A program made the position numbers and the translations under genes. Below are positions 1-64,000 of a stretch of 64,000 nt of DNA, in pieces; the stretch's first letter is position 1; every line of letters starts with the position of its first letter. The notes beneath the pieces were generated by a model, which was not told the DNA's origin, did not search any database, and saw only the letters and a program-made list of their open reading frames with translations. Origin of the DNA: Betaproteobacteria bacterium GR16-43 (GTDB taxonomy: Bacteria; Pseudomonadota; Gammaproteobacteria; Burkholderiales; Usitatibacteraceae). The DNA lies in NCBI GenBank assembly GCA_001953215.1, contig CP019169.1, positions 806,001 through 870,000 of the forward strand, in the 5' to 3' direction.

Positions 1-2
1 GC

Positions 3-497
<495 letters not shown>

Positions 498-510
498 GTC
501 CGCGCGGCAC

Positions 511-2421
<1,911 letters not shown>

Positions 2422-2433
2422 TTTCGCGGGTTT

Positions 2434-2539
2434 CCGCGCGCTTGGAAACGCCGCCGCCTCTCTGGATCGTAACCTAGCCTCATTTCATCGGCGGGGATCG
2501 GCGGAAAATCGGCGGAGATCGGCGTCTCCAAGCGCGCGG
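2434..2539. repeat. Palindromic element at a convergent gene junction
   Basis: Arms at 2434-2453 and 2520-2539 are 20 bases long and complementary except at one position. The outer part reads CCGCGCGCTTGGA on the left. The 66-base interior carries an iterated ATCGGCGG block. The element fills the gap between the kinase-receiver gene and the convergent GGDEF-EAL gene. Acting as a bidirectional terminator is an inference; no long T tract accompanies it. Confidence 0.6.
2487..2524. repeat. Short direct repeats of ATCGGCGG
   Basis: Four tandem units start with ATCGGCG at 2487, 2497, 2508 and 2518. The spacing is 10 to 11 bases, about one helical turn. They lie in the interior of the larger palindrome. 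They could be binding iterons or simply slippage products. Confidence 0.55.
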
Positions 2540-2558
2540 CATCCGCGTACCCAGCCAT

Positions 2559-4898
2559 TCAATTCCTCGCGAGCCACGCCTCCAGCCCGCCGCTGGGCAT
2601 CGGGCGCGCGAAGCGATAGCCCTGCGCCACGTCGCATCCGAAGCGCTTCAGCTCGACCAGCTCATGGTCGGTCTCCACACCCTCGGCCACCACGAGCAAT
2701 CCCAGGTTGTGGCCCAGCTCGATGGTGGAGCGCACGATGGCGGCGTTGCGCCCGTCGACCTCCATGCCGCTCACGAACGTGCGGTCGATCTTCAGTTCGT
2801 TCACCGGCAACTGCTTGATGTAGGCGAGCGACGAGTACCCGGTGCCGTAGTCGTCGATCGACATCGCCACGCCGAGGTCGCGGATGCGCCGCAGCGTGGC
2901 CTGGGCGCTCGCGGGATCGTCCATGAGGCCGCTCTCGGTGATTTCCAGGCACAGCAACGAGGCCGGCACTTCCTCCGCGCGTAGCGCTTCGGTGATGGCC
3001 AACACCAACGACTCGCCGGAGCGCAGGTCGCGCGCCGAGATGTTCACCGAGACGCGCAGCTGCAGTCCCTTGCGATGCCACTCGCCGCATTGCTTCACGG
3101 CCCGCCGCAGGACCCAGTAGGTGATGGCGCTGATGTAGCCCGTCTGCTCCGCGAACGGAATGAATTCGCCCGGCGGGACGAAGCCGCGCACCGGGTGGTC
3201 CCAGCGCACCAGCGCTTCCACGGCCCCGACCTTCATCGTGGCGAGCGTCATCTTCGGCTGGTAGTGCAGCACGAGTTCGTCGTTCTCGACCGCGCTGCGC
3301 AGCTCGCCCAGCATCGTGAGGTGCTCGCGGCGGCGCTCGTCGTGGCCGGGGTCGTACGTGGCCACGCTGCCCATGTTGCGCTTCGCCACGTACATCGCGA
3401 CGTCGGCGGCCCGCACCAGCGCCGCGCCGTCCTCGCCGTGCTGCGGGAAGGTCGCGAGGCCGATGCTGGCACCCAGGTCCATCGACTGGCCGTCGATCAC
3501 GATGCGCTTCTCGAGCGCCTTCAGGACCTTCGCCGCGACCTGCGGCGCGCGCTCCGAGTCGCCGCTCGCGAGCAGCACCGCGAACTCGTCGCCACCCAGG
3601 CGCGAGACGATATCCGACTCGCGCAGCACCGAGCGCACGCGCAAGGCCACTTCGCGAAGCACCTGGTCGCCGACCGGATGGCCGAGCGTGTCGTTGATGG
3701 CCTTGAACCGGTCCAGGTCCAGCAGCATCACCGTGAGGGGTTCGCCCGCGCGGCGGGCCGTGAGGATCGCCTGCTCGAGCTGGACATGGAACATCGCGCG
3801 GTTGGGCAACGCGGTGAGGCCGTCCTCGTAGGCCAGCCGCAGGATCTCGGCCTCGCGGCTCTTGATGCCGTCCAGCATGTGGTTGAAGCTCACGGCCAGC
3901 TCGCCGATCTCGTCCCTCTGTTCGACTTCCACGGGGTGTGAATAGTCGCCCTGCTGGACACGTTTGGCGCCCTCGGCCAGGCGCTGCACCGGGCCGGTGA
4001 TGCCGCGCGCGATCACGAGGCTGCCCAGCGCGAAGGCCACGAGCGAGGTGATGGCCAGGCCGAAGAAGATGTCGTCGATGCGCTTGAACGGCAGCAGGCC
4101 CTCGGCGAGCGGGCGCTGCAGCACGGCCGCGAGTGGCGCGCCCGTGGCGGTGCGCAGGTCCGTCTCTCGCGACTGGTAGGCCACGCCGGCCACGTCGAGC
4201 TCGCTCGTGCGGCCCGCGAAGCCCTCGGGCGGAAGTGCGGCCGGCAGCGCGTTGCGGGACGCCGCCTCGAGCGTCGAGGCATGCAGCGTCCATGCCGCAC
4301 CCGGCGCGGGGCGGCTCAGGAACGAGACCTCGAGGCCGGTGAGGTTGCGCATCTCGCGCGCGAAGTCGTCGTTCACCTCGAACGCGAGCCCCACCCACGC
4401 GATCGGCTCGGGCGCCAGGACCGGGACGATCACGAGCTGGTATGGACGCGAGCCCAGCACGACCACGGCGGTCGCCGTTCCCTGGTTCGCGGCCTCGTCG
4501 ATGAGGCGGGGGAAAGCGAAGGGTTTGCCCGCACGCGATTCGTCCTGCGTGTCCGCGCGCACGACGCGGTCGAGCGAGATCAGCATCATCGCGCTGGCCC
4601 CCAGCCGGCCACCGTGGTTGCGCAGCACGGAGAGGATCGTGCCCGTGCTCCCGGTGGCGACGGCCTGGCGAAACGCGAAGTCGGCCGAGAGGATCGAAGC
4701 GCCCTGCTCGAGGCGCGCCTGGTTCTGCGCGAGCAGGCGCTGGAAGATGCGCTCGCCCTGGGCCAGCGTGAGGTCGATGGTCTCGCGCGCCACCTGGGCG
4801 TTCGCGCGCGCGACGAGGATCGCGGCGATCCCCTGCACCAGGACCAGCAGGACCAGGAAGAAGATGGCGATGCGCGCGCGAAGGCTGCGGACGGCCAT
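2559..4898 (-). CDS. Membrane GGDEF-EAL cyclic-di-GMP enzyme with Cache-like sensor and HAMP
   Basis: A 779-residue inner-membrane protein. TM1 is at about 10-30, an extracytoplasmic Cache-like sensor at about 31-275, TM2 at about 279-298, then a HAMP linker. The diguanylate cyclase domain has an intact GGDEF (435-439). The phosphodiesterase domain has EAL (561-563), the DDYGTGYSSL loop, KIDRTFV and AEGVET. Both catalytic sites look intact, so the net direction of c-di-GMP turnover cannot be read from sequence. The ATG at 4898 overlaps the TGA of the upstream cupredoxin gene as TGATG, which implies translational coupling. It also begins just before TM1; the upstream extension of the frame lies inside that gene. 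Confidence 0.92.
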   Translation of the reverse strand: MAVRSLRARIAIFFLVLLVLVQGIAAILVARANAQVARETIDLTLAQGERIFQRLLAQNQARLEQGASILSADFAFRQAVATGSTGTILSVLRNHGGRLGASAMMLISLDRVVRADTQDESRAGKPFAFPRLIDEAANQGTATAVVVLGSRPYQLVIVPVLAPEPIAWVGLAFEVNDDFAREMRNLTGLEVSFLSRPAPGAAWTLHASTLEAASRNALPAALPPEGFAGRTSELDVAGVAYQSRETDLRTATGAPLAAVLQRPLAEGLLPFKRIDDIFFGLAITSLVAFALGSLVIARGITGPVQRLAEGAKRVQQGDYSHPVEVEQRDEIGELAVSFNHMLDGIKSREAEILRLAYEDGLTALPNRAMFHVQLEQAILTARRAGEPLTVMLLDLDRFKAINDTLGHPVGDQVLREVALRVRSVLRESDIVSRLGGDEFAVLLASGDSERAPQVAAKVLKALEKRIVIDGQSMDLGASIGLATFPQHGEDGAALVRAADVAMYVAKRNMGSVATYDPGHDERRREHLTMLGELRSAVENDELVLHYQPKMTLATMKVGAVEALVRWDHPVRGFVPPGEFIPFAEQTGYISAITYWVLRRAVKQCGEWHRKGLQLRVSVNISARDLRSGESLVLAITEALRAEEVPASLLCLEITESGLMDDPASAQATLRRIRDLGVAMSIDDYGTGYSSLAYIKQLPVNELKIDRTFVSGMEVDGRNAAIVRSTIELGHNLGLLVVAEGVETDHELVELKRFGCDVAQGYRFARPMPSGGLEAWLARN

Positions 4899-5542
4899 CA
4901 GTACTTGAGTCGGTCGAGCGGCGGTTTGTAGCGGGGCTTGCGGGGCGCGACGTCGATCACGTAGGCGGCCGGCTGGTGGGCTTGCGCCTCGAGGACCACG
5001 GCCGAGGGGGCAGCGGCCTTCCGCTGCCCCGGGTGCCACGCGCGCAGCTCGTAGGCGCCGGCGGGAAGGTCGCGCAGTTGGGCACGGCCCTGCTCGTCGG
5101 TGCGCGCGAAGTACGGCGTGGAGACCACGAGGATGTAGGCGATCATCCAGTCGTGGATGTTGCAGCCGAGCGTCACGACCCCCGGCTTGTCGAAGCGCAC
5201 CTCGCCGGGGCTGCGGCCGGTGTAGAGCTTGATCTCGAAGGACTTCGCGGGCGAGAAGGAGTAGACGTGGTGCTGCATCGGATCGCGGTTGGGGAACGCG
5301 ACGGACGTGCCCGTCTGGATCACGCTAACATACGGCACGAATTCGCGATCCGCTTGCGCGACATCGACGGCCTTCGCGGTGCGTGCCTCCTGGGGGCCGC
5401 TCGCGGGCGTGGCGTAGACCACCGCATCGGCCACGGGTTTGCCGGCGGCGTCTTGGACCTGCGCTTCGATGGAAGCCGCGACGGCGGCGCGGACCACGAA
5501 AGCGGCGCAGGCAGGGAGGAGAACCGCGAGTCTGGATGCCAT
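4898..5542 (-). CDS. Exported cupredoxin-like protein (methylamine utilisation-type)
   Basis: A 214-residue protein with a signal peptide (about 1-22) and a beta-rich, carboxypeptidase-regulatory-like fold. The central segment has FPNRDPMQHHVY and GCNIHDWM, giving His91/92, Cys127, His130 and Met133. These match the ligands of a type 1 copper site. Proteins of this kind are often annotated as methylamine utilisation proteins or plastocyanin-like. It overlaps the GGDEF-EAL gene by one base, so it may act as a periplasmic partner of that sensor; this is inference. The ATG at 5542 is chosen because the signal peptide starts there and a weak AGGTG precedes it. Its start codon overlaps the divergent start at 5541. 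Confidence 0.8.
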   Translation of the reverse strand: MASRLAVLLPACAAFVVRAAVAASIEAQVQDAAGKPVADAVVYATPASGPQEARTAKAVDVAQADREFVPYVSVIQTGTSVAFPNRDPMQHHVYSFSPAKSFEIKLYTGRSPGEVRFDKPGVVTLGCNIHDWMIAYILVVSTPYFARTDEQGRAQLRDLPAGAYELRAWHPGQRKAAAPSAVVLEAQAHQPAAYVIDVAPRKPRYKPPLDRLKY

Positions 5543-6758
5543 GGGCGCACCTATTCTAGAGCTTCTCCTCGCTTTCGCTTCGGCCGCGGACCCGATGGAC
5601 ATGGCCGTGCCCGGGCCGCTCGACGCGATCGCGAACGGGCGTGCCGTGATCGAGCTCCGGCCGCGCTACAACCACATCGAGGAAAGCGACAAGCCCCTGG
5701 TGTCCGAGGGCTTCACGTATCGCGCGATCCTGGGCTGGGCGAGCGCCCCGTGGGCGAACCTTCGGCTCACCGCGGAGCTCATCAACACGGGCCACATCGG
5801 CGACAAGAAGTACAACGAAAACGGGGCCGACCGCACCTCGCCCTATCCGCTGCTCCCGGACCCCGACTCCACCGACGTGAACCGCGCATTCATCGACTAC
5901 ACGGGCTTCGAGGCCACGCGGCTTCGCGCCGGCCGCCAGCTCGTGCGCATGGACAACCAGCGCTGGGTGAGCGACAACGATTTCCGCAATACGCCGCAGC
6001 TCTTCGACGGTGTCTCGGGCACCAACACGGCGATCGCGAACGTCGAGTTGCATGCGAGCTACTACTGGCGCGTGCGCACCACGTCGGGCACGTCCGCGCC
6101 ACTGAATCTCACGCTGCTGCATGCCGCGTGGAACCCCGCGCCGGACCATGGCCTGGCGGCGTATGCGTATTTCCACGACCAGGCGCAGAACGGGGCCTTC
6201 ACGGGTTTCGCGGACAACTCGTATCGCGTCGTGGGCGCTCGCGCGGAGGGCTCGGTGAAGGGCCTGGCGCCGGTGGACCTCGTCTACACGGCCGAGGCCG
6301 CGATGCAGCGGCCGTTCTCCGGCGGCGACTCGAGGGTCGACGCAAACTACTGGCGCCTGGGCGGTGGTGCGAGCGGTGACGCGTGGACGTTGCGCTACGA
6401 CTACGAGGTGAAGGGCAGCAACAACGGCGTGTACGGATTGCAGATGCCGCTCACGGATTTCTACGGCTTCAACGGCTGGACGCTCCACTTCTTCAACACG
6501 CCGGCGCGGGGCCTGCGGGACCAGTGGCTCACGGGTCGGGTGCAGGCGGGGCCGGTCGTGCTCTATGGCGAGTCGCACCGGTTCAAGTCCGATTTCGGCG
6601 GCCTCGACTACGGCAAGGAGAATGACGTGGGGCTCACGTGGCTCGCAATGGACGGGATCACGGTCCGCCTGCAGCACGCGCGCTACCGGCCGGGAACCGC
6701 GCAGCCGCCGCAGCCTCGAATCACCAAGACCTGGCTCAGCCTCACGTACACTTACTGA
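5541..6758 (+). CDS. Outer-membrane beta-barrel protein, alginate-export/porin-like
   Basis: A protein of about 405 residues with the alternating pattern of a beta barrel and a terminal aromatic residue (SLTYTY at the end), typical of BAM-dependent outer-membrane proteins. Visible pieces such as FIDYTGFEATRLRAGRQ and LYGESHRFKSDFGG resemble the alginate-export/OprD-like group. The substrate is unknown. The start is uncertain. The ATG at 5541 gives a short hydrophobic leader ending near AFASAADP, but a strong GGAGGAG at 5515-5521 sits too far upstream of it and would better fit an in-frame CTG at 5532. It is divergent from the cupredoxin gene, and the two start codons share bases. Confidence 0.78.
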   Translation: MGAPILELLLAFASAADPMDMAVPGPLDAIANGRAVIELRPRYNHIEESDKPLVSEGFTYRAILGWASAPWANLRLTAELINTGHIGDKKYNENGADRTSPYPLLPDPDSTDVNRAFIDYTGFEATRLRAGRQLVRMDNQRWVSDNDFRNTPQLFDGVSGTNTAIANVELHASYYWRVRTTSGTSAPLNLTLLHAAWNPAPDHGLAAYAYFHDQAQNGAFTGFADNSYRVVGARAEGSVKGLAPVDLVYTAEAAMQRPFSGGDSRVDANYWRLGGGASGDAWTLRYDYEVKGSNNGVYGLQMPLTDFYGFNGWTLHFFNTPARGLRDQWLTGRVQAGPVVLYGESHRFKSDFGGLDYGKENDVGLTWLAMDGITVRLQHARYRPGTAQPPQPRITKTWLSLTYTY

Positions 6759-6760
6759 CG

Positions 6761-7543
6761 ATGTCGCTCACGAAATCCGATCTCGCCGACCTGGCGCGCG
6801 CGAAGGAATTGCTCGAGAACCCCGGCCTCGCCGCGAAGCTCACGGGCATGCTGGGCACGCCGATCGACAAGGGCATGAAGTTGCTGCCCGCCTCGATGCA
6901 GAAGGCCGTGCACAAAGCCACCGAGGCGGCGCTGAGGAAGGCGCTCGATACGGCGGTGAAGTCGATGGGCGAGCAGACCCACGGCCCGGCGCGCGATCGC
7001 ATGCACAAGCTTGCGGCGGCGGCCTCGGGCGCGGTGGGCGGGGCTTTCGGCATCGCGGCGCTCGCGATCGAGCTGCCCATCTCCACGACCGTGATGCTGC
7101 GATCCATCGCGGCCATCGCGGCTTCGGAGGGCGAAAACCCGCGCCACCTCGAGACGAAGCTCGCGTGCATCGAAGTCTTCGCGCTCGGCAGCACGAAGGA
7201 CAAGCGCGACGACGCGGCGGAGTCCGGCTATTTCGCGGCGAGGAGCGCGCTCGCGACGGCGGTGTCCGAAGCGGCCAAGCACCTCGCGCAGAAAGGGCTC
7301 TCGAAGTCCGGGGCGCCCGCGCTGGTGCGGCTGGTCGGCTTGATCGCGTCGCGCTTCGGCGTCGTCGTGTCGGAGAAGGCCGCGGCGCAGGCCATCCCGA
7401 TCCTCGGCGCGGCGGGCGGCGCGATGATCAACACCGTCTTCATCGGGCACTACCAGGACATGGCGCGCGGGCATTTCATCGTCCGCCGCCTGGAGAAGAT
7501 CCACGGGGCCGAACCGGTTCGGCTCGCCTACGAAAAACTCTAG
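6761..7543 (+). CDS. EcsC family protein
   Basis: A 260-residue alpha-helical protein. Glycine/alanine-rich helical segments, such as the one around AASGAVGGAFGIAALAIELP and another near the C-terminus (AIPILGAAGGAMINTVF), match the EcsC family. The best-known member is linked to an ABC exporter in Bacillus; the biochemical role is not established. ATG at 6761 follows the porin stop by 2 bases, so the genes are likely co-transcribed. The short gap to the next gene (10 bases, with GAGGAGCA) suggests the operon continues. Confidence 0.8.
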   Translation: MSLTKSDLADLARAKELLENPGLAAKLTGMLGTPIDKGMKLLPASMQKAVHKATEAALRKALDTAVKSMGEQTHGPARDRMHKLAAAASGAVGGAFGIAALAIELPISTTVMLRSIAAIAASEGENPRHLETKLACIEVFALGSTKDKRDDAAESGYFAARSALATAVSEAAKHLAQKGLSKSGAPALVRLVGLIASRFGVVVSEKAAAQAIPILGAAGGAMINTVFIGHYQDMARGHFIVRRLEKIHGAEPVRLAYEKL

Positions 7544-7553
7544 AGGAGCAACG

Positions 7554-7841
7554 ATGGCCGCTTACGTACTCGCCGAAATCGAGATCACCAACCCCGAGGG
7601 CTACAAGGAATACGCAGCCCTCGTGCCCGCCACGATCGCGCAGTACGGCGGCAAGTTCCTCGTGCGCGGCGGCAACGTGCATCCGCTCGAAGGCGACTGG
7701 CCGCAGCGCCGGCGGGTGATCATCGAATTCCCTTCGCGGGAGCGCGCGCTCGAGTGGTACAACTCTCCCGAGTACGTGAAGCCGGCCGCGCTTCGGAAGG
7801 CCAACTCCAATGGGCGGTTGCTGCTCCTCGACGGGGCGTGA
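7554..7841 (+). CDS. DUF1330 family protein
   Basis: A 95-residue protein of the dimeric ferredoxin-like alpha/beta barrel type. The start MAAYVLAEIEITNPEGYKEY, the middle RGGNVHPLEGDWPQRR and the end EYVKPAALRKANSNGRLLLLDG are characteristic of DUF1330. The function is unknown. A GAGGAG ribosome site lies 4 to 9 bases before the ATG. It is the last gene of the plus-strand run, followed at 7849 by the long palindromic repeat. Confidence 0.88.
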   Translation: MAAYVLAEIEITNPEGYKEYAALVPATIAQYGGKFLVRGGNVHPLEGDWPQRRRVIIEFPSRERALEWYNSPEYVKPAALRKANSNGRLLLLDGA

Positions 7842-7848
7842 GTTCAAG

Positions 7849-7994
7849 TCAAAAGCGATTGAACCGCAGAGGCCCCGGAGACCCCTGAGGAAAGGCAGAA
7901 CCGAATCGAGGGCCTGGGTCGCCGATTCACAGGACTCTTTTTCCTTGATTTTCCTCAGGGGCCTCCGGGGCCTCTGCGGTTCAATCGCCTTTGA
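7849..7994. repeat. Long palindromic repeat, copy 1
   Basis: Arms at 7849-7893 and 7950-7994 are 45 bases each and complementary at 43 positions. A unique 56-base centre separates them. The outer end reads TCAAAAGCGATTGAACCGC and the inner part is rich in GGCCCC/CCTGAGG. A second copy with a different centre lies at 52427-52584. Copy 1 sits between the convergent DUF1330 and hemF genes and ends one base from the hemF stop. It may double as a bidirectional terminator. Confidence 0.9.
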
Positions 7995-7995
7995 T

Positions 7996-8877
7996 TTACA
8001 CCCAATCCTTCCCGGTCAGGAAGTCGGAAGTAAGTCGCGCCTCGGGAGAGCCGGGTTCGGGCTTCCAGTCGTACCGCCACGAAACAACCGGCGGCATCGA
8101 CATCAGGATCGACTCGGTGCGCCCGCCCGACTGCAGGCCGAAGAGGGTGCCGCGGTCCCAGACGAGATTGAACTCCACGTAGCGGCCGCGGCGGTACGCC
8201 TGGAAATCGCGCTCGCGGGTTCCGTACGCGGCTTCGCGGCGGCGTTTCACGATGGGCAGGTACGCGGGCAGCAGCGCATCGCCCGTGGCGCGCATCACCC
8301 CGAAGGCATGATCGAAGCCGCCCAGCGTGAAGTCGTCGAAGAACGTGCCGCCGATGCCGCGCGGCTCCCGGCGATGCTTTAGGAAGAAGTACGCGTCGCA
8401 CGTCTTCTTGAACCGCGGGTAGAGCGCCGGATCGAGCGGAATCAGCGCATCGCGCAGCGTGCCGTGGAAATGCACGCAGTCCTCCTCGAAGCCGTAGTAG
8501 GGCGTGAGGTCCATCCCGCCGCCGAACCACCAGACATCGCCCGCCACGAAGCAGCGCACGTTCATGTGCACCGTCGGCACGTACGGGTTCACCGGATGGA
8601 AGACGAGCGAGACACCCAGCGCCTCCCACGGCCGGCCCGCGATCTCCGGGCGATGCACCGAGGCCGAGGGCGGAAGGCTCGCGCCCTTCACGTGCGAGAA
8701 GCCGACGCCCGCGCGTTCGAGCAGCGTGCCGTTCTCGAGGATGCGCGTGATGCCGCCGCCGCCCTCGGGGCGCTCCCATTCGTCGCGGCCAAAGGTACGG
8801 CCATCCTGCCGACCCATCTCGGCGGCGATGGTTTCCTGCAACCCGAGCAAGTAGTTCCGGACGGCGTCGATATTCAT
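7996..8877 (-). CDS. hemF: Aerobic coproporphyrinogen III oxidase
   Basis: A 293-residue soluble enzyme that uses oxygen to decarboxylate coproporphyrinogen III to protoporphyrinogen IX in haem synthesis. Recognisable family segments include [42 protein letters not shown] and [17 protein letters not shown]. The length matches the family. ATG at 8877 ([10 protein letters not shown]) is chosen because upstream residues are not family-like. The start follows the Rid gene stop by 10 bases, so it is the last gene of the dusB-fis-purH-purD run. Confidence 0.96.
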
Positions 8878-8887
8878 GGCCGCCAGT

Positions 8888-9361
8888 TTAGCCGGGCGCG
8901 AGTTCGAAGATGCCCTCGACTTCGACCGCGACGCCCGAAGGCAGCGAGGCCACGCCCACGGCCGAGCGCGCGTGCCGGCCCGCATCGCCGAAGATCTCCA
9001 CCATGACGTCGGAAGCGCCGTTCACCACCTGCGGCTGGTTCACGAAGTCGGGTACCGAATTCACGTAGCCGGTGAGCCGCACGACCCGCACCACGCGATC
9101 GAGGTCGCCGCCGGCCGCATTGCGAACATGGGCCACGAGGTTCAACGCGCACATGCGAGCCGCTCGCTGTCCGTCGATCAGCTCGAGCCCGTCGCCCAGC
9201 TTGCCGATGAACCGGCGCTCGCCGTTCCATTGCGAGACCTGGCCGGAGACGTAGACGAGGTTGCCGACCACCACGAACGGCACGTAGTTTGCCGCGGGTG
9301 CGCTCGCGTTTGGCAGTTCAATGCCCTTCTCTTTCAGGCGGTCGTCGATTCTTCCAGGCAT
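8888..9361 (-). CDS. RidA/YjgF-type family protein
   Basis: A 157-residue protein of the Rid (YjgF/YER057c/UK114) superfamily. Visible family features are VYVSGQVSQ, the middle helix, and [23 protein letters not shown], which holds the conserved arginine used by deaminating members to hydrolyse reactive imines/enamines. It is longer than RidA itself (about 128 residues) because of an N-terminal extension and an insert, so it probably belongs to another Rid subgroup; the substrate is uncertain. It lies 31 bases after purD and 10 bases before hemF on the same strand. Confidence 0.85.
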
Positions 9362-9392
9362 GTGAGCTCCAGATTGGTGAACACCGCGCGGA

Positions 9393-10682
9393 TCAGCGCC
9401 GGTTGAACGCCCGATGCCCGATGTCCCGGCGCATCTGCAGGCCGTTGAACTGGATCTTCTCCGCTACTTCATACGCACGCGCGGCGGCGACCTTCACGTT
9501 CTCGCCCAGCGCCGTCACGCAGAGCACGCGCCCGCCGTTGGTGACGACCGCGCCATCCTTGCCCGCGTCGCGGTCCTTGAAGGTGGTTCCCGCGTGGAAG
9601 ACGTGCACGTCCTCCATGTCCTTCGGCAGGCCGGTGATCTCGTCGCCCTTGCGCGGGGCCTCGGGGTAACCCGCCGCCGCGAGCACGACGCCCAGCGCGG
9701 CGCGGCGATCCCATTCGGCCTCGGCCTGGTCGAGCGTTCCATCGATGGCATGCGCGACGATCGCGAGGAAGTCGCTCTTCAGGCGCATGAAGATGGGCTG
9801 CGTCTCGGGGTCGCCCATGCGGCAGTTGAACTCGACCACGCGCGGCGCACCGTCCTTGCCGACCATCAGGCCCGCGTAGAGGAAGCCCTGGAACGGAATG
9901 CCGTCGGCCATCATGCCCTTCACGGCCGGCATGATGATTTCGCGCATCGCGCGGTTGTGCACTTCGGGAGTGACCACGGGCGCGGGTGAGTACGCACCCA
10001 TGCCGCCGGTGTTCGGGCCCTGGTCGCCGTCGAAGATGCGCTTGTGGTCCTGGCTCGAGGCGAAGGGCAGCACGTTGCGGCCGTCGGCCATCACGATGAA
10101 GCTCGCCTCCTCGCCCTCCATGAACTCCTCGATCACGACGCGCGCACCCGCGTCACCGAGCTTGTTGCCGGCGAGCATCATGTCGACCGCGTCGTGGGCT
10201 TCCTTCACGTTCGTCGCGACCACCACGCCCTTGCCCGCGGCGAGGCCGTCGGCCTTGATCACGATCGGCGCTCCGTTCGCATCGATGTAGTCGTGCGCGG
10301 CCTTCGCGTCGGTGAACGTCTCGTAGCGCGAGGTGGGGATCCTGTGGCGCGCCATGAAGCGCTTGGCGAAATCCTTGGAGGATTCGAGCTGCGCGGCTGC
10401 CTTGGTCGGCCCGAAGATGCGCAAGCCCGCTTCGCGAAACGCATCGACCACGCCCGCGGCGAGGGGACCCTCGGGACCGACGACCGTCGTGTGGATGCTC
10501 TCCTGCTTCGCGAAGGCGACCAGCTCCGGAATGCCGGTGATGTCGACGTTGAAGAGCCCGTCCTCGCGCGCCGTGCCCGCGTTGCCCGGCGCCACGTACA
10601 CACGCGAAACTTTCGGGGATTGGGCGAGGCGCCAGGCCATGGCGTGCTCGCGGCCTCCGGAACCGATCACCAGCAACTTCAT
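9393..10682 (-). CDS. purD: Phosphoribosylamine-glycine ligase
   Basis: A 429-residue ATP-grasp enzyme that joins 5-phosphoribosylamine and glycine to make GAR in purine synthesis. The N-terminus MKLLVIGSGGREHA, GPEGPLAAGVVD, IVIKADGLAAGKGVVVA and the metal-binding VVEFNCRMGDPETQ are diagnostic. ATG at 10682 is preceded by GGAG six bases away and begins at the usual family start. It lies downstream of purH on the same strand, separated by a 74-base gap that is largely a REP-like repeat. Confidence 0.97.
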   Translation of the reverse strand: MKLLVIGSGGREHAMAWRLAQSPKVSRVYVAPGNAGTAREDGLFNVDITGIPELVAFAKQESIHTTVVGPEGPLAAGVVDAFREAGLRIFGPTKAAAQLESSKDFAKRFMARHRIPTSRYETFTDAKAAHDYIDANGAPIVIKADGLAAGKGVVVATNVKEAHDAVDMMLAGNKLGDAGARVVIEEFMEGEEASFIVMADGRNVLPFASSQDHKRIFDGDQGPNTGGMGAYSPAPVVTPEVHNRAMREIIMPAVKGMMADGIPFQGFLYAGLMVGKDGAPRVVEFNCRMGDPETQPIFMRLKSDFLAIVAHAIDGTLDQAEAEWDRRAALGVVLAAAGYPEAPRKGDEITGLPKDMEDVHVFHAGTTFKDRDAGKDGAVVTNGGRVLCVTALGENVKVAAARAYEVAEKIQFNGLQMRRDIGHRAFNRR

Positions 10683-10700
10683 GTGGAGCTCCGATTCGTC

Positions 10701-10748
10701 ATTCCCGCGCAAGCGGGAATCCAGTCTGGACCCCCGCCTTCGCGGGGG
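10701..10748. repeat. REP-like double hairpin between purH and purD
   Basis: Two adjacent hairpins. The first, 10701-10720, has outer arms ATTCCC and GGGAAT and fits the spacing of the neisserial dRS3 pattern. The second, 10731-10748, has arms CCCCCGC and GCGGGGG around a CTTC loop. The second core recurs at 44021-44040 and 61561-61578. Such elements can stabilise upstream mRNA or attenuate transcription between operon genes. Confidence 0.75.
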
Positions 10749-10756
10749 TGACGGGG

Positions 10757-12322
10757 TTAATGACGGAAGTGCCGCATCCCGGTGAACACCATCGCCATCC
10801 CGTGCTCGTCGGCCGCGGCGATCACTTCCTTGTCGCGCATCGAGCCGCCGGGCTGGATCACGGCCTTCGCACCGGCAGCCGCGATCACGTCCAGCCCGTC
10901 GCGGAACGGGAAGAACGCATCGGAGGCCGCGACCGAACCCTTGAGCGAAAGGCCCGCGTTCTTCGCCTTGATCGCGGCGATGCGGGTCGAGTCCACGCGG
11001 CTCATCTGGCCCGCGCCGACGCCCAGCGTCATGCCGTGCGCGCAGAACACGATGGCGTTGGATTTCACGAACTTGGCCACGCGGTAGGCGAAGACCAGGT
11101 CGTTCATCTCGGCCTTCGTCGGGTTGCGCTTCGAGACGATGCGAAGCTCGGAGACGTCGAAGTCGTCCGGCGTCTGCACCAGCAAGCCGCCGCCGACGCG
11201 CTTCATCTCGATCCTGTTGAGATCCTTCGCGACGTCGATGGCCAGCACGCGCACATTCTTCTTCACCGCGAAGAGCTCCAGCGCCGCCGGTTCGTACGAG
11301 GGGGCCATCACGACCTCGGCGAATTGCTTCGAGATCTCCTCCGCCGTGGCGCCATCGACCGCACGGTTGAACGCGATGATGCCGCCGAAGGCCGAAGTCG
11401 GATCCGTGAGGAACGCCCGCTTGTACGCATCGGCCGACGATTCCGCGACGGCCACGCCGCACGGGTTCGCGTGCTTCACGATCACGCACGCAGGCACGTC
11501 GAAGGTGCGGACGCATTCCCACGCCGCATCCGCATCCGCGATGTTGTTGTACGAAAGCTCCTTGCCCTGCAACTGCTTGAACGAAGCCAGCGTGCCCTTG
11601 GGCGGATCGCGCTCCACGTAGAACGCGGCCTTCTGGTGCGGGTTCTCGCCGTAGCGCAGGGGCTGGGCGAGCGTCATCGAGACGTTGAAGCGGTCGGGGA
11701 AGTCCCGCGCCGCGCCCGTTTCGCTGCGCGCGGTGAGCCAGTTCGAGATCATCCCGTCGTATTCGGCCGTGTGGCTGAAGGCCTTGGCCGCGAGGGCGTA
11801 GCGGTCGGCCATCTCGAGCGCGCCGCCGTTCTCCTTCATTTTCTTCACGATGCCGGCATAGTCGGCGGGATCGGTCACCACCGCGACGAACGCGTGGTTC
11901 TTGGCCGCGGCGCGCACCATGGCCGGGCCGCCGATGTCGATATTCTCGATGGCGTCGTCCATCGAGACGCCCTTCTTCGCCACGGTCTGCGCGAAGGGAT
12001 AGAGGTTCACCACCACGAGGTCGATCGGCGGGATGCCGTGCTCGGCCATGGCCTTCGTGTGGTGCGCGAGGTCACGCCGCGCGAGGATGCCGCCGTGCAC
12101 CTTGGGGTGCAGCGTCTTCACGCGGCCGTCCATCATCTCCGGAAAGCCCGTGTAGTCGCCGACCTCGGTCACGACCACGCCGTTCAGTTGCAGGAGCTTG
12201 GCGGTACCGCCGGTGGAGAGGATCTCGACGCCGTGGGTGAGCAGCGCCTTCGCAAGCTCGACGATGCCGGCTTTTTCCGAAACGCTGAGCAGGGCGCGGC
12301 GGATCTTCACCGCGGCCATCAT
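10757..12322 (-). CDS. purH: Bifunctional AICAR transformylase/IMP cyclohydrolase
   Basis: A 521-residue enzyme for the last two steps of purine synthesis. The N-terminal MGS-like cyclohydrolase begins [21 protein letters not shown] and includes [10 protein letters not shown] and [16 protein letters not shown]. The C-terminal transformylase includes [23 protein letters not shown], and near the end [11 protein letters not shown] and [12 protein letters not shown]. Two consecutive ATGs begin the gene; the first (12322) overlaps the fis stop codon as ATGA. This implies translational coupling to fis. Confidence 0.97.
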
Positions 12323-12621
12323 TCGATCCCGTGTTCCTGGAGCTTCTTGCGCAGCGTGTTGCGGTTGATGCCGAGGAGCTCGGCGGCCCGCGTCTGGTTG
12401 CCCTGGGCGTGGTTCATGACCACTTCCAGCATCGGTTTTTCCACGCAGGCGAGGACCATGGCGTAGACGTCGATCGTCTTCTCGCCATCCAGGTCCTTGA
12501 AGTACTGCTTCATCACTTTGCGCACGGTGGAGGACAGCTCGTTCTCGCGCGAGCTGGACTCGGCGCGATCGGCACGGTGTTGTGTTCTAGGCTGCAAGGG
12601 CGACCTCGTCTTCATATTCAA
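12319..12621 (-). CDS. fis: Fis family DNA-binding protein
   Basis: A 100-residue nucleoid protein. The C-terminal half carries the Fis helix-turn-helix: [20 protein letters not shown]. The N-terminal part before [12 protein letters not shown] is longer than needed. With the ATG at 12621 the gene overlaps the end of dusB by 35 bases; a later start is possible. Fis bends DNA and regulates growth-rate-dependent genes. dusB-fis is a conserved operon in proteobacteria, and here purH follows with an overlapping start. Confidence 0.93.
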
Positions 12622-13648
12622 GGCGCGGCGAGGCTTCCAGCTGCTCGCCGAAGAATTGGGTGATGGCGGCCAGTTGCTCGGCGGCCGTCTCCATCGTGTT
12701 CATGCGCGCGCGGAACACGGCGGAGTTCTTGAGCCCCCTCGTGTACCACGCGATGTGCTTGCGCGCGACGCGCGAGCCGCGCTCGATCCCGTAGAACTCG
12801 TAGAGATCGTGCAGGTGTTCCATGCAAACGTCGCGGATCTCGGTGACTTCCGGCGGGGCCAGCTTCTCGCCCGTCTTCAGGAAGTGCTCGATCTCGCGGA
12901 AGATCCACGGGCGGCCCTGCGCGGCACGGCCGATCATCACCGCATCGGCGCCCGTGTACTCGAGGACGAACTTCGCCTTCTCGGGCGTCGTGATGTCGCC
13001 GTTGGCCACCACCGGGATCCTCACGGAGCGCTTCACGTCGCGGATCGTGTCGTACTCCGCGTCGCCCGTGTACATGCAGGCGCGCGTGCGGCCGTGCATG
13101 GCGAGCGACTGGATGCCGTGCTCTTCCGCGATGCGAGCGATCGTGATCGCGTTGCGGTTGTCCTTGCTCCAGCCCGTGCGGATCTTGAGCGTGACCGGAA
13201 CGTTCACGGCGCGCACGACCGCATCCACGATCCGCGCCACCAGCGGCTCGTCCTTCAGCAGCGCCGAGCCCGCGGCCACGTTGCAGATCTTCTTGGCCGG
13301 GCAGCCCATGTTGATGTCGATGATGTGGGCGCCCTTGTCCACGTTGTAGCGGGCGGCCTCGGCCATCATCTCGGGATCGGAACCCGCGATCTGGATGACC
13401 TTCGGCTCCACTTCGCCGTCGTGGTTGCCGCGGCGGATGGTCTTCTCCGAGCCCCACAGCAGCGAATTGGACGCGACCATCTCGGAGACGGCCATGCCCG
13501 CGCCGAGCTTCTTGCAAAGCTGGCGGAACGGCCGGTCCGTCACGCCGGCCATGGGCGCGACGATGAGGTTGTTCTTGAGTTGGTGGGGTCCGATTTTCAC
13601 GCAGGTTGCCGCTGGTATCCGGGCTGTTTCGCGCATGCGTTGCAGCAT
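12587..13648 (-). CDS. dusB: tRNA-dihydrouridine synthase B
   Basis: A 353-residue FMN enzyme that reduces specific uridines in tRNA to dihydrouridine. Family marks include NNLIVAPMAGVTDRPFRQLC, the catalytic-cysteine segment NMGCPAKKI, RTGWS, RTRACMY and ANGDITTPEKA. A TATAAA-like -10 lies about 18 bases upstream of the start at 13648, so the leader would be very short; the downstream ATG at 13636 is an alternative. It is the first gene of the dusB-fis-purH-purD-Rid-hemF run. Confidence 0.95.
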   Translation of the reverse strand: MLQRMRETARIPAATCVKIGPHQLKNNLIVAPMAGVTDRPFRQLCKKLGAGMAVSEMVASNSLLWGSEKTIRRGNHDGEVEPKVIQIAGSDPEMMAEAARYNVDKGAHIIDINMGCPAKKICNVAAGSALLKDEPLVARIVDAVVRAVNVPVTLKIRTGWSKDNRNAITIARIAEEHGIQSLAMHGRTRACMYTGDAEYDTIRDVKRSVRIPVVANGDITTPEKAKFVLEYTGADAVMIGRAAQGRPWIFREIEHFLKTGEKLAPPEVTEIRDVCMEHLHDLYEFYGIERGSRVARKHIAWYTRGLKNSAVFRARMNTMETAAEQLAAITQFFGEQLEASPRLEYEDEVALAA

Positions 13649-13665
13649 CGCGAAGGGGTGCCTAT

Positions 13666-13671
13666 TTTATA
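13666..13671 (-). promoter_or_regulatory. Possible -10 element for dusB
   Basis: On the minus strand the hexamer TATAAA sits in GTATAAAATAGG, about 18 bases before the dusB start. No good -35 match is seen at 16 to 18 bases upstream, so the assignment is tentative. Confidence 0.35.
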
Positions 13672-13756
13672 CGCAGCCGATTTCGCGAGGAAGTGAAATT
13701 TGGCACACACATGATTCGCCTCACGCCTTCGCGAGAAAAAAGTCAACCAGTCGAGG

Positions 13757-14971
13757 CTATCGATTCAGCAGCGCACGCAGGCGTACGACACCCGCGTCCA
13801 GCAGCGCACTCGCTTGCCGTTCGCGTGGAATACGTTCGTAATCGACCGGGCCCGCGGGCACGAAGCGTTCGCGCGGCGTGCCGTCGACGTGGAAGAGGCG
13901 CTCGGCCGGATAGTTGAAGCCGATGCCGGTGGAAGACAGCTTGTCCGTGAAGACCGCGCCCTCGAGCCTTCCCATGGCCGTGCCGACGATGACGCCGCGC
14001 CGCGTGCCGTCCAGGCCGATGGCCATGCCCTCGCCCATGCTCGCGGTCCAGCGCCCGACGAGCACGACGAGCGGCCCCTCGTAGGTCCAGGGGCCCCGCG
14101 GCGCCACTTCGGCTCGCCATTCCGCGCCCTTGCGGGGCTTGCCCTTCTGGTAGACCGCGGGCTTCGAGAAGAAGCGGCCGAGGATCGGCTCCGCGACGTC
14201 GGTGCTGCCGCCTGCCGCCGTCTCGGACAGATCGAGGATCAGGCCACGCGTGTCCTTCAGCGCTTCCAGCGCGGCGTCGAAGGCCGGGACGGCATCCGTG
14301 TCGCCGACCGCGGTCACCCGGATGTAGCCCAGGCCATCGGGGAGGCGGCGCCACGAGACGAGCGATTCGGCGCGCGGCCGGAACGATCGCGCCAGCCGAA
14401 CCTCGCGCAGCGTGCCATCGCCGCCGCGGATCGAGAGCACGCGATCCGCATCGTGCGTGCCTGCGAGCTCCGCCAGCAGGGCCCACTGGCGCACGCGCTC
14501 GGGGTCCTTGCGGCAGCAGGGAAGGCGGCGCTGGACGCGCTCGGCGATCGCGACGCCGTTGAGCGACAACACTTCGTCGCCGGCCCGCACGCCCGCGACT
14601 TCGGCGGCATGGCCGGAGCGCACTTGCGTGACGATCGCGTGCGTTCCCCGCCATTCGGCCCACAGATCGGAGCCGCTCGGAACGAGGCGGGTGGACGCAG
14701 GCGTGTTGGTCCGCAAATGGAGATGAAAATCGGTGAGCGTCTCGAGCGTGGCTTCGAGTGCTCCGATGAACGCGTCGCGGCTCTTCGCCTCCGCCGCGCG
14801 CGGCCGATGCGTAGCGCGCACCGCCTCCCAATCGACATCGCGGCTTTCGAAGTACGCATACTCCGCGCCGAGCGTGCGCCACAGGTGGTCGAAGTCCGCG
14901 CCGTAGTCGGGCGCGGCCGCTCCGGCCGCCATCGCGAACGCGAGCGTGGCGGCGGCAAAGATCGTGCGCAT
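13757..14971 (-). CDS. S41 family peptidase with PDZ domain, exported
   Basis: A 404-residue protein with a signal peptide (MRTIFAAATLAFAMAAGAAA). An N-terminal helical region and a PDZ-like domain (GHAAEVAGVRAGDEVLSLNG) precede the S41 catalytic core. The segment GRWTASMGEGMAIGL carries the likely nucleophile Ser in the SxGE context of C-terminal-processing-like peptidases. The substrate is unknown. ATG at 14971 starts the signal peptide. It lies downstream of the TonB receptor gene but is separated from it by a strong terminator, so it may have its own weak promoter. Confidence 0.85.
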   Translation of the reverse strand: MRTIFAAATLAFAMAAGAAAPDYGADFDHLWRTLGAEYAYFESRDVDWEAVRATHRPRAAEAKSRDAFIGALEATLETLTDFHLHLRTNTPASTRLVPSGSDLWAEWRGTHAIVTQVRSGHAAEVAGVRAGDEVLSLNGVAIAERVQRRLPCCRKDPERVRQWALLAELAGTHDADRVLSIRGGDGTLREVRLARSFRPRAESLVSWRRLPDGLGYIRVTAVGDTDAVPAFDAALEALKDTRGLILDLSETAAGGSTDVAEPILGRFFSKPAVYQKGKPRKGAEWRAEVAPRGPWTYEGPLVVLVGRWTASMGEGMAIGLDGTRRGVIVGTAMGRLEGAVFTDKLSSTGIGFNYPAERLFHVDGTPRERFVPAGPVDYERIPRERQASALLDAGVVRLRALLNR

Positions 14972-15001
14972 TGCGTCCTCGTAGCCTGTTTCGGGGGAAA
15001 G

Positions 15002-15029
15002 AAAACGGCGGGCCACGGCCCGCCGTTTT
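15002..15029 (-). terminator. Intrinsic terminator after the TonB-dependent receptor gene
   Basis: A perfect 12-base stem (AAAACGGCGGGC and its complement) with a four-base loop, lying 27 bases past the receptor stop. The minus-strand exit runs into TTTTCTTT. The A-rich upstream side means it could also work on the other strand. Confidence 0.8.
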
Positions 15030-15056
15030 GTTCAACACAACCGACCTACAGCTGCC

Positions 15057-17447
15057 CTAGAACGTCTTCCGCAGCGTCACGCCGAAGGTGCGAGGCTGGT
15101 TGGTCGCGAATCCCAGGCGTGCGCGGCCACCCCGCTCCCGGTCGAAGGAAAGCAGCGCCTTCTCGTCGGTCACGTTGTTCACGTAGAGGATCGCCGAAAA
15201 TCCCTTCTCGAAGTCCATCCCCGCGCTCAGGTTGACCAGGTTGTAGCTGGGCAACTCGAGATCGAGCGTGGTGGCCGCGGTCGCCGGCGCACCCAGGAAC
15301 GGCAGCCCGTGCACGAAGGTGCGCGGGTTGTTCTCCTGGTCCGAGGGCTGCGTGAAGCGGCTGCCCACGTATTGCCAGGAGGCCGAGACATAGGACTCGC
15401 GTCCCATCGCGGTGAAGTTGTAGGTGATGCTGGCGGTCATTTGCCCCTTCGGGACGGACGGGAGGCGGTTGCCCTCGCGAATGCCGCCCAGGACCGCGCC
15501 GGTGCCGTCCCGGACGGTCGAATCGAACTCCGCTTGCACATAGGAGCCCGCAAAGCCCAGCTCGAGGCGGTCCATCGGGAAGAAGGTCATCTCCGCCTCG
15601 ACGCCGGTCGAGTGCGCCTTGGGCACGTTGAACACCACGCGCGACGAGCAGGAGCCCGCATCCAGCGTGACCTGCAGGTCCTTCATCTGCGTATGGAACG
15701 CGGCCGCGTTGAAGCGGAATCCAGGGTGCTGCGTCTTGACGCCGACCTCGTAGTTCCACAGCGACTCGTCGCTGAAGCGCTGGTAGCCGCCGAAGATCGC
15801 GCGGTCCTGGGTGGAGCACAGCGGCAGGTTGAGCGGATCGTTGACGCCGCCGAGGCGGAAACCCTTCGACGCCTGCGCATTCCAGGTCACGCCCGGCGAC
15901 ATCTTGTAGGCCAGCAGGAAGCGCGGGTTGGTGCCGTTCGATTTCGTCTCGTCGGACGCGTTGTCGCCGTTGGCGAACAAGCCACCGGACTTGAACGTGC
16001 GCTCTTCCTTGTAGTCGTAATAACGCAAGCCCGCCGTTCCCGTCAGCTGGTTGGTGATGTCATAGCTCACCTCGCCGAACAACGCGTACTGCTTCAAGTT
16101 GTAGGGAATGTCGGCGTTGTAGGGCGAATCCGCGGGGAAGCCGTTGGCCGCGCCCGCCGCCGTTCCGGCGCCGAGCACGGCGTTGGTCACGGCGTCGTAG
16201 CCCGGAGTGGGAAGGCGCTGCGCATACTTGCGGTCGCTGTCGGCATAGAAGGCGCCGGCCAGCCATTGCAGCGGTCCCTTGGCCGTGGAGGCCAGGCGCA
16301 ATTCCTGCGTGAAACCCTTGAAGTCGGTGGTGTCGTTCAAGCGCGAAGGCAGCAGCACGCCGGCGGTCGGGAACTTGAGATCGACCGACACCGAACCGGT
16401 CAACGCACTGGCATCGCGGCTCACCAGGATGTTGCGATCGGTATACGTGGTCACCGAGGTCAGCTCCGAAAATCCGAGGCCGGCCTTGATCACCAGGTCG
16501 GCGATCGTCGTCTTGTCCTCGAACTTCTCGCGCTGCAGCAGGTATTGCTGGTCTTCCCCGAACGTGACCGGCGGGACCGTGGTCGTGTAGGGGTTGGCGT
16601 AGAGGTTGTACTTTTCCTCGCGGTTGAAGCCGTCGTAGGTCGACTTCTGGTAGACGATCCGCGGCATGATCGTGAGGTCCCGGCTGGGCTGGAAGGTGAA
16701 GCTCAAGCGCCCGCCGATGCGATCGCCCTCGTTCACGTCCTTGGCGCCGCCCGGGCCGAGGGCGTCGGCCCAACCGCCGAAGCGCGTGTAGTAGGCAACC
16801 ATGCGAGCGGCCGCCGTGTCGCTCATCGGCACATTCAATGCCGCCTTCAGGCCGCCGCCGGCACTGCCGCCGGAAATCTTGTTCGCGTTGACTTCGACGA
16901 CCCCTTCACTGACGCCCAGCTTCGCCGCATTGGTGATGTATCGCATCGTGCCGCCGATGTTGCCGGCGCCATAGAGCGTGCCTTGCGGGCCGCGCAGCGT
17001 CTCGACGCGGTTCAGGTCGAACAGGTCGAGGTCGGGCGTGAACAGCGACATCGAGATCGCCGTTTCGTCGAGGTAGACGCCCACCTGCTCCTTGACGCCG
17101 GGCTGGTCGCGGACGATCTGCCCCGAGGCGACGCCGCGGATGGACACCTGGCTTTGCCCCGGGCCGAGGTTCTGGATGGCGACGCCCGCGATATTGCGCG
17201 ACAGGTCCTCCAGCGTCTGGGAGCCGGAGCGACGGATGTCCTCTTCGGTCTGCGCGTTGATTGAGAACGGCACATCCTGCAGCGATGACTCGCGCTTGGT
17301 CGCCGTGACGGTGATGCTCTCGACTTTCTGGGCACCCTCCGGCTTCGGAGGCGGCGTTTGCTGGGCGCTGGCGATGCCCGCAACGCCAATTGCCAGAGTG
17401 GAGGGGAAAGCCAGCAGTACGGCCTTTGCCATCGGACGTAGTTTCAT
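15057..17447 (-). CDS. TonB-dependent outer-membrane receptor
   Basis: A 796-residue receptor for energised uptake across the outer membrane. It has a signal peptide ending near IASAQQ, a TonB-box-like VESITVTATKR, and a plug domain with SLQDVPFSINAQ, VSIRGVAS and RVETLRGPQGTLYG. A large barrel follows and ends in the aromatic-terminal LRKTF. The plug and barrel resemble receptors for siderophores or plant-derived organics; the ligand is not evident. ATG at 17447 has GGGAGA about 12 bases upstream. The divergent neighbour is a ureidoglycolate lyase, but a common control is not shown. No riboswitch-like fold is evident in the 112-base gap. Confidence 0.93.
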   Translation of the reverse strand: MKLRPMAKAVLLAFPSTLAIGVAGIASAQQTPPPKPEGAQKVESITVTATKRESSLQDVPFSINAQTEEDIRRSGSQTLEDLSRNIAGVAIQNLGPGQSQVSIRGVASGQIVRDQPGVKEQVGVYLDETAISMSLFTPDLDLFDLNRVETLRGPQGTLYGAGNIGGTMRYITNAAKLGVSEGVVEVNANKISGGSAGGGLKAALNVPMSDTAAARMVAYYTRFGGWADALGPGGAKDVNEGDRIGGRLSFTFQPSRDLTIMPRIVYQKSTYDGFNREEKYNLYANPYTTTVPPVTFGEDQQYLLQREKFEDKTTIADLVIKAGLGFSELTSVTTYTDRNILVSRDASALTGSVSVDLKFPTAGVLLPSRLNDTTDFKGFTQELRLASTAKGPLQWLAGAFYADSDRKYAQRLPTPGYDAVTNAVLGAGTAAGAANGFPADSPYNADIPYNLKQYALFGEVSYDITNQLTGTAGLRYYDYKEERTFKSGGLFANGDNASDETKSNGTNPRFLLAYKMSPGVTWNAQASKGFRLGGVNDPLNLPLCSTQDRAIFGGYQRFSDESLWNYEVGVKTQHPGFRFNAAAFHTQMKDLQVTLDAGSCSSRVVFNVPKAHSTGVEAEMTFFPMDRLELGFAGSYVQAEFDSTVRDGTGAVLGGIREGNRLPSVPKGQMTASITYNFTAMGRESYVSASWQYVGSRFTQPSDQENNPRTFVHGLPFLGAPATAATTLDLELPSYNLVNLSAGMDFEKGFSAILYVNNVTDEKALLSFDRERGGRARLGFATNQPRTFGVTLRKTF

Positions 17448-17559
17448 GATCGACGCGTCTCCCAAGAGTAGTTGTTGGATTTTTTGCTACGTGGGCGCAA
17501 TCCTACTACTTTGCGAAACCTCGCTGAAAGCTTGGCGAAGGGCGCTAGACTTCCGTGGA

Positions 17560-18096
17560 ATGGGTATTCCTTCCCGCAGAAGCGGCGTAGCGGTGCGAAG
17601 GCTGGTCGCGCGGCCGCTGACGGCCGAGGCGTTCGCACCGTTCGGCACGGTGATCTCGGCCGAAGGCCTGCCCGGCCACCCGATCAACGCCGGCACCACC
17701 CTGCGCTTCGACGTGATACCGGACCTGCGGCTCACGCTCGACGGTGGCACGCCGCTGCTGGCGATCTATCGCGCTTCCGAGCGCCAATTCCCCTTGCTCC
17801 TGGTGGATTTCGAGCGCCATGCGCGCGGCAGCCAGGCCTTCGTTCCCATGGCGGGCGCGCGATTCGTGGTGGTCGTGGCGCGGGGCGATGCTCCGCCGAC
17901 CGCCGAAGCCTTCCACGCGTTCGCCGTGGACGGCACGCAGGGTGTGGTCCTCGCTCCGGGCACCTGGCATCACGGACTCCTGGCGCGCGATGCCGGCGAT
18001 TTCGTGGTGCTGGAGCGTGGTGCCCCCGCCGGCGAGCGCGTCGATTGCGAATCGCTGCGGCTGGAAGCACCGGTGGAGCTCGCCCTCCCCGGCTGA
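17560..18096 (+). CDS. allA: Ureidoglycolate lyase
   Basis: A 178-residue cupin-like enzyme that splits ureidoglycolate to glyoxylate and urea in purine/allantoin breakdown. The family pattern is clear: LTAEAFAPFGTVI, the middle VDFERHARGSQAFVPM, and APGTWHHGLLA, which contains metal-binding histidines. ATG at 17560 begins the conserved region after a short N-terminus. The gene ends one base from the stop of the convergent amidase gene. Ureide or hydantoin use by neighbouring genes fits this role. Confidence 0.9.
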   Translation: MGIPSRRSGVAVRRLVARPLTAEAFAPFGTVISAEGLPGHPINAGTTLRFDVIPDLRLTLDGGTPLLAIYRASERQFPLLLVDFERHARGSQAFVPMAGARFVVVVARGDAPPTAEAFHAFAVDGTQGVVLAPGTWHHGLLARDAGDFVVLERGAPAGERVDCESLRLEAPVELALPG

Positions 18097-18097
18097 C

Positions 18098-19279
18098 TCA
18101 GGCGGCGATCGTCTCGGCCAGCGCGACCAGCGACCGGTCGCTGCCCCTCGGGCCCAGGAGCGAGATGCCGAGCGGCGCGCCCAGGCGGCTCGCGAGCGGC
18201 AGCGAGACCTGCGGCAGCCGCGCGAGCCCCGCGAAGCTGAGCATGCGGATCGCGAGATTGCGGTAGTTCTCCAACGCCGCCTCGCTGTCGGTCAGGAGCG
18301 GGGCCACGTCCGGCATCGTCGGCATCAGCAACACGCCGTCGTTACCCAGCAGCGCCTCCATGTGCGCCACGAAGCGCGCGCGGTACGCGGTTCCTTCTTC
18401 GAACTGCGCGTCGGTCACGCCCTTCGCCCATGCGAAGCGATCGGCCACGCCGGGTCCCAGCGGCGGCGCGTGGCGTTCAATGAACGGGCCGTCGGTGAGC
18501 CACGCTTCGCGACCCTGCACGTAGCGGAAATTCCAGTAGAGCGAATCGAGCGAGTCGAACGTCGCGGTGACCGCCGTGGCGGTACCGAGCAAGCCTTCGA
18601 TGCGCATGGCGGCAGGCGCGAGGGCTTCCCGGCCCGGCGCCTCGAGCAGCGCCCACAGGTCCGTGGCCCGGAGCAGTCGCACGCGCTCCGGCAGCGGCGC
18701 GGAATCGCTTCCCAGCAGCACGTCCGAGACGCGGGCGAATGTCGCGACGTCGCGCGCGAGGTAGCCGCAGGTGTCGAGGCTCGGTGAGAGGTCGAGCGTT
18801 TTGGCGAGCGAAATGCGCCCATGCGAGGGACGGATGCCGTAGAGGCCGCAGTGGTTGGCCGGTGCGCGCACCGAGCCCCCGGTATCGGTGCCGAGCGCGA
18901 AATCGCACAGGTTGTTCGAGACGGCGCTCGCGGATCCGCACGACGAACCGCCGCAGATGCGGTCGGGAGCGGCACCGTTACGCGGCGTCCCGAAGTGCGC
19001 GTTCTTGCCGTTCATCGAGAACGCCAGCTCGTCGGTGTGCGTCTTGCCGACGAAGCGCGCGCCCGCATCAAGCAGCTTCTGCACCGTCGGCGCCGTCGTG
19101 GGTTTGATACCCGAGAGCGCCAGCATCAGCGGGTTGCCGCCGCCCGTCGGATAACCCGTGACGTCGAAGAGATCCTTGGCCGCGAAGGTTAGTCCGGCGA
19201 GCCGGCCATCGGATGCATTGGGGACAGGGACGGCCGGGTAAGGCAGGAAGGCGTGACAGGAATCGTTGTCGAGCAGCAT
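18098..19279 (-). CDS. Amidase signature family hydrolase
   Basis: A 393-residue amidase. The catalytic triad of the family is visible: Lys in TFAAKDLFD, and the serines of GGSSCGSASAV, followed by LGTDTGGSVRAPANHCGLYGIRPSHG. Members hydrolyse varied amides, and some act on ureides such as allophanate. The position next to ureidoglycolate lyase and a hydantoin-type racemase suggests a small nitrogenous substrate, which is inference. ATG at 19279 (MLLDNDSCHAF) is chosen over upstream frame. A nuclease gene separates it from the rest of the minus-strand catabolic run. Confidence 0.9.
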   Translation of the reverse strand: MLLDNDSCHAFLPYPAVPVPNASDGRLAGLTFAAKDLFDVTGYPTGGGNPLMLALSGIKPTTAPTVQKLLDAGARFVGKTHTDELAFSMNGKNAHFGTPRNGAAPDRICGGSSCGSASAVSNNLCDFALGTDTGGSVRAPANHCGLYGIRPSHGRISLAKTLDLSPSLDTCGYLARDVATFARVSDVLLGSDSAPLPERVRLLRATDLWALLEAPGREALAPAAMRIEGLLGTATAVTATFDSLDSLYWNFRYVQGREAWLTDGPFIERHAPPLGPGVADRFAWAKGVTDAQFEEGTAYRARFVAHMEALLGNDGVLLMPTMPDVAPLLTDSEAALENYRNLAIRMLSFAGLARLPQVSLPLASRLGAPLGISLLGPRGSDRSLVALAETIAA

Positions 19280-19352
19280 GTCATCGTTTTCGTGAGTGGG
19301 GGCCGTCGCGTTGCACAATACATTCGAGAGCGTCGCCACGACCTTGTCGGCG

Positions 19353-20231
19353 TCAAAACAGATCGCGGACTCGCACAAAGATCAGACCAGTTTCAGCCGC
19401 GCGGCGCGCCTTCCTGGCGATGACTTCCGAGAGTCGAATTCTACTGTGCAGCATGTCAGCAAGGTCCATGCCGTCCATGCAGAGGATCTTCTTGCCGCCC
19501 CGGCCGAAGGCATAAAGACCATCTTCAGAGAAGCCACACTCGCTCACTAAGAGCCCTCGCGACCAACTCGATTTGTCCTCCACCTTCGCATTGAATGCTC
19601 GGAGGACGCCTGCGTCGACCCTGTCTTTTGTCCACTTTGCTTCCAAGAGGTAGGTGTCACCCTCCAGCTGAAAGCTTCCGTCGATCTGTTCACCACGGTT
19701 TCGAAACGGCTCTCGCGGCTTCAACTTGTTCAAAGCAAACAGCTCGTTTAAGAAGCGTTCAAATGCATATCCGCGCGGCGCGCCCTCGAGCTGGCTGGTC
19801 TCGAGAAGAGAGTTTCGCAATGTCTCGCAGTCCTTTTCGTCGAGCGCCGTCGGGACTGCTTGCGTAGAGGGCGCTACGTTGTCAGGCGTCTTCCCAGCCA
19901 AGCGCAGTACTAGGGTGGAAAATTCGTCGGCAGCTCCTGGGACCTCAGGAACTACTTTTCCCCTCCGTTTCAGGGTCTCTCGGTGCCCCCAAAGGGCGTG
20001 CAAACACTTCAGAGCTTCGCCGGCACTTACCGACCGCAAATAGTAGCGAAGCCGTTTGGCCTTGCTATCGCCTCCCCCTCGATACCGAGGATCGTCGATG
20101 TCGACAGACAGCTCATCACTGAAGAACTCGGCGAAGGTTCGGTCAGAGAAGTCAAGAACGTAGCCGCCACCCATCCCGAAGACTTCGTCGAGAAACTGAA
20201 GGTCGCTGGCTTTGAATCGCGGGGTATCCAA
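19353..20231 (-). CDS. Putative PD-(D/E)XK restriction endonuclease-like protein
   Basis: A 292-residue protein. The central part has the layout of a Mrr-like/PD-(D/E)XK nuclease: YAFERFLNELF, then FRNRGEQIDGSF (candidate Asp) and YLLEAKW (the E-x-K pair). The N-terminal module (FGMGGGYVLDFSDRTFAEFF and following) is not recognised with confidence. No methylase or helicase partner is adjacent. The base composition is visibly less GC-rich than the neighbours. The start is a TTG at 20231; an in-frame stop lies about 27 bases further up, and an AT-rich TATATT lies upstream at 20262-20267. A defence role is inferred, not shown. Confidence 0.75.
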   Translation of the reverse strand: MDTPRFKASDLQFLDEVFGMGGGYVLDFSDRTFAEFFSDELSVDIDDPRYRGGGDSKAKRLRYYLRSVSAGEALKCLHALWGHRETLKRRGKVVPEVPGAADEFSTLVLRLAGKTPDNVAPSTQAVPTALDEKDCETLRNSLLETSQLEGAPRGYAFERFLNELFALNKLKPREPFRNRGEQIDGSFQLEGDTYLLEAKWTKDRVDAGVLRAFNAKVEDKSSWSRGLLVSECGFSEDGLYAFGRGGKKILCMDGMDLADMLHSRIRLSEVIARKARRAAETGLIFVRVRDLF

Positions 20232-20314
20232 GGGAGTCTGGCGTGCGATCGGCGGTCGCTAAATATACCTCTGCCGCCACGCGCTAATGGCAAGGCCCGA
20301 AGTCGAGCAGCATC

Positions 20315-21022
20315 TCATTCCTTCGGAAGCGGGAAAGCATAGCCGCCGACCCTGGAAGTGGAAAGCCCGAGGCTCGCCAGGCCCTCCAGCAGCTTCACCG
20401 CCGCCGCCACGCCATCGATCACGGGCACGCCGTGCTCGCGCGCGAGTTCCGCGGCGAGGTCCGCCATGCCCGCGCAGCCGAGGACGATGGCCTCGCTGCG
20501 ATCCTCGCGCAACGCCGTGGCGATCTCCGCGCCGATGCGCGCCCGGGCGGGCGATCCGGGCTCCTCCAGCGAGAGTACCGGCACTTCGGCGGCTCGCACG
20601 CGCGCGCACCGGGATGCGAGGCCGTACTTCACGAGGTTGTGCTCGATCGCCGGGATCGAGCGGCCCAGCGTCGTCACCACCGAGAAGCGGCCCGCGACAA
20701 GCGACGCAAGATGAAACGCCGCCTCGCCGATCCCGACGACCGGCGCCGTGGCCAGCGAACGGGCCGCATCGAGCCCGGTGTCGTCGAAGCAGGCGATGGC
20801 GTAGCCGGCCGGCGGCGTGCCTTCGGCTTCCGCGCGTGCGATGCAGGCGAGAAGCCCGGGCACCGAAAACGCTTCGTCGTAGTAGCCCTCGATGGAAGCC
20901 GGTCCGTCGGCGGGATTCACCGCATCGATCGTGGTGCCCGGTGCCGCCACGGCGCGCGCCGCCGCACCGATCTTCGCCGTCATCGAAGCGGTCGTGTTGG
21001 GATTGACGAAGAGCAGGCGCAC
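20315..21022 (-). CDS. Asp/Glu/hydantoin racemase family protein
   Basis: A 235-residue protein of the Asp/Glu racemase superfamily. The N-terminus [14 protein letters not shown], the first cysteine in [10 protein letters not shown] and the second in [11 protein letters not shown] give the two-cysteine active site of cofactor-independent racemases. The NPNT start is typical of hydantoin/allantoin racemases. GTG at 21022 lies 5 bases past the stop of the preceding transporter gene, so it is in that operon. Racemisation of 5-substituted hydantoins would fit the oxoprolinase/hydantoinase gene upstream. Confidence 0.88.
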
Positions 21023-21027
21023 GGCGG

Positions 21028-22043
21028 TCAGGCCATGGCCGTGACGGCGTTCGCTGCGGCCGCGGTGGCTTCGGTGCGCAGGCAGCGGGCCTGGTGGCCC
21101 GGCGCGAGCTCGAGCGCCGGCGGTTGCGTCGCGAGACACGCGTCCGCCGCGAATCGGCAGCGCTCGGCGAACGCGCAGCCTTGCGGCAAATGCGCGAGGT
21201 CCGGCGGGCTGCCGCCGATCGTCTGGAGGCGAGAGCCCTTCGCCAGTGCGCCATGCGCGCGGCTCTGCAGCAGCGCCAGCGTATACGGATGGCGCGGCGC
21301 GCGGATCAACGTGCGCGCGGGCCCTTCCTCGACGATGCGCCCGGCATACATCACGGCGATGCGATCCGCGACTTCGATCGCCGCGCCGATGTCGTGCGTG
21401 ACGAACACGATCGCGAGGCCCAGCTCACGCTGCAGTTCGCGCAGCAGCAACAGGATCTGGATCTGCACGGTTGCATCGAGCGCGGTGGTCGGCTCGTCGG
21501 CGAGGAGCACCTGCGGGTTGCAGGCCAGCGCCAGCGCGATCATCGCGCGCTGGCGCATCCCGCCGCTCATTTCGTGCGGATAGGCATCGAGGCGACGCTC
21601 CGGACTTGGAATGCGCACGCGTTCGAACAGTTGCAGCGCCCGCTTGCGCGCGTCGGTCGCGCTCACGTTTTCGTGACGAAGAATGCTTTCCACGATCTGC
21701 TTGCCGACGGTGTAAACCGGGTCCAATGCCAGCAGCGGCTCCTGGAAGATCATCGACGCGACCTTGCCGCGGTAGTCGGCGAGCGCCCGGCCGCCCAGCG
21801 CGAGCACATCCTGACCCACGACGCGGATCGTGCCTTCCATCACGGTGCGCTTCGGCGAATGCAGTCGCAGCAACGCGCGCAACGTGACGCTCTTGCCCGA
21901 CCCGGATTCGCCGATCAGCGCGACCGCCTCGCCGCGATGCACGGTGAGATCCACGCCGCTCACCGCTTGTACGGGTGCGCGCCCCCCGGTGAAGGTCACG
22001 CGCAGGTCGCGCACGAGGACCAGCGGATCGTCGGGCGTCGGGC

Positions 22044-22047
<4 letters not shown>
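21028..22047 (-). CDS. ABC transporter ATP-binding protein, DppD/OppD type
   Basis: A 339-residue ATPase of a peptide/opine/nickel-type importer. Walker A is GESGSGKSV, the Q loop is in [12 protein letters not shown], the signature is [15 protein letters not shown], Walker B is [11 protein letters not shown], and the switch His is in VTHDIG. A C-terminal Cys-rich oligopeptide/dipeptide extension ([15 protein letters not shown]) is present. GTG at 22047 overlaps the TGA of the next ATPase gene as GTGA. The transporter likely serves the racemase and hydantoinase encoded beside it. Confidence 0.92.
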
Positions 22048-23059
<1,012 letters not shown>

Positions 23060-23063
<4 letters not shown>

Positions 23064-23953
23064 TGCTTGACGTCCATCGCCGAGCGCAGCCCGTCGGAGA
23101 GCACGTTGAAGGAGATCGACGTGATGAAGATCATCACGCCGGGCAGCGCCGCGATCCACGGTTGCGTGTAAATGGCGGTGCGCAGCGTGTTGAGCATGAG
23201 GCCCCATTCGGGCTGCGGCGGCTTCACGCCAAGGCCGAGGAAGGAGAGGCCCGAGGCCAGGATCATCGAGACGGCGATGAGGCTCGTCGAGTAGACGAAG
23301 ATGGGACCCAGCACGTTGCCCAGCACGTGCACGCGCACGATGGTGAACGCGCTCGCGCCGGAGGCGCGGGCGGCTTCGACGAATTCGCGCCCCCGAACCT
23401 GCACCGTCGCGCTTTCGGCCACGCGCGCGATCAGCGGGATGAAGACGACGGTGAGGGAGATCAGCGAATTGGTGATGCCGGCGCCCAGCGCTCCGGAGAG
23501 CGCGATCGCGAGCAACACCGACGGGAAGGCATAGAACACGTCGATGGTGCGCATGATGGCCGTGTTCACCGCGCCACCCGCATAGCCGGCGAGGATGCCG
23601 ATCGCGGAGCCGAGGAAGAAGGCCGCCAGCACGGGCGTGATGCCCATGAAGAGCGACAGGCGCGCGCCCATCATCAGGCGCGAGAGCATGTCGCGCCCCA
23701 GCTCGTCGCTGCCGAGCGGATAGCCCGCGGTGCCGATGGGTTTCAGGCGGCTCAGCATCGACGCCTTGAACGGATCGGCGGGCGTGATGTACGAACCGAA
23801 GACCGCCAGCAGCACCAGCAGCAGCACGACGAAGCCCGCGGCCATCGCCACCTTGTCGCGGCGGAGCTTGCGCCACACCGTGGCCCAGTAGCCGGGGCTG
23901 CGCTCGAAGACGACCGGGACGATGGCGGGCGGGGCGCCGGCGAGGATGGCCAT
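23060..23953 (-). CDS. ABC transporter permease, DppC type
   Basis: A 297-residue inner-membrane permease with an N-terminal helix ([17 protein letters not shown]), a periplasmic loop containing [16 protein letters not shown] that is typical of DppC, and five further helices. The EAA loop reads [24 protein letters not shown]. The start ATG at 23953 follows the DppB-type gene by 2 bases. It forms the channel with the preceding permease. Confidence 0.92.
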
Positions 23954-23955
23954 CT

Positions 23956-24909
23956 TCAGGCCCGGGAGATGCGCGGATCCAGCGTGCCCTGCACGAGGTC
24001 CACCACCAGGTTCAGCAGCACGAAGAACATCGCCAGCACCAGGATCGTGCCCTGCAGCAGCGGCAGGTCGCGTTGGAAGATGGCGCTGTTGAGGAGGAAG
24101 CCCGTGCCCGGAAACGCGAACACGGTCTCGATCAGGATCGAGCCGCCCAGCAGGTAGCCCAGCTGCAGGCCCATCACCGCCAGCGCCGTGGGCGCCACGT
24201 TCTTCACGATGTGGCGGAACACGCCGTAGTCGGTGAGACCCTTGGCCCGCAAGCCGACGACGAACTCCTGCGCGAGCATCTCCGCCACCAGCGCGCGAAC
24301 GGTGCGGGCGATGATTCCCATCGGCACCACGCTCTTGGCCACCGCCGGCAGGATCAGGTATTGGACGTGTTCCCAGTTCCAATGCCAGTCGGTGGAGCCG
24401 CCGGGGCCCGCGCCCGTGGCGGGCAGCCAGTTCAGCTGCGCCGCGAAGATGATCACGAGGACCATGCCCAGCCAGTAGTGCGGCACGCTCACGCCGACGA
24501 TCGACAGCAGCGAGGCCACGCGGTCGACCCAGGAGCCGCTGAAATAGCCGGCGACGAAACCGAACAGGGAACCGAAGAAGAAGCCGATCAGCGTCGCCAC
24601 CGCCGCCAGCATGAGGGTGTTGCCGACGGCTTTGTAGACTTCGGCCGCGACCGGACGGCCGCTCGCGATGGAAGTGCCGAGGTCGCCGTGCAGCGCGCGC
24701 CACACCCAGGAGAGGAATTGCTCGGGCAGCGAGCGATCGAAGCCGTAGAGCTTGATGAGCTGCTGGCGCAGGTCCTCCGACGCATCCGGCGGCAGCACCG
24801 ACACCAGCGGATCGCCGGGGGCCAGGTGCACGAGGAGGAAGCAGACGAGCGCCACGCCCGCCATGATCGGCAGCGTATAGACGATCCGGCGGGCGAGGCT
24901 CGCGAACAT
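23956..24909 (-). CDS. ABC transporter permease, DppB type
   Basis: A 317-residue inner-membrane permease. The start FASLARRIVYTLPIMAGVAL, the VHLAPGDP segment, the loop RSLPEQFLSWV and the EAA-type loop EFVVGLRAKGLTDYGVFRHIVKN are typical of DppB/OppB. Six membrane spans are expected. It starts 4 bases after the binding-protein gene and is the first permease of the operon. Confidence 0.92.
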   Translation of the reverse strand: MFASLARRIVYTLPIMAGVALVCFLLVHLAPGDPLVSVLPPDASEDLRQQLIKLYGFDRSLPEQFLSWVWRALHGDLGTSIASGRPVAAEVYKAVGNTLMLAAVATLIGFFFGSLFGFVAGYFSGSWVDRVASLLSIVGVSVPHYWLGMVLVIIFAAQLNWLPATGAGPGGSTDWHWNWEHVQYLILPAVAKSVVPMGIIARTVRALVAEMLAQEFVVGLRAKGLTDYGVFRHIVKNVAPTALAVMGLQLGYLLGGSILIETVFAFPGTGFLLNSAIFQRDLPLLQGTILVLAMFFVLLNLVVDLVQGTLDPRISRA

Positions 24910-24913
24910 GCGG

Positions 24914-26572
24914 CTACTGCATCGTCATCGTCGCGATGTCGATGAACCAGCTCTTCGGCTGCACCACGTTCTTCACCTTGGCGCTCATCGCGCGCGGGCC
25001 CACGTCGTGCGCGATCCAGACGAACGGCGCGTCTTCGACGATGTACGCGTGCAGCTTCGCGAGCGCGGCGTCACGCTGCTTGTCGTCGAAGCTGGTGCGC
25101 GCATCGGCGATGAGCTTGTCCACGGTCTCGTTGCCGTAGTAGCCCCAGTTGTTGGAGACCGGCGGGAAGGTTTTCGTGGAGACGAATCGCACCATGGCGA
25201 AGAACGGATCCATCGCCGCGAAGCTCACGTTGGTGGCGTTCGCTCCATTGGCCGAAGGATCCTTCGCGCCCTTGCGCCAGTTGGTGAACAGCGTGTTCCA
25301 CTCGATCACGTCGAACTCGACGTCGAAGTAGCAGGCCTTGAGCGACTGCTGCACGAACTCGTTCATCGGCAGCGGCTGCATCTGGCCCGAGCCCGAGGCG
25401 GAGATCTGCACCTTCACCTTGAGCGGCTTGGCGGCGGAGAAGCCGGCCTTGCCCATCAGCGCCTGCGCGGCCTTCGGGTCGTACTTGATGTCGAACTTCG
25501 GGTTGCCCCACCACGGATGTCCCGGAGGCACGGTGCCTTTCGGGATGCCCATCATGCCGCCCAGCAGCTTCGAGAGGCTCTCGCGATCGACGCAGAGGTT
25601 GGCCGCGTAGCGCACATCCTTGTTGAGCCACGGCGAGCCCTCGGCGAAGGAGAGCTGCCACGGCCACACGTGCGGCTGCGGGTTGCTGTAGATGACGTTG
25701 CCGCGGCTCTTGATCTCGGCCATCGCGTCGGGCGACGGCGCCTCGATCCAGTCCACCTGGCCGGAGAGCAGCGCGGCGGTGCGCGCGCTGGCTTCGGGCA
25801 TCGGCAGCATGACGACCTTGTCGATCTTCGGCACGCGCTTCGGATCCCAATAGGCTTTGTTGGCCGCGACCTCGAGGCGCTCGCGCGCCACGAAACGCGT
25901 CATCTTGAAAGGCCCGGTGCCCGAGGCGTCGGCGGCGAAGGCGGTCCATGCGGCCTTCGACTTGTCGGCCGGCGTGGCACTCGCGGCGGCGTCGAACTTC
26001 TTCTGCCAATGCGCCGGCGAAGCCATGAAGAGGTTGGAGAGGTTGATGGGCAGGAACGAATCGGGCTCCGAGGTGGTGAGCTCCACCGTCAGGTCGTCGA
26101 TCTTGCGGGCGGTGCGCAGCGTCGGCATGCGCGATGCCGTGACGCCGACCTGGCTCGGGTCGAACTGGACGGCTTCCTTGTCGAGCACCTTCTGGACGTT
26201 CCAGACGACGGCGTCGGCGTTGAAGGCCGAACCGTCGTGGAACTTCACGCCGGGGCGCAGCTTGAAGGTCCACTTGGTCTTGTCCTTCGCGTCCACGGCC
26301 CACGAAGTGGCGAGGCCCGGGATCAGGACGCTCGGCGCGTCGGCCTTGGAGAGGTCCCATTGCGTAAGCGCGTCGTACATCGGAATGCCGGTGAAGCGGT
26401 TGCCCTCGAAGCCCTGGTCGGGCTGCCCCAGCGTGCGCGGGATGTCGGCGGCCGTCATGGCGATGCGCAATACCTTCTCTTGCGCGAGTGCGGGCACGGC
26501 CAGAGAGAGGGTGAGGGCCGCCGCGCTGACGACGAGCGAGACGCGGGTGGTGAGCGGAAGACGCGCAGGCAT
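24914..26572 (-). CDS. Periplasmic substrate-binding protein, peptide/nickel/opine family
   Basis: A 552-residue SBP_bac_5-type protein with a signal peptide ending near VPALAQEK. Typical segments are TFKLRPGVKFHDG, NADAVVWNVQKVLD, TGPFKMTRF, the KDVRYAANLCVDRE stretch and, near the end, APFVWIAHD. The ligand cannot be read; the operon suggests a hydantoin, ureide or modified amino acid. ATG at 26572 has GGGAGCC just upstream; a longer in-frame start exists at 26593. The 172-base gap before it contains a candidate operator at 26613-26635. Confidence 0.92.
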   Translation of the reverse strand: MPARLPLTTRVSLVVSAAALTLSLAVPALAQEKVLRIAMTAADIPRTLGQPDQGFEGNRFTGIPMYDALTQWDLSKADAPSVLIPGLATSWAVDAKDKTKWTFKLRPGVKFHDGSAFNADAVVWNVQKVLDKEAVQFDPSQVGVTASRMPTLRTARKIDDLTVELTTSEPDSFLPINLSNLFMASPAHWQKKFDAAASATPADKSKAAWTAFAADASGTGPFKMTRFVARERLEVAANKAYWDPKRVPKIDKVVMLPMPEASARTAALLSGQVDWIEAPSPDAMAEIKSRGNVIYSNPQPHVWPWQLSFAEGSPWLNKDVRYAANLCVDRESLSKLLGGMMGIPKGTVPPGHPWWGNPKFDIKYDPKAAQALMGKAGFSAAKPLKVKVQISASGSGQMQPLPMNEFVQQSLKACYFDVEFDVIEWNTLFTNWRKGAKDPSANGANATNVSFAAMDPFFAMVRFVSTKTFPPVSNNWGYYGNETVDKLIADARTSFDDKQRDAALAKLHAYIVEDAPFVWIAHDVGPRAMSAKVKNVVQPKSWFIDIATMTMQ

Positions 26573-26612
26573 TGAGGGCTCCCATGGTGTCATTGGCGCC
26601 GACGAGGGCGTG

Positions 26613-26635
26613 ATGTGTCGGAACGCAAGACACAT
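26613..26635. promoter_or_regulatory. Candidate operator upstream of the ABC transporter operon
   Basis: Perfect seven-base arms ATGTGTC and GACACAT with a nine-base spacer, 41 bases before the binding-protein start. It could bind a dimeric regulator. No well-formed sigma-70 promoter is seen around it, so the function is tentative. Confidence 0.35.
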
Positions 26636-26744
26636 GCCACGGTGCAAGCGTGCGGTCAGGAACGCTGGCGACGCCAAAGCCGGCACCAAAAGAGCGCGGC
26701 GCTAACCCAGTGTGGCGCAGCCTGCACTTGTCTTGTGCGTGGGG

Positions 26745-29700
26745 TCATCGCGATCCGTATCCCCCGCCGCCCGGGGTCTGGATCACGAAAACGTCGTCGA
26801 CGCCCATCTCGGTTTCATCCGCGAACGAGAGGTCGGTGCGCGAACCGTTGGCGCGTTCGACCCAATTGGCCCCGACTTTGGCCGGGGAGCCGCCCGCCAT
26901 TCCGTAGGGCGGGATGCGCCGATGGCCCGCGAGGATGGCGGCGGTCATCGGTTCGAGGAAGCGCACGCGCCGGATGGCCCCATTGCCGCCGTGCCACCTC
27001 CCGGCGCCGCCGCTGTCGTGCCGGATCGTGTGCTCGTCGATGCGCACCGGGAAGCGCCACTCCAGGACCTCAGGGTCGGTGAGGCGCGAATTCGTCATGT
27101 GCGTCTGGACCGTATCGGTGCCGTTGAAACCGGGACCGGCTCCGGTGCCGCCCGAGATCGTCTCGTAGTATTGGTAGCGGGCGTTGCCGAAGGTGAAGTT
27201 GCTCATCGTGCCGCAGGAGGCGCCCATCGCACCCAGCGCACCGTAGAGCGTGTCGGTGATGCACTGCGAGGTCTCCACGTTGCCGGCGACGGTGGCCGCC
27301 GGCGGGCGCGGATTCAGCATCGATCCCTCGGGGATGATGACCTTCAGCGGCTTGAGGCACCCGGCGTTCAGCGGGATCTCGTCGTCCACCAGCGTGCGGA
27401 AGACGTAGAGCACCGCCGCGTAGACCACGGCCGCGGGCGCGTTGAAGTTGCTCGCGAGCTGGTCGCTGGTGCCGGTGAAGTCGATCGTGGCGCTGCGGCG
27501 GTCGGGGCCGATGGAGATCTTCACGCGGATCACCGCGCCGGTGTCCATCTCGTACTCGAAGGATCCGTCCTTCAGCACGCCGATCACGCGGCGCACACTC
27601 TCTTCCGCGTTGTCCTGCACGTGCTTCATGTAGGCCTGCACGACATCGAGGCCGAAGTGCTGGACCATGCGATGCAGCTCGCGCACGCCCTTCTCGTTGG
27701 CGGCGATCTGCGCACGCAGGTCCGCGATGTTCTGGTCGGGATTGCGGGCAGGGAACGTGGCTCCGCGCAGCAGCGCGCGCATTTCCTTCTCGAGCATGCG
27801 GCCGTTCTCGACCAGCTTCACGTTGTCGAGGAGCACGCCTTCCTCCTCCACCGTGTGCGAGAACGGCGGCATCGAGCCCGGCGTGATGCCGCCGATGTCG
27901 GCATGGTGGCCCCTCGACCCCACGTAGAACAGGATCGAGCTCCCCTGGTCGTCGAACACGGGCGTGATCACGGTCACGTCCGGAAGATGCGTCCCGCCGT
28001 TGTACGGGTCGTTCAGCACGTAGACGTCGCCGGGCTTCATGGCGCCCGCGTTCTTGCGGATCACCGTCTTGATCGATTCGCCCATCGAACCCAGGTGCAC
28101 CGGCATGTGCGGCGCGTTGGCGATGAGGTTGCCCTCGGCGTCGAAGAGCGCGCAGGAGAAATCGAGGCGCTCCTTGATGTTCACCGAGTACGCGGTCTGC
28201 GCCAGGCGCACGCCCATCTGCTCGGCGATGGACATGAAGAGGTTGTTGAACACCTCCAGCATCACCGGATCGGCCTTCGTGCCGGCGGCGTAGGTCGCTT
28301 TCCTCGGCACGACGCGCTCGAGGACCATGTGGTCCAGCGGCGTCACGCGCGCTTCCCACCCGGGCTCGACGACGGTGGTGGCGTTGCGTTCGGCGATGAT
28401 CGCGGGCCCGGCGATCTTCTGCCCGAGGGCGAGCGCGTCGCGGTCGAACACCGGCGTGTCGTGCGAGGCTCCGCCCGTGGTCATCGGCACCCGGGCCACC
28501 GGCAGCGCGGTCGGGCGAGCAGGGAGGCCGGCCACCGGCTTCTCCTCCGGCGCATCGGAAATCCCCACGGCCTCGACCGAGACCGCCTCGATCACGAGGA
28601 TGCGGTCGGGCATGAGGAAGCTGAAGCGCGCCCCGTATTGCTTCTCGAATTCGGCGCGCATCGCGGCGGGTGCGGACATCGGCACGGCGAGCGCGGTGTC
28701 GGTGCCGTCGTACTTGAGGTGCACGCGCTTGTGGATCTCGCCCACGGTCGCGCCCTGGTTCGCGAGCTCCTCGGTGCATTGCATCGCGAGCTTGGCGGCG
28801 AGGAATTCCACGCCCGTGAGGGCCGCGTCCTCGAGCTTCTGCTCCATCGCCTCTTCGCGCAGCGCCCTCACCTGGGCCAGGCCCATGCCGTAGGCCGAGA
28901 GCACGCCTGCCAGCGGATGGATGTAGACGCGCTTCATGCCGAGCTCATCCGCGACAAGGCAGGCATGCTGGCCGCCCGCGCCGCCGAAGCAGGCGAGCGT
29001 GTACTCGGTCACGTCGTGGCCGCGCTGCACCGAGATGAACTTGATCGCGTTCGCCATGTTGGCCACGGCGATCGCGATGAAGCCCTCGGCGAGTTTCTCG
29101 GGCGACTGCGCATCGCCCGTGGTCTTCTCGATCTGCGCGGCGAGCGCGGTGAACTTCGCGCGCACCACCTCGGCGTCGAGGGCTTCGTTCGCCTTCGCGC
29201 CGAAGACCTTCGGAAAGAACGCGGGCTGGATCTTCCCCAGCATCACGTTGCAGTCGGTGACGGCGAGCGGGCCGCCGCGCCGATAGCACGCCGGGCCCGG
29301 ATTGGCGCCCGCGGAATCGGGGCCGACCCGCTGGCGCTGGCCGTCGAAGTGCAGGATCGATCCGCCGCCGGCTGCGATGGTGTGGATCGCCATCATCGGG
29401 GCTCGCATTCGCACACCCGCCACCTGTGTCTCGAACTCGCGCTCGAGCGTGCCCGCGTAGTGCGAGACGTCCGTCGAAGTCCCGCCCATGTCGAAGCCGA
29501 TGATCTTCCCGAAGCCCGCGAGCTCGGAAGTCTTCACCATGCCCACGATGCCGCCCGCCGGCCCGGAGAGGATCGAGTCCTTGCCCTGGAAGCGCTGCGC
29601 GTCGGTGAGGCCGCCGTTCGACTGCATGAACATCACGCGCGCCCCGGGCAGGTCACCCGAGACCTGGTCCACGTAGCGGCGCAGGATCGGCGAGAGATAG

Positions 29701-30332
29701 GCGTCGACCACCGTCGTATCCCCGCGCGAGACGATCTTCATGAGCGGGCTCACCTGGTGCGACACCGAGACTTGCCGGAACCCCGCTTCCCACGCGAGCT
29801 CGGCCACGCGGGCCTCGTGCTTCGGATAGCGGTAGCCGTGCAGGAAGACGATCGCGGCGGAGCGGAAGCCCTCGTCGTGCGCGGCCTTGATCAGGCGCCA
29901 CGCCTCGCCTTCGTCCAGCTCGCGGATCAGGTCGCCGTGCGCGCCCATGCGCTCGGGGATCTCGATCACCTTCTTGTAGAGCAGCTCCGGAAGCTTGATG
30001 TGGCGATCGAAGATGCGCGGGCGGTTCTGGTAGGCGATGCGCAGCTGGTCGCGGAAACCCTGCGTGATGAGCAGCACCGTGGGCTCGCCCTTGCGCTCGA
30101 GCAGCGCATTCGTGGCGACCGTCGTGCCCATCTTCACCGCTTCGATCTGCTCGACCGGGATCGGCTCGCCCGGCTTCACGTCGAGGAGATGGCGGATCGC
30201 GGCGACCGCGGCGTCGCGATACTGCTCGGGATTCTCCGAAAGCAGCTTGTGCGTCACCAGCATGCCATCGAGCCTGCGGCCGACGACATCGGTGAAGGTA
30301 CCGCCGCGATCGATCCAGAATTGCCACTTCAT
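26745..30332 (-). CDS. Fused hydantoinase/5-oxoprolinase (HyuA-HyuB)
   Basis: A 1195-residue cytoplasmic enzyme of the ATP-dependent oxoprolinase/hydantoinase family. The HyuA half (about 1-680) starts [15 protein letters not shown] and includes [14 protein letters not shown] and [14 protein letters not shown], the phosphate-binding parts of its ATPase-like fold. The HyuB half includes [35 protein letters not shown] and a C-terminal TPGGGGYG. Fusion of both halves matches eukaryotic-type 5-oxoprolinases. ATG at 30332 is preceded by a repeat end that supplies a GGGAG 16 bases upstream; a GTG at 30356 is possible. It lies between a MarR gene and an ABC importer. Confidence 0.93.
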
Positions 30333-30618
30333 AATTGGGGTCAGACTCCCATTCACCTAATTCAGACTGCGATTGCGTTTACGGCTCGCGGCGCCACCAG
30401 GAATGCCCTGGAGCGCCTTGAGCGACCGGCTGGGGATGATTCGATCTCCACGCAAATTCTTGACCTGGAGCGAATCGCCGCCCTGACATTGAAACGCCCA
30501 GCGCGAACTCGTGCTCGTCACATCCCTGCAATCGTTCCAGCTAGCTTGTGAGCGGCCGCAAGGACATGTTTGGGCACGGAGGCAAAAATTAACTTAATGG
30601 GAGTCTGACCCCAATTAT
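30331..30618. mobile_element. 288-bp element with 23-bp inverted ends, MITE-like
   Basis: The two ends, 30331-30353 and 30596-30618, are perfect 23-base inverted repeats starting ATAATTGGGGTCAGACT. The 242-base interior contains no convincing gene. The right end touches the marR stop codon and the left end overlaps the hydantoinase start codon, so the whole gap between the two genes is this element. Related ends occur at 41580-41619 and 55436-55453. Mobilisation in trans is inferred from structure only. Confidence 0.6.
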
Positions 30619-31140
30619 TCAAAGGGACGACGCTGCGCGGGCGGCCTGGTCGTACAGCCCCGACATGAAGCGAAGGAACGCGGCGACGTCGGCCAGCTTC
30701 TCGTTGTCGGAGCCGTCGGGATTCAAGCTCGCCACCAGGCAAGCCTCCCGCACCTCGCGATACTTGTCGATCAGCGCCTGCCCCTTCGCCGTCGTCGAGA
30801 ACAGCACCTCCTTGCCGTTCTTCTCGCTCTTCACGAGGCCGGCGGCGGAGAGCTTCTTCAGCGAGTAGCTCACGACGTGGGTATCCTCGACGTTCAGCAC
30901 GAAGCAGATGTCGGCAAGCTTCTTGTTGCGCGCCCGGTGGTTCACGTGGTGCAGCACCAGGACGTCCATGGGGGTGAGGTCCTTCATCCCCGCGGCGGTC
31001 ATGCAGCGCACGATCCAGCGATGGAAAGCGTGGCCGCACATGATCATGCCGTATTCGAACTCCGAGACCTCGGCCCCGCGCCCGACGGCGAGGTGGGCGG
31101 AGGAGACGATCCGGGGCGGGACAAGAGGTTTTGATTTCAT
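30619..31140 (-). CDS. MarR-type winged-helix regulator
   Basis: A 173-residue regulator. The recognition region reads ADICFVLNVEDTHVVSYSLKKLSAAGLVKSEKNGKEVLFSTTAKG, a winged helix of the MarR class. ATG at 31140 (MKSKPLVPPRI). It is divergent from a TRAP transporter operon, and a 15-base palindrome overlaps both promoters, so autorepression together with control of the TRAP genes is likely. It may also control the hydantoinase downstream. The effector is unknown. Confidence 0.85.
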   Translation of the reverse strand: MKSKPLVPPRIVSSAHLAVGRGAEVSEFEYGMIMCGHAFHRWIVRCMTAAGMKDLTPMDVLVLHHVNHRARNKKLADICFVLNVEDTHVVSYSLKKLSAAGLVKSEKNGKEVLFSTTAKGQALIDKYREVREACLVASLNPDGSDNEKLADVAAFLRFMSGLYDQAARAASSL

Positions 31141-31149
31141 TTTGCCGAC

Positions 31150-31179
31150 AAAATATCAGCAATTTGTTGACATATGCAA
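31150..31179 (-). promoter_or_regulatory. Promoter for the marR-type gene
   Basis: On the minus strand, TTGCAT (31174-31179) and TATTTT (31150-31155) are separated by 18 bases, 10 bases before the ATG at 31140. It overlaps the opposite promoter of the TRAP operon and the operator-like palindrome. Confidence 0.5.
31156..31170. promoter_or_regulatory. MarR-type operator palindrome
   Basis: The sequence TCAGCAATTTGTTGA has half-sites TCAnCAA and TTGnTGA around one central base. It abuts the marR -10 and covers the start of the TRAP -35. The size and position fit a MarR-family dimer site controlling both directions. Confidence 0.55.
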
Positions 31180-31196
31180 TCCCCCGATGCTAGAAA
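31167..31196 (+). promoter_or_regulatory. Promoter for the TRAP transporter operon
   Basis: A perfect -35 TTGACA (31167-31172) is followed after 18 bases by TAGAAA (31191-31196). The start codon lies 27 bases further, with AGGAGA at 31211-31216. Confidence 0.6.
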
Positions 31197-31222
31197 GCGG
31201 GGAATCACCCAGGAGACCTTCC

Positions 31223-32191
31223 ATGAAGCGCCTGCACGCCCTCGCCGCCGCCCTCGCGTTCGCCGCCACATTCCCCGCCCTCGCCCAGACCAAGTGGGAC
31301 ATGCCCACGCCGTACGCCGCCACCAACTTCCACACCGAGAACGTGAACCAGTTCGCGGCCGATGTCGACAAGGCCACGGGCGGCAAGGTGAAGATCACCG
31401 TGCACGCCAACGCCTCGCTCTTCAAGGCCAACGAGATCAAGCGTGCCGTGCAGGGCGGGCAGGCCCAGATCGGCGAGATCCTCCTGTCGGGCTATTCGAA
31501 CGAGGATCCGATGTTCGGCGTCGATTCCGTCCCGTTCCTCGCCACGAGCTACCCCGACGCGAAGAAGCTCTGGGGCGCTTCGAGGAAGGCGATCGAGGAG
31601 CGCTTCGCGAAGCAGGGCATGAAGGTCCTCTACGCAGTGCCGTGGCCGCCGCAGGGCATCTACTCCACGAAACCGATCGCCTCGGTCGCGGACATGAAGG
31701 GCCTCAAGATGCGCTCGTACAACCCGAACACGTCGCGCATCGCCGAGCTCGCCGGCGCGCAGCCCGTCACCATCCAGGCCGCGGAGCTCGCGCAGGCCAT
31801 GGCCACCGGCGCGGTCAACGCCAACATCACCTCGGGCGCCACCGGATACGACACGAAGGCCTGGGAGGTCGTGAAGAACTACTACGACACGCAGGCCTGG
31901 CTGCCGAAGAACGTGGTGTTCGTGAACCAGAAAGCCTTCGACGCGCTGGACAAGGCAAGCCAGGACGCGATCGTGAAGTCCGCGGCCGAGGCCGAGGCGC
32001 GCGGCTGGAAGATTTCCGAGGAGAAGACGGGCTTCTACAACGCCGAGCTGAAGAAGAACGGCATGAACGTCGCGCCGCCGTCGCCGCAGCTGAAGGCCGA
32101 CTTCGAGAAGATCGGCGCCACGATCACCGAGGAATGGCTGAAGGCCGCCGGGGCGGACGGCAAGGCCGTGGTCGACGCATTCCGGAAGTGA
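31223..32191 (+). CDS. TRAP transporter solute-binding protein (DctP type)
   Basis: A 322-residue periplasmic binding protein with a cleaved signal peptide (ending FPALAQ). The DctP fold is visible in KWDMPTPYAATNFHTENV, LLSGYSNEDPMFGVDSVPFLA, GLKMRSYNPNTSRIAELAGAQPV and NANITSGATGYDTKAWEVVKNYYD. The ligand is probably an organic acid; the site arginine lies in KMRSYN. ATG at 31223 has a good AGGAGA. Its TGA overlaps the GTG of the small permease gene. Confidence 0.93.
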   Translation: MKRLHALAAALAFAATFPALAQTKWDMPTPYAATNFHTENVNQFAADVDKATGGKVKITVHANASLFKANEIKRAVQGGQAQIGEILLSGYSNEDPMFGVDSVPFLATSYPDAKKLWGASRKAIEERFAKQGMKVLYAVPWPPQGIYSTKPIASVADMKGLKMRSYNPNTSRIAELAGAQPVTIQAAELAQAMATGAVNANITSGATGYDTKAWEVVKNYYDTQAWLPKNVVFVNQKAFDALDKASQDAIVKSAAEAEARGWKISEEKTGFYNAELKKNGMNVAPPSPQLKADFEKIGATITEEWLKAAGADGKAVVDAFRK

Positions 32192-32706
32192 GGAAGGCGC
32201 TCGACACGCTCTACGACGCCGCGGCCTGGGCCGCGGCGTTTTTCATGGTGGGCGTGCTCCTGATGGTCCTCGCGAGCGTGCTCGGGCGCGAGTTCGGCTT
32301 CAACCTGCGCGGCTCCGACGCGTACGCCGGCTACTGCATGGCAGCCGCGAGCTTCCTCGCGCTCGCGCACACGCTGCGCCGCGGCGAGCACATCCGCGTG
32401 AACCTGTTCCTCGAGCGTTCCGGGCCGAAGGCGCGGCATGCGCTCGAGCTCCTCTCGCACGGCGTGGGCCTCTTCTTCTGCGGAGCGCTGGCCGTCTACA
32501 GCGTGCGGCTCGTCTACCAGTCGTACACGTTCAACGACATCTCGCAGGGCAACGACGCGACGCCGCTGTGGATCCCGCAGGTTGCAATGGCCGTGGGCGC
32601 GGTCGTGCTCGCCGTCGCGATGCTGGACGATTTCATCCTGCACGTCCGGGGCCGCGCGCACGAGCGCTCGAAGGCCGCGGCCGACGAACTGAAACTGATC
32701 GAGTAG
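32188..32706 (+). CDS. TRAP transporter small permease (DctQ type)
   Basis: A 172-residue protein with four predicted membrane spans. The family segment GSDAYAGYCMAAASFLALAHTLRRGEHIRVNLF is typical of DctQ. GTG at 32188 overlaps the DctP stop as GTGA. It pairs with the large permease encoded two bases downstream. Confidence 0.9.
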   Translation: MRKALDTLYDAAAWAAAFFMVGVLLMVLASVLGREFGFNLRGSDAYAGYCMAAASFLALAHTLRRGEHIRVNLFLERSGPKARHALELLSHGVGLFFCGALAVYSVRLVYQSYTFNDISQGNDATPLWIPQVAMAVGAVVLAVAMLDDFILHVRGRAHERSKAAADELKLIE

Positions 32707-32708
32707 CC

Positions 32709-34004
32709 ATGGGCGACATCACCATCACGCTGCTGCTGATCGCGTTCCTCTTCGTGCTGCTGGGCGGGGGGCTCTGGATCGGCCTCGCCCTCCTCGGCGT
32801 GGCCTGGATCGGCATGGAACTCTTCACCTCCCGCCCCGTGGGCGATGCCATGGCGGTGACGGTGTGGGGTTCGCTCTCCTCGTGGACGCTCACCGCCCTG
32901 CCGCTCTTCGTCTGGATGGGCGAGATCCTCTTCCGCACGCGGCTCTCGGAGGACATGTTCAAGGGCCTCGCGCCGTGGCTGCAGAAGCTGCCCGGCCGCT
33001 TGCTGCACACCAACATCATCGGCTGCACGATCTTCGCCGCGGTGTCGGGCTCCTCGGCGGCCACCTGCGCGACGATCGGCAAGATGACGCTCCCGGAGCT
33101 GAAGAAACGGGGCTACCCGGAGGACATGACCGTCGGCACGCTCGCGGGCGCCGGGACACTCGGGCTGCTGATCCCGCCGTCGATCATCATGATCGTCTAT
33201 GGCGTCACGGCCGAGGTCTCGATCACCAAGCTCTTCATCGCGGGCGTGATCCCGGGCCTGCTGCTGGCCGGACTCTTCATGGGCTACACGGTGGTGTGGT
33301 CGCTCGCGAACCCGGGGCGCATCCCGCCGCCGGACGCGCCGCTCACGTTCCAGCAGAAAGTCTACGAATCGCGCCACCTGATCCCGGTGGTGGGGCTCAT
33401 CGTCACGGTGCTGGGCTCGATCTACGTCGGCATCGCGACGGCGACCGAAGCCGCGGCGCTTGGCGTGGTCGGCGCGCTCGTCGTCTCGGCCGCGCAGGGC
33501 TCGATGAACCGCAAGGTCTTCGTCGAGAGCCTGATGGGCGCCACGCGCCTGTACTGCATGATCGCGCTGATCCTCGCAGGCGCCGCATTCCTCACGCTGT
33601 CGATGGGGTTCATCGGCCTGCCGCGCCACCTCGCGGAATTCATCTCCGGGCTGGGCCTGTCGCAGCTCGGGCTCCTGTTCGCGCTGATGATCTTCTACAT
33701 CGTGCTTGGCTGCTTCCTCGACGGCATTTCGATGGTCGTGCTCACGATGGGCGTGATCCTCCCCACGATCCAGAAAGCAGGCATCGACCTCCTCTGGTTC
33801 GGCATCTTCATCGTGCTCGTGGTCGAGATGGCGCAGATCACGCCGCCGGTGGGATTCAACCTCTTCGTGCTGCAGGGGATGACCAAGCGCGAGATCCCGT
33901 GGATCGCGCGGGTTTCGTTGCCGCTCTTCTTCCTGATGGTCGTCGCGGTGGCGCTGCTCTATTTCTTCCCGGGGCTCGTGACCTGGCTCCCGGCGCGCAT
34001 GTAG
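32709..34004 (+). CDS. TRAP transporter large permease (DctM type)
   Basis: A 431-residue inner-membrane protein with about twelve spans. Family marks are RTRLSEDMFKGLAPWLQKLPGRLLHTNI, AVSGSSAATCATIGKMTLPELKKRGYPE, GAGTLGLLIPPSIIMIVYGV and EMAQITPPVGFNLFVLQGM. It couples solute uptake to a sodium or proton gradient. The ATG at 32709 is two bases after the DctQ stop. Confidence 0.94.
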   Translation: MGDITITLLLIAFLFVLLGGGLWIGLALLGVAWIGMELFTSRPVGDAMAVTVWGSLSSWTLTALPLFVWMGEILFRTRLSEDMFKGLAPWLQKLPGRLLHTNIIGCTIFAAVSGSSAATCATIGKMTLPELKKRGYPEDMTVGTLAGAGTLGLLIPPSIIMIVYGVTAEVSITKLFIAGVIPGLLLAGLFMGYTVVWSLANPGRIPPPDAPLTFQQKVYESRHLIPVVGLIVTVLGSIYVGIATATEAAALGVVGALVVSAAQGSMNRKVFVESLMGATRLYCMIALILAGAAFLTLSMGFIGLPRHLAEFISGLGLSQLGLLFALMIFYIVLGCFLDGISMVVLTMGVILPTIQKAGIDLLWFGIFIVLVVEMAQITPPVGFNLFVLQGMTKREIPWIARVSLPLFFLMVVAVALLYFFPGLVTWLPARM

Positions 34005-34042
34005 GAGTGACGTAGTTCACGCGTCGCGTCGCGCGCGGCCCG

Positions 34043-34048
34043 TATACT
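34043..34048 (+). promoter_or_regulatory. -10 element for the ECF sigma gene, leaderless arrangement
   Basis: TATACT lies six bases before the ATG at 34055, so a transcript starting at the usual distance would begin at or next to the start codon. There is no ribosome-binding site. No clear -35 is seen. Confidence 0.45.
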
Positions 34049-34054
34049 CGGGTC

Positions 34055-34618
34055 ATGGAGTCCGTGACGCAGTTGCTCTCCTCGATACGATCGGGGGAGC
34101 CGGATGCCGCCGCACGGCTCTACGCCGTCCTGTATCCCGAGATCAAGCGCCTGGCGCGCTCGCGCCTGTTCGAGGTGGGAGGCATTCCCAACCTCGGAAC
34201 GACCGCGCTCGTGAACGAGGGGTTCCTGCGCATCGCCGAACGCGAAGGGATCGAAGGCGCCACCCGCGAGCAGTTCTTCGCCTACACCGGCAAGGTGTTG
34301 CGCTCGGTCGTGCTCGACTGGCTGCGCGCCCGCGACGCGGAGAAGCGAGGCGGCGGCGCGGTGCACGTCACGCTCTCCGGCGCCGACGACGTGGCGCTGC
34401 CCGAAACGCCCGACGAATGGGCCGCCCTCGACGCGGCACTCGCCCGGCTCGAACGCATCGACCCGCCGCTCTACGCGCTCGTGGAGCTGCGGTATTTCGC
34501 CGGCTTTCGCATCGAGGAGATTGCCGCGATGCGCGGCGTCACCACGCGCACCATCGACCGCGACTGGGCCCGGGCCCGCGCGCTGCTCGAGGAGATGCTC
34601 GGTTCGACGCATGGATGA
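34055..34618 (+). CDS. ECF-type RNA polymerase sigma factor (TIGR02999-like)
   Basis: A 187-residue sigma factor. Region 2 includes RLYAVLYPEIKRLARSRL and EQFFAYTGKVLRSVVLDWLRARDAEKRGG; region 4 includes LVELRYFAGFRIEEIAAMRGVTTRTIDRDWARARALL. The pattern fits the TIGR02999 family, which often sits beside Ser/Thr kinases. The last 8 bases overlap the kinase gene, so the two are coupled. No anti-sigma factor is nearby; the kinase probably replaces it as the activity switch. Likely targets include the exported-protein genes just downstream. Confidence 0.92.
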   Translation: MESVTQLLSSIRSGEPDAAARLYAVLYPEIKRLARSRLFEVGGIPNLGTTALVNEGFLRIAEREGIEGATREQFFAYTGKVLRSVVLDWLRARDAEKRGGGAVHVTLSGADDVALPETPDEWAALDAALARLERIDPPLYALVELRYFAGFRIEEIAAMRGVTTRTIDRDWARARALLEEMLGSTHG

Positions 34619-37595
34619 TGCACAGCTTCGCCGCCGTTCCGCGCTGATCTCCGAGGCGCTCGAGCGCGACCCCGCCACGCTCGACGGCTGGCTCGCCGCG
34701 CTGCCCGCCGAGGACGCGAAGGCCGTTCGCCGCGCCCTCGCCCTGCAGTCGCAACCCGAAGCCGGCGGCCTGGGTGGCGTGAGCGCCGACCGTTTCGTTC
34801 ACCTCCTCGCGGCCGCCGTCGATCGCGACGCCACTCCCGCCGCGCACGCGCGGGACCGCTTCGGCGCCTGGTCGCTCACCCACAAGCTGGGCGAGGGCGG
34901 CATGGGCGAAGTGTGGAAGGCCGAGCGCGCCGACGGCCTCTACCAGGGTGCGGCCGCGATCAAGCTGTTGCGCGCCGACGTCGATCGAAACGTGCTGGCC
35001 CGCCGCTTCGCGCGCGAACGCGAAGTGCTCGCGCGCCTGGACCACCCGAACATCGCGCGCCTGCTCGACGCGGGGCTCGCCGACACCCATCCGTTCATCG
35101 TGCTGGAGTACGTCGAGGGACGCACGCTGCTCGATCACGCCGCGCAGCGAAAACTCTCCACGCGCGCGCGGGTGGCGCTGGTGCGGAAGGTCGCCGAAGC
35201 GGTGGCGCACGCGCATGGGCGCCTGGTCGTGCATCGGGATCTCAAGCCCCACAACATCCTCGTCACCGAAGCGGGCATGCCGAAGGTCCTCGACTTCGGC
35301 ATCGCCGCGCTGCTCGACGACGAGGGCCAGGCCGGCGACGGGCTCACGCGCGCGACCGGCCGCGCCCTCACGCTCGAGTACAGCGCGCCCGAGCAGGTCG
35401 CGGGCCTTCCCACCGATGTCCGTGCCGACGTCTACTCCCTCGGCGTCGTGCTCTACGAATTGCTCGCCGGCTCGCGCCCGCACGAGGCGAAGGACGGCAC
35501 GCGCCGGGCGATGGAATACGCGATCGTCCACGACGAAGCCCGGTCGCTGGACGCGAAGCGATTCGATGCCAGCCTCGTCGCCGTGGTCGCGCGGGCGTTG
35601 GCGCGCGAGCCGGAGCGCCGCTATCCGACCATGGCTGCGTTCGCCGACGACCTCGCGCGCTGGCTCGACGCGCGGCCCGTGTCCGCAACCACACCCACCG
35701 CGCTCCAACGCCTGCTGCTCTGGTCGCGGCGCAATCGCGCGCTCTCGGCGGCCACTGCCGCAGCGCTGGTTGCGGTGGGCGTCGGTCTCGTCGTCGCGAT
35801 CTGGCTCGCCGAGCAGGCACGCGGGCAGGAACGCGTGGCCGTCGCCGCGCTCGCCGATGCCCAACAGCAGGCGCTGCGCGCCAAGGTGGCGCTCGCTCGA
35901 GCGGAGAGCGAGTCGTCGCGCGCCGAGCGCGAGGCGGCGAATGCGCAGCAGCAAGCCGCGATTGCCACCACCGAGAGCGAGAACGCGAAACGCGGCGAAG
36001 CCAAGGCGCTCGCGGCCGAGTCGGCCTCCCGGCGCGACAAGGCGCAGGCCGAGAGCGAAGCGGGCAAGGCGAAGGCGGTCAGCGCATTCCTCGTCGACAT
36101 CTTCCAGGCCGCCGATCCGGAGAAGGCCAAGGGCGAGAAGCTCACGGCCCGTGACGTGGTCGATGCCGCCACGACGGAGCTCGACAAGCGCTTCGCCACG
36201 CAACCCGACACGCGCGCGGAGTTGCAGCGCACGCTCGGCACGACGTACACGTCGCTCCAGCGTCCGGACAAGGCCCTGCCGCTGCTCCTCGCCGCGGCGG
36301 AAGCGGAGGAAGCGAAATCCGGCAAGAGCTCGCTGTCGCGCGCGCGCATCCTGCTGTCGCTGGCACTCGCCGAGTCCGATGCGGAGAAATTCGTGGACGC
36401 CGTCGCGCACTACCGCGAGGCGCTTCCGATCGTCGAAGCGGCCGACGGGCCGGTGTCCGAGCCGGTCGCGATCGGCAAGGTCAACCTCACGTTCGCGCAA
36501 TGCAAGGTGGAGCCGAACGAAGCGTGCCTCGCGATCGCCGAGAAGCTGGCGGAGGACGTGCGCTCGAGGCTGGGCGACACGCACTGGCTCTACGTCGAAG
36601 CGCAGAATGGCCGCGCCACCGGGCTCAGCGTGATCGGGCGCTGGCGCGAGGTGCCCGGCGTGCTGCGCCCGCTGGAGCCGCTCCTGCTGGTGCCGCCGCC
36701 GGGCAAGGTCGTCTCGGCGCTCACCATTCGCGGCAACCTCGCGATCAGCATCTACCGCAGCGGCGATCTCGTGGGCGCCGCGACGCGCCTCGGACCGCTC
36801 ACGGAAGATCTCGAGAAGGTCCTCGGCCCCGAGGCCAACCAGACCCTGGTTCACCGCTGGTACCTGGCGGAGTTCCAACGCCAGCGCGGCGAGTATCGCG
36901 ATTGCCAGGCGCAGAACGCCCGGCTGGTGGAGATCCGCTCGCGCACCTCCGGACCGGAGCATGCGCTCACCATCGACGTTCTCTCCAAGGCGGCCATCTG
37001 CGCGCGCGCGGCCAATGACGCAGCCGCGGCGAAGGGTTATTTCGATCGCGCGATCGCGGCGCTGCCCGAGAAGGATGTCCCGCCGCAGCGCTCCGTCCTG
37101 CGCGCGCTGGTGGGCCTGGCAAACGTCGCGATCGATGCGGGCGACCTGCCCAAAGCGACGGCACTCCTCGATCGCTCGATGGCGCTCGTCACCGCGCTCA
37201 AGCTCGAGAGCGGCGACGAGTGGCTCATGCTTTCCGCCCTTCGCGCCACGGTTCGCAGCGCCACCGACGCGACCGGCGCGGCGACGCAGCTCTCGGCCGA
37301 CTTCGCCACGCCCACCGGGGCGCGCACCGCGGGCAGCCATGCCCTGAGGGGAATCTTCGCCTATCTCCTCGCGCTGTCCGGCCAACCGGACCGCGCGCGC
37401 GAGGAAAGCGCCGCGGCCCGCAAGCTCGCCGCCGCCCGCATCCCGGCCACCCACCCTTACTTCGCCGTGCTCGACTACGTCGACGCCATCGCGAGCGGCG
37501 ATCCGGCGAAGAAAGCGGCCGCGCTCGCGGCGCTGGAGAAGGCCATCCATCGTCCGGCTACGCTCCCGCTCGCGCCGCTCTGGTTCACGCTCTGA
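34611..37595 (+). CDS. Membrane Ser/Thr protein kinase with C-terminal TPR-like region
   Basis: A 994-residue protein. The N-terminal kinase (about 86-370) has GEGGMGEV, Lys118 in AAIKLL, HRDLKPHN (Asp210), DFG (Asp228) and SAPEQ, so it looks active. One membrane helix follows (about 378-402), then an alanine/glutamate-rich coiled coil (about 403-495), then a helical-repeat region resembling TPRs to the end. With the kinase inside, the repeats would be periplasmic. The start at 34611 overlaps the sigma gene by 8 bases. It probably senses an envelope signal and modulates the sigma factor; that link is inference from gene order and known ECF-kinase pairs. Confidence 0.92.
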   Translation: MDDAQLRRRSALISEALERDPATLDGWLAALPAEDAKAVRRALALQSQPEAGGLGGVSADRFVHLLAAAVDRDATPAAHARDRFGAWSLTHKLGEGGMGEVWKAERADGLYQGAAAIKLLRADVDRNVLARRFAREREVLARLDHPNIARLLDAGLADTHPFIVLEYVEGRTLLDHAAQRKLSTRARVALVRKVAEAVAHAHGRLVVHRDLKPHNILVTEAGMPKVLDFGIAALLDDEGQAGDGLTRATGRALTLEYSAPEQVAGLPTDVRADVYSLGVVLYELLAGSRPHEAKDGTRRAMEYAIVHDEARSLDAKRFDASLVAVVARALAREPERRYPTMAAFADDLARWLDARPVSATTPTALQRLLLWSRRNRALSAATAAALVAVGVGLVVAIWLAEQARGQERVAVAALADAQQQALRAKVALARAESESSRAEREAANAQQQAAIATTESENAKRGEAKALAAESASRRDKAQAESEAGKAKAVSAFLVDIFQAADPEKAKGEKLTARDVVDAATTELDKRFATQPDTRAELQRTLGTTYTSLQRPDKALPLLLAAAEAEEAKSGKSSLSRARILLSLALAESDAEKFVDAVAHYREALPIVEAADGPVSEPVAIGKVNLTFAQCKVEPNEACLAIAEKLAEDVRSRLGDTHWLYVEAQNGRATGLSVIGRWREVPGVLRPLEPLLLVPPPGKVVSALTIRGNLAISIYRSGDLVGAATRLGPLTEDLEKVLGPEANQTLVHRWYLAEFQRQRGEYRDCQAQNARLVEIRSRTSGPEHALTIDVLSKAAICARAANDAAAAKGYFDRAIAALPEKDVPPQRSVLRALVGLANVAIDAGDLPKATALLDRSMALVTALKLESGDEWLMLSALRATVRSATDATGAATQLSADFATPTGARTAGSHALRGIFAYLLALSGQPDRAREESAAARKLAAARIPATHPYFAVLDYVDAIASGDPAKKAAALAALEKAIHRPATLPLAPLWFTL

Positions 37596-37639
37596 TGTCG
37601 TAAAACGCGACGCGTCCGCGTCTGCTTCCGTGTAGACCC
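37594..37639 (+). promoter_or_regulatory. Promoter-like block shared with 38124-38169, copy 1
   Basis: Starts at the kinase stop codon. The segment GATGTCG, 18 bases, then CGTCTG is shared with the second copy, and the nine-base core CCGCGTCTG (37616-37624) is identical. The spacing fits an ECF-type -35/-10 pair. It lies in front of the exported-protein gene at 37648. Confidence 0.4.
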
Positions 37640-37647
37640 AAACGGGA

Positions 37648-38121
37648 GTGGCCTTGGTTCGCGTTGCATCGTTCCTGTTGTTCTTCATCGCGCCGTCCGC
37701 CCTCGCCGCGTCCATCGACTTCGGCGGCTTCGCGTTCGACCGCCTCCCGTACGAAGCCTTCGCCCGCGCCACCGGCATGACTTGCCATGCGCACGCCACC
37801 TCCTCGACTTGCTCCGGCGCGATCGAAATCGAAGGCATGAAAGTCCCCGGCGTCGCGTTGTGGCGCAAGACCCGCCGCGGCGAGATGGTGCTCGCCCAGG
37901 GCACGGCCGAGCTTCGCTGCGACACCGCGGGCGTCCAGCGCCTCGTGAAGGCCGGCACCGCGAAGTGGGGCAAGCCGGCCGCGCACGTACTGCCGGGCCG
38001 GAAGACCCTCTGGACCTGGCGCGACGCCGCGGCCAACCGCGCCACCTTCAGCGACGCGCCCGACGCCGGACGCGCCACCTGCACCTTGCTGGTCGAGGAC
38101 GGCCGCTGGGCCCGCGAATAG
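37648..38121 (+). CDS. Exported protein of unknown function
   Basis: A 157-residue protein with a signal peptide ending near APSALAAS and three later cysteines (in MTCHAH, SSTCSGA and ELRCDT) plus one near the end (ATCTLL). No family is recognised. The start is either GTG 37648 or TTG 37654; a GGGAG at 37644-37648 is spaced better for the TTG. It follows the kinase gene after a 52-base gap that carries the promoter-like block, so it may be a direct target of the ECF sigma factor. Confidence 0.65.
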   Translation: MALVRVASFLLFFIAPSALAASIDFGGFAFDRLPYEAFARATGMTCHAHATSSTCSGAIEIEGMKVPGVALWRKTRRGEMVLAQGTAELRCDTAGVQRLVKAGTAKWGKPAAHVLPGRKTLWTWRDAAANRATFSDAPDAGRATCTLLVEDGRWARE

Positions 38122-38123
38122 GC

Positions 38124-38169
38124 GATGTCGCGTTTTGCCGCGGCGCCGCGTCTGTATCCCTGAACGCCC
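38124..38169 (+). promoter_or_regulatory. Promoter-like block shared with 37594-37639, copy 2
   Basis: Aligns to copy 1 without gaps at 29 of 46 positions, including GATGTCG (38124-38130), CCGCGTCTG (38146-38154) and TCC-n-TG-n-A. It lies between the exported-protein gene and the DUF3617-like gene and is followed by a run of nine T's. Confidence 0.4.
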
Positions 38170-38194
38170 CCTTTTTTTTCCTTGGAGAACCCGC

Positions 38195-38599
38195 ATGCGT
38201 CCGACCCGCCTCGCCCTCGCCGTTGCCGCCCTTTGCCTCGCCACCGCCGCCCACGCCGACCCGAGCCGGCCCGGCAAGTACGACTACTCGGTGAAGGTGA
38301 ACGTGATGGGCATGGGCATGCCCGCCATCAACTTCTCGCAGTGCGTCACGAAGAAGGACATCGACGAGGGCAAGGCCTACGTGAACAAGGAACAGAAGGG
38401 CTGCACCTACTCGGACATGAAGCGCGACGGCGACCGCATCTCCTTCCGCATGGCGTGCAAGGACCCGGTGATGACGGGCGACGCGACCGGCACCATCGGC
38501 GCCGACGCCTTCACCATCGACATGCGCGCGATCGTCACCGAGCCCATGAAGATGGAGCAGCGCACGACCGTCAGCGCCAAGCGCACCGGGGATTGCTGA
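38195..38599 (+). CDS. DUF3617-like exported protein
   Basis: A 134-residue protein with a signal peptide (MRPTRLALAVAALCLATAAHA). The mature part reads RPGKYDYSVKVNVMGMGMP, FSQCVTKKDID, GCTYSDMKRDGDRISFRMAC and TMTG-like strands, the layout of DUF3617 domains. The role is unknown; the family is periplasmic. ATG at 38195 has TTGGAGAA upstream. The stop overlaps the next start as TGATG. Confidence 0.75.
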   Translation: MRPTRLALAVAALCLATAAHADPSRPGKYDYSVKVNVMGMGMPAINFSQCVTKKDIDEGKAYVNKEQKGCTYSDMKRDGDRISFRMACKDPVMTGDATGTIGADAFTIDMRAIVTEPMKMEQRTTVSAKRTGDC

Positions 38600-40800
38600 T
38601 GAAAGCGCCGCTTCGCGTCCTGGCGTTCTCGCTCGCGGCTTTCGCCACGATGGGCGCGCGCGCCGACGTCTTCAGCGACGCCTACCAGTGCGTGAAGGCC
38701 AACGCGAAGCTGGCGCTCGTCACCGCGGAAGTCGGTCCGGGTGCCGTGGAGTTCGTCGTGACCAAGCCGCAGTGCGTGGCGCTGGTGACGTCACCGGCGC
38801 CCGTGCCCACCGGCGTGATGGTCGGCACGCTCGGCCTCACCGCCACCGGCGTCCTGCCGAAGAAGAACCCGGGCTGCGAAGGCGCGCTCTACACCACCGC
38901 GGCGAAGCCCGTCGCGAGCATCCTCGACAAGCTGGGCATCCTGCCGGCGAGCGTCAACAAGCAGATCGCGAGCGGAGCCTCGAACGAGGCGATCGGCCAG
39001 GCGGTGCAGGCCATCCCGGGTTCGTCGATCGCGTTCGCGTCGTTCAGCTGCGGCTGCGGGCTCTCCAACGCGGGCCTCAATCCCGACACGGTGAAGGAAA
39101 TCTACAAGGCCACCCTCGCCGCGGGCAGCAAGTGCGCGGACGTGCTCGGCAACGCGATCGAAGGCGGCGCGAAAGCGATCGAGTCCGCCGCGAGCGCGGC
39201 CGGCGATGCGCTCTCGGGCCAGACGAAGCACATGGATCCGCAGAAGTACTACGCACTCTACTTCCGCCCGCGCCTGATGGCGGACTACGCCACGTTCCGC
39301 ACGCAGCCGCAGAACCTGCGTCCGTACCTCGAGACGGTCGAGCCCGTGCCGCAGTGCGAGCACTACTTCGACAAGCACACGATGTCGGAAGCGAACGCTT
39401 CGAAGACCTGCTACGCGCTGCGCGACCAGTACGTGGCGGAGTACGCGCAGAAGCAGCCGCAGATGGAAGAGACGCGGCAGATGACGGACCTGCGCACGTT
39501 CGGGTCCGAGACCCAGAGTGCCGGCCGGTTCCTGCTCAACAGCGACACGGGCCCCTATGGCAAGTACTGCGGCACCCGATTCAAGACGGAGCCCGGATAC
39601 ACCGTCGACAAGCGGGCGCGCGAAAACTTCCAGCTGGCCTGCATGACGACCGCGGGCCTGTACCTGGGCTACACCGTCAAGCACTACGAGTTCAAGTTCC
39701 CGAACTGGACCTACACGGTCAACCAGAACAGCCCGGATCGCTTCCAGAACCGCATGGCGGCCGCGGCCAACAATCCCGGCGGGCGCAAGGCGGCGGACAT
39801 TCGCAAGCAGGCCATCGACCAGCTCTTCGCGGAATTCGCGCCGCTCGCCGACAAGGCGTATCCGGCGTGGGTGTCCACGGTCGTGAAGGAGGAGAAGGAA
39901 GCCGATGCGAAGGGCATGAAGCAGGACGCCCTCAACAAGGACAAGGAAGCCAAGGACAAGGCCGCCAAGGAAGCGAAGGACAAGGCCGACGCGGCCAAGG
40001 GACTCGCCGAGGCGCAGGCCGGTTGCAAGGACGAGCACTGCAAGGCCGACGTGGTCTCCTATCTCGCGAATTGCAAGAGGACCGGCGGCACCGAGGGCGC
40101 TCAGTTGGAGTCCGGGCTCCAGTGCAACCTGAACCTCGGCGTGCTGCACGACGTCTCCGCACGGCGCGTGGCGATCGACGCGAAGTTCGACGGGCAGGTG
40201 AAGGGCCTGCTCTCGGTCGTCTGCCCGCCGGACAAGGATTGCTCGACCGGCGTTCACCGGCAGCGCGCGGAGATCCAGGCCGAGGAAGACAAGGTCTGGA
40301 AGTACGTGCTCGACAGTGCCAACGCGCGCGGCAACACGAAGAACGCCAAGGCGACGATCTACGCGGAGACGCTGAACCTGCTGAAGCCGATCGAGGCGAA
40401 GACCATCGTCGCCGCGACCGTGACGCGCAACTTCCAGGCGGTGCCGCCCACCGTGGCGAACGTCCCGCCGGCGGTGGCACCGCCGAAGCCGCCCGTCGTG
40501 GCCTACGCGCCTCCTGTCACGCCCACCACGCCGGTGAAACCCCCGACCTCGATTCCGCCCAAGGTTCCACCCGCGATCGTTCCGCCGCCGGCACCGCCGC
40601 CGTCCTTCCCCACGGGCGCGGGTTCGATCGGAAACAACCTTGCCGCGAACGGCAACGCCTCGCTCGTGAAGGACTGCGAACCGAAGAGCGCGGTGGAGAC
40701 GCAGCAACTCGTGTGCACGAACGACGCGGCGCTGAACCGCTGCCGTTCCCTCATCGCCAGCGGCAAGGTGCGCAGCTGCGTGGCCAAGTCCGGCCGCTGA
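38599..40800 (+). CDS. Large exported protein with Lys-rich and Pro-rich segments, unknown
   Basis: A 733-residue protein with a signal peptide ending near MGARAD. It has many paired cysteines (YQCVKAN, KPQCVAL, SCGCGLS, QCEHYF, KTCYALR), a lysine/alanine/glutamate-rich charged helix around residues 430-475, and a proline-rich linker around 615-670 before a Cys-containing C-terminus. No known domain is recognised. The start at 38599 overlaps the DUF3617 stop, so it is coupled. The CsgG-like gene follows 19 bases later with a similar leader. An extracellular or surface assembly role is a guess from context. Confidence 0.75.
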   Translation: MKAPLRVLAFSLAAFATMGARADVFSDAYQCVKANAKLALVTAEVGPGAVEFVVTKPQCVALVTSPAPVPTGVMVGTLGLTATGVLPKKNPGCEGALYTTAAKPVASILDKLGILPASVNKQIASGASNEAIGQAVQAIPGSSIAFASFSCGCGLSNAGLNPDTVKEIYKATLAAGSKCADVLGNAIEGGAKAIESAASAAGDALSGQTKHMDPQKYYALYFRPRLMADYATFRTQPQNLRPYLETVEPVPQCEHYFDKHTMSEANASKTCYALRDQYVAEYAQKQPQMEETRQMTDLRTFGSETQSAGRFLLNSDTGPYGKYCGTRFKTEPGYTVDKRARENFQLACMTTAGLYLGYTVKHYEFKFPNWTYTVNQNSPDRFQNRMAAAANNPGGRKAADIRKQAIDQLFAEFAPLADKAYPAWVSTVVKEEKEADAKGMKQDALNKDKEAKDKAAKEAKDKADAAKGLAEAQAGCKDEHCKADVVSYLANCKRTGGTEGAQLESGLQCNLNLGVLHDVSARRVAIDAKFDGQVKGLLSVVCPPDKDCSTGVHRQRAEIQAEEDKVWKYVLDSANARGNTKNAKATIYAETLNLLKPIEAKTIVAATVTRNFQAVPPTVANVPPAVAPPKPPVVAYAPPVTPTTPVKPPTSIPPKVPPAIVPPPAPPPSFPTGAGSIGNNLAANGNASLVKDCEPKSAVETQQLVCTNDAALNRCRSLIASGKVRSCVAKSGR

Positions 40801-40819
40801 ACCTCGAATGGAGAACCCC

Positions 40820-41548
40820 ATGAAGACACTGATCCTCGTTTCCCTCGTCGCCGTGGCCCTGGCTCCCGCGGCGCACGCCGCCGATGCGAAGGTGGACCGC
40901 TCGAAGGGCACGCAGAAGCTGCAGGACATGGGCAAGGCCGCGACCCGGCCCTATGTCACGGTCTACGAAGTGAAGTCCAACGTGAGCGAGATCGACGCGC
41001 GTGGCACGACCGCGATGTTCACCACCGCGCTCATCAAGAGCCGGCAGTTCCGCGTGGTCGAGCGCAATCGCCTCGCCGAGGGCGTGGGGCGCGAACGCGA
41101 AATGAACGCGAGCGGCGTCACGAGCGGCGAAGGCGCCACGAAGCAGTTGAAGGGCGCGGGATTCGTCTTCGAGGCGTCGATCACGGAACTCGCCACGCAG
41201 GTGAAGTCGTCCTCGAGCGGCTTCTCCATCGGCGGCATGCAGGTCGGCCAGTCGGCGGGGCAGGATGAGCTGGGCATGGACATCCGCGTGCTCAACGTGC
41301 AGACGGGTGAAGTGCTGGACGCCATCAACGTGCGCAAGAAACTCGATTCATCCGGCTCGAGCGTGAATGGCGTGGGCTCCTTGCTGGACACGATCGCCAG
41401 CCGCCGCGGCATCAACACCGGCGGCCTCACGCCCGACGTGAACGCGCAGAACTCCAAGCGCGAATCGCTCGACCGGGCGCTGCGCGAGCTGATCGAGCTG
41501 GCCGTGCTCGAGCTCGCTTCGCGCCAGAAGGAGTGGGAGCTCGATTAG
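40820..41548 (+). CDS. CsgG family exported protein
   Basis: A 242-residue protein with a signal peptide ending near APAAHAAD. The CsgG-type segment includes TTAMFTTALIKSRQFRVVERNRL, GAGFVFEASITELA and LGMDIRVLNVQTGEVLDAINVRKK. CsgG forms the curli secretion pore in Enterobacteria; many relatives are periplasmic or outer-membrane-associated components of other systems. No lipobox cysteine is seen, which differs from CsgG itself. ATG at 40820 follows GGAGA. It is the last gene of the ECF-kinase-exported-protein run, followed by an inverted repeat. Confidence 0.85.
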   Translation: MKTLILVSLVAVALAPAAHAADAKVDRSKGTQKLQDMGKAATRPYVTVYEVKSNVSEIDARGTTAMFTTALIKSRQFRVVERNRLAEGVGREREMNASGVTSGEGATKQLKGAGFVFEASITELATQVKSSSSGFSIGGMQVGQSAGQDELGMDIRVLNVQTGEVLDAINVRKKLDSSGSSVNGVGSLLDTIASRRGINTGGLTPDVNAQNSKRESLDRALRELIELAVLELASRQKEWELD

Positions 41549-41579
41549 GGGCCAGCTCGAGTAAGCGAGTATCGATTAA

Positions 41580-41619
41580 GGGGTCAGACCCCAATTGGGG
41601 ATAATTGGGGTCTGACCCC
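41580..41619. repeat. Inverted repeat related to the 30331-30618 element ends
   Basis: Perfect 17-base arms at 41580-41596 and 41603-41619 (GGGGTCAGACCCCAATT and its complement) with a six-base centre. It may be a collapsed copy of the element at 30331-30618, whose ends also read AATTGGGGTC. It lies between the CsgG and NRDE genes and could act as a terminator, but no T tract follows. Confidence 0.7.
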
Positions 41620-41631
41620 ATTGACTTCCCC

Positions 41632-42393
41632 ATGTGCCTCATCGCCCTCGCCTGGAAGGCTGACCCCCGCTACTTGCTCGTCGTCGCGGCCAATCGCGAC
41701 GAGTGGCGCGAGCGGCCGACCGAAGCGGCGCAATGGTGGAAGGACCATCCCGAAATCCTCGCGGGGCGCGACCTCCAGGCGGGCGGCACGTGGATGGGCG
41801 TCACGAAAAGTGGGCGCTTCGCGGCCGTGACGAATTTCCGTGATCCGTCGGACAAGCGCTCCACGGCCCTTTCGCGCGGCAGCCTCGTCGCCGACTTCCT
41901 GCTCTCCGAAGCGACGCCCGGCGAATATCTCGATCACCTCGCCGAACGCGCGCCGCTCTTCAACGGCTTCAATCTCCTCGTGGGAGATCGGCAGGCGCTT
42001 GCCTATTTCGGCAGCCGCGAAAAGACGCAACGCACCGTGACGCCGGGCGTGCATGGACTTTCGAACCATCTCCTCGACGAGCCCTGGCCGAAGGTGACGC
42101 GCGCACGGCGCGGGATGGAAGTTGCAATCGCCGATACGAATCCCGCGAATCGGCTCTTCGCGGTGCTCTCGGATCGCAGCGTCGCGGCGGATGGCGAGCT
42201 GCCCGACACGGGCGTGGGCCTCGCGTGGGAGCGGCGGCTGGCGCCCGCGCTCATCACGGGGACGGACTATGGGACCCGCGCTTCCACGGTGCTCACCATC
42301 GCGTCCGATGGCGCCGTCACCTTCGAGGAACGCACGCTCGACGCAGCGGGCGCCCCCTCCGGCGTCCAGAAAATCGCCTTCCGCGTATCATGA
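41632..42393 (+). CDS. NRDE (TANGO2-like) family protein
   Basis: A 253-residue protein. The N-terminus MCLIALAW places Cys2 as a possible N-terminal nucleophile, and the family motif is present in VAANRDEWRERPTE. Other marks are GGTWMGVTKSGRFAAVTNFRDP, SRGSLVADFL and GVHGLSNHLLDEPWPKV. The family is linked to haem handling and metabolism in eukaryotes; the bacterial role is unclear. ATG at 41632 is set by the conserved Cys2. A small hypothetical gene follows after 39 bases. Confidence 0.92.
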   Translation: MCLIALAWKADPRYLLVVAANRDEWRERPTEAAQWWKDHPEILAGRDLQAGGTWMGVTKSGRFAAVTNFRDPSDKRSTALSRGSLVADFLLSEATPGEYLDHLAERAPLFNGFNLLVGDRQALAYFGSREKTQRTVTPGVHGLSNHLLDEPWPKVTRARRGMEVAIADTNPANRLFAVLSDRSVAADGELPDTGVGLAWERRLAPALITGTDYGTRASTVLTIASDGAVTFEERTLDAAGAPSGVQKIAFRVS

Positions 42394-42432
42394 TCCAAGG
42401 CGTCCGGGAATTGGCTTCAGGGAGAGACCCGA

Positions 42433-42684
42433 ATGGATACCGAAAGAACCGTCAAGAACCCGTACATCCAGGTCGTCGAGGATCACCTGGAAAGCGGGGA
42501 TCCCCCCGAAACGAAGGCGGCCCTCGATGCCCTCGTGGCCAAGGGGCGTTCGCCTGGCGAGGCCAAGCAGCTCGTGGCCACCGTGGTGCGCGACGAGATG
42601 TCGGAGATGATGTCCGCCGGCCGGGAGTTCGACAACGCGAAGTACGCCGCGGCCCTCAAGAAGCTGCTCGCCACCGAAAGGTAG
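42433..42684 (+). CDS. Small conserved-looking protein, DUF1841-like pattern
   Basis: An 83-residue helical protein. The segment HLESGDPPETKAALDALVAKGRSPGEAKQLVATVV followed by GREFDNAKYAAALKKL resembles the helix-turn pattern found in DUF1841-like proteins, but the match is by eye. Function unknown. ATG at 42433 has AGGGAGAG about 8 bases upstream. Confidence 0.7.
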   Translation: MDTERTVKNPYIQVVEDHLESGDPPETKAALDALVAKGRSPGEAKQLVATVVRDEMSEMMSAGREFDNAKYAAALKKLLATER

Positions 42685-42879
42685 GCAGCCCGCGCGGGCG
42701 TTTCCCCTCGCCCGGGTAACGTCCGACTAACGCGGCGGTGAGGCACGCGGCCGCCCCATCCCTTACGATCACGCTTGGAAGTGAAACGTGGCGTATGTAA
42801 AAGCCGACTGTAGGGGCTCTGGCGGGGTGCTGCCGTGACCCAAAAAAGAAGCCCCGCGCCAAACACGGAGGAAGTACCG

Positions 42880-44010
42880 ATGAGGTTTTTCCAGCGGGCC
42901 CTTGCGGTCCTGTCGGCGGCGATCGCGCTGTCCGCTCATGCCGCCGCTCCCGGCGTCACCGCCAACGAAATCCTGATCGGCCAGGACGTCGACCTGACCG
43001 GCGCCATCGCCGTGCGCATGAAGCCCCTGCTCCAGGCGGCCGACGCGTACTTCGAAAAGGTCAACGCCGCCGGCGGCGTGAACGGCCGCAAGATCAAGAT
43101 CGCCCGCCTGGACAGCGGCAACAAGCCCGACAAGACGAAGGAAAACATCAAGGCCTTCGAGAAGCAGGGCGTCTTCGCGATGTGGGCGATCTCGGGCACC
43201 GGCAACGTCGGCGCGGCGCTGCCCCTGCTCACGGAGAAGGGCATCCCGCTCATCGGCTCCACCTCGGGCGCGGACAGCTTCTACAACAAGAAGAACCCCG
43301 TGCTCATCAACCTGAAGGCGGGCTACGGCGACGAGATCCGCCGGATGATGGGCCACCTGAAGGACACCTACACGACCCGCGTGGCGATCCTGTACATCGA
43401 CAACGGCTTCGGCAAGGAAGCGCTCAAGAGCGCGCAGGAAGCCGCGAAGGCGAACAACCTCGAAGTGGTCAACATTTCGTCGCACAAGGAAGACGGCTCC
43501 GACATGGACGCCGCCGCGCAGGCGACCGCGAAGGCCAAGCCCGCCGCGGTGCTGATGCTCACGCTTTCCGGTCCGGCGCCGAAGATGATCGACGCGTACG
43601 TGAAGACCGGGCACCGCTCGCAGATCTTCGCGCTGTCGATCATCGCGGCCGACGCGCTCTACAAGTCCATCGGCGACAAGTCGCGCGGCGTGATCGTGAC
43701 GCAGGTGACACCCTTCCCCACCGACCGCAACATCCAGCTCGTGCGCGAGTACCAGGACCTCGTGGTTCCCAAGGGCGTGAAGGATTTCTCGCACGCCGGG
43801 GTCGAGGGCTACATGTACGCGAAGGCGCTCGTCGAAGGCCTGCAGGCGGCCGGCAAGAATCCGACGCGCGAAAGCCTCATCGGCGCGTTCGAGAAGATGG
43901 ACAGCAAGAACCTGGGCGGCCTCAAGCTGAGCTTCTCGCCCGAGAAGCACAACGGCAGCGACTTCGTGGAGATCACGATGATCGGCCGCGAGGGCAAGCT
44001 GGTCCGCTGA
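42880..44010 (+). CDS. Branched-chain amino acid-type ABC transporter binding protein
   Basis: A 376-residue periplasmic protein of the Liv/urea/amide binding family (Peripla_BP_6). The signal peptide ends near ALSAHAA; then VTANEILIGQDVDLTGAIAVRM, YFEKVNAAGGVNGRKIKI, LIGSTSGADSF and IDNGFGKEAL are typical. The ligand is not evident. No permease or ATPase genes are adjacent, so it is a stand-alone binding protein here. ATG at 42880 follows GGAGGA at 42868-42873. A 195-base gap upstream holds only a weak CCCGCGCGGG hairpin and a possible weak promoter. Confidence 0.92.
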   Translation: MRFFQRALAVLSAAIALSAHAAAPGVTANEILIGQDVDLTGAIAVRMKPLLQAADAYFEKVNAAGGVNGRKIKIARLDSGNKPDKTKENIKAFEKQGVFAMWAISGTGNVGAALPLLTEKGIPLIGSTSGADSFYNKKNPVLINLKAGYGDEIRRMMGHLKDTYTTRVAILYIDNGFGKEALKSAQEAAKANNLEVVNISSHKEDGSDMDAAAQATAKAKPAAVLMLTLSGPAPKMIDAYVKTGHRSQIFALSIIAADALYKSIGDKSRGVIVTQVTPFPTDRNIQLVREYQDLVVPKGVKDFSHAGVEGYMYAKALVEGLQAAGKNPTRESLIGAFEKMDSKNLGGLKLSFSPEKHNGSDFVEITMIGREGKLVR

Positions 44011-44020
44011 CCTCGCCGTC

Positions 44021-44040
44021 GCCCCCGCGAAGGCGGGGGC
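44021..44040. repeat. REP-like hairpin at a convergent junction
   Basis: A perfect eight-base stem GCCCCCGC with a GAAG loop, filling the 30-base gap between the Liv-type gene and the convergent YHS gene. It has the same core as 10731-10748 and 61561-61578. A terminator role for both genes is likely, though there is no T tract. Confidence 0.6.
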
Positions 44041-44637
44041 CTAGAGCTTCCCCGCGGCCTTCGCCGCGGCCACTTCCTTCGCGAGCTCCTCGCCGCTCTT
44101 CCAGTGCGGCACGCGGAAGACCATCCGCTTCGAGCGCTGCCAGAACGCGTTGTTGCCGTTCATCTCCTCGCCCCAGTACTTGTTGGCGAGCGCCATGTTC
44201 TCCTTCGGGTGGAGCAGGAACGCATCCTTCGCGCCCTGCCCGCCGAAGATGTAGAGCTTGCCGTCGATCATCACCCACGAGTTCGCGTTGCCGCCCCACG
44301 GAATGCCGTAGACGATGCCGTTGGTGCAGTAGCCGCCGAACTGCGGGATGTACTTCTCCGGAGCGGCGTCGAAGAGCTTCTTGTGCTCGGCAGATGCGAA
44401 GCGGAACGTGACGCCCTTGTAGACGCTCTTCACCGACGGATCGCCGGGCTTCTCCGCGTTGTCCGTGAAGTAGTTCACGACGTCGTAGCCGAAGAGCATC
44501 AGGTGCTTGTCGCCGCCTTCGGAAACGGCGTTCACCGGCGAGAGGCCTTCGCCGGGACTTTGCGTGATCATCGGGGCACAGCCCGCGGCGCCGAGCGCGA
44601 TTCCCAGCGCGGCGATCCCTCTTGCGAAGCGATTCAT
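44041..44637 (-). CDS. YHS domain lipoprotein
   Basis: A 198-residue protein with a lipoprotein signal peptide (lipobox LGAAGC, about residues 17-22). The mature part has FGYDVVNYFTD, YKGVTFRFASAEHKKLFDAAPEKYIPQFGGYC, matching YHS-type proteins that bind metal or act near membrane enzymes. The function is unknown. ATG at 44637 starts the signal peptide; a longer frame upstream overlaps the neighbouring gene. It is 10 bases downstream of a small membrane protein. Confidence 0.88.
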   Translation of the reverse strand: MNRFARGIAALGIALGAAGCAPMITQSPGEGLSPVNAVSEGGDKHLMLFGYDVVNYFTDNAEKPGDPSVKSVYKGVTFRFASAEHKKLFDAAPEKYIPQFGGYCTNGIVYGIPWGGNANSWVMIDGKLYIFGGQGAKDAFLLHPKENMALANKYWGEEMNGNNAFWQRSKRMVFRVPHWKSGEELAKEVAAAKAAGKL

Positions 44638-44647
44638 GTGTTCTCCT

Positions 44648-44989
44648 TCAGGAAGACAGGCCCACGGGGGCGAGATACAGGACGGTGATCCAGGCGTTCC
44701 CGGAGAGGACGAACGCGAGGAGCGCAAAGGCCGCGCTCATCGCGAACACCGCGGGACGCGCGAGCAGGCTCCTCGAGACGCAAGCGCGCAGCGCGGCCGC
44801 GAATTGCCGCAGGCTCTCGCGGACCATGACCAGCAGGGGTGCCACGAAGCTCAACAACACGAGCCACGTGAGATCCACGCCGCCCATCATCATGAGGAAC
44901 GCGATCTCCGGCACCGCGACCGCGAGGAGCGCGAGGACAAGCGCCACCAGCACCTGCGTGGCCTTCCCGAGTTCGTCCCATCGCCGCAT
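44648..44989 (-). CDS. Small membrane protein of unknown function
   Basis: A 113-residue protein with about three hydrophobic helices (TQVLVALVLALLAVAVPEIAFL, LTWLVLLSFVAPLLVMV, AMSAAFALLAFVL). No family is recognised. ATG at 44989 (MRRWDELGK) lies 11 bases after the TsaC-type stop. It is probably in an operon with the YHS lipoprotein, and a partnership between them is possible. Confidence 0.7.
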   Translation of the reverse strand: MRRWDELGKATQVLVALVLALLAVAVPEIAFLMMMGGVDLTWLVLLSFVAPLLVMVRESLRQFAAALRACVSRSLLARPAVFAMSAAFALLAFVLSGNAWITVLYLAPVGLSS

Positions 44990-45000
44990 CGCGTTTCTCC

Positions 45001-45981
45001 TCAGGGTTCGTCCGATTCGCCCGACCCCTGGGCCGCGCGCGTCAATCGGTCGTTCACCGCTTCCCATGCTACATCCGGGGGCGGCGCTTCCACGAGGATG
45101 ACATCGGCACCGCTGGTATCGAGCGAACGCAAGTGCGCGTATAGATCGTGCGCGTAGGCGGTCGAATTCTCCGGCGCGCTCTGCCAGTGGGAGGCGGCCG
45201 ATGCGCGTCCTGGGCCGCGGGCGAGGACGGCCACGCGTTTTCCGGCAGCCGCGAGTTCCCGCACGCGAAGCTCGAGGGCCCCCTCGCCCGTGAGTTCGAG
45301 CGGCGTGCGCGGTGCGTAGTGCGCGGCGAGCGTGCCCGAGGCGCGCGGGGCTTCGTCATCTCGCGACCGCGGCATCTCGCCGAGCGCTTCCGCGAGTTGC
45401 TCGCGCGTGATCGCACCCGGGCGCAGCAACACCGGCGTGCCGCGCGACAGGTCGAGGATGGTGGACTCGATGCCCACGTCGCAGGCGCCGCCATCGAGGA
45501 TCATCAGGTCCGGGCCGAATTCATCGCGCACGTGTTGTGCCGTGGTCGGGCTCACGTGGCCGAACTTGTTGGCCGAAGGTGCCGCGATGGCGCCGCTGCC
45601 GGTTTTCGCGAACGCGTTCAACAGCGCCTGGGCCATCGGATGCAAAGGGCAACGCAGGCCCACGCTGTCCTGGCCGCCGGTCACCGAGGGAGAAACACGC
45701 TCGGCCTTCTCGAGGATGATCGTGAGCGGACCGGGCCAGAACGCCGTCGCAACCTTGCGCGCGGATTCCGGGATGTCGCGCGCCCAATCGCCGAGCGCAT
45801 TCGCGTTCGCAATGTGCACGATCACCGGATGGTCGGCGGGACGGCCCTTCGCCGCGAAGATCTTCGCAACGGCGTTCGGGTTGGCGGCATCGGCACCGAG
45901 GCCGTAGACGGTCTCCGTCGGGAACGCGACCAGCTCGCCCGCGGCAAGACGGGCGGCCGCGGCGGCGAGGTTATCCGGCAT
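45001..45981 (-). CDS. L-threonylcarbamoyladenylate synthase (TsaC/Sua5)
   Basis: A 326-residue enzyme that makes the threonylcarbamoyl-AMP used for the t6A37 modification of tRNA. The YrdC domain shows LVAFPTETVYGLGADA, KIFAAKGRPADHPVIVHI, WPGPLTIIL, VGLRCPLHP and APSANKFGHVSPTTAQHV. The C-terminal Sua5 domain (about 205-320) follows GTLAAHYAPRTPLEL, so this is the long Sua5 type. ATG at 45981 is chosen over 45999 because the family begins with this helix. It overlaps the methyltransferase stop by 11 bases. Confidence 0.93.
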   Translation of the reverse strand: MPDNLAAAAARLAAGELVAFPTETVYGLGADAANPNAVAKIFAAKGRPADHPVIVHIANANALGDWARDIPESARKVATAFWPGPLTIILEKAERVSPSVTGGQDSVGLRCPLHPMAQALLNAFAKTGSGAIAAPSANKFGHVSPTTAQHVRDEFGPDLMILDGGACDVGIESTILDLSRGTPVLLRPGAITREQLAEALGEMPRSRDDEAPRASGTLAAHYAPRTPLELTGEGALELRVRELAAAGKRVAVLARGPGRASAASHWQSAPENSTAYAHDLYAHLRSLDTSGADVILVEAPPPDVAWEAVNDRLTRAAQGSGESDEP

Positions 45982-46711
45982 GTCGGCCGCACTGCACATG
46001 CAGCGGCAACGTCACGCGCCTTGTCCCCTCGCCCCACACCGGCGCGAGCCGCGCGCGGGCCTCAGCGAGATACGTGGGCTGCGATTCGAGCAATCGGCGC
46101 GTGGCGCTCCAGCTGCCTACGTAGTCCAGCAACTGGTCGACCGTCCAGTCCCGCTCGATTCCCGGCGCGGGGAAGGCGACGCGTGCAAACGGAAATGGCA
46201 CGTCCTTGTACTCGTCCCACAGCAACCGGTTCTGCTTCGGCCAGTGCGGCCGCAGCGGATCGAGGACGGTACGCTCGAACTCAAGCTCCATCGCTGGGTC
46301 GAGATCCGTGCGGTAGTAGCCGACGACGAGCAGCAATCCACCTGGACGCAGCACGCGCTTCGCCTCTGCGTAAAACTTCGCGACATCGAACCAATGCAGG
46401 GCCTGCGCGACGCAGATCGCGTCGAAGCTCGCGGCAGGAAAATTCGTCGCTTCCGCGGGCTGCACCGAGTACGTCACGCCCGACGCCGCGATCGCATCTC
46501 CGATCTGCTGCGCACTCGCGTCGGTCGCTTCCACTCGGTCGAAGTACCGCGCAAGGCCGATCGCGGCCTGGCCGCTGCCGGTGGCGCAGTCCCACACGCT
46601 CGCGTGGCCGGGTGCGAGGCGCGCGAGCTCACGGAAGATCGCGTCGGGATAGCTGGGCCGCGACTGGGCATAGACGCTCGAGTGCTTCGAGAAATGGTCG
46701 ACGAACGCCAT
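45971..46711 (-). CDS. Class I SAM-dependent methyltransferase
   Basis: A 246-residue methyltransferase. Motif I is VWDCATGSGQAAIGLA, followed by VEATDAS, VAQALHWFD and VLRPGGLLLVVGY. The HWFD segment resembles the UbiE/trans-aconitate methyltransferase-like group; the substrate is unknown. ATG at 46711 lies 5 bases after the polA stop, and a TTG at 46720 is a less likely alternative. It lies in the polA to tsaC run on the minus strand. Confidence 0.9.
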   Translation of the reverse strand: MAFVDHFSKHSSVYAQSRPSYPDAIFRELARLAPGHASVWDCATGSGQAAIGLARYFDRVEATDASAQQIGDAIAASGVTYSVQPAEATNFPAASFDAICVAQALHWFDVAKFYAEAKRVLRPGGLLLVVGYYRTDLDPAMELEFERTVLDPLRPHWPKQNRLLWDEYKDVPFPFARVAFPAPGIERDWTVDQLLDYVGSWSATRRLLESQPTYLAEARARLAPVWGEGTRRVTLPLHVQCGRHAG

Positions 46712-46716
46712 GGCAC

Positions 46717-49575
46717 TCAATGCGCCTTTTCCCAGTTGTCGCCCACGCCCGCCTCCACGACCAGGGGGACATCGAGCTTCGCGACCCCCATCATCATCTT
46801 CTCGACCTCGGGCTTCACGCGGTCGAGTTCGGACTCCGGCACTTCGAGCACGAGTTCGTCATGCACCTGCATCACGAGCTTGGTCGCGTACTTCCCGGCC
46901 TCGAGCCAGCCCTGCACCGCGATCATCGCGAGCTTGATGAGATCCGCGGCCGTGCCCTGCATCGGCGCGTTGATGGCCTGGCGCTCGGCCCCCTGGCGGC
47001 GCGGTGCATTGCCGGAGTTGATGTCGGGAAGCCAGAGCCGGCGGCCGAACACGGTCTCCACGTAGCCTTTCTCCCGCGCTTCCTGCCGCGTGCGCTCCAT
47101 GTAGTTCGCCACGCCCGGATAGCGCTGGAAGTACTTGTCCATGTAGCTCGCCGCGGCCGCGCGCTCGATGCCGAGGTTGCCCGCGAGGCCGAAGGCGCTC
47201 ATGCCGTAGATGAGCCCGAAGTTGATCACCTTCGCGTAGCGGCGCTGTTCGCTCGACACGTGGTCGATCGCCACGCCGAAGACTTCGGCCGCGGTGTGCC
47301 GGTGGATATCCTCGCCGCGCGAGAAGGCATCGAGCAGGCCCGGGTCGGCGGAGAGGTGCGCCATGATGCGCAGCTCGATCTGCGAGTAGTCGGCCGAGAC
47401 GATCTTCGACCCCGGTGGTGCGACGAACGCCTCGCGAATCCGCCGGCCCTCGGTGGTGCGCACCGGGATGTTCTGCAGGTTGGGGTCGTTCGACGAAAGC
47501 CGCCCCGTCACCGCCACGGCCTGCGCGTAGTTCGTGTGCACGCGGCCCGTCTTCGGGTGGACCATGCGCGGCAGCTTGTCGGTGTACGTGCTCTTCAGCT
47601 TCGAGACCGAGCGGTGGTCCAGGATCGTGCGGGCGAGCGGATGGTCCTCGGCGAGTTTTTCGAGAACTTCTTCATCCGTCGAAGGCGCGCCCGAGGGCGT
47701 CTTCTTCACCGCCTTGAGACCCATGCGGACGAAGAAGATCTCCGCCAGTTGCTTGGGCGAACCCAGGTTGAACGGACCGCCCGCCAGCTCGTGGGCCTTC
47801 TGCTCCAGCTCGAGCATCTTCTGGCCCAGCTCCTGGCCCTGGCGCGCGAGCAGTTGCCCGTCGATCAGCACGCCGTTCCTCTCCATCGCCAGCAATACGG
47901 AAGACACCGGGATCTCGATGCCGGCGTAAATGTACTGGAGCTTCTCGTCGGCTTCGAGGCGGGGTGCCAATGCGCGATGGATCTGCAGCGTCACGTCGGA
48001 ATCTTCGGCGGAATACGCGGCCGCGCGCGCGATGTCCACCTGGTCGAAGGGAATGGACGAGGCGCCCTTGCCGGCGACGTCGACGTACTGCAGCAGGCCC
48101 GTGGCCCCGAGGAAGCGCGCGGCGAGCGCATCCATGTCGTGGCGCTGGTTGCTCTGCAGGACATAGGAGGCCAGCAAGGTGTCATGCGTGAAACCGCGCG
48201 TGGCGATGCCGTAGTTGCCGAGGACCTGGCGGTCGTACTTCGTGTTCTGGCCGACCTTCGGCTTCGAGGCATCTTCGAGCCACGGCTTCAGCCGCGCCAG
48301 CACCTGGTCGAGGGGCAGTTGCTGCGGCGCGCCCGCGTAGCGGTGCGTGAGCGGGATATACGCACCCTCGCCCGGCACCGTGCTGAACGAGATGCCGACC
48401 AGCTCGGCCTGCATCGGATCGAGGCTCGTGGTTTCCGTGTCGATGCAGGCGAGGGGCGCTTCCTCCACCTTGCGTGCCCAGCGCTCGAGCGCCGCTTCGT
48501 CCATCACCGTCTCGTAGTTGCGCGTGTCGACGAAAGGCGTGATGTCGGCCACCGGGTCGACGCCGGCATTGAGGATGGCGAAGTTGCGGCCCTTCTTCTC
48601 CTGCGAGCGGGCGCCGGCCGCGCGGCGGGCCTCGTCGGAATCCGCCGCGGGCGCGCCTCCTTCCACAGGCGCATCGCCTGCCGAGAGCAAATCGCCTTTC
48701 GCGGGCGCATCCGCCTTCTTCGCCAGGCTGTCGCGCAGCGTGCGGAAACCGAAGCGTTCGTAGAGCGCGGCCAACTTCTCGTTGTCCGGTTCCTTCGGAG
48801 TGAGGGACTCGACCTCGAAAGGCAGCGGCACATCCGTCTTGATCGTCACCAGGATGCGCGCGGTGGGCAGCCAGTCGAGGGCCTTGCGCAAATTCTCGCC
48901 GACCGCACCCTTCACTTCCGCGGCGCGCGCCACCAGTGCGTCGAGCGAACCGTATTCCTGCAGGAGCTTGGCGGCGGTCTTCGGTCCCACTTTTTCCACG
49001 CCCGGGACGTTGTCCACCGAATCGCCCACGAGCGTGAGGTAGTCGACGATGCGCTCGGGCGGGACGCCGAATTTTTCCTTCACGCCTTCGGGGCCGAGGC
49101 GCTCGTTGGACATGGTGTTCACCCAGAGCACCTTCTCGCTCACGAGCTGCGTCAGGTCCTTGTCCCCGGTGGAGATGATCGTCTTCCAGCCGTGCACGTG
49201 CTCCGCGTGCTTCGCGAGGGTGCCGATCACGTCGTCGGCCTCCACGCCGTCCACGACGACGATGGGCCAGCCCAGCGCCGCGATGGTCTCGTAGAGCGGC
49301 GCGATCTGCGAGGCGAGCTCCTCGGGCATCGCCGAGCGCGTGGCCTTGTATTCGGGATAGAGCTCGTCGCGAAAGGTCTTGCCGCGGGGATCGAGCACGC
49401 AGGCGATATAATCCGACGGATAGTCCTGCCTCAGCTTGCGCAGCATGTTGACCACGCCGTAGATGGCGTTGGTCGGCTCCCCCGAAGGGCTACGCAGGTT
49501 CTGGATCGCGTGGAACGCGCGATAGAAGTAGCTCGAGGTATCGACCAGCAGGATCTTCTTCTGCGCTTCCGTCAT
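46717..49575 (-). CDS. polA: DNA polymerase I
   Basis: A 952-residue polymerase for Okazaki-fragment processing and repair. The N-terminal 5'-nuclease shows ILLVDTSSYFYRAFHA, EADDVIGTLAKHA, STGDKDLTQLV and GDSVDNVPGVEKVGPKTAAKLL. The 3'-5' exonuclease has IDTETTSLDPM, so its proofreading site looks intact. The polymerase domain has SADYSQIELRIMAHLS, RYAKVINFGLIYGMSAFGLA and VMQVHDELVLEV. A low-complexity linker (about residues 290-320) joins the nuclease to the exonuclease. It starts 23 bases from a divergent LOG-family gene. Confidence 0.97.
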   Translation of the reverse strand: MTEAQKKILLVDTSSYFYRAFHAIQNLRSPSGEPTNAIYGVVNMLRKLRQDYPSDYIACVLDPRGKTFRDELYPEYKATRSAMPEELASQIAPLYETIAALGWPIVVVDGVEADDVIGTLAKHAEHVHGWKTIISTGDKDLTQLVSEKVLWVNTMSNERLGPEGVKEKFGVPPERIVDYLTLVGDSVDNVPGVEKVGPKTAAKLLQEYGSLDALVARAAEVKGAVGENLRKALDWLPTARILVTIKTDVPLPFEVESLTPKEPDNEKLAALYERFGFRTLRDSLAKKADAPAKGDLLSAGDAPVEGGAPAADSDEARRAAGARSQEKKGRNFAILNAGVDPVADITPFVDTRNYETVMDEAALERWARKVEEAPLACIDTETTSLDPMQAELVGISFSTVPGEGAYIPLTHRYAGAPQQLPLDQVLARLKPWLEDASKPKVGQNTKYDRQVLGNYGIATRGFTHDTLLASYVLQSNQRHDMDALAARFLGATGLLQYVDVAGKGASSIPFDQVDIARAAAYSAEDSDVTLQIHRALAPRLEADEKLQYIYAGIEIPVSSVLLAMERNGVLIDGQLLARQGQELGQKMLELEQKAHELAGGPFNLGSPKQLAEIFFVRMGLKAVKKTPSGAPSTDEEVLEKLAEDHPLARTILDHRSVSKLKSTYTDKLPRMVHPKTGRVHTNYAQAVAVTGRLSSNDPNLQNIPVRTTEGRRIREAFVAPPGSKIVSADYSQIELRIMAHLSADPGLLDAFSRGEDIHRHTAAEVFGVAIDHVSSEQRRYAKVINFGLIYGMSAFGLAGNLGIERAAAASYMDKYFQRYPGVANYMERTRQEAREKGYVETVFGRRLWLPDINSGNAPRRQGAERQAINAPMQGTAADLIKLAMIAVQGWLEAGKYATKLVMQVHDELVLEVPESELDRVKPEVEKMMMGVAKLDVPLVVEAGVGDNWEKAH

Positions 49576-49598
49576 CTCACCCCGCGAGCCCCGCCGCC

Positions 49599-50327
49599 AT
49601 GCTCCAGAACAAAGTCCCCAAGCCTTCCGACCCGCAGCGCGTGCTGCAGTCGCAATCCTCCGCGCGCGAAGCGTGGAGGATGTTCGAGTTTATCGCAGAG
49701 TTCGTCACCGCGACCGAGCACCTGCAGGCGATCCACCCGGCGGTGGCCATCTTCGGCAGCGCGCGCATCGCGCCGCCGCATCCGTACTACGCGCAGGCCG
49801 AAGACATCGCGCGGCGCCTGTCCGATGCAGGCTTCTCCGTCATCTCCGGCGGCGGCCCCGGCATCATGGAAGCGGTGAACAAGGGCGCGCAGGCCGGCCC
49901 CAGCCCGAGCGTGGGCCTGAACATCCGCCTGCCGCACGAGCAGGGCGGCAACGCCTACCAGGATGTATCGCACACCTTCCAGCACTTCTTCGCGCGCAAG
50001 GTCATGTTCGTGAAGCAATCCTGTGCGTTCGTGATGATGCCGGGCGGCTACGGCACGCTGGACGAGTTGTTCGAGGTGCTCACGCTGATCCAGACCGGGA
50101 AGATCCGGCCGCTGCCGCTGATCCTCGTGCGCTCGGCCTTCTGGGGCGGGCTGCTCGAGTGGATCGAAGGCACGCTCGTGAAGGAAGGCATGATCAGCCC
50201 GGGCAATCGCTCGCTCCTGCGCGTCGTGGACGATCCGCAGCAGATCGTCGATGCGATCTTCGACCACTACGGCACGCGCGGATTCGCGCCGTCGCCCGCC
50301 GAACGCGAGGCTGGGTTCGCGCTCTAA
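49599..50327 (+). CDS. LOG family protein (TIGR00730)
   Basis: A 242-residue Rossmann-fold protein. The family motif PGGYGTLDE and the preceding ISGGGPGIMEAVNKGA and FVMMPGG identify LOG-type nucleotide phosphoribohydrolases, which release bases from nucleoside monophosphates. The length is that of the longer bacterial subgroup (with FFARKVMFVKQSCAF). ATG at 49599. It is divergent from polA and precedes the DUF2782 gene on the same strand. Confidence 0.92.
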   Translation: MLQNKVPKPSDPQRVLQSQSSAREAWRMFEFIAEFVTATEHLQAIHPAVAIFGSARIAPPHPYYAQAEDIARRLSDAGFSVISGGGPGIMEAVNKGAQAGPSPSVGLNIRLPHEQGGNAYQDVSHTFQHFFARKVMFVKQSCAFVMMPGGYGTLDELFEVLTLIQTGKIRPLPLILVRSAFWGGLLEWIEGTLVKEGMISPGNRSLLRVVDDPQQIVDAIFDHYGTRGFAPSPAEREAGFAL

Positions 50328-50332
50328 GTGAT

Positions 50333-50338
50333 AGACTG
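50333..50338 (+). promoter_or_regulatory. Possible -10 for the DUF2782-thrB run
   Basis: TAGACT lies 24 bases before the ATG at 50363. A leader of about 18 bases would include the GAGG ribosome site. No good -35 is seen inside the end of the LOG gene. Confidence 0.3.
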
Positions 50339-50362
50339 GTTTTCGAAGAAATGAGGCTCGCC

Positions 50363-50716
50363 ATGCGCTCCGTGCTTGCCGTGATGCTGCTTTCGGCCGC
50401 GTTCGCCGCCGGAGCACAGTCGCAACCCCGCCCCCTGCCGCCCGGAACCACGCCGCTCGACCGCCCGCCGCCGATGGCGCCCACCGATGTCGCGCACGAG
50501 CAGGGGCCGGCGCCCGAGGTCACGATGCGCATGGATGGCGACAATGAAATCGCCGAGTACCGCATGAAGGGCAAGCTCTACATGATGCGCGTGAAGCCGA
50601 AGAACGGCCCGGCCTACACGCTGATGGACCACAAGGGCGACGGCAGCTTCACCAAGCAGGACCATACGCTCACGCCCAACACCTCCGTTCCGCAGTGGGT
50701 CCTGCTCGAATTCTGA
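50363..50716 (+). CDS. DUF2782 family exported protein
   Basis: A 117-residue protein with a signal peptide ending near AAGAQSQP. The domain reads EVTMRMDGDNEIAEYRMKGKLYMMRVKPKNGPAYTL, as in DUF2782 proteins found beside polA and thrB in betaproteobacteria. The function is unknown. ATG at 50363 is preceded by GAGG with good spacing; an in-frame ATG at 50351 is also possible. Confidence 0.85.
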   Translation: MRSVLAVMLLSAAFAAGAQSQPRPLPPGTTPLDRPPPMAPTDVAHEQGPAPEVTMRMDGDNEIAEYRMKGKLYMMRVKPKNGPAYTLMDHKGDGSFTKQDHTLTPNTSVPQWVLLEF

Positions 50717-50735
50717 ACGTTCCACTTTCCACCTA

Positions 50736-51686
50736 ATGTCGGTCTTCACACCGGTCACGGAGGCAGAGGCCTCCGCGTTCCTCGGGCACTATTCGCTCGG
50801 GGCACTCGAATCGCTCCAGGGCATCGCCCAGGGCATCGAGAACACCAACTATTTCCTCGACACCACCACCGGGCGCTATGTCCTCACGCTCTTCGAGAGC
50901 GTGCCGCGCGAGTCGCTGCCGTTCTTCATGGGACTGATGGACCACCTCGCGACGCACGACGTCACCTGCCCGGCGCCGATGCGCCTGGACGAAGGCGGCT
51001 TCGTGGGCGAGCTGAACGGCCGCGCCGCGACGATCGTCTCGCGCCTGCCGGGATCCCCGATCCACGAACCCACGCCCGCCGATTGCCGCGACGTGGGGCA
51101 CGTGCTCGCCGCGCTGCACCTCGCGGGCCTCGAGTTTGACGGCGCGCTCGCGAACGAGAAGGGCCAGGCCTGGCGCGAGCGCTTCGCCGAGATGGCGGCG
51201 CCGAAGCTTTCGCGCGACGAGAACGCGTTGATCGAATCGGAGAATCGCTACCAGGCGATGCACGATGACTCGGTGATGCCGCAGGGCATCATCCACGGCG
51301 ACCTCTTCCGCGACAACGTGTTGTGGGATTCGCGCGGCAACGGCGGCGTGATCGACTTCTACTTCGCCTGCGACGACGTGCTGCTCTTCGACCTCGCGAT
51401 CACCGCGAACGACTGGTGCGTCACGAAGGACGCGGCGCTGGACCTTCCTCGCGCGAAGGCCTTCGTGGCGGGCTACGAAACGCTGCGGCCGCTGACGGAG
51501 CTCGAGCGCGAGCTCTGGCCCGTGATGCTGCGGCGCGCGGCGCTGCGCACGTGGCTCGGACGCATCGGCTACAACCACTTCCCGCGCGATTCGCACATGA
51601 CCATCCCCAAGGACCACGAATTCTCCCGGCGCCTGCTCGAGCATCACATCGCGCATGCCCGCGAGCTCGAGGCCGCCACGGCATGA
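50736..51686 (+). CDS. thrB: Homoserine kinase (APH-fold type)
   Basis: A 316-residue homoserine kinase of the aminoglycoside-phosphotransferase-like class used by many beta- and gammaproteobacteria in threonine synthesis. Family marks are GIENTNYFLDTTTGRYVLTLFE, the catalytic loop GIIHGDLFRDNVLW and VIDFYFACDD. The length fits. The ATG at 50736 is at the family start (MSVFTPVT). Its TGA overlaps the ATG of the next membrane-protein gene. Confidence 0.95.
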   Translation: MSVFTPVTEAEASAFLGHYSLGALESLQGIAQGIENTNYFLDTTTGRYVLTLFESVPRESLPFFMGLMDHLATHDVTCPAPMRLDEGGFVGELNGRAATIVSRLPGSPIHEPTPADCRDVGHVLAALHLAGLEFDGALANEKGQAWRERFAEMAAPKLSRDENALIESENRYQAMHDDSVMPQGIIHGDLFRDNVLWDSRGNGGVIDFYFACDDVLLFDLAITANDWCVTKDAALDLPRAKAFVAGYETLRPLTELERELWPVMLRRAALRTWLGRIGYNHFPRDSHMTIPKDHEFSRRLLEHHIAHARELEAATA

Positions 51687-52441
51687 GCGCCGAAGCGCCC
51701 GACGGCGCCGCACCACCGATCCGCGTTTCCGACGTGCGCGCTTCGCGGGGCGTGCGCTGGCTCGCCGGGGGCTTCGCGCTGTTCAAGGAACGGCCGCTGG
51801 GCTGGCTGGGGCTGGCCCTCGGTTGGCTAGTGATGAGCTTCGGGTTGCTGATCATCCCGCTGATCGGCGTCCTCGCGTTCTACCTGCTGCAGCCGGTGTT
51901 CTTCGCGAGCTTCGCCCTCGTGGCCCGCAAGCAGGGCACGGGCGAACGCATCGATTCGGGCGATCTCTTCCTCGGCTTCAAGTCCAACCTGAAGGCGCTC
52001 GCGGGCGTGGGCGCCATCGAACTCTTCGTGGCCGTGTGCGTGAGCGTGGTCTTCGCGACCTTCGCGGTGCCGACTGCCATCGACGGCACCGGCCGTGTCC
52101 TCGGCGCCCAGGAGCTCGTCGCGCAACTCCAGGGCAAGGAGTGGATCCTCATCGGCGGCTTCCTGCTGGTGGGCATCGTGAAGGGCGCGCTCTGGTTCAC
52201 GCCCGCGCTGATCGCCTTCCACGGCCTCTCGGCGGCGCACGCGGTGCGCTGGAGCCTCTATGCGGCGCTCTCCAACGTCGGCGCGATGGTGCTCTACTCG
52301 ATCGCGCTCTTCGCGATGTTCTTCGCTGCCGCGCTGCCTTGGCTGCTGGGGCTTTTCATCGCGATGCCGGTGATGATCGCGAGTACCTACGTGGGGTACC
52401 GCGAGGTGTTTGAAGAGGAAAGCAAAGTCAAAAGCGATTGA
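51683..52441 (+). CDS. BPSS1780 family membrane protein
   Basis: A 252-residue protein with an Arg-rich N-terminus (VSDVRASRGVRWLAGGFALFKERPLGW) and several hydrophobic helices. The pattern WLVMSFGLLIIPLIG and GLSAAHAVRWSLYAALSN fits the BPSS1780 family, commonly found next to thrB. The function is unknown. ATG at 51683 overlaps the thrB stop. The last codons and the stop are supplied by the palindromic repeat copy 2, so the natural C-terminus may have been replaced. Confidence 0.88.
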   Translation: MSAEAPDGAAPPIRVSDVRASRGVRWLAGGFALFKERPLGWLGLALGWLVMSFGLLIIPLIGVLAFYLLQPVFFASFALVARKQGTGERIDSGDLFLGFKSNLKALAGVGAIELFVAVCVSVVFATFAVPTAIDGTGRVLGAQELVAQLQGKEWILIGGFLLVGIVKGALWFTPALIAFHGLSAAHAVRWSLYAALSNVGAMVLYSIALFAMFFAAALPWLLGLFIAMPVMIASTYVGYREVFEEESKVKSD

Positions 52442-52584
52442 ACCGCAGAGGCCCCTGAGGCCCCGGAGAAAACCAAAGCGTCTGGTTCCTGAAATGGAAG
52501 AACGCGACCTGACCCGTCAGAAACCGAACAGGTTTTGCTTTTCTCCGGGGCCTCAGGGGCCTCTGCGGTTCAATCGCTTTTGAC
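52427..52584. repeat. Long palindromic repeat, copy 2
   Basis: Perfect 46-base arms at 52427-52472 and 52539-52584 (outer end GTCAAAAGCGATTGAACCG) with a unique 66-base centre. It shares the outer arms with copy 1 at 7849-7994, but the inner GC-rich block is arranged differently (CCCCTGAGGCCCCGGAG instead of CCCCGGAGACCCCTGAG). It lies between convergent genes and supplies the stop of the upstream one. Confidence 0.92.
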
Positions 52585-52586
52585 CT

Positions 52587-55418
52587 TCAAACCGGCGTGA
52601 GCTTGGCGTACTGGAGTGCCAGCCACTTCGTGCCCTCGCCCCGGAAGCGCACCTGCACGCGAGCATCGAGGCCGCGGCCCTCGAAGTTGAGCACCACGCC
52701 CTCGCCGAACTTCGCGTGCACCACGTTCTGCCCGATCCCGAAGGGATGCTCGTCGGGGCGGGCGGTCTCGAAGCTCGCCCGCTGGGCGGTGGAGTAGACG
52801 TTCGGGTCCGCCTTCGGGGCACGCCCGCCACCGGAATTCCAGTTGCGCTCGCCGCCGCCGTGGCCGTGACCGCCGCCTCCGCCCCAGTTGCTGGTGGGCG
52901 AGTAGAAGGTCTTCTTCTCGGGCAGCACGATCCACTTGCAGAGCTCCGCGGGGATTTCCTCCACGAAGCGCGAGACGATGCCGTAGCGCGGCTGGCCGTG
53001 CAGCATGCGGCTGCCGGCGTACGTGAGGTAGAGGCGCTTCCTTGCGCGCGTGATCGCGACGTACATGAGGCGGCGCTCCTCTTCGAGGCCGCCGTCCTCG
53101 TTCATGCTGTTCTCGTGCGGGAAGAGGCCTTCCTCGAGGCCCGAGACGAACACGGCGTTGAACTCCAGGCCCTTGGCCGAGTGCATCGTCATCAACTGCA
53201 GCGCGTCCTGCCCCGCAGAGGCTTCGTGGTCGCCCGCCTCGAGGCTCGCATGCGAGAGGAACGCGGCGAGCACCTGCTGCTGGTGCGTGCCGGTGGCGGG
53301 CACGTCTTCGGCGGATTCGCCCGCCGGCGTGTCGCCGTGCTCGAACTCCTCGGCGAAGAGCGTGCAGGCATTCACGAGTTCGTTCAGGTTCTCGAGGCGG
53401 TCCTGCCCATCGCGCTCGGCGGCGTAGTGCGCCTTCAGGCCGCTGCGCTCGAGGATCTCTTCCACGAGCTCGGGCAGGTTCAGGTTCTCGGCCGCGGTGG
53501 AGAGCCCCTCGATCAACTGCACGAAGTGCGCGATCGCCGTGCCGCTGCGGCCGCTCACGAGTCCCTTGCGCGCCGCCTTGAAGAGGTTCTCCGCGACGCC
53601 GCTCGCCACGGCTTCCTGCAACTGCTCGATGCTGCGGGCGCCCACGCCGCGCGCCGGGAAGTTCACCACGCGGGTGAAAGCCGTGTCGTCGTCGGTGTTG
53701 CCCGAGAGGCGCAGGTAGGCGAGCGCGTGCTTCACCTCCATGCGTTCGAAGAACCGCAGGCCGCCGTAGACCTTGTACGAAAGGCCCGCGCGGAAGAGGG
53801 AGTGCTCGAGGATGCGCGACTGCGCGTTGGATCGATAGAGCAGCGACATGTCCGAGAGGTTCATGCCCTCGCGGTGCAACTGCTTCACCTCGTCCACGAT
53901 GAACTGCGCCTCTTCGCCGTCGGTGGCGGCCGCGAAGACGCGCAGCGGCTCGCCCTTGCCCTCCGCGGTCCAGAGGTTCTTGCCGAGGCGCGCCTTGTTC
54001 TGCGCGATGACGGCGTTGGCCGCGTCGAGGATGTGGCCCTGCGAGCGGTAGTTCTGCTCGAGCTTCACCACGTTCGAGACCGCGAAGTCCTTCACGAACT
54101 CGTTCATGTTGCCGACGTCGGCGCCGCGGAAGCGGTAGATCGAGTTGTGCGTGACCACCCCATTGGCGATGAAGTTGTGGGTCGGCTCGACATCGAGGTC
54201 GTAGACCATCCGGCCGCGCCCCGGGATGCGTTCGACCTGCTGGACGACGGCGAACTCGCCGCGCTCGTCGAGCATCGACATCCCCGGCACCACGTCCGCC
54301 GCGAGGACCTGGCCGAAGGGCAGCTCGACGTCCTCCTCCTCGAGCTCGGGAAGCTGCGAGTGCTCGATCACCACTTCCGGCCCGCCCGGGCGTGCCCACG
54401 CGCGCCGCGTCACCAGCAGGCCCTCGTGCGTTTCCTCGAGCGCCACGAAGCCCGCGAAGTGCGCGTGCTCCGGCGTGCTCACCAGCGTGCGGCCGTCGCG
54501 CAAGGTGATGCGCACCAGCTCGCGCCGCGCGCGGCTGCGATGCACGCGCTCCACGCGGGCGGTGCCGAACAGGCCTTCGCCGAAGCAGGTCATCACGCGG
54601 TCGCCGGCGACGACCGCCTCGATCGGCCGATACTCGCCGTCCGCCATCGTGACCGCCGTGCCGCCCACCAGGCACTGGTCGTCGTCGCCCACCGCGAACA
54701 CGCACCCGTTCGAGCCGGCGAGCATCTTGATCCACTGGTACTGCAGCTTGTTCGTGTCCTGGAATTCGTCGACCAGGATGTACTTGAAGCGCTCCTGGTA
54801 GTGGTGCAGCAGGTTCAGGTTCTTCGAGAGGAGCTCGAAGGTGCGCAGCAGCAGCTCCGCGAAATCGACCACGCCCTCGCGATTGCACTGCGCGTCGTAG
54901 TCCGCGTAGAAGGCCACCATCCGGCGCGTGAAGTCGTCGCCTGCCTCCACCGCGTTGGCGCGCAGGCCCTGCTCCTTGCAGTTGTTGATGAAGTTCTGCA
55001 ACTGGCGCGGCGGGTATTTCTCCTCGTCCACGCCCTGCGCCTTCGACAGGCGCTTGATGATCGCCTGCTGGTCGGCCGAATCGAGGATCTGGAAGAGCTG
55101 CGGCAGGCCGGCGTCGCGAAAATGCGCGCGGAGCATCCGGTTGCAGAGGCCGTGGAAGGTGCCGATCCACATGCCGCGCGTGTTGATCGGCAGCATGGCC
55201 GACAGGCGCGTGAGCATCTCGCGCGCGGCCTTGTTCGTGAACGTGACCGCGAGGATCCCGGCCGGGCTCGCCTCCCGCGTGGTGATCAGGTGGGCGATGC
55301 GGGTGGTGAGCACGCGCGTCTTCCCGCTGCCGGCGCCCGCCAGGATCAGGGCGGATTCGCGGGGGAGCGTGACGGCTTTGAGCTGCTCGGGGTTGAGGCC
55401 GGAAACGAGGTCGGGCAT
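52587..55418 (-). CDS. uvrD: UvrD/PcrA-type DNA helicase containing a mini-intein
   Basis: A 943-residue precursor; without the intein the helicase is 766 residues, normal for UvrD. Visible motifs are ILAGAGSGKTRVLTTRIAH (Walker A), AVTFTNKAAREM, GTFHGLC, LVDEFQDTNKLQ (motif II) and, after the intein, SIYRFRGA (motif III), LEQNYRS, VNFPARGVG, TMHSAKGLEFNAVF and VAITRARKRLYL. The C-terminus has a Gly-rich linker and a Tudor-like domain (KFGEGVVLNFEGRGLDARVQV). The intein interrupts the motif at GDDDQ/SIYRF, so splicing should be needed for activity. UvrD acts in mismatch and nucleotide-excision repair. ATG at 55418. Confidence 0.95.
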   Translation of the reverse strand: MPDLVSGLNPEQLKAVTLPRESALILAGAGSGKTRVLTTRIAHLITTREASPAGILAVTFTNKAAREMLTRLSAMLPINTRGMWIGTFHGLCNRMLRAHFRDAGLPQLFQILDSADQQAIIKRLSKAQGVDEEKYPPRQLQNFINNCKEQGLRANAVEAGDDFTRRMVAFYADYDAQCNREGVVDFAELLLRTFELLSKNLNLLHHYQERFKYILVDEFQDTNKLQYQWIKMLAGSNGCVFAVGDDDQCLVGGTAVTMADGEYRPIEAVVAGDRVMTCFGEGLFGTARVERVHRSRARRELVRITLRDGRTLVSTPEHAHFAGFVALEETHEGLLVTRRAWARPGGPEVVIEHSQLPELEEEDVELPFGQVLAADVVPGMSMLDERGEFAVVQQVERIPGRGRMVYDLDVEPTHNFIANGVVTHNSIYRFRGADVGNMNEFVKDFAVSNVVKLEQNYRSQGHILDAANAVIAQNKARLGKNLWTAEGKGEPLRVFAAATDGEEAQFIVDEVKQLHREGMNLSDMSLLYRSNAQSRILEHSLFRAGLSYKVYGGLRFFERMEVKHALAYLRLSGNTDDDTAFTRVVNFPARGVGARSIEQLQEAVASGVAENLFKAARKGLVSGRSGTAIAHFVQLIEGLSTAAENLNLPELVEEILERSGLKAHYAAERDGQDRLENLNELVNACTLFAEEFEHGDTPAGESAEDVPATGTHQQQVLAAFLSHASLEAGDHEASAGQDALQLMTMHSAKGLEFNAVFVSGLEEGLFPHENSMNEDGGLEEERRLMYVAITRARKRLYLTYAGSRMLHGQPRYGIVSRFVEEIPAELCKWIVLPEKKTFYSPTSNWGGGGGHGHGGGERNWNSGGGRAPKADPNVYSTAQRASFETARPDEHPFGIGQNVVHAKFGEGVVLNFEGRGLDARVQVRFRGEGTKWLALQYAKLTPV
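54144..54674 (-). other. Mini-intein in UvrD (177 residues)
   Basis: An in-frame insert from Cys249 to Asn425 of the precursor. Block A begins CLVGGTAVTMADGEYRPIEA with GDRV; block B has the TxxH motif (TPEH); block F is VYDLDVEPTHNFIANG; block G ends VVTHN with penultimate His and terminal Asn. The +1 extein residue is Ser. The middle has no LAGLIDADG motif, so no homing endonuclease is present. All residues needed for Ser/Cys class-1 splicing look intact. Confidence 0.95.
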
Positions 55419-55435
55419 GGAGCGGGGGCGAAACG

Positions 55436-55453
55436 TCTAACCCCAATTATTTC
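55436..55453. repeat. Fragment of the AATTGGGGT element end
   Basis: TCTAACCCCAATTATTTC resembles the end at 30604-30620 (TCTGACCCCAATTATTC). Like that one, it sits directly after a minus-strand TGA, here that of the P-loop kinase gene. No partner arm is seen. Confidence 0.4.
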
Positions 55454-55934
55454 ACGCCGGGAGGCGAAATTCCTTCCGGAATCGCGAAACTTCGGCGGGG
55501 GATCGCAGCACCACGACGCGGGGATTGCGGGCCTGCGCGAGCGCGGTGCCGATGCGCGGGCGGGTCTGTTCGTTGAAGTGCCAGACGTAGCGCAGGAACT
55601 CCATGTCGACGCGCTCCGGATCGCGCAGGGCGAGCGAGCCCCAGAGCACTCGCCAGAGGCAGCGCCAGCGCCCGAAGTCGAGCCAGACGACGGTGTCGGC
55701 CGTGGGCAGGCGCTCGGCCAGCGTGGCGTGGTACGTCCCGTCCATCACCCAGGCATCGCGGTCGGCGAGCGTGCGCACGGTCTTGCGCCAGGCGTCCTCC
55801 GGGGGCTGCTTCCGGCCGGGGCCCCACTCGCCCCGGTCGACCGTGACCAGCGGCAGGCGCAGGCGCGACGCCAGCCAACGGGCCAGCGTGGTCTTGCCCG
55901 AACCGCTGCAACCGATCACCAGGATGCGTTTCAC
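55452..55934 (-). CDS. P-loop kinase-like protein (adenylate kinase/topology-modulation type)
   Basis: A 160-residue P-loop protein. The N-terminus KRILVIGCSGSGKTTLARWLASRL holds Walker A, followed by WVMDGTYHATLAERLPTADTVVWLDF (a Walker-B-like strand) and a C-terminal region VVVLRSPAEVSRF. The pattern fits the short kinases annotated as adenylate kinase-like or topology-modulation proteins; the substrate is unknown. The start is GTG at 55934. It lies between uvrD and an apparently orphan terminator. Confidence 0.85.
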   Translation of the reverse strand: MKRILVIGCSGSGKTTLARWLASRLRLPLVTVDRGEWGPGRKQPPEDAWRKTVRTLADRDAWVMDGTYHATLAERLPTADTVVWLDFGRWRCLWRVLWGSLALRDPERVDMEFLRYVWHFNEQTRPRIGTALAQARNPRVVVLRSPAEVSRFRKEFRLPA

Positions 55935-55950
55935 GCGAAAATCCTAGGCC

Positions 55951-55979
55951 AAAAAAGAGGGGCGCCGCAACGGCGCCCC
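55951..55979 (-). terminator. Minus-strand intrinsic terminator without an obvious gene
   Basis: A perfect nine-base stem GGGGCGCCG with a three-base loop (55959-55979); on the minus strand it is followed by TCTTTTTT (55951-55958). No minus-strand gene lies just upstream, because the next gene at 56129 is on the plus strand. It may end a small RNA or be left from a lost gene. The remaining 56 to 148 bases up to 56128 hold a GGAGA-like leader (55999-56005) and no gene. Confidence 0.65.
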
Positions 55980-56116
55980 AATATTTATTCCCCAACCAAA
56001 GGAGACCCGAAACTAGAACGGGCCTGCTGGAAAGACACGGGAATCGGGCCAAAGTTCCGAGCCGCGGAGAGGGGGGCGGGCGGGCCCAGCCCGGGGGATT
56101 GGCCGCTAGGCGCCGG

Positions 56117-56122
56117 TACAAT
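56117..56122 (+). promoter_or_regulatory. -10 element for the M50 protease gene, leaderless arrangement
   Basis: TACAAT ends six bases before the ATG at 56129, the same geometry as at 34043-34055. There is no ribosome-binding site between them. Confidence 0.4.
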
Positions 56123-56128
56123 TCGCCC

Positions 56129-58837
56129 ATGAATGAACTGAGCGAGTTGCTCCTCGGACTGGCCGGATTCAGCCTCGCCGTCGTCCTGATCACTGTCATC
56201 GTTTCCGTCACGCGCGCGCGCAGGCTTCCGCTGCAGCGCCCGTCCAGCACGTTGATTGCGCGCGAGGAAATCCCCGAAGCCCAGCGCGCGCTCTTCGACA
56301 GCGTGGGACCGCGCCTGGCCGCCCTCGGTTTCGTGCCGGCGTACGCGCAACGAACGCTGCGTTACGCGGCAACCCTGGCAAGCGACCCCTTGTACCAGGA
56401 CGTCCTTCTCCATCCGGGAGAAGCGGTGGTGGCGAGCGTCGAAATCCCGGAGGCGCCCGACTACGGCGAGCCCGTGTCCGTGACGTTCATGACCGAGTAC
56501 GCCGACGGCACGGCCGCCTGGACCATCAACCGCCTCAAGCACTACCTGCTCCCGCTCGCGCCGGAATGGTCCGTGGATGACGACTACCTTCCCGCATTCG
56601 AAGACACGTATCGCGCCCACGTGCGGCGAGTGCACGCCTCGGGAAGGACCGTCGTGCGCGAAGTCGACACACTGCGGGAACGCACCCTTACCGGTGGCGC
56701 AAGATTGTTCCAGTCCTGGATCGATCGCGGCATCGCCATTCCCGTGCGCGAACCGGAGCGCTGGCGCCTTTCGTGGAGCGCCGCGTTGAAGCTGGTAGTG
56801 AAGGCGCTCTTCGGCCTGGGGCGTGCCATGCGCGCGAAACCCTCGGCACTGGCACCCGCGGGGGAAGCCCTGGTGATCGAGCGCCAGTACGCGGCGACCA
56901 AGTCCCTGCAGTGGTCCAGAGGCGACAAGCACCTGCTCACGTGGATCAGCATCGCGGCCTTCGCCGCGCTCGGGGCGTGGCTCTGGACCTGGACCTTCAT
57001 GCTCATCCTGCTCGGCGTGATCGGGCTGCACGAGATGGGGCACTTCTTCGCGATGCGCATCGTGGGCTACCGCAACCTCCACGTATTTTTCGTCCCGGGG
57101 CTGGGCGGCCTGGCGACCGGGCAGAAGGCCGACGCGACTCCACTCCAGAAGGTGTTCGTGTATCTCGCGGGCCCGGTACCGGGCCTCATCCTGTGCATCG
57201 TCATCGCCGCGGCGACCAACAACACCTCGCTCGAGGGCCGGCCATGGCTCGCCGACTTGATCGCCATCGCGTTCATCGTGAACTTCCTCAACCTGTTGCC
57301 CGTGACCCCGCTCGACGGCGGGCGCGTCGCCGAAACGTTGCTGTTCTCGAAGGTGCCGTTGCTGCGCCTGGTGTTCGCCGGCATCTGCGCGGCGCTGCTC
57401 CTGGGCGCGGGCCTCTATACGGGCGACTGGGTATTGCGCTTCGTGGGCCTCTTCGTCGCGATAACCCTGCCCCACCAGTGGCGCGTGTACCGGCTCGAGT
57501 CGTCGCTGCCGCCGCGCGAGGGCGCGCTCGAGGAGCCACAGGCGCGCGCAGTCGTCTTCGCGGCGGCGGCGGCGCCACAGTTCGCGCGCTGGTCGGGCGG
57601 CAATCGCGCCGCAGCCGCCCTGGCGCTGGTCGACGAGGTGCAGGCGCGCAAGCCGCGCTGGGGTGAGGTCGTCGCGGGCCTCGCCATCTACGCCGTCTGC
57701 CTCGTGCCGCCGGCCCTGGCGGCCCTCCACATTGCGCAGCCCGGGCTCGGCTTGCTGGGCCCCCCTTCGATCCCCAAGTCCGCCGGCTTCGTGGGCCCGC
57801 CCGTACCGCCCCGTGACTGGAAGACCGAGATCGCGCAGGCCGTGGGCAAGCCGCCGATGGAGCAGCTGGAACTGATGCTCACGGCGATGGAGGCCGGTTA
57901 TCCGGATGAGGGCGAGGAAGAACCCGGGGTCGTGGAGTCGAAGGCATGGGCCATCGCGAAGACACTTCCGCCGGGCAATCGGTTGCGCACGCGTGCGCTG
58001 TATGCCCTCGCCACGGTCGATGACCGCGACGCGGCAACGCCGCAGTTCCGGGCTGCCGAGAAGGAACTCTCCGAAGTGACGGGGGAAGACCGCCTGACCT
58101 ACGCCCGGCTCCTCGAATTCAAAGTGAGATACACCGGCGCGACCGGCATCGACGACCTGCGCCGTGCGTTGTCGATTCGCGAATCGCTTTCGCCCGTGAA
58201 TAGTCCGCCCACGGTCCGCACGCGTAGCCGCCTGGCGCTCCGTCTCTATGAGGCGGGGTCGCGCGCCGAGGCGGGCCAACTGCTCGAACGCTCCGTCACC
58301 GGCGAACGGCCGGGCCAGGTTTCGGATCGCTGGGCAGCGGACCGCGAATTCGTGGACTTCCTCATCGCCGAAGGGCGCAGCCCCGAGGCCGAGCAGCGTC
58401 TGGAGGCGATTGCCACCGATGCCCGGGTGCAATCGGGGCCGAAACACAAGGTGGTCTGGCTCGAGGAGGCTGTGTCGCGGCGCCTGCTTGCGGCACAGCT
58501 ATCCCAGGCAACCCCGGCGGCATCGGCACGCGCCCGCTCGACCCTCGAAGCGATCGAGACGCTTCGCGACACCGCAAGCGGCGGCAAGGGATGGGCGCGC
58601 GCGTACTACCACCACCTCGACCGGCTCGCGGTGGCCGACGCCATCGGTGACGCGGCAATGGCGCAGAGCGCGACGCTGGCGTTGCGAGACCAGTACGCGG
58701 GCAAGCCGTCGGCGAAACCGCTCTGTGAGATGTTCACGCCGGATTCCCTCGCAGACGCGAGCCCTTTGGACCGGCCGCGCCTGGCGTCGTACGCGCGCCG
58801 CCTGGAGCGGCTGGGCCTCTGCCCCCACCGGGGATGA
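56129..58837 (+). CDS. Site-2 protease-like M50 metalloprotease with large N- and C-terminal regions
   Basis: A 902-residue integral-membrane protein. After an N-terminal helix (about 8-30) and a soluble region (about 35-280) comes the M50 core: HEMGH (His301, Glu302, His305) in a membrane helix and NLLPVTPLDGG with Asp396, the expected zinc ligands. Several further helices lie between about 400 and 550. The C-terminal third (about 560-902) is helical, possibly TPR-like. Site-2 proteases cut within membranes in signalling or envelope stress; the substrate is unknown. ATG at 56129; the promoter is immediately upstream. The architecture is unusual for RseP-type enzymes because no PDZ domain is seen. 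Confidence 0.85.
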   Translation: MNELSELLLGLAGFSLAVVLITVIVSVTRARRLPLQRPSSTLIAREEIPEAQRALFDSVGPRLAALGFVPAYAQRTLRYAATLASDPLYQDVLLHPGEAVVASVEIPEAPDYGEPVSVTFMTEYADGTAAWTINRLKHYLLPLAPEWSVDDDYLPAFEDTYRAHVRRVHASGRTVVREVDTLRERTLTGGARLFQSWIDRGIAIPVREPERWRLSWSAALKLVVKALFGLGRAMRAKPSALAPAGEALVIERQYAATKSLQWSRGDKHLLTWISIAAFAALGAWLWTWTFMLILLGVIGLHEMGHFFAMRIVGYRNLHVFFVPGLGGLATGQKADATPLQKVFVYLAGPVPGLILCIVIAAATNNTSLEGRPWLADLIAIAFIVNFLNLLPVTPLDGGRVAETLLFSKVPLLRLVFAGICAALLLGAGLYTGDWVLRFVGLFVAITLPHQWRVYRLESSLPPREGALEEPQARAVVFAAAAAPQFARWSGGNRAAAALALVDEVQARKPRWGEVVAGLAIYAVCLVPPALAALHIAQPGLGLLGPPSIPKSAGFVGPPVPPRDWKTEIAQAVGKPPMEQLELMLTAMEAGYPDEGEEEPGVVESKAWAIAKTLPPGNRLRTRALYALATVDDRDAATPQFRAAEKELSEVTGEDRLTYARLLEFKVRYTGATGIDDLRRALSIRESLSPVNSPPTVRTRSRLALRLYEAGSRAEAGQLLERSVTGERPGQVSDRWAADREFVDFLIAEGRSPEAEQRLEAIATDARVQSGPKHKVVWLEEAVSRRLLAAQLSQATPAASARARSTLEAIETLRDTASGGKGWARAYYHHLDRLAVADAIGDAAMAQSATLALRDQYAGKPSAKPLCEMFTPDSLADASPLDRPRLASYARRLERLGLCPHRG

Positions 58838-62045
<3,208 letters not shown>

Positions 62046-62046
62046 C

Positions 62047-63048
62047 GTGAAGCTCGCCGCGCGCACGCTGGACGCGCACCTGAAGAAGGGCCTGGGCTCG
62101 CTCTACGTGATCTACGGCGCCGAGGCGCTGGTCGCCCTCGAGGCCTCCGATCGCATTCGCGAAGCCACGCGCGCCGCCGGCTATTCGGAGCGCGAAGTGT
62201 TCACGGCGGAGCCGGGTGCGGACTGGGGCAAGCTCGCGGCCTCGGCTTCGAACCTTTCGCTCTTCGCGTCGAAGCGGCTCTACGAGATCCGCATCCCCAC
62301 CGGCAAGCCCGGCACCGAGGGATCGAAGGCGCTCGTGGCCTACTGCGCGCGCCTGCCCGAGGACACGATCACGCTCATCTTCCTGCCCGAGCTCGACTGG
62401 CAGCAGTTGAAGTCCACGTGGTTCACGGCGCTCGAAGCCGCGGGGGCGATGGTCGAGGCGAAGCCGGTCACGCGAGAGGAGCTGCCCGACTGGCTCGCCA
62501 CGCGCCTGGCGAAGCAGAAGCAGCACGCCGCGATCGAGACGCTCGAGTGGCTCGCCGACCGCACCGAGGGCAACCTGCTCGCCGCGCGCCAGGAAGTGGA
62601 GAAGCTCGGCTTGCTGCTGCCGGAAGGGGAGATCACGCTGGAGGCGATTCGCGACGCGGTGACGGACGTCTCGCGCTTCGAGCGCGAAGCGCTCCTCGAC
62701 GCGGTGCATGCGGGCGATCGCGCCAAGGTCGTTCGCATCGTGGCGTCGCTCGAAGCCGAGGGCGAGCCGCTGCCGTTGCTGCTCTGGGTGCTCGCCGAGG
62801 AACTGCGCCACATGATGGCGCTCTCGGCCAACCAGCGTCCCAAGCGCTTCCTGCCCCCCGAACGCATGCAGGCCCTGAACAAGACGGCTCGGCGCCACAA
62901 CCCCGCCAGCTTCGCGCGCGAACTCTTGCGAGCGCACCGGATCGACCGCATGATCAAGGGCGTCGAGACCGGCGACCCCTGGGACAGCATGCTCGAACTG
63001 TCCCTGGGCCTCGCGGGAATGCCGGTCCTGAACGAGCAAGCCGCATGA
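62047..63048 (+). CDS. holA: DNA polymerase III delta subunit
   Basis: A 333-residue clamp-loader subunit that opens the beta ring. Family marks are the start [63 protein letters not shown] and the C-terminal [20 protein letters not shown] stretch. GTG at 62047 lies one base after the lptE stop. Its TGA overlaps the proA start. The leuS-lptE-holA-proA order is typical of betaproteobacteria. Confidence 0.94.
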
Positions 63049-64000
63049 ACATGCCCAACGACCTCCAGGCCCCCAACGAAGAACTGCGCGCCGCGATGCT
63101 CGCCGTGGGCGAAGCCGCGTGTGCGGCCGCCACGAGCCTCGCCCGCGCCTCCACGGCCGCGAAAAACGGCGCGCTCATGGCCGCAGCCAAGGCGCTGGAA
63201 GAGCGCGAGAAGACGATCCTCGCCGCCAATGCGCGCGACGTGAAGGCCGCGCGCACCGAAGGCAACGACGACGCTTTCATCGACCGCCTGACGCTCACGG
63301 CGAAGGCCGTCGACGAAATGGCGGCGGGCCTGCGCCAGATCGCCACGCTGCCCGATCCGGTCGGCGCCATCACCGACCTCACCTACCGGCCCTCCGGAAT
63401 CCAGGTCGGCAAGATGCGCGTGCCGCTGGGCGTGGTGGCGATCATCTACGAATCCCGCCCCGACGTGACCGCCGATGCAGGCGGCCTGTGCCTCAAGGCC
63501 GGCAACGCGTGCATCCTGCGCGGCGGCAGCGAGGCGATGCACTCCAACCTGGCCATCGCCGCCTGCCTCGCCGAAGGGTTGAAGGAAGCGGGGCTGCCCG
63601 CCGCGGCGATCCAGCTGGTCGAGACCACGGACCGCGCCGCCGTGGGCGAGCTGATCACGATGGAAGGACACATCGACGTGATCGTGCCGCGCGGCGGCAA
63701 GGGGCTGATCGAGCGCATCTCGAAGGACGCGCGCGTGCCCGTCATCAAGCACCTGGACGGCGTGTGCCACGTGTACGTGGACGCGAGCGCCGACGTCGCG
63801 ATGGCCGTGCGCATCGCCGACAACGCGAAGACGCAACGCTACGGCACCTGCAACACGATGGAGACGCTGCTGGTCGATCGCCACATCGCCAGCGCGTTCC
63901 TGCCCGAGATCGGCAAGGTCTACGCCGCGAAGGGCGTGGAGATGCGCGGCTGCGCCGAGACGCGCAAGTACCTCCCCGAATCGAAGCTCGCCTCGGAAGA
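63045..64000 (+). CDS. proA: Glutamate-5-semialdehyde dehydrogenase, truncated by window end
   Basis: The first 318 codons of gamma-glutamyl phosphate reductase in proline synthesis; the gene runs off the window. [47 protein letters not shown] and [16 protein letters not shown] are characteristic. The catalytic Cys269 lies in [15 protein letters not shown] at 63045 overlaps the holA stop as ATGA. The remaining part should contain about 100 residues. Confidence 0.96.

Follow-up and report, generated by a model that had tools for sequence, protein, structure and literature searches.

The window, a 64,000-nucleotide stretch of the complete 4.81-Mb genome of Betaproteobacteria bacterium GR16-43, harbored a module of six genes that the first-pass annotation had placed correctly (Table 1), including an overlap of exactly 8 bases between the sigma-factor gene and the kinase gene. 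Four exported genes, as stated there, followed downstream on the same strand, in agreement with the coordinates and with a signal-peptide-like stretch (judged by eye) that opened each of the four post-kinase proteins; the reported absence of an anti-sigma factor likewise held, Pfam and NCBIfam detecting no anti-sigma domain in any of the six genes. Among the points to be corrected, the 134-aa protein belonged to a recognised family, DUF3617.

Table 1. Genes and promoter-like elements of the module in the window
Feature	Coordinates	Strand	Remarks
Sigma factor, ECF43-type, 187 aa	34055..34618	+	TIGR02999, Pfam Sigma70_ECF
Hanks-type Ser/Thr kinase, 994 aa, ATG start	34611..37595	+	Pfam Pkinase (E 5e-46), TPR_12
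Promoter-like element 1, TGTC-N20-GTCT	37596..37623	+	Immediately 3' of the kinase stop codon
Small exported protein, 157 aa	37648..38121	+	No Pfam or NCBIfam match
Promoter-like element 2, TGTC-N20-GTCT	38126..38153	+	Shared intergenic pattern
Exported DUF3617 protein, 134 aa	38195..38599	+	Pfam DUF3617 (E 4.9e-18)
Large Cys-rich exported protein, 733 aa	38599..40800	+	Family with members from all six modules and G121
CsgG-like exported protein, 246 aa	40808..41548	+	Pfam CsgG (E 2.5e-25)

A sigma-70 promoter scan across the module region gave no match. TATACT lay immediately 5' of the sigma ATG (34042–34057) and at the same position in G220 (locus L059), another genome of the family, and this position in the window and G220 suggests that the sigma transcript may be leaderless and issue from a housekeeping promoter. 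A REP-like palindrome, GGGGTCAGACCCC, and its variants occurred at 41580–41619 and 30337–30612 (six matches in the window vs 0.07 expected), and REP-like elements of a similar kind were seen upstream of the sigma gene in G220.

The sigma factor matched TIGR02999 with 151 bits (cut-off 126) and Pfam Sigma70_ECF with E 6e-39; its region 2.2 carried GTTA in place of acidic residues, the corresponding motif being NTTA or NTTG in the sigma factors of five further modules (see below), with the threonine kept in all six. In the kinase, the HRD and DFG motifs were intact; a single transmembrane helix covered about residues 382–400, and a TPR region at the C terminus was predicted to be periplasmic. 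Published ECF43 sigma factors lack DAED in region 2.2 and have a threonine motif there (STTA in EcfP, QTTA as consensus), which is phosphorylated by the kinase encoded alongside (PMC8999054, PMC13147305). The pair in the window shared the TIGR02999/Sigma70_ECF family, the adjacent gene for a Hanks-type kinase of PknS-like layout, the lack of an anti-sigma gene, and an uncharged region 2.2 motif with conserved threonine replacing DAED, and the sigma–kinase half of the module was therefore of a known kind. From the region 2.2 signature and the analogy with EcfP/PknT and EcfK/PknS, we infer that the kinase would phosphorylate the sigma factor.

The comparison with these two published ECF43 pairs revealed likenesses in the signalling half and differences in the output: (i) EcfP–PknT of Vibrio parahaemolyticus likewise had no anti-sigma factor, an adjoining Hanks-type kinase, and replaced acidic residues in region 2.2 (STTA vs GTTA here, the threonine being common to both), but its regulon led to polymyxin resistance, in contrast to the CsgG-like, DUF3617, and Cys-rich outputs here (PMC8999054); and (ii) EcfK–PknS of Xanthomonas citri, in which EcfK was the substrate of the PknS encoded alongside, had a kinase that crosses the membrane, its N-terminal part comprising a cytoplasmic domain and a segment ahead of it and its C-terminal part periplasmic TPRs, a layout resembling that of the kinase here, but the EcfK motif QATE retained charge whereas GTTA was uncharged, the main phosphosite there was T106 in the linker, and the output was a type VI secretion system, unlike here (PMC13147305). 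No module of CsgG-like, DUF3617, and Cys-rich proteins was described in this ECF43 literature.

The gene-neighbourhood comparison was applied to 28 genomes of the family. Sigma orthologues (63–78% identity) and CsgG-like orthologues (59–81%) were found in the same 4 of the 28 (the window genome, G220, G250, and G308) and were both absent from the same 24 (hypergeometric 5e-5, kinship ignored); the remaining ECF43 sigma factors of the family had about 46% identity or less to the module sigma factor. All four modules had their genes on one strand, with sigma to CsgG-like within about 12 kb, and displayed the order sigma, kinase, exported gene(s), the DUF3617 and CsgG-like genes coming late in the series; the large-protein gene lay 5' of DUF3617 in G250 and G308, and in the window and G220 it separated DUF3617 from CsgG-like. 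A profile scan with the CsgG alignment over 84,980 species added two MAGs labelled Rhodoferax (L097 and L098), in which the genes for sigma, kinase, large Cys-rich, DUF3617, and CsgG-like proteins were rearranged over both strands. The six module sigma factors formed one clade (support 100/100). The genes accordingly recurred as one conserved module in six bacteria, as the first-pass annotation had supposed, this being a small and related sample in which four of the six modules came from metagenome bins, some of one sampling series, and in which the bins of G250 (= L096), L097, and L098 carried related names for their samples, with errors of binning possibly common to them.

Close orthologues of the exported genes were never found in the family without the sigma/kinase pair, but this did not extend to distant homologues: (i) G121 (L062 9760–19126) contained a 1128-aa distant homologue of the 733-aa protein, then exported genes (one of them FecR-domain-like by eye) and OmpA/DUF4892, with no sigma/kinase pair nearby; and (ii) CsgG-like homologues in G335 and G403 lay near a BTAD/AAA_16/TPR regulator and away from any sigma/kinase pair. 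These distant output homologues were found alongside other regulators, and the exported parts thus appear to be older or more mobile than the circuit. CsgG-like homologues near BTAD, AAA_16, and TPR were seen at L122 9131–12895 and L119 6289–12702, as if the regulator had been swapped. In G264 (L121 9526–15822), sigma and kinase genes were followed in turn by genes for an exported protein of 525 aa and for a distant CsgG-like copy with a lipobox-like LLSAC. This locus, which had no DUF3617, was rejected as a member of the module (sigma outside the clade, no promoter element) and may represent an ECF43 module in parallel.

GATGTCG-N16-CGCGTCTG was common to the two intergenic gaps in the window; TGTCG-N15–17-CGCGTCTG occurred six times genome-wide, and the 16-base gap was present only in the two window sites. 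The pattern TGTCG-N18-CGTCT recurred in G220, G250, G308, L097, and L098, the gap between TGTC and GTCT always being 20 bases. At this spacing, 17 TGTC-Ns-GTCT sites were counted in the 62.4 kb of DNA of the six modules, compared with 1 site in 265 kb of control DNA (0.63 expected from the control; P about 6e-19) and with never more than 4 in module DNA at other spacings from 8 to 32. The pattern had been suggested by the window sites, so the fair test lay in the other five modules, which contained 15 sites (P about 7e-17). Positions left free in the search were also conserved (G5, C24, Y6, and R7, each at 18 of 18 sites), and the flanks and spacers of the copies were unrelated. The strict pattern was found 10 times in the four family modules (0.014 expected), and its 29 matches in the 24 module-free genomes (0.36 per Mb) were at about control level. 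A search allowing up to two mismatches returned the module sites and one site in G250 (see below), the remainder being about as frequent as matches to the reversed-pattern control, and a search with spacing off by one, an unplanned control, returned no module site; a single two-mismatch match near another sigma gene was taken as chance.

Across the six modules, the element stood 5' of same-strand genes and at most transcription units: it preceded the gene next to the kinase on its 3' side, the DUF3617 gene, and, where this was separate, the CsgG-like gene, and additionally the large-protein and kinase genes in L098 and the sigma gene in G308. Because gene order varied between modules, the element went with transcription units instead of any one fixed piece of DNA. 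It was absent at the sigma–kinase pair in the window and G220, so autoregulation is probably absent there. The predicted tie of the exported genes to the module sigma factor is well supported by this shared element; together with the co-occurrence, it upholds as a prediction the part of the first-pass proposal in which the sigma factor drives the exported genes, but not the part that names CsgG-type secretion as the output (see below).

Two of the strict sites that fell outside modules were individually inspected, one on contig 3 of G250 and one on contig 330 of G308, and only the former was convincing; the latter lay inside a gene, antisense, and was rejected. The G250 site was located some tens of bases 5' of an exported-protein gene, the product of which had 59% identity to the OmpA/DUF4892 protein encoded within the L097 and L098 modules; no equally close full-length homologue was found in the other family genomes. 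The link between the element and OmpA/DUF4892 had not been used in building the pattern and thus gave independent support.

To our knowledge, the output gene set beside this ECF43 pair is not that of any known system. The 733-aa protein, rightly noted from the start as unrecognised and Cys-rich, contained 20 Cys (2.7%) and had no Pfam or NCBIfam family, a weak, sub-cut-off TolA-like match covering a Lys/Ala-rich stretch. Its reading frame was open 5' as far as 38182, and the start was chosen by an overlap of one base with the stop codon of DUF3617 and by the copy in G220, to which it had 77% identity; it was weakly similar to its counterparts in the other modules. All-against-all comparison placed the large proteins of the six modules and the G121 protein in one family, the module members having 717–855 aa, 19–25 Cys, and a Pro-, Ser-, or Gly-rich linker (Pro-rich in the 733-aa protein), plus a conserved Cys-rich C-terminal tail. 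The tail alignment contained three invariant Cys, and a fourth just upstream was aligned in the full-length alignment; in the structure model of the 733-aa protein (mean pLDDT 43), the tail was the sole stretch above pLDDT 70 and was modelled as a small strand-strand-helix-strand unit. The 733-aa protein founds a family that was previously undescribed and evolves fast, with the Cys-rich tail conserved. Matches to it in G240, G172, and G184 were set aside as probably compositional, their gene surroundings being unrelated. DUF3617 genes were present in the other modules too, and a literature search for DUF3617 returned no match. The 157-aa protein had 81% identity in G220 and was found only in the genus of the window; its gene starts with GTG or TTG, giving about 155 aa.

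On gene content, co-occurrence, sigma orthology, the promoter element, and the regulon prediction, all of them read from sequence, the module probably constitutes one self-contained, dedicated ECF43 signalling circuit. We infer its phosphorylation step, direction of control, promoter activity, and envelope role as follows: the periplasmic TPR region of the kinase would sense an envelope or extracellular cue; the kinase would phosphorylate the sigma factor at the region 2.2 threonine (the second T of GTTA, by analogy), giving back the negative charge required for RNA polymerase binding; the active holoenzyme would initiate transcription at TGTCG-N18-CGTCT promoters, in the window one 5' of the 157-aa gene and one 5' of a DUF3617–733-aa–CsgG-like operon; and the exported products would most likely serve to assemble or stabilise a structure of the envelope or surface, mainly composed of the large, variable Cys-rich protein, to which the CsgG-like and DUF3617 proteins would be conserved accessories. 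The safest reading of the outputs is that they form a periplasmic or outer-membrane structure.

It is quite conceivable, if short of probable, that the regulon serves defence against envelope stress, the exported proteins being retained in the periplasm and strengthening the envelope against attack, whether by antimicrobial peptides, by predators, or of a similar kind. Known ECF43 regulons do so, that of EcfP with polymyxin and that of EcfK with amoeba (PMC8999054, PMC13147305), but no module gene was similar to a known resistance or type VI secretion gene. The OmpA/DUF4892 partner is consistent with such a defence, as is the CsgG-like protein, which matched LpoB (E 2e-7), the CsgG fold being common to LpoB-type periplasmic proteins. 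A doubtful reading is an undescribed envelope-assembly or secretion machine under a phosphorylation-switched sigma factor, in which the CsgG-like, DUF3617, and OmpA/DUF4892 proteins would handle large disulfide-rich exported proteins of the new family with the Cys-rich C-terminal tail.

It is unlikely that, given a real circuit, the output is a true CsgG-type outer-membrane channel that secretes the large Cys-rich protein to form an extracellular structure in the manner of curli. The CsgG domain, the match of the family profile to PDB CsgG chains (E 1e-11), the constant presence of a large exported protein with a conserved C-terminal tail near the CsgG-like gene, and an OmpA-family partner, which belongs to two modules and is a predicted target, outside the module, in one further genome, would all suit a channel; however, the profile match to solved CsgG stopped at residue 198 of 277, a point that we take to precede the second membrane hairpin, and the second hairpin region was not recognisable in the family profile. 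The CsgG channel of Escherichia coli, exported and with a CsgG domain as here, is a lipoprotein with CsgE, CsgF, and curlin partners, whereas neither the CsgG-like protein here nor any of its close orthologues showed a lipobox, and no curli partner (csgE, csgF, csgA, or csgB) was found among the proteins of the window module and the scanned proteins of the other modules. The structure model of the CsgG-like protein was too poor for fold judgement (mean pLDDT 52). On the missing lipobox, the missing curli partners in the module, and the poor models, the CsgG-linked secretion proposed in the first-pass annotation was not supported as the output.

The comparison was also applied to three further TIGR02999 sigma–kinase pairs of the window genome. 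In these, sigma adjoined kinase as here, and large exported proteins lay nearby in two, but the sigma factors had about 41% identity or less to the module sigma factor and fell into separate clades. Two of these ECF43 pairs (L010 4000–15743 and L011 8708–19318), outside the window, stood beside exported proteins that were very large or repeated, namely a Kelch/FG-GAP/reprolysin protein of 2716 aa and a tandem series of several proteins, each about 400 aa long, of which the single one scanned had an S74 endosialidase-chaperone domain; the ECF43 pairs of this genome may generally control surface-protein genes. Any of the three other pairs could share promoters with the module, and together with the REP-like repeats near it this might point to mere adjacency, the motif being a repeat or the site of another regulator and the sigma factor acting elsewhere, but such a coincidence is highly improbable in view of the element's spacing and same-strand upstream position in six genomes (rearranged ones included), its unrelated flanks and spacers, and the lack of intergenic TGTCG-N18-CGTCT sites around the other three pairs.

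The known outputs in the cited ECF43 literature are those of two circuits, EcfP–PknT and EcfK–PknS. With the dedicated circuit proposed here, one ECF43 group gains a promoter (TGTCG-N18-CGTCT) and a regulon, both predicted, and the step from kinase to promoter becomes directly testable; DUF3617, the lipobox-less CsgG-like family, and the new Cys-rich exported family would each gain a first functional setting.
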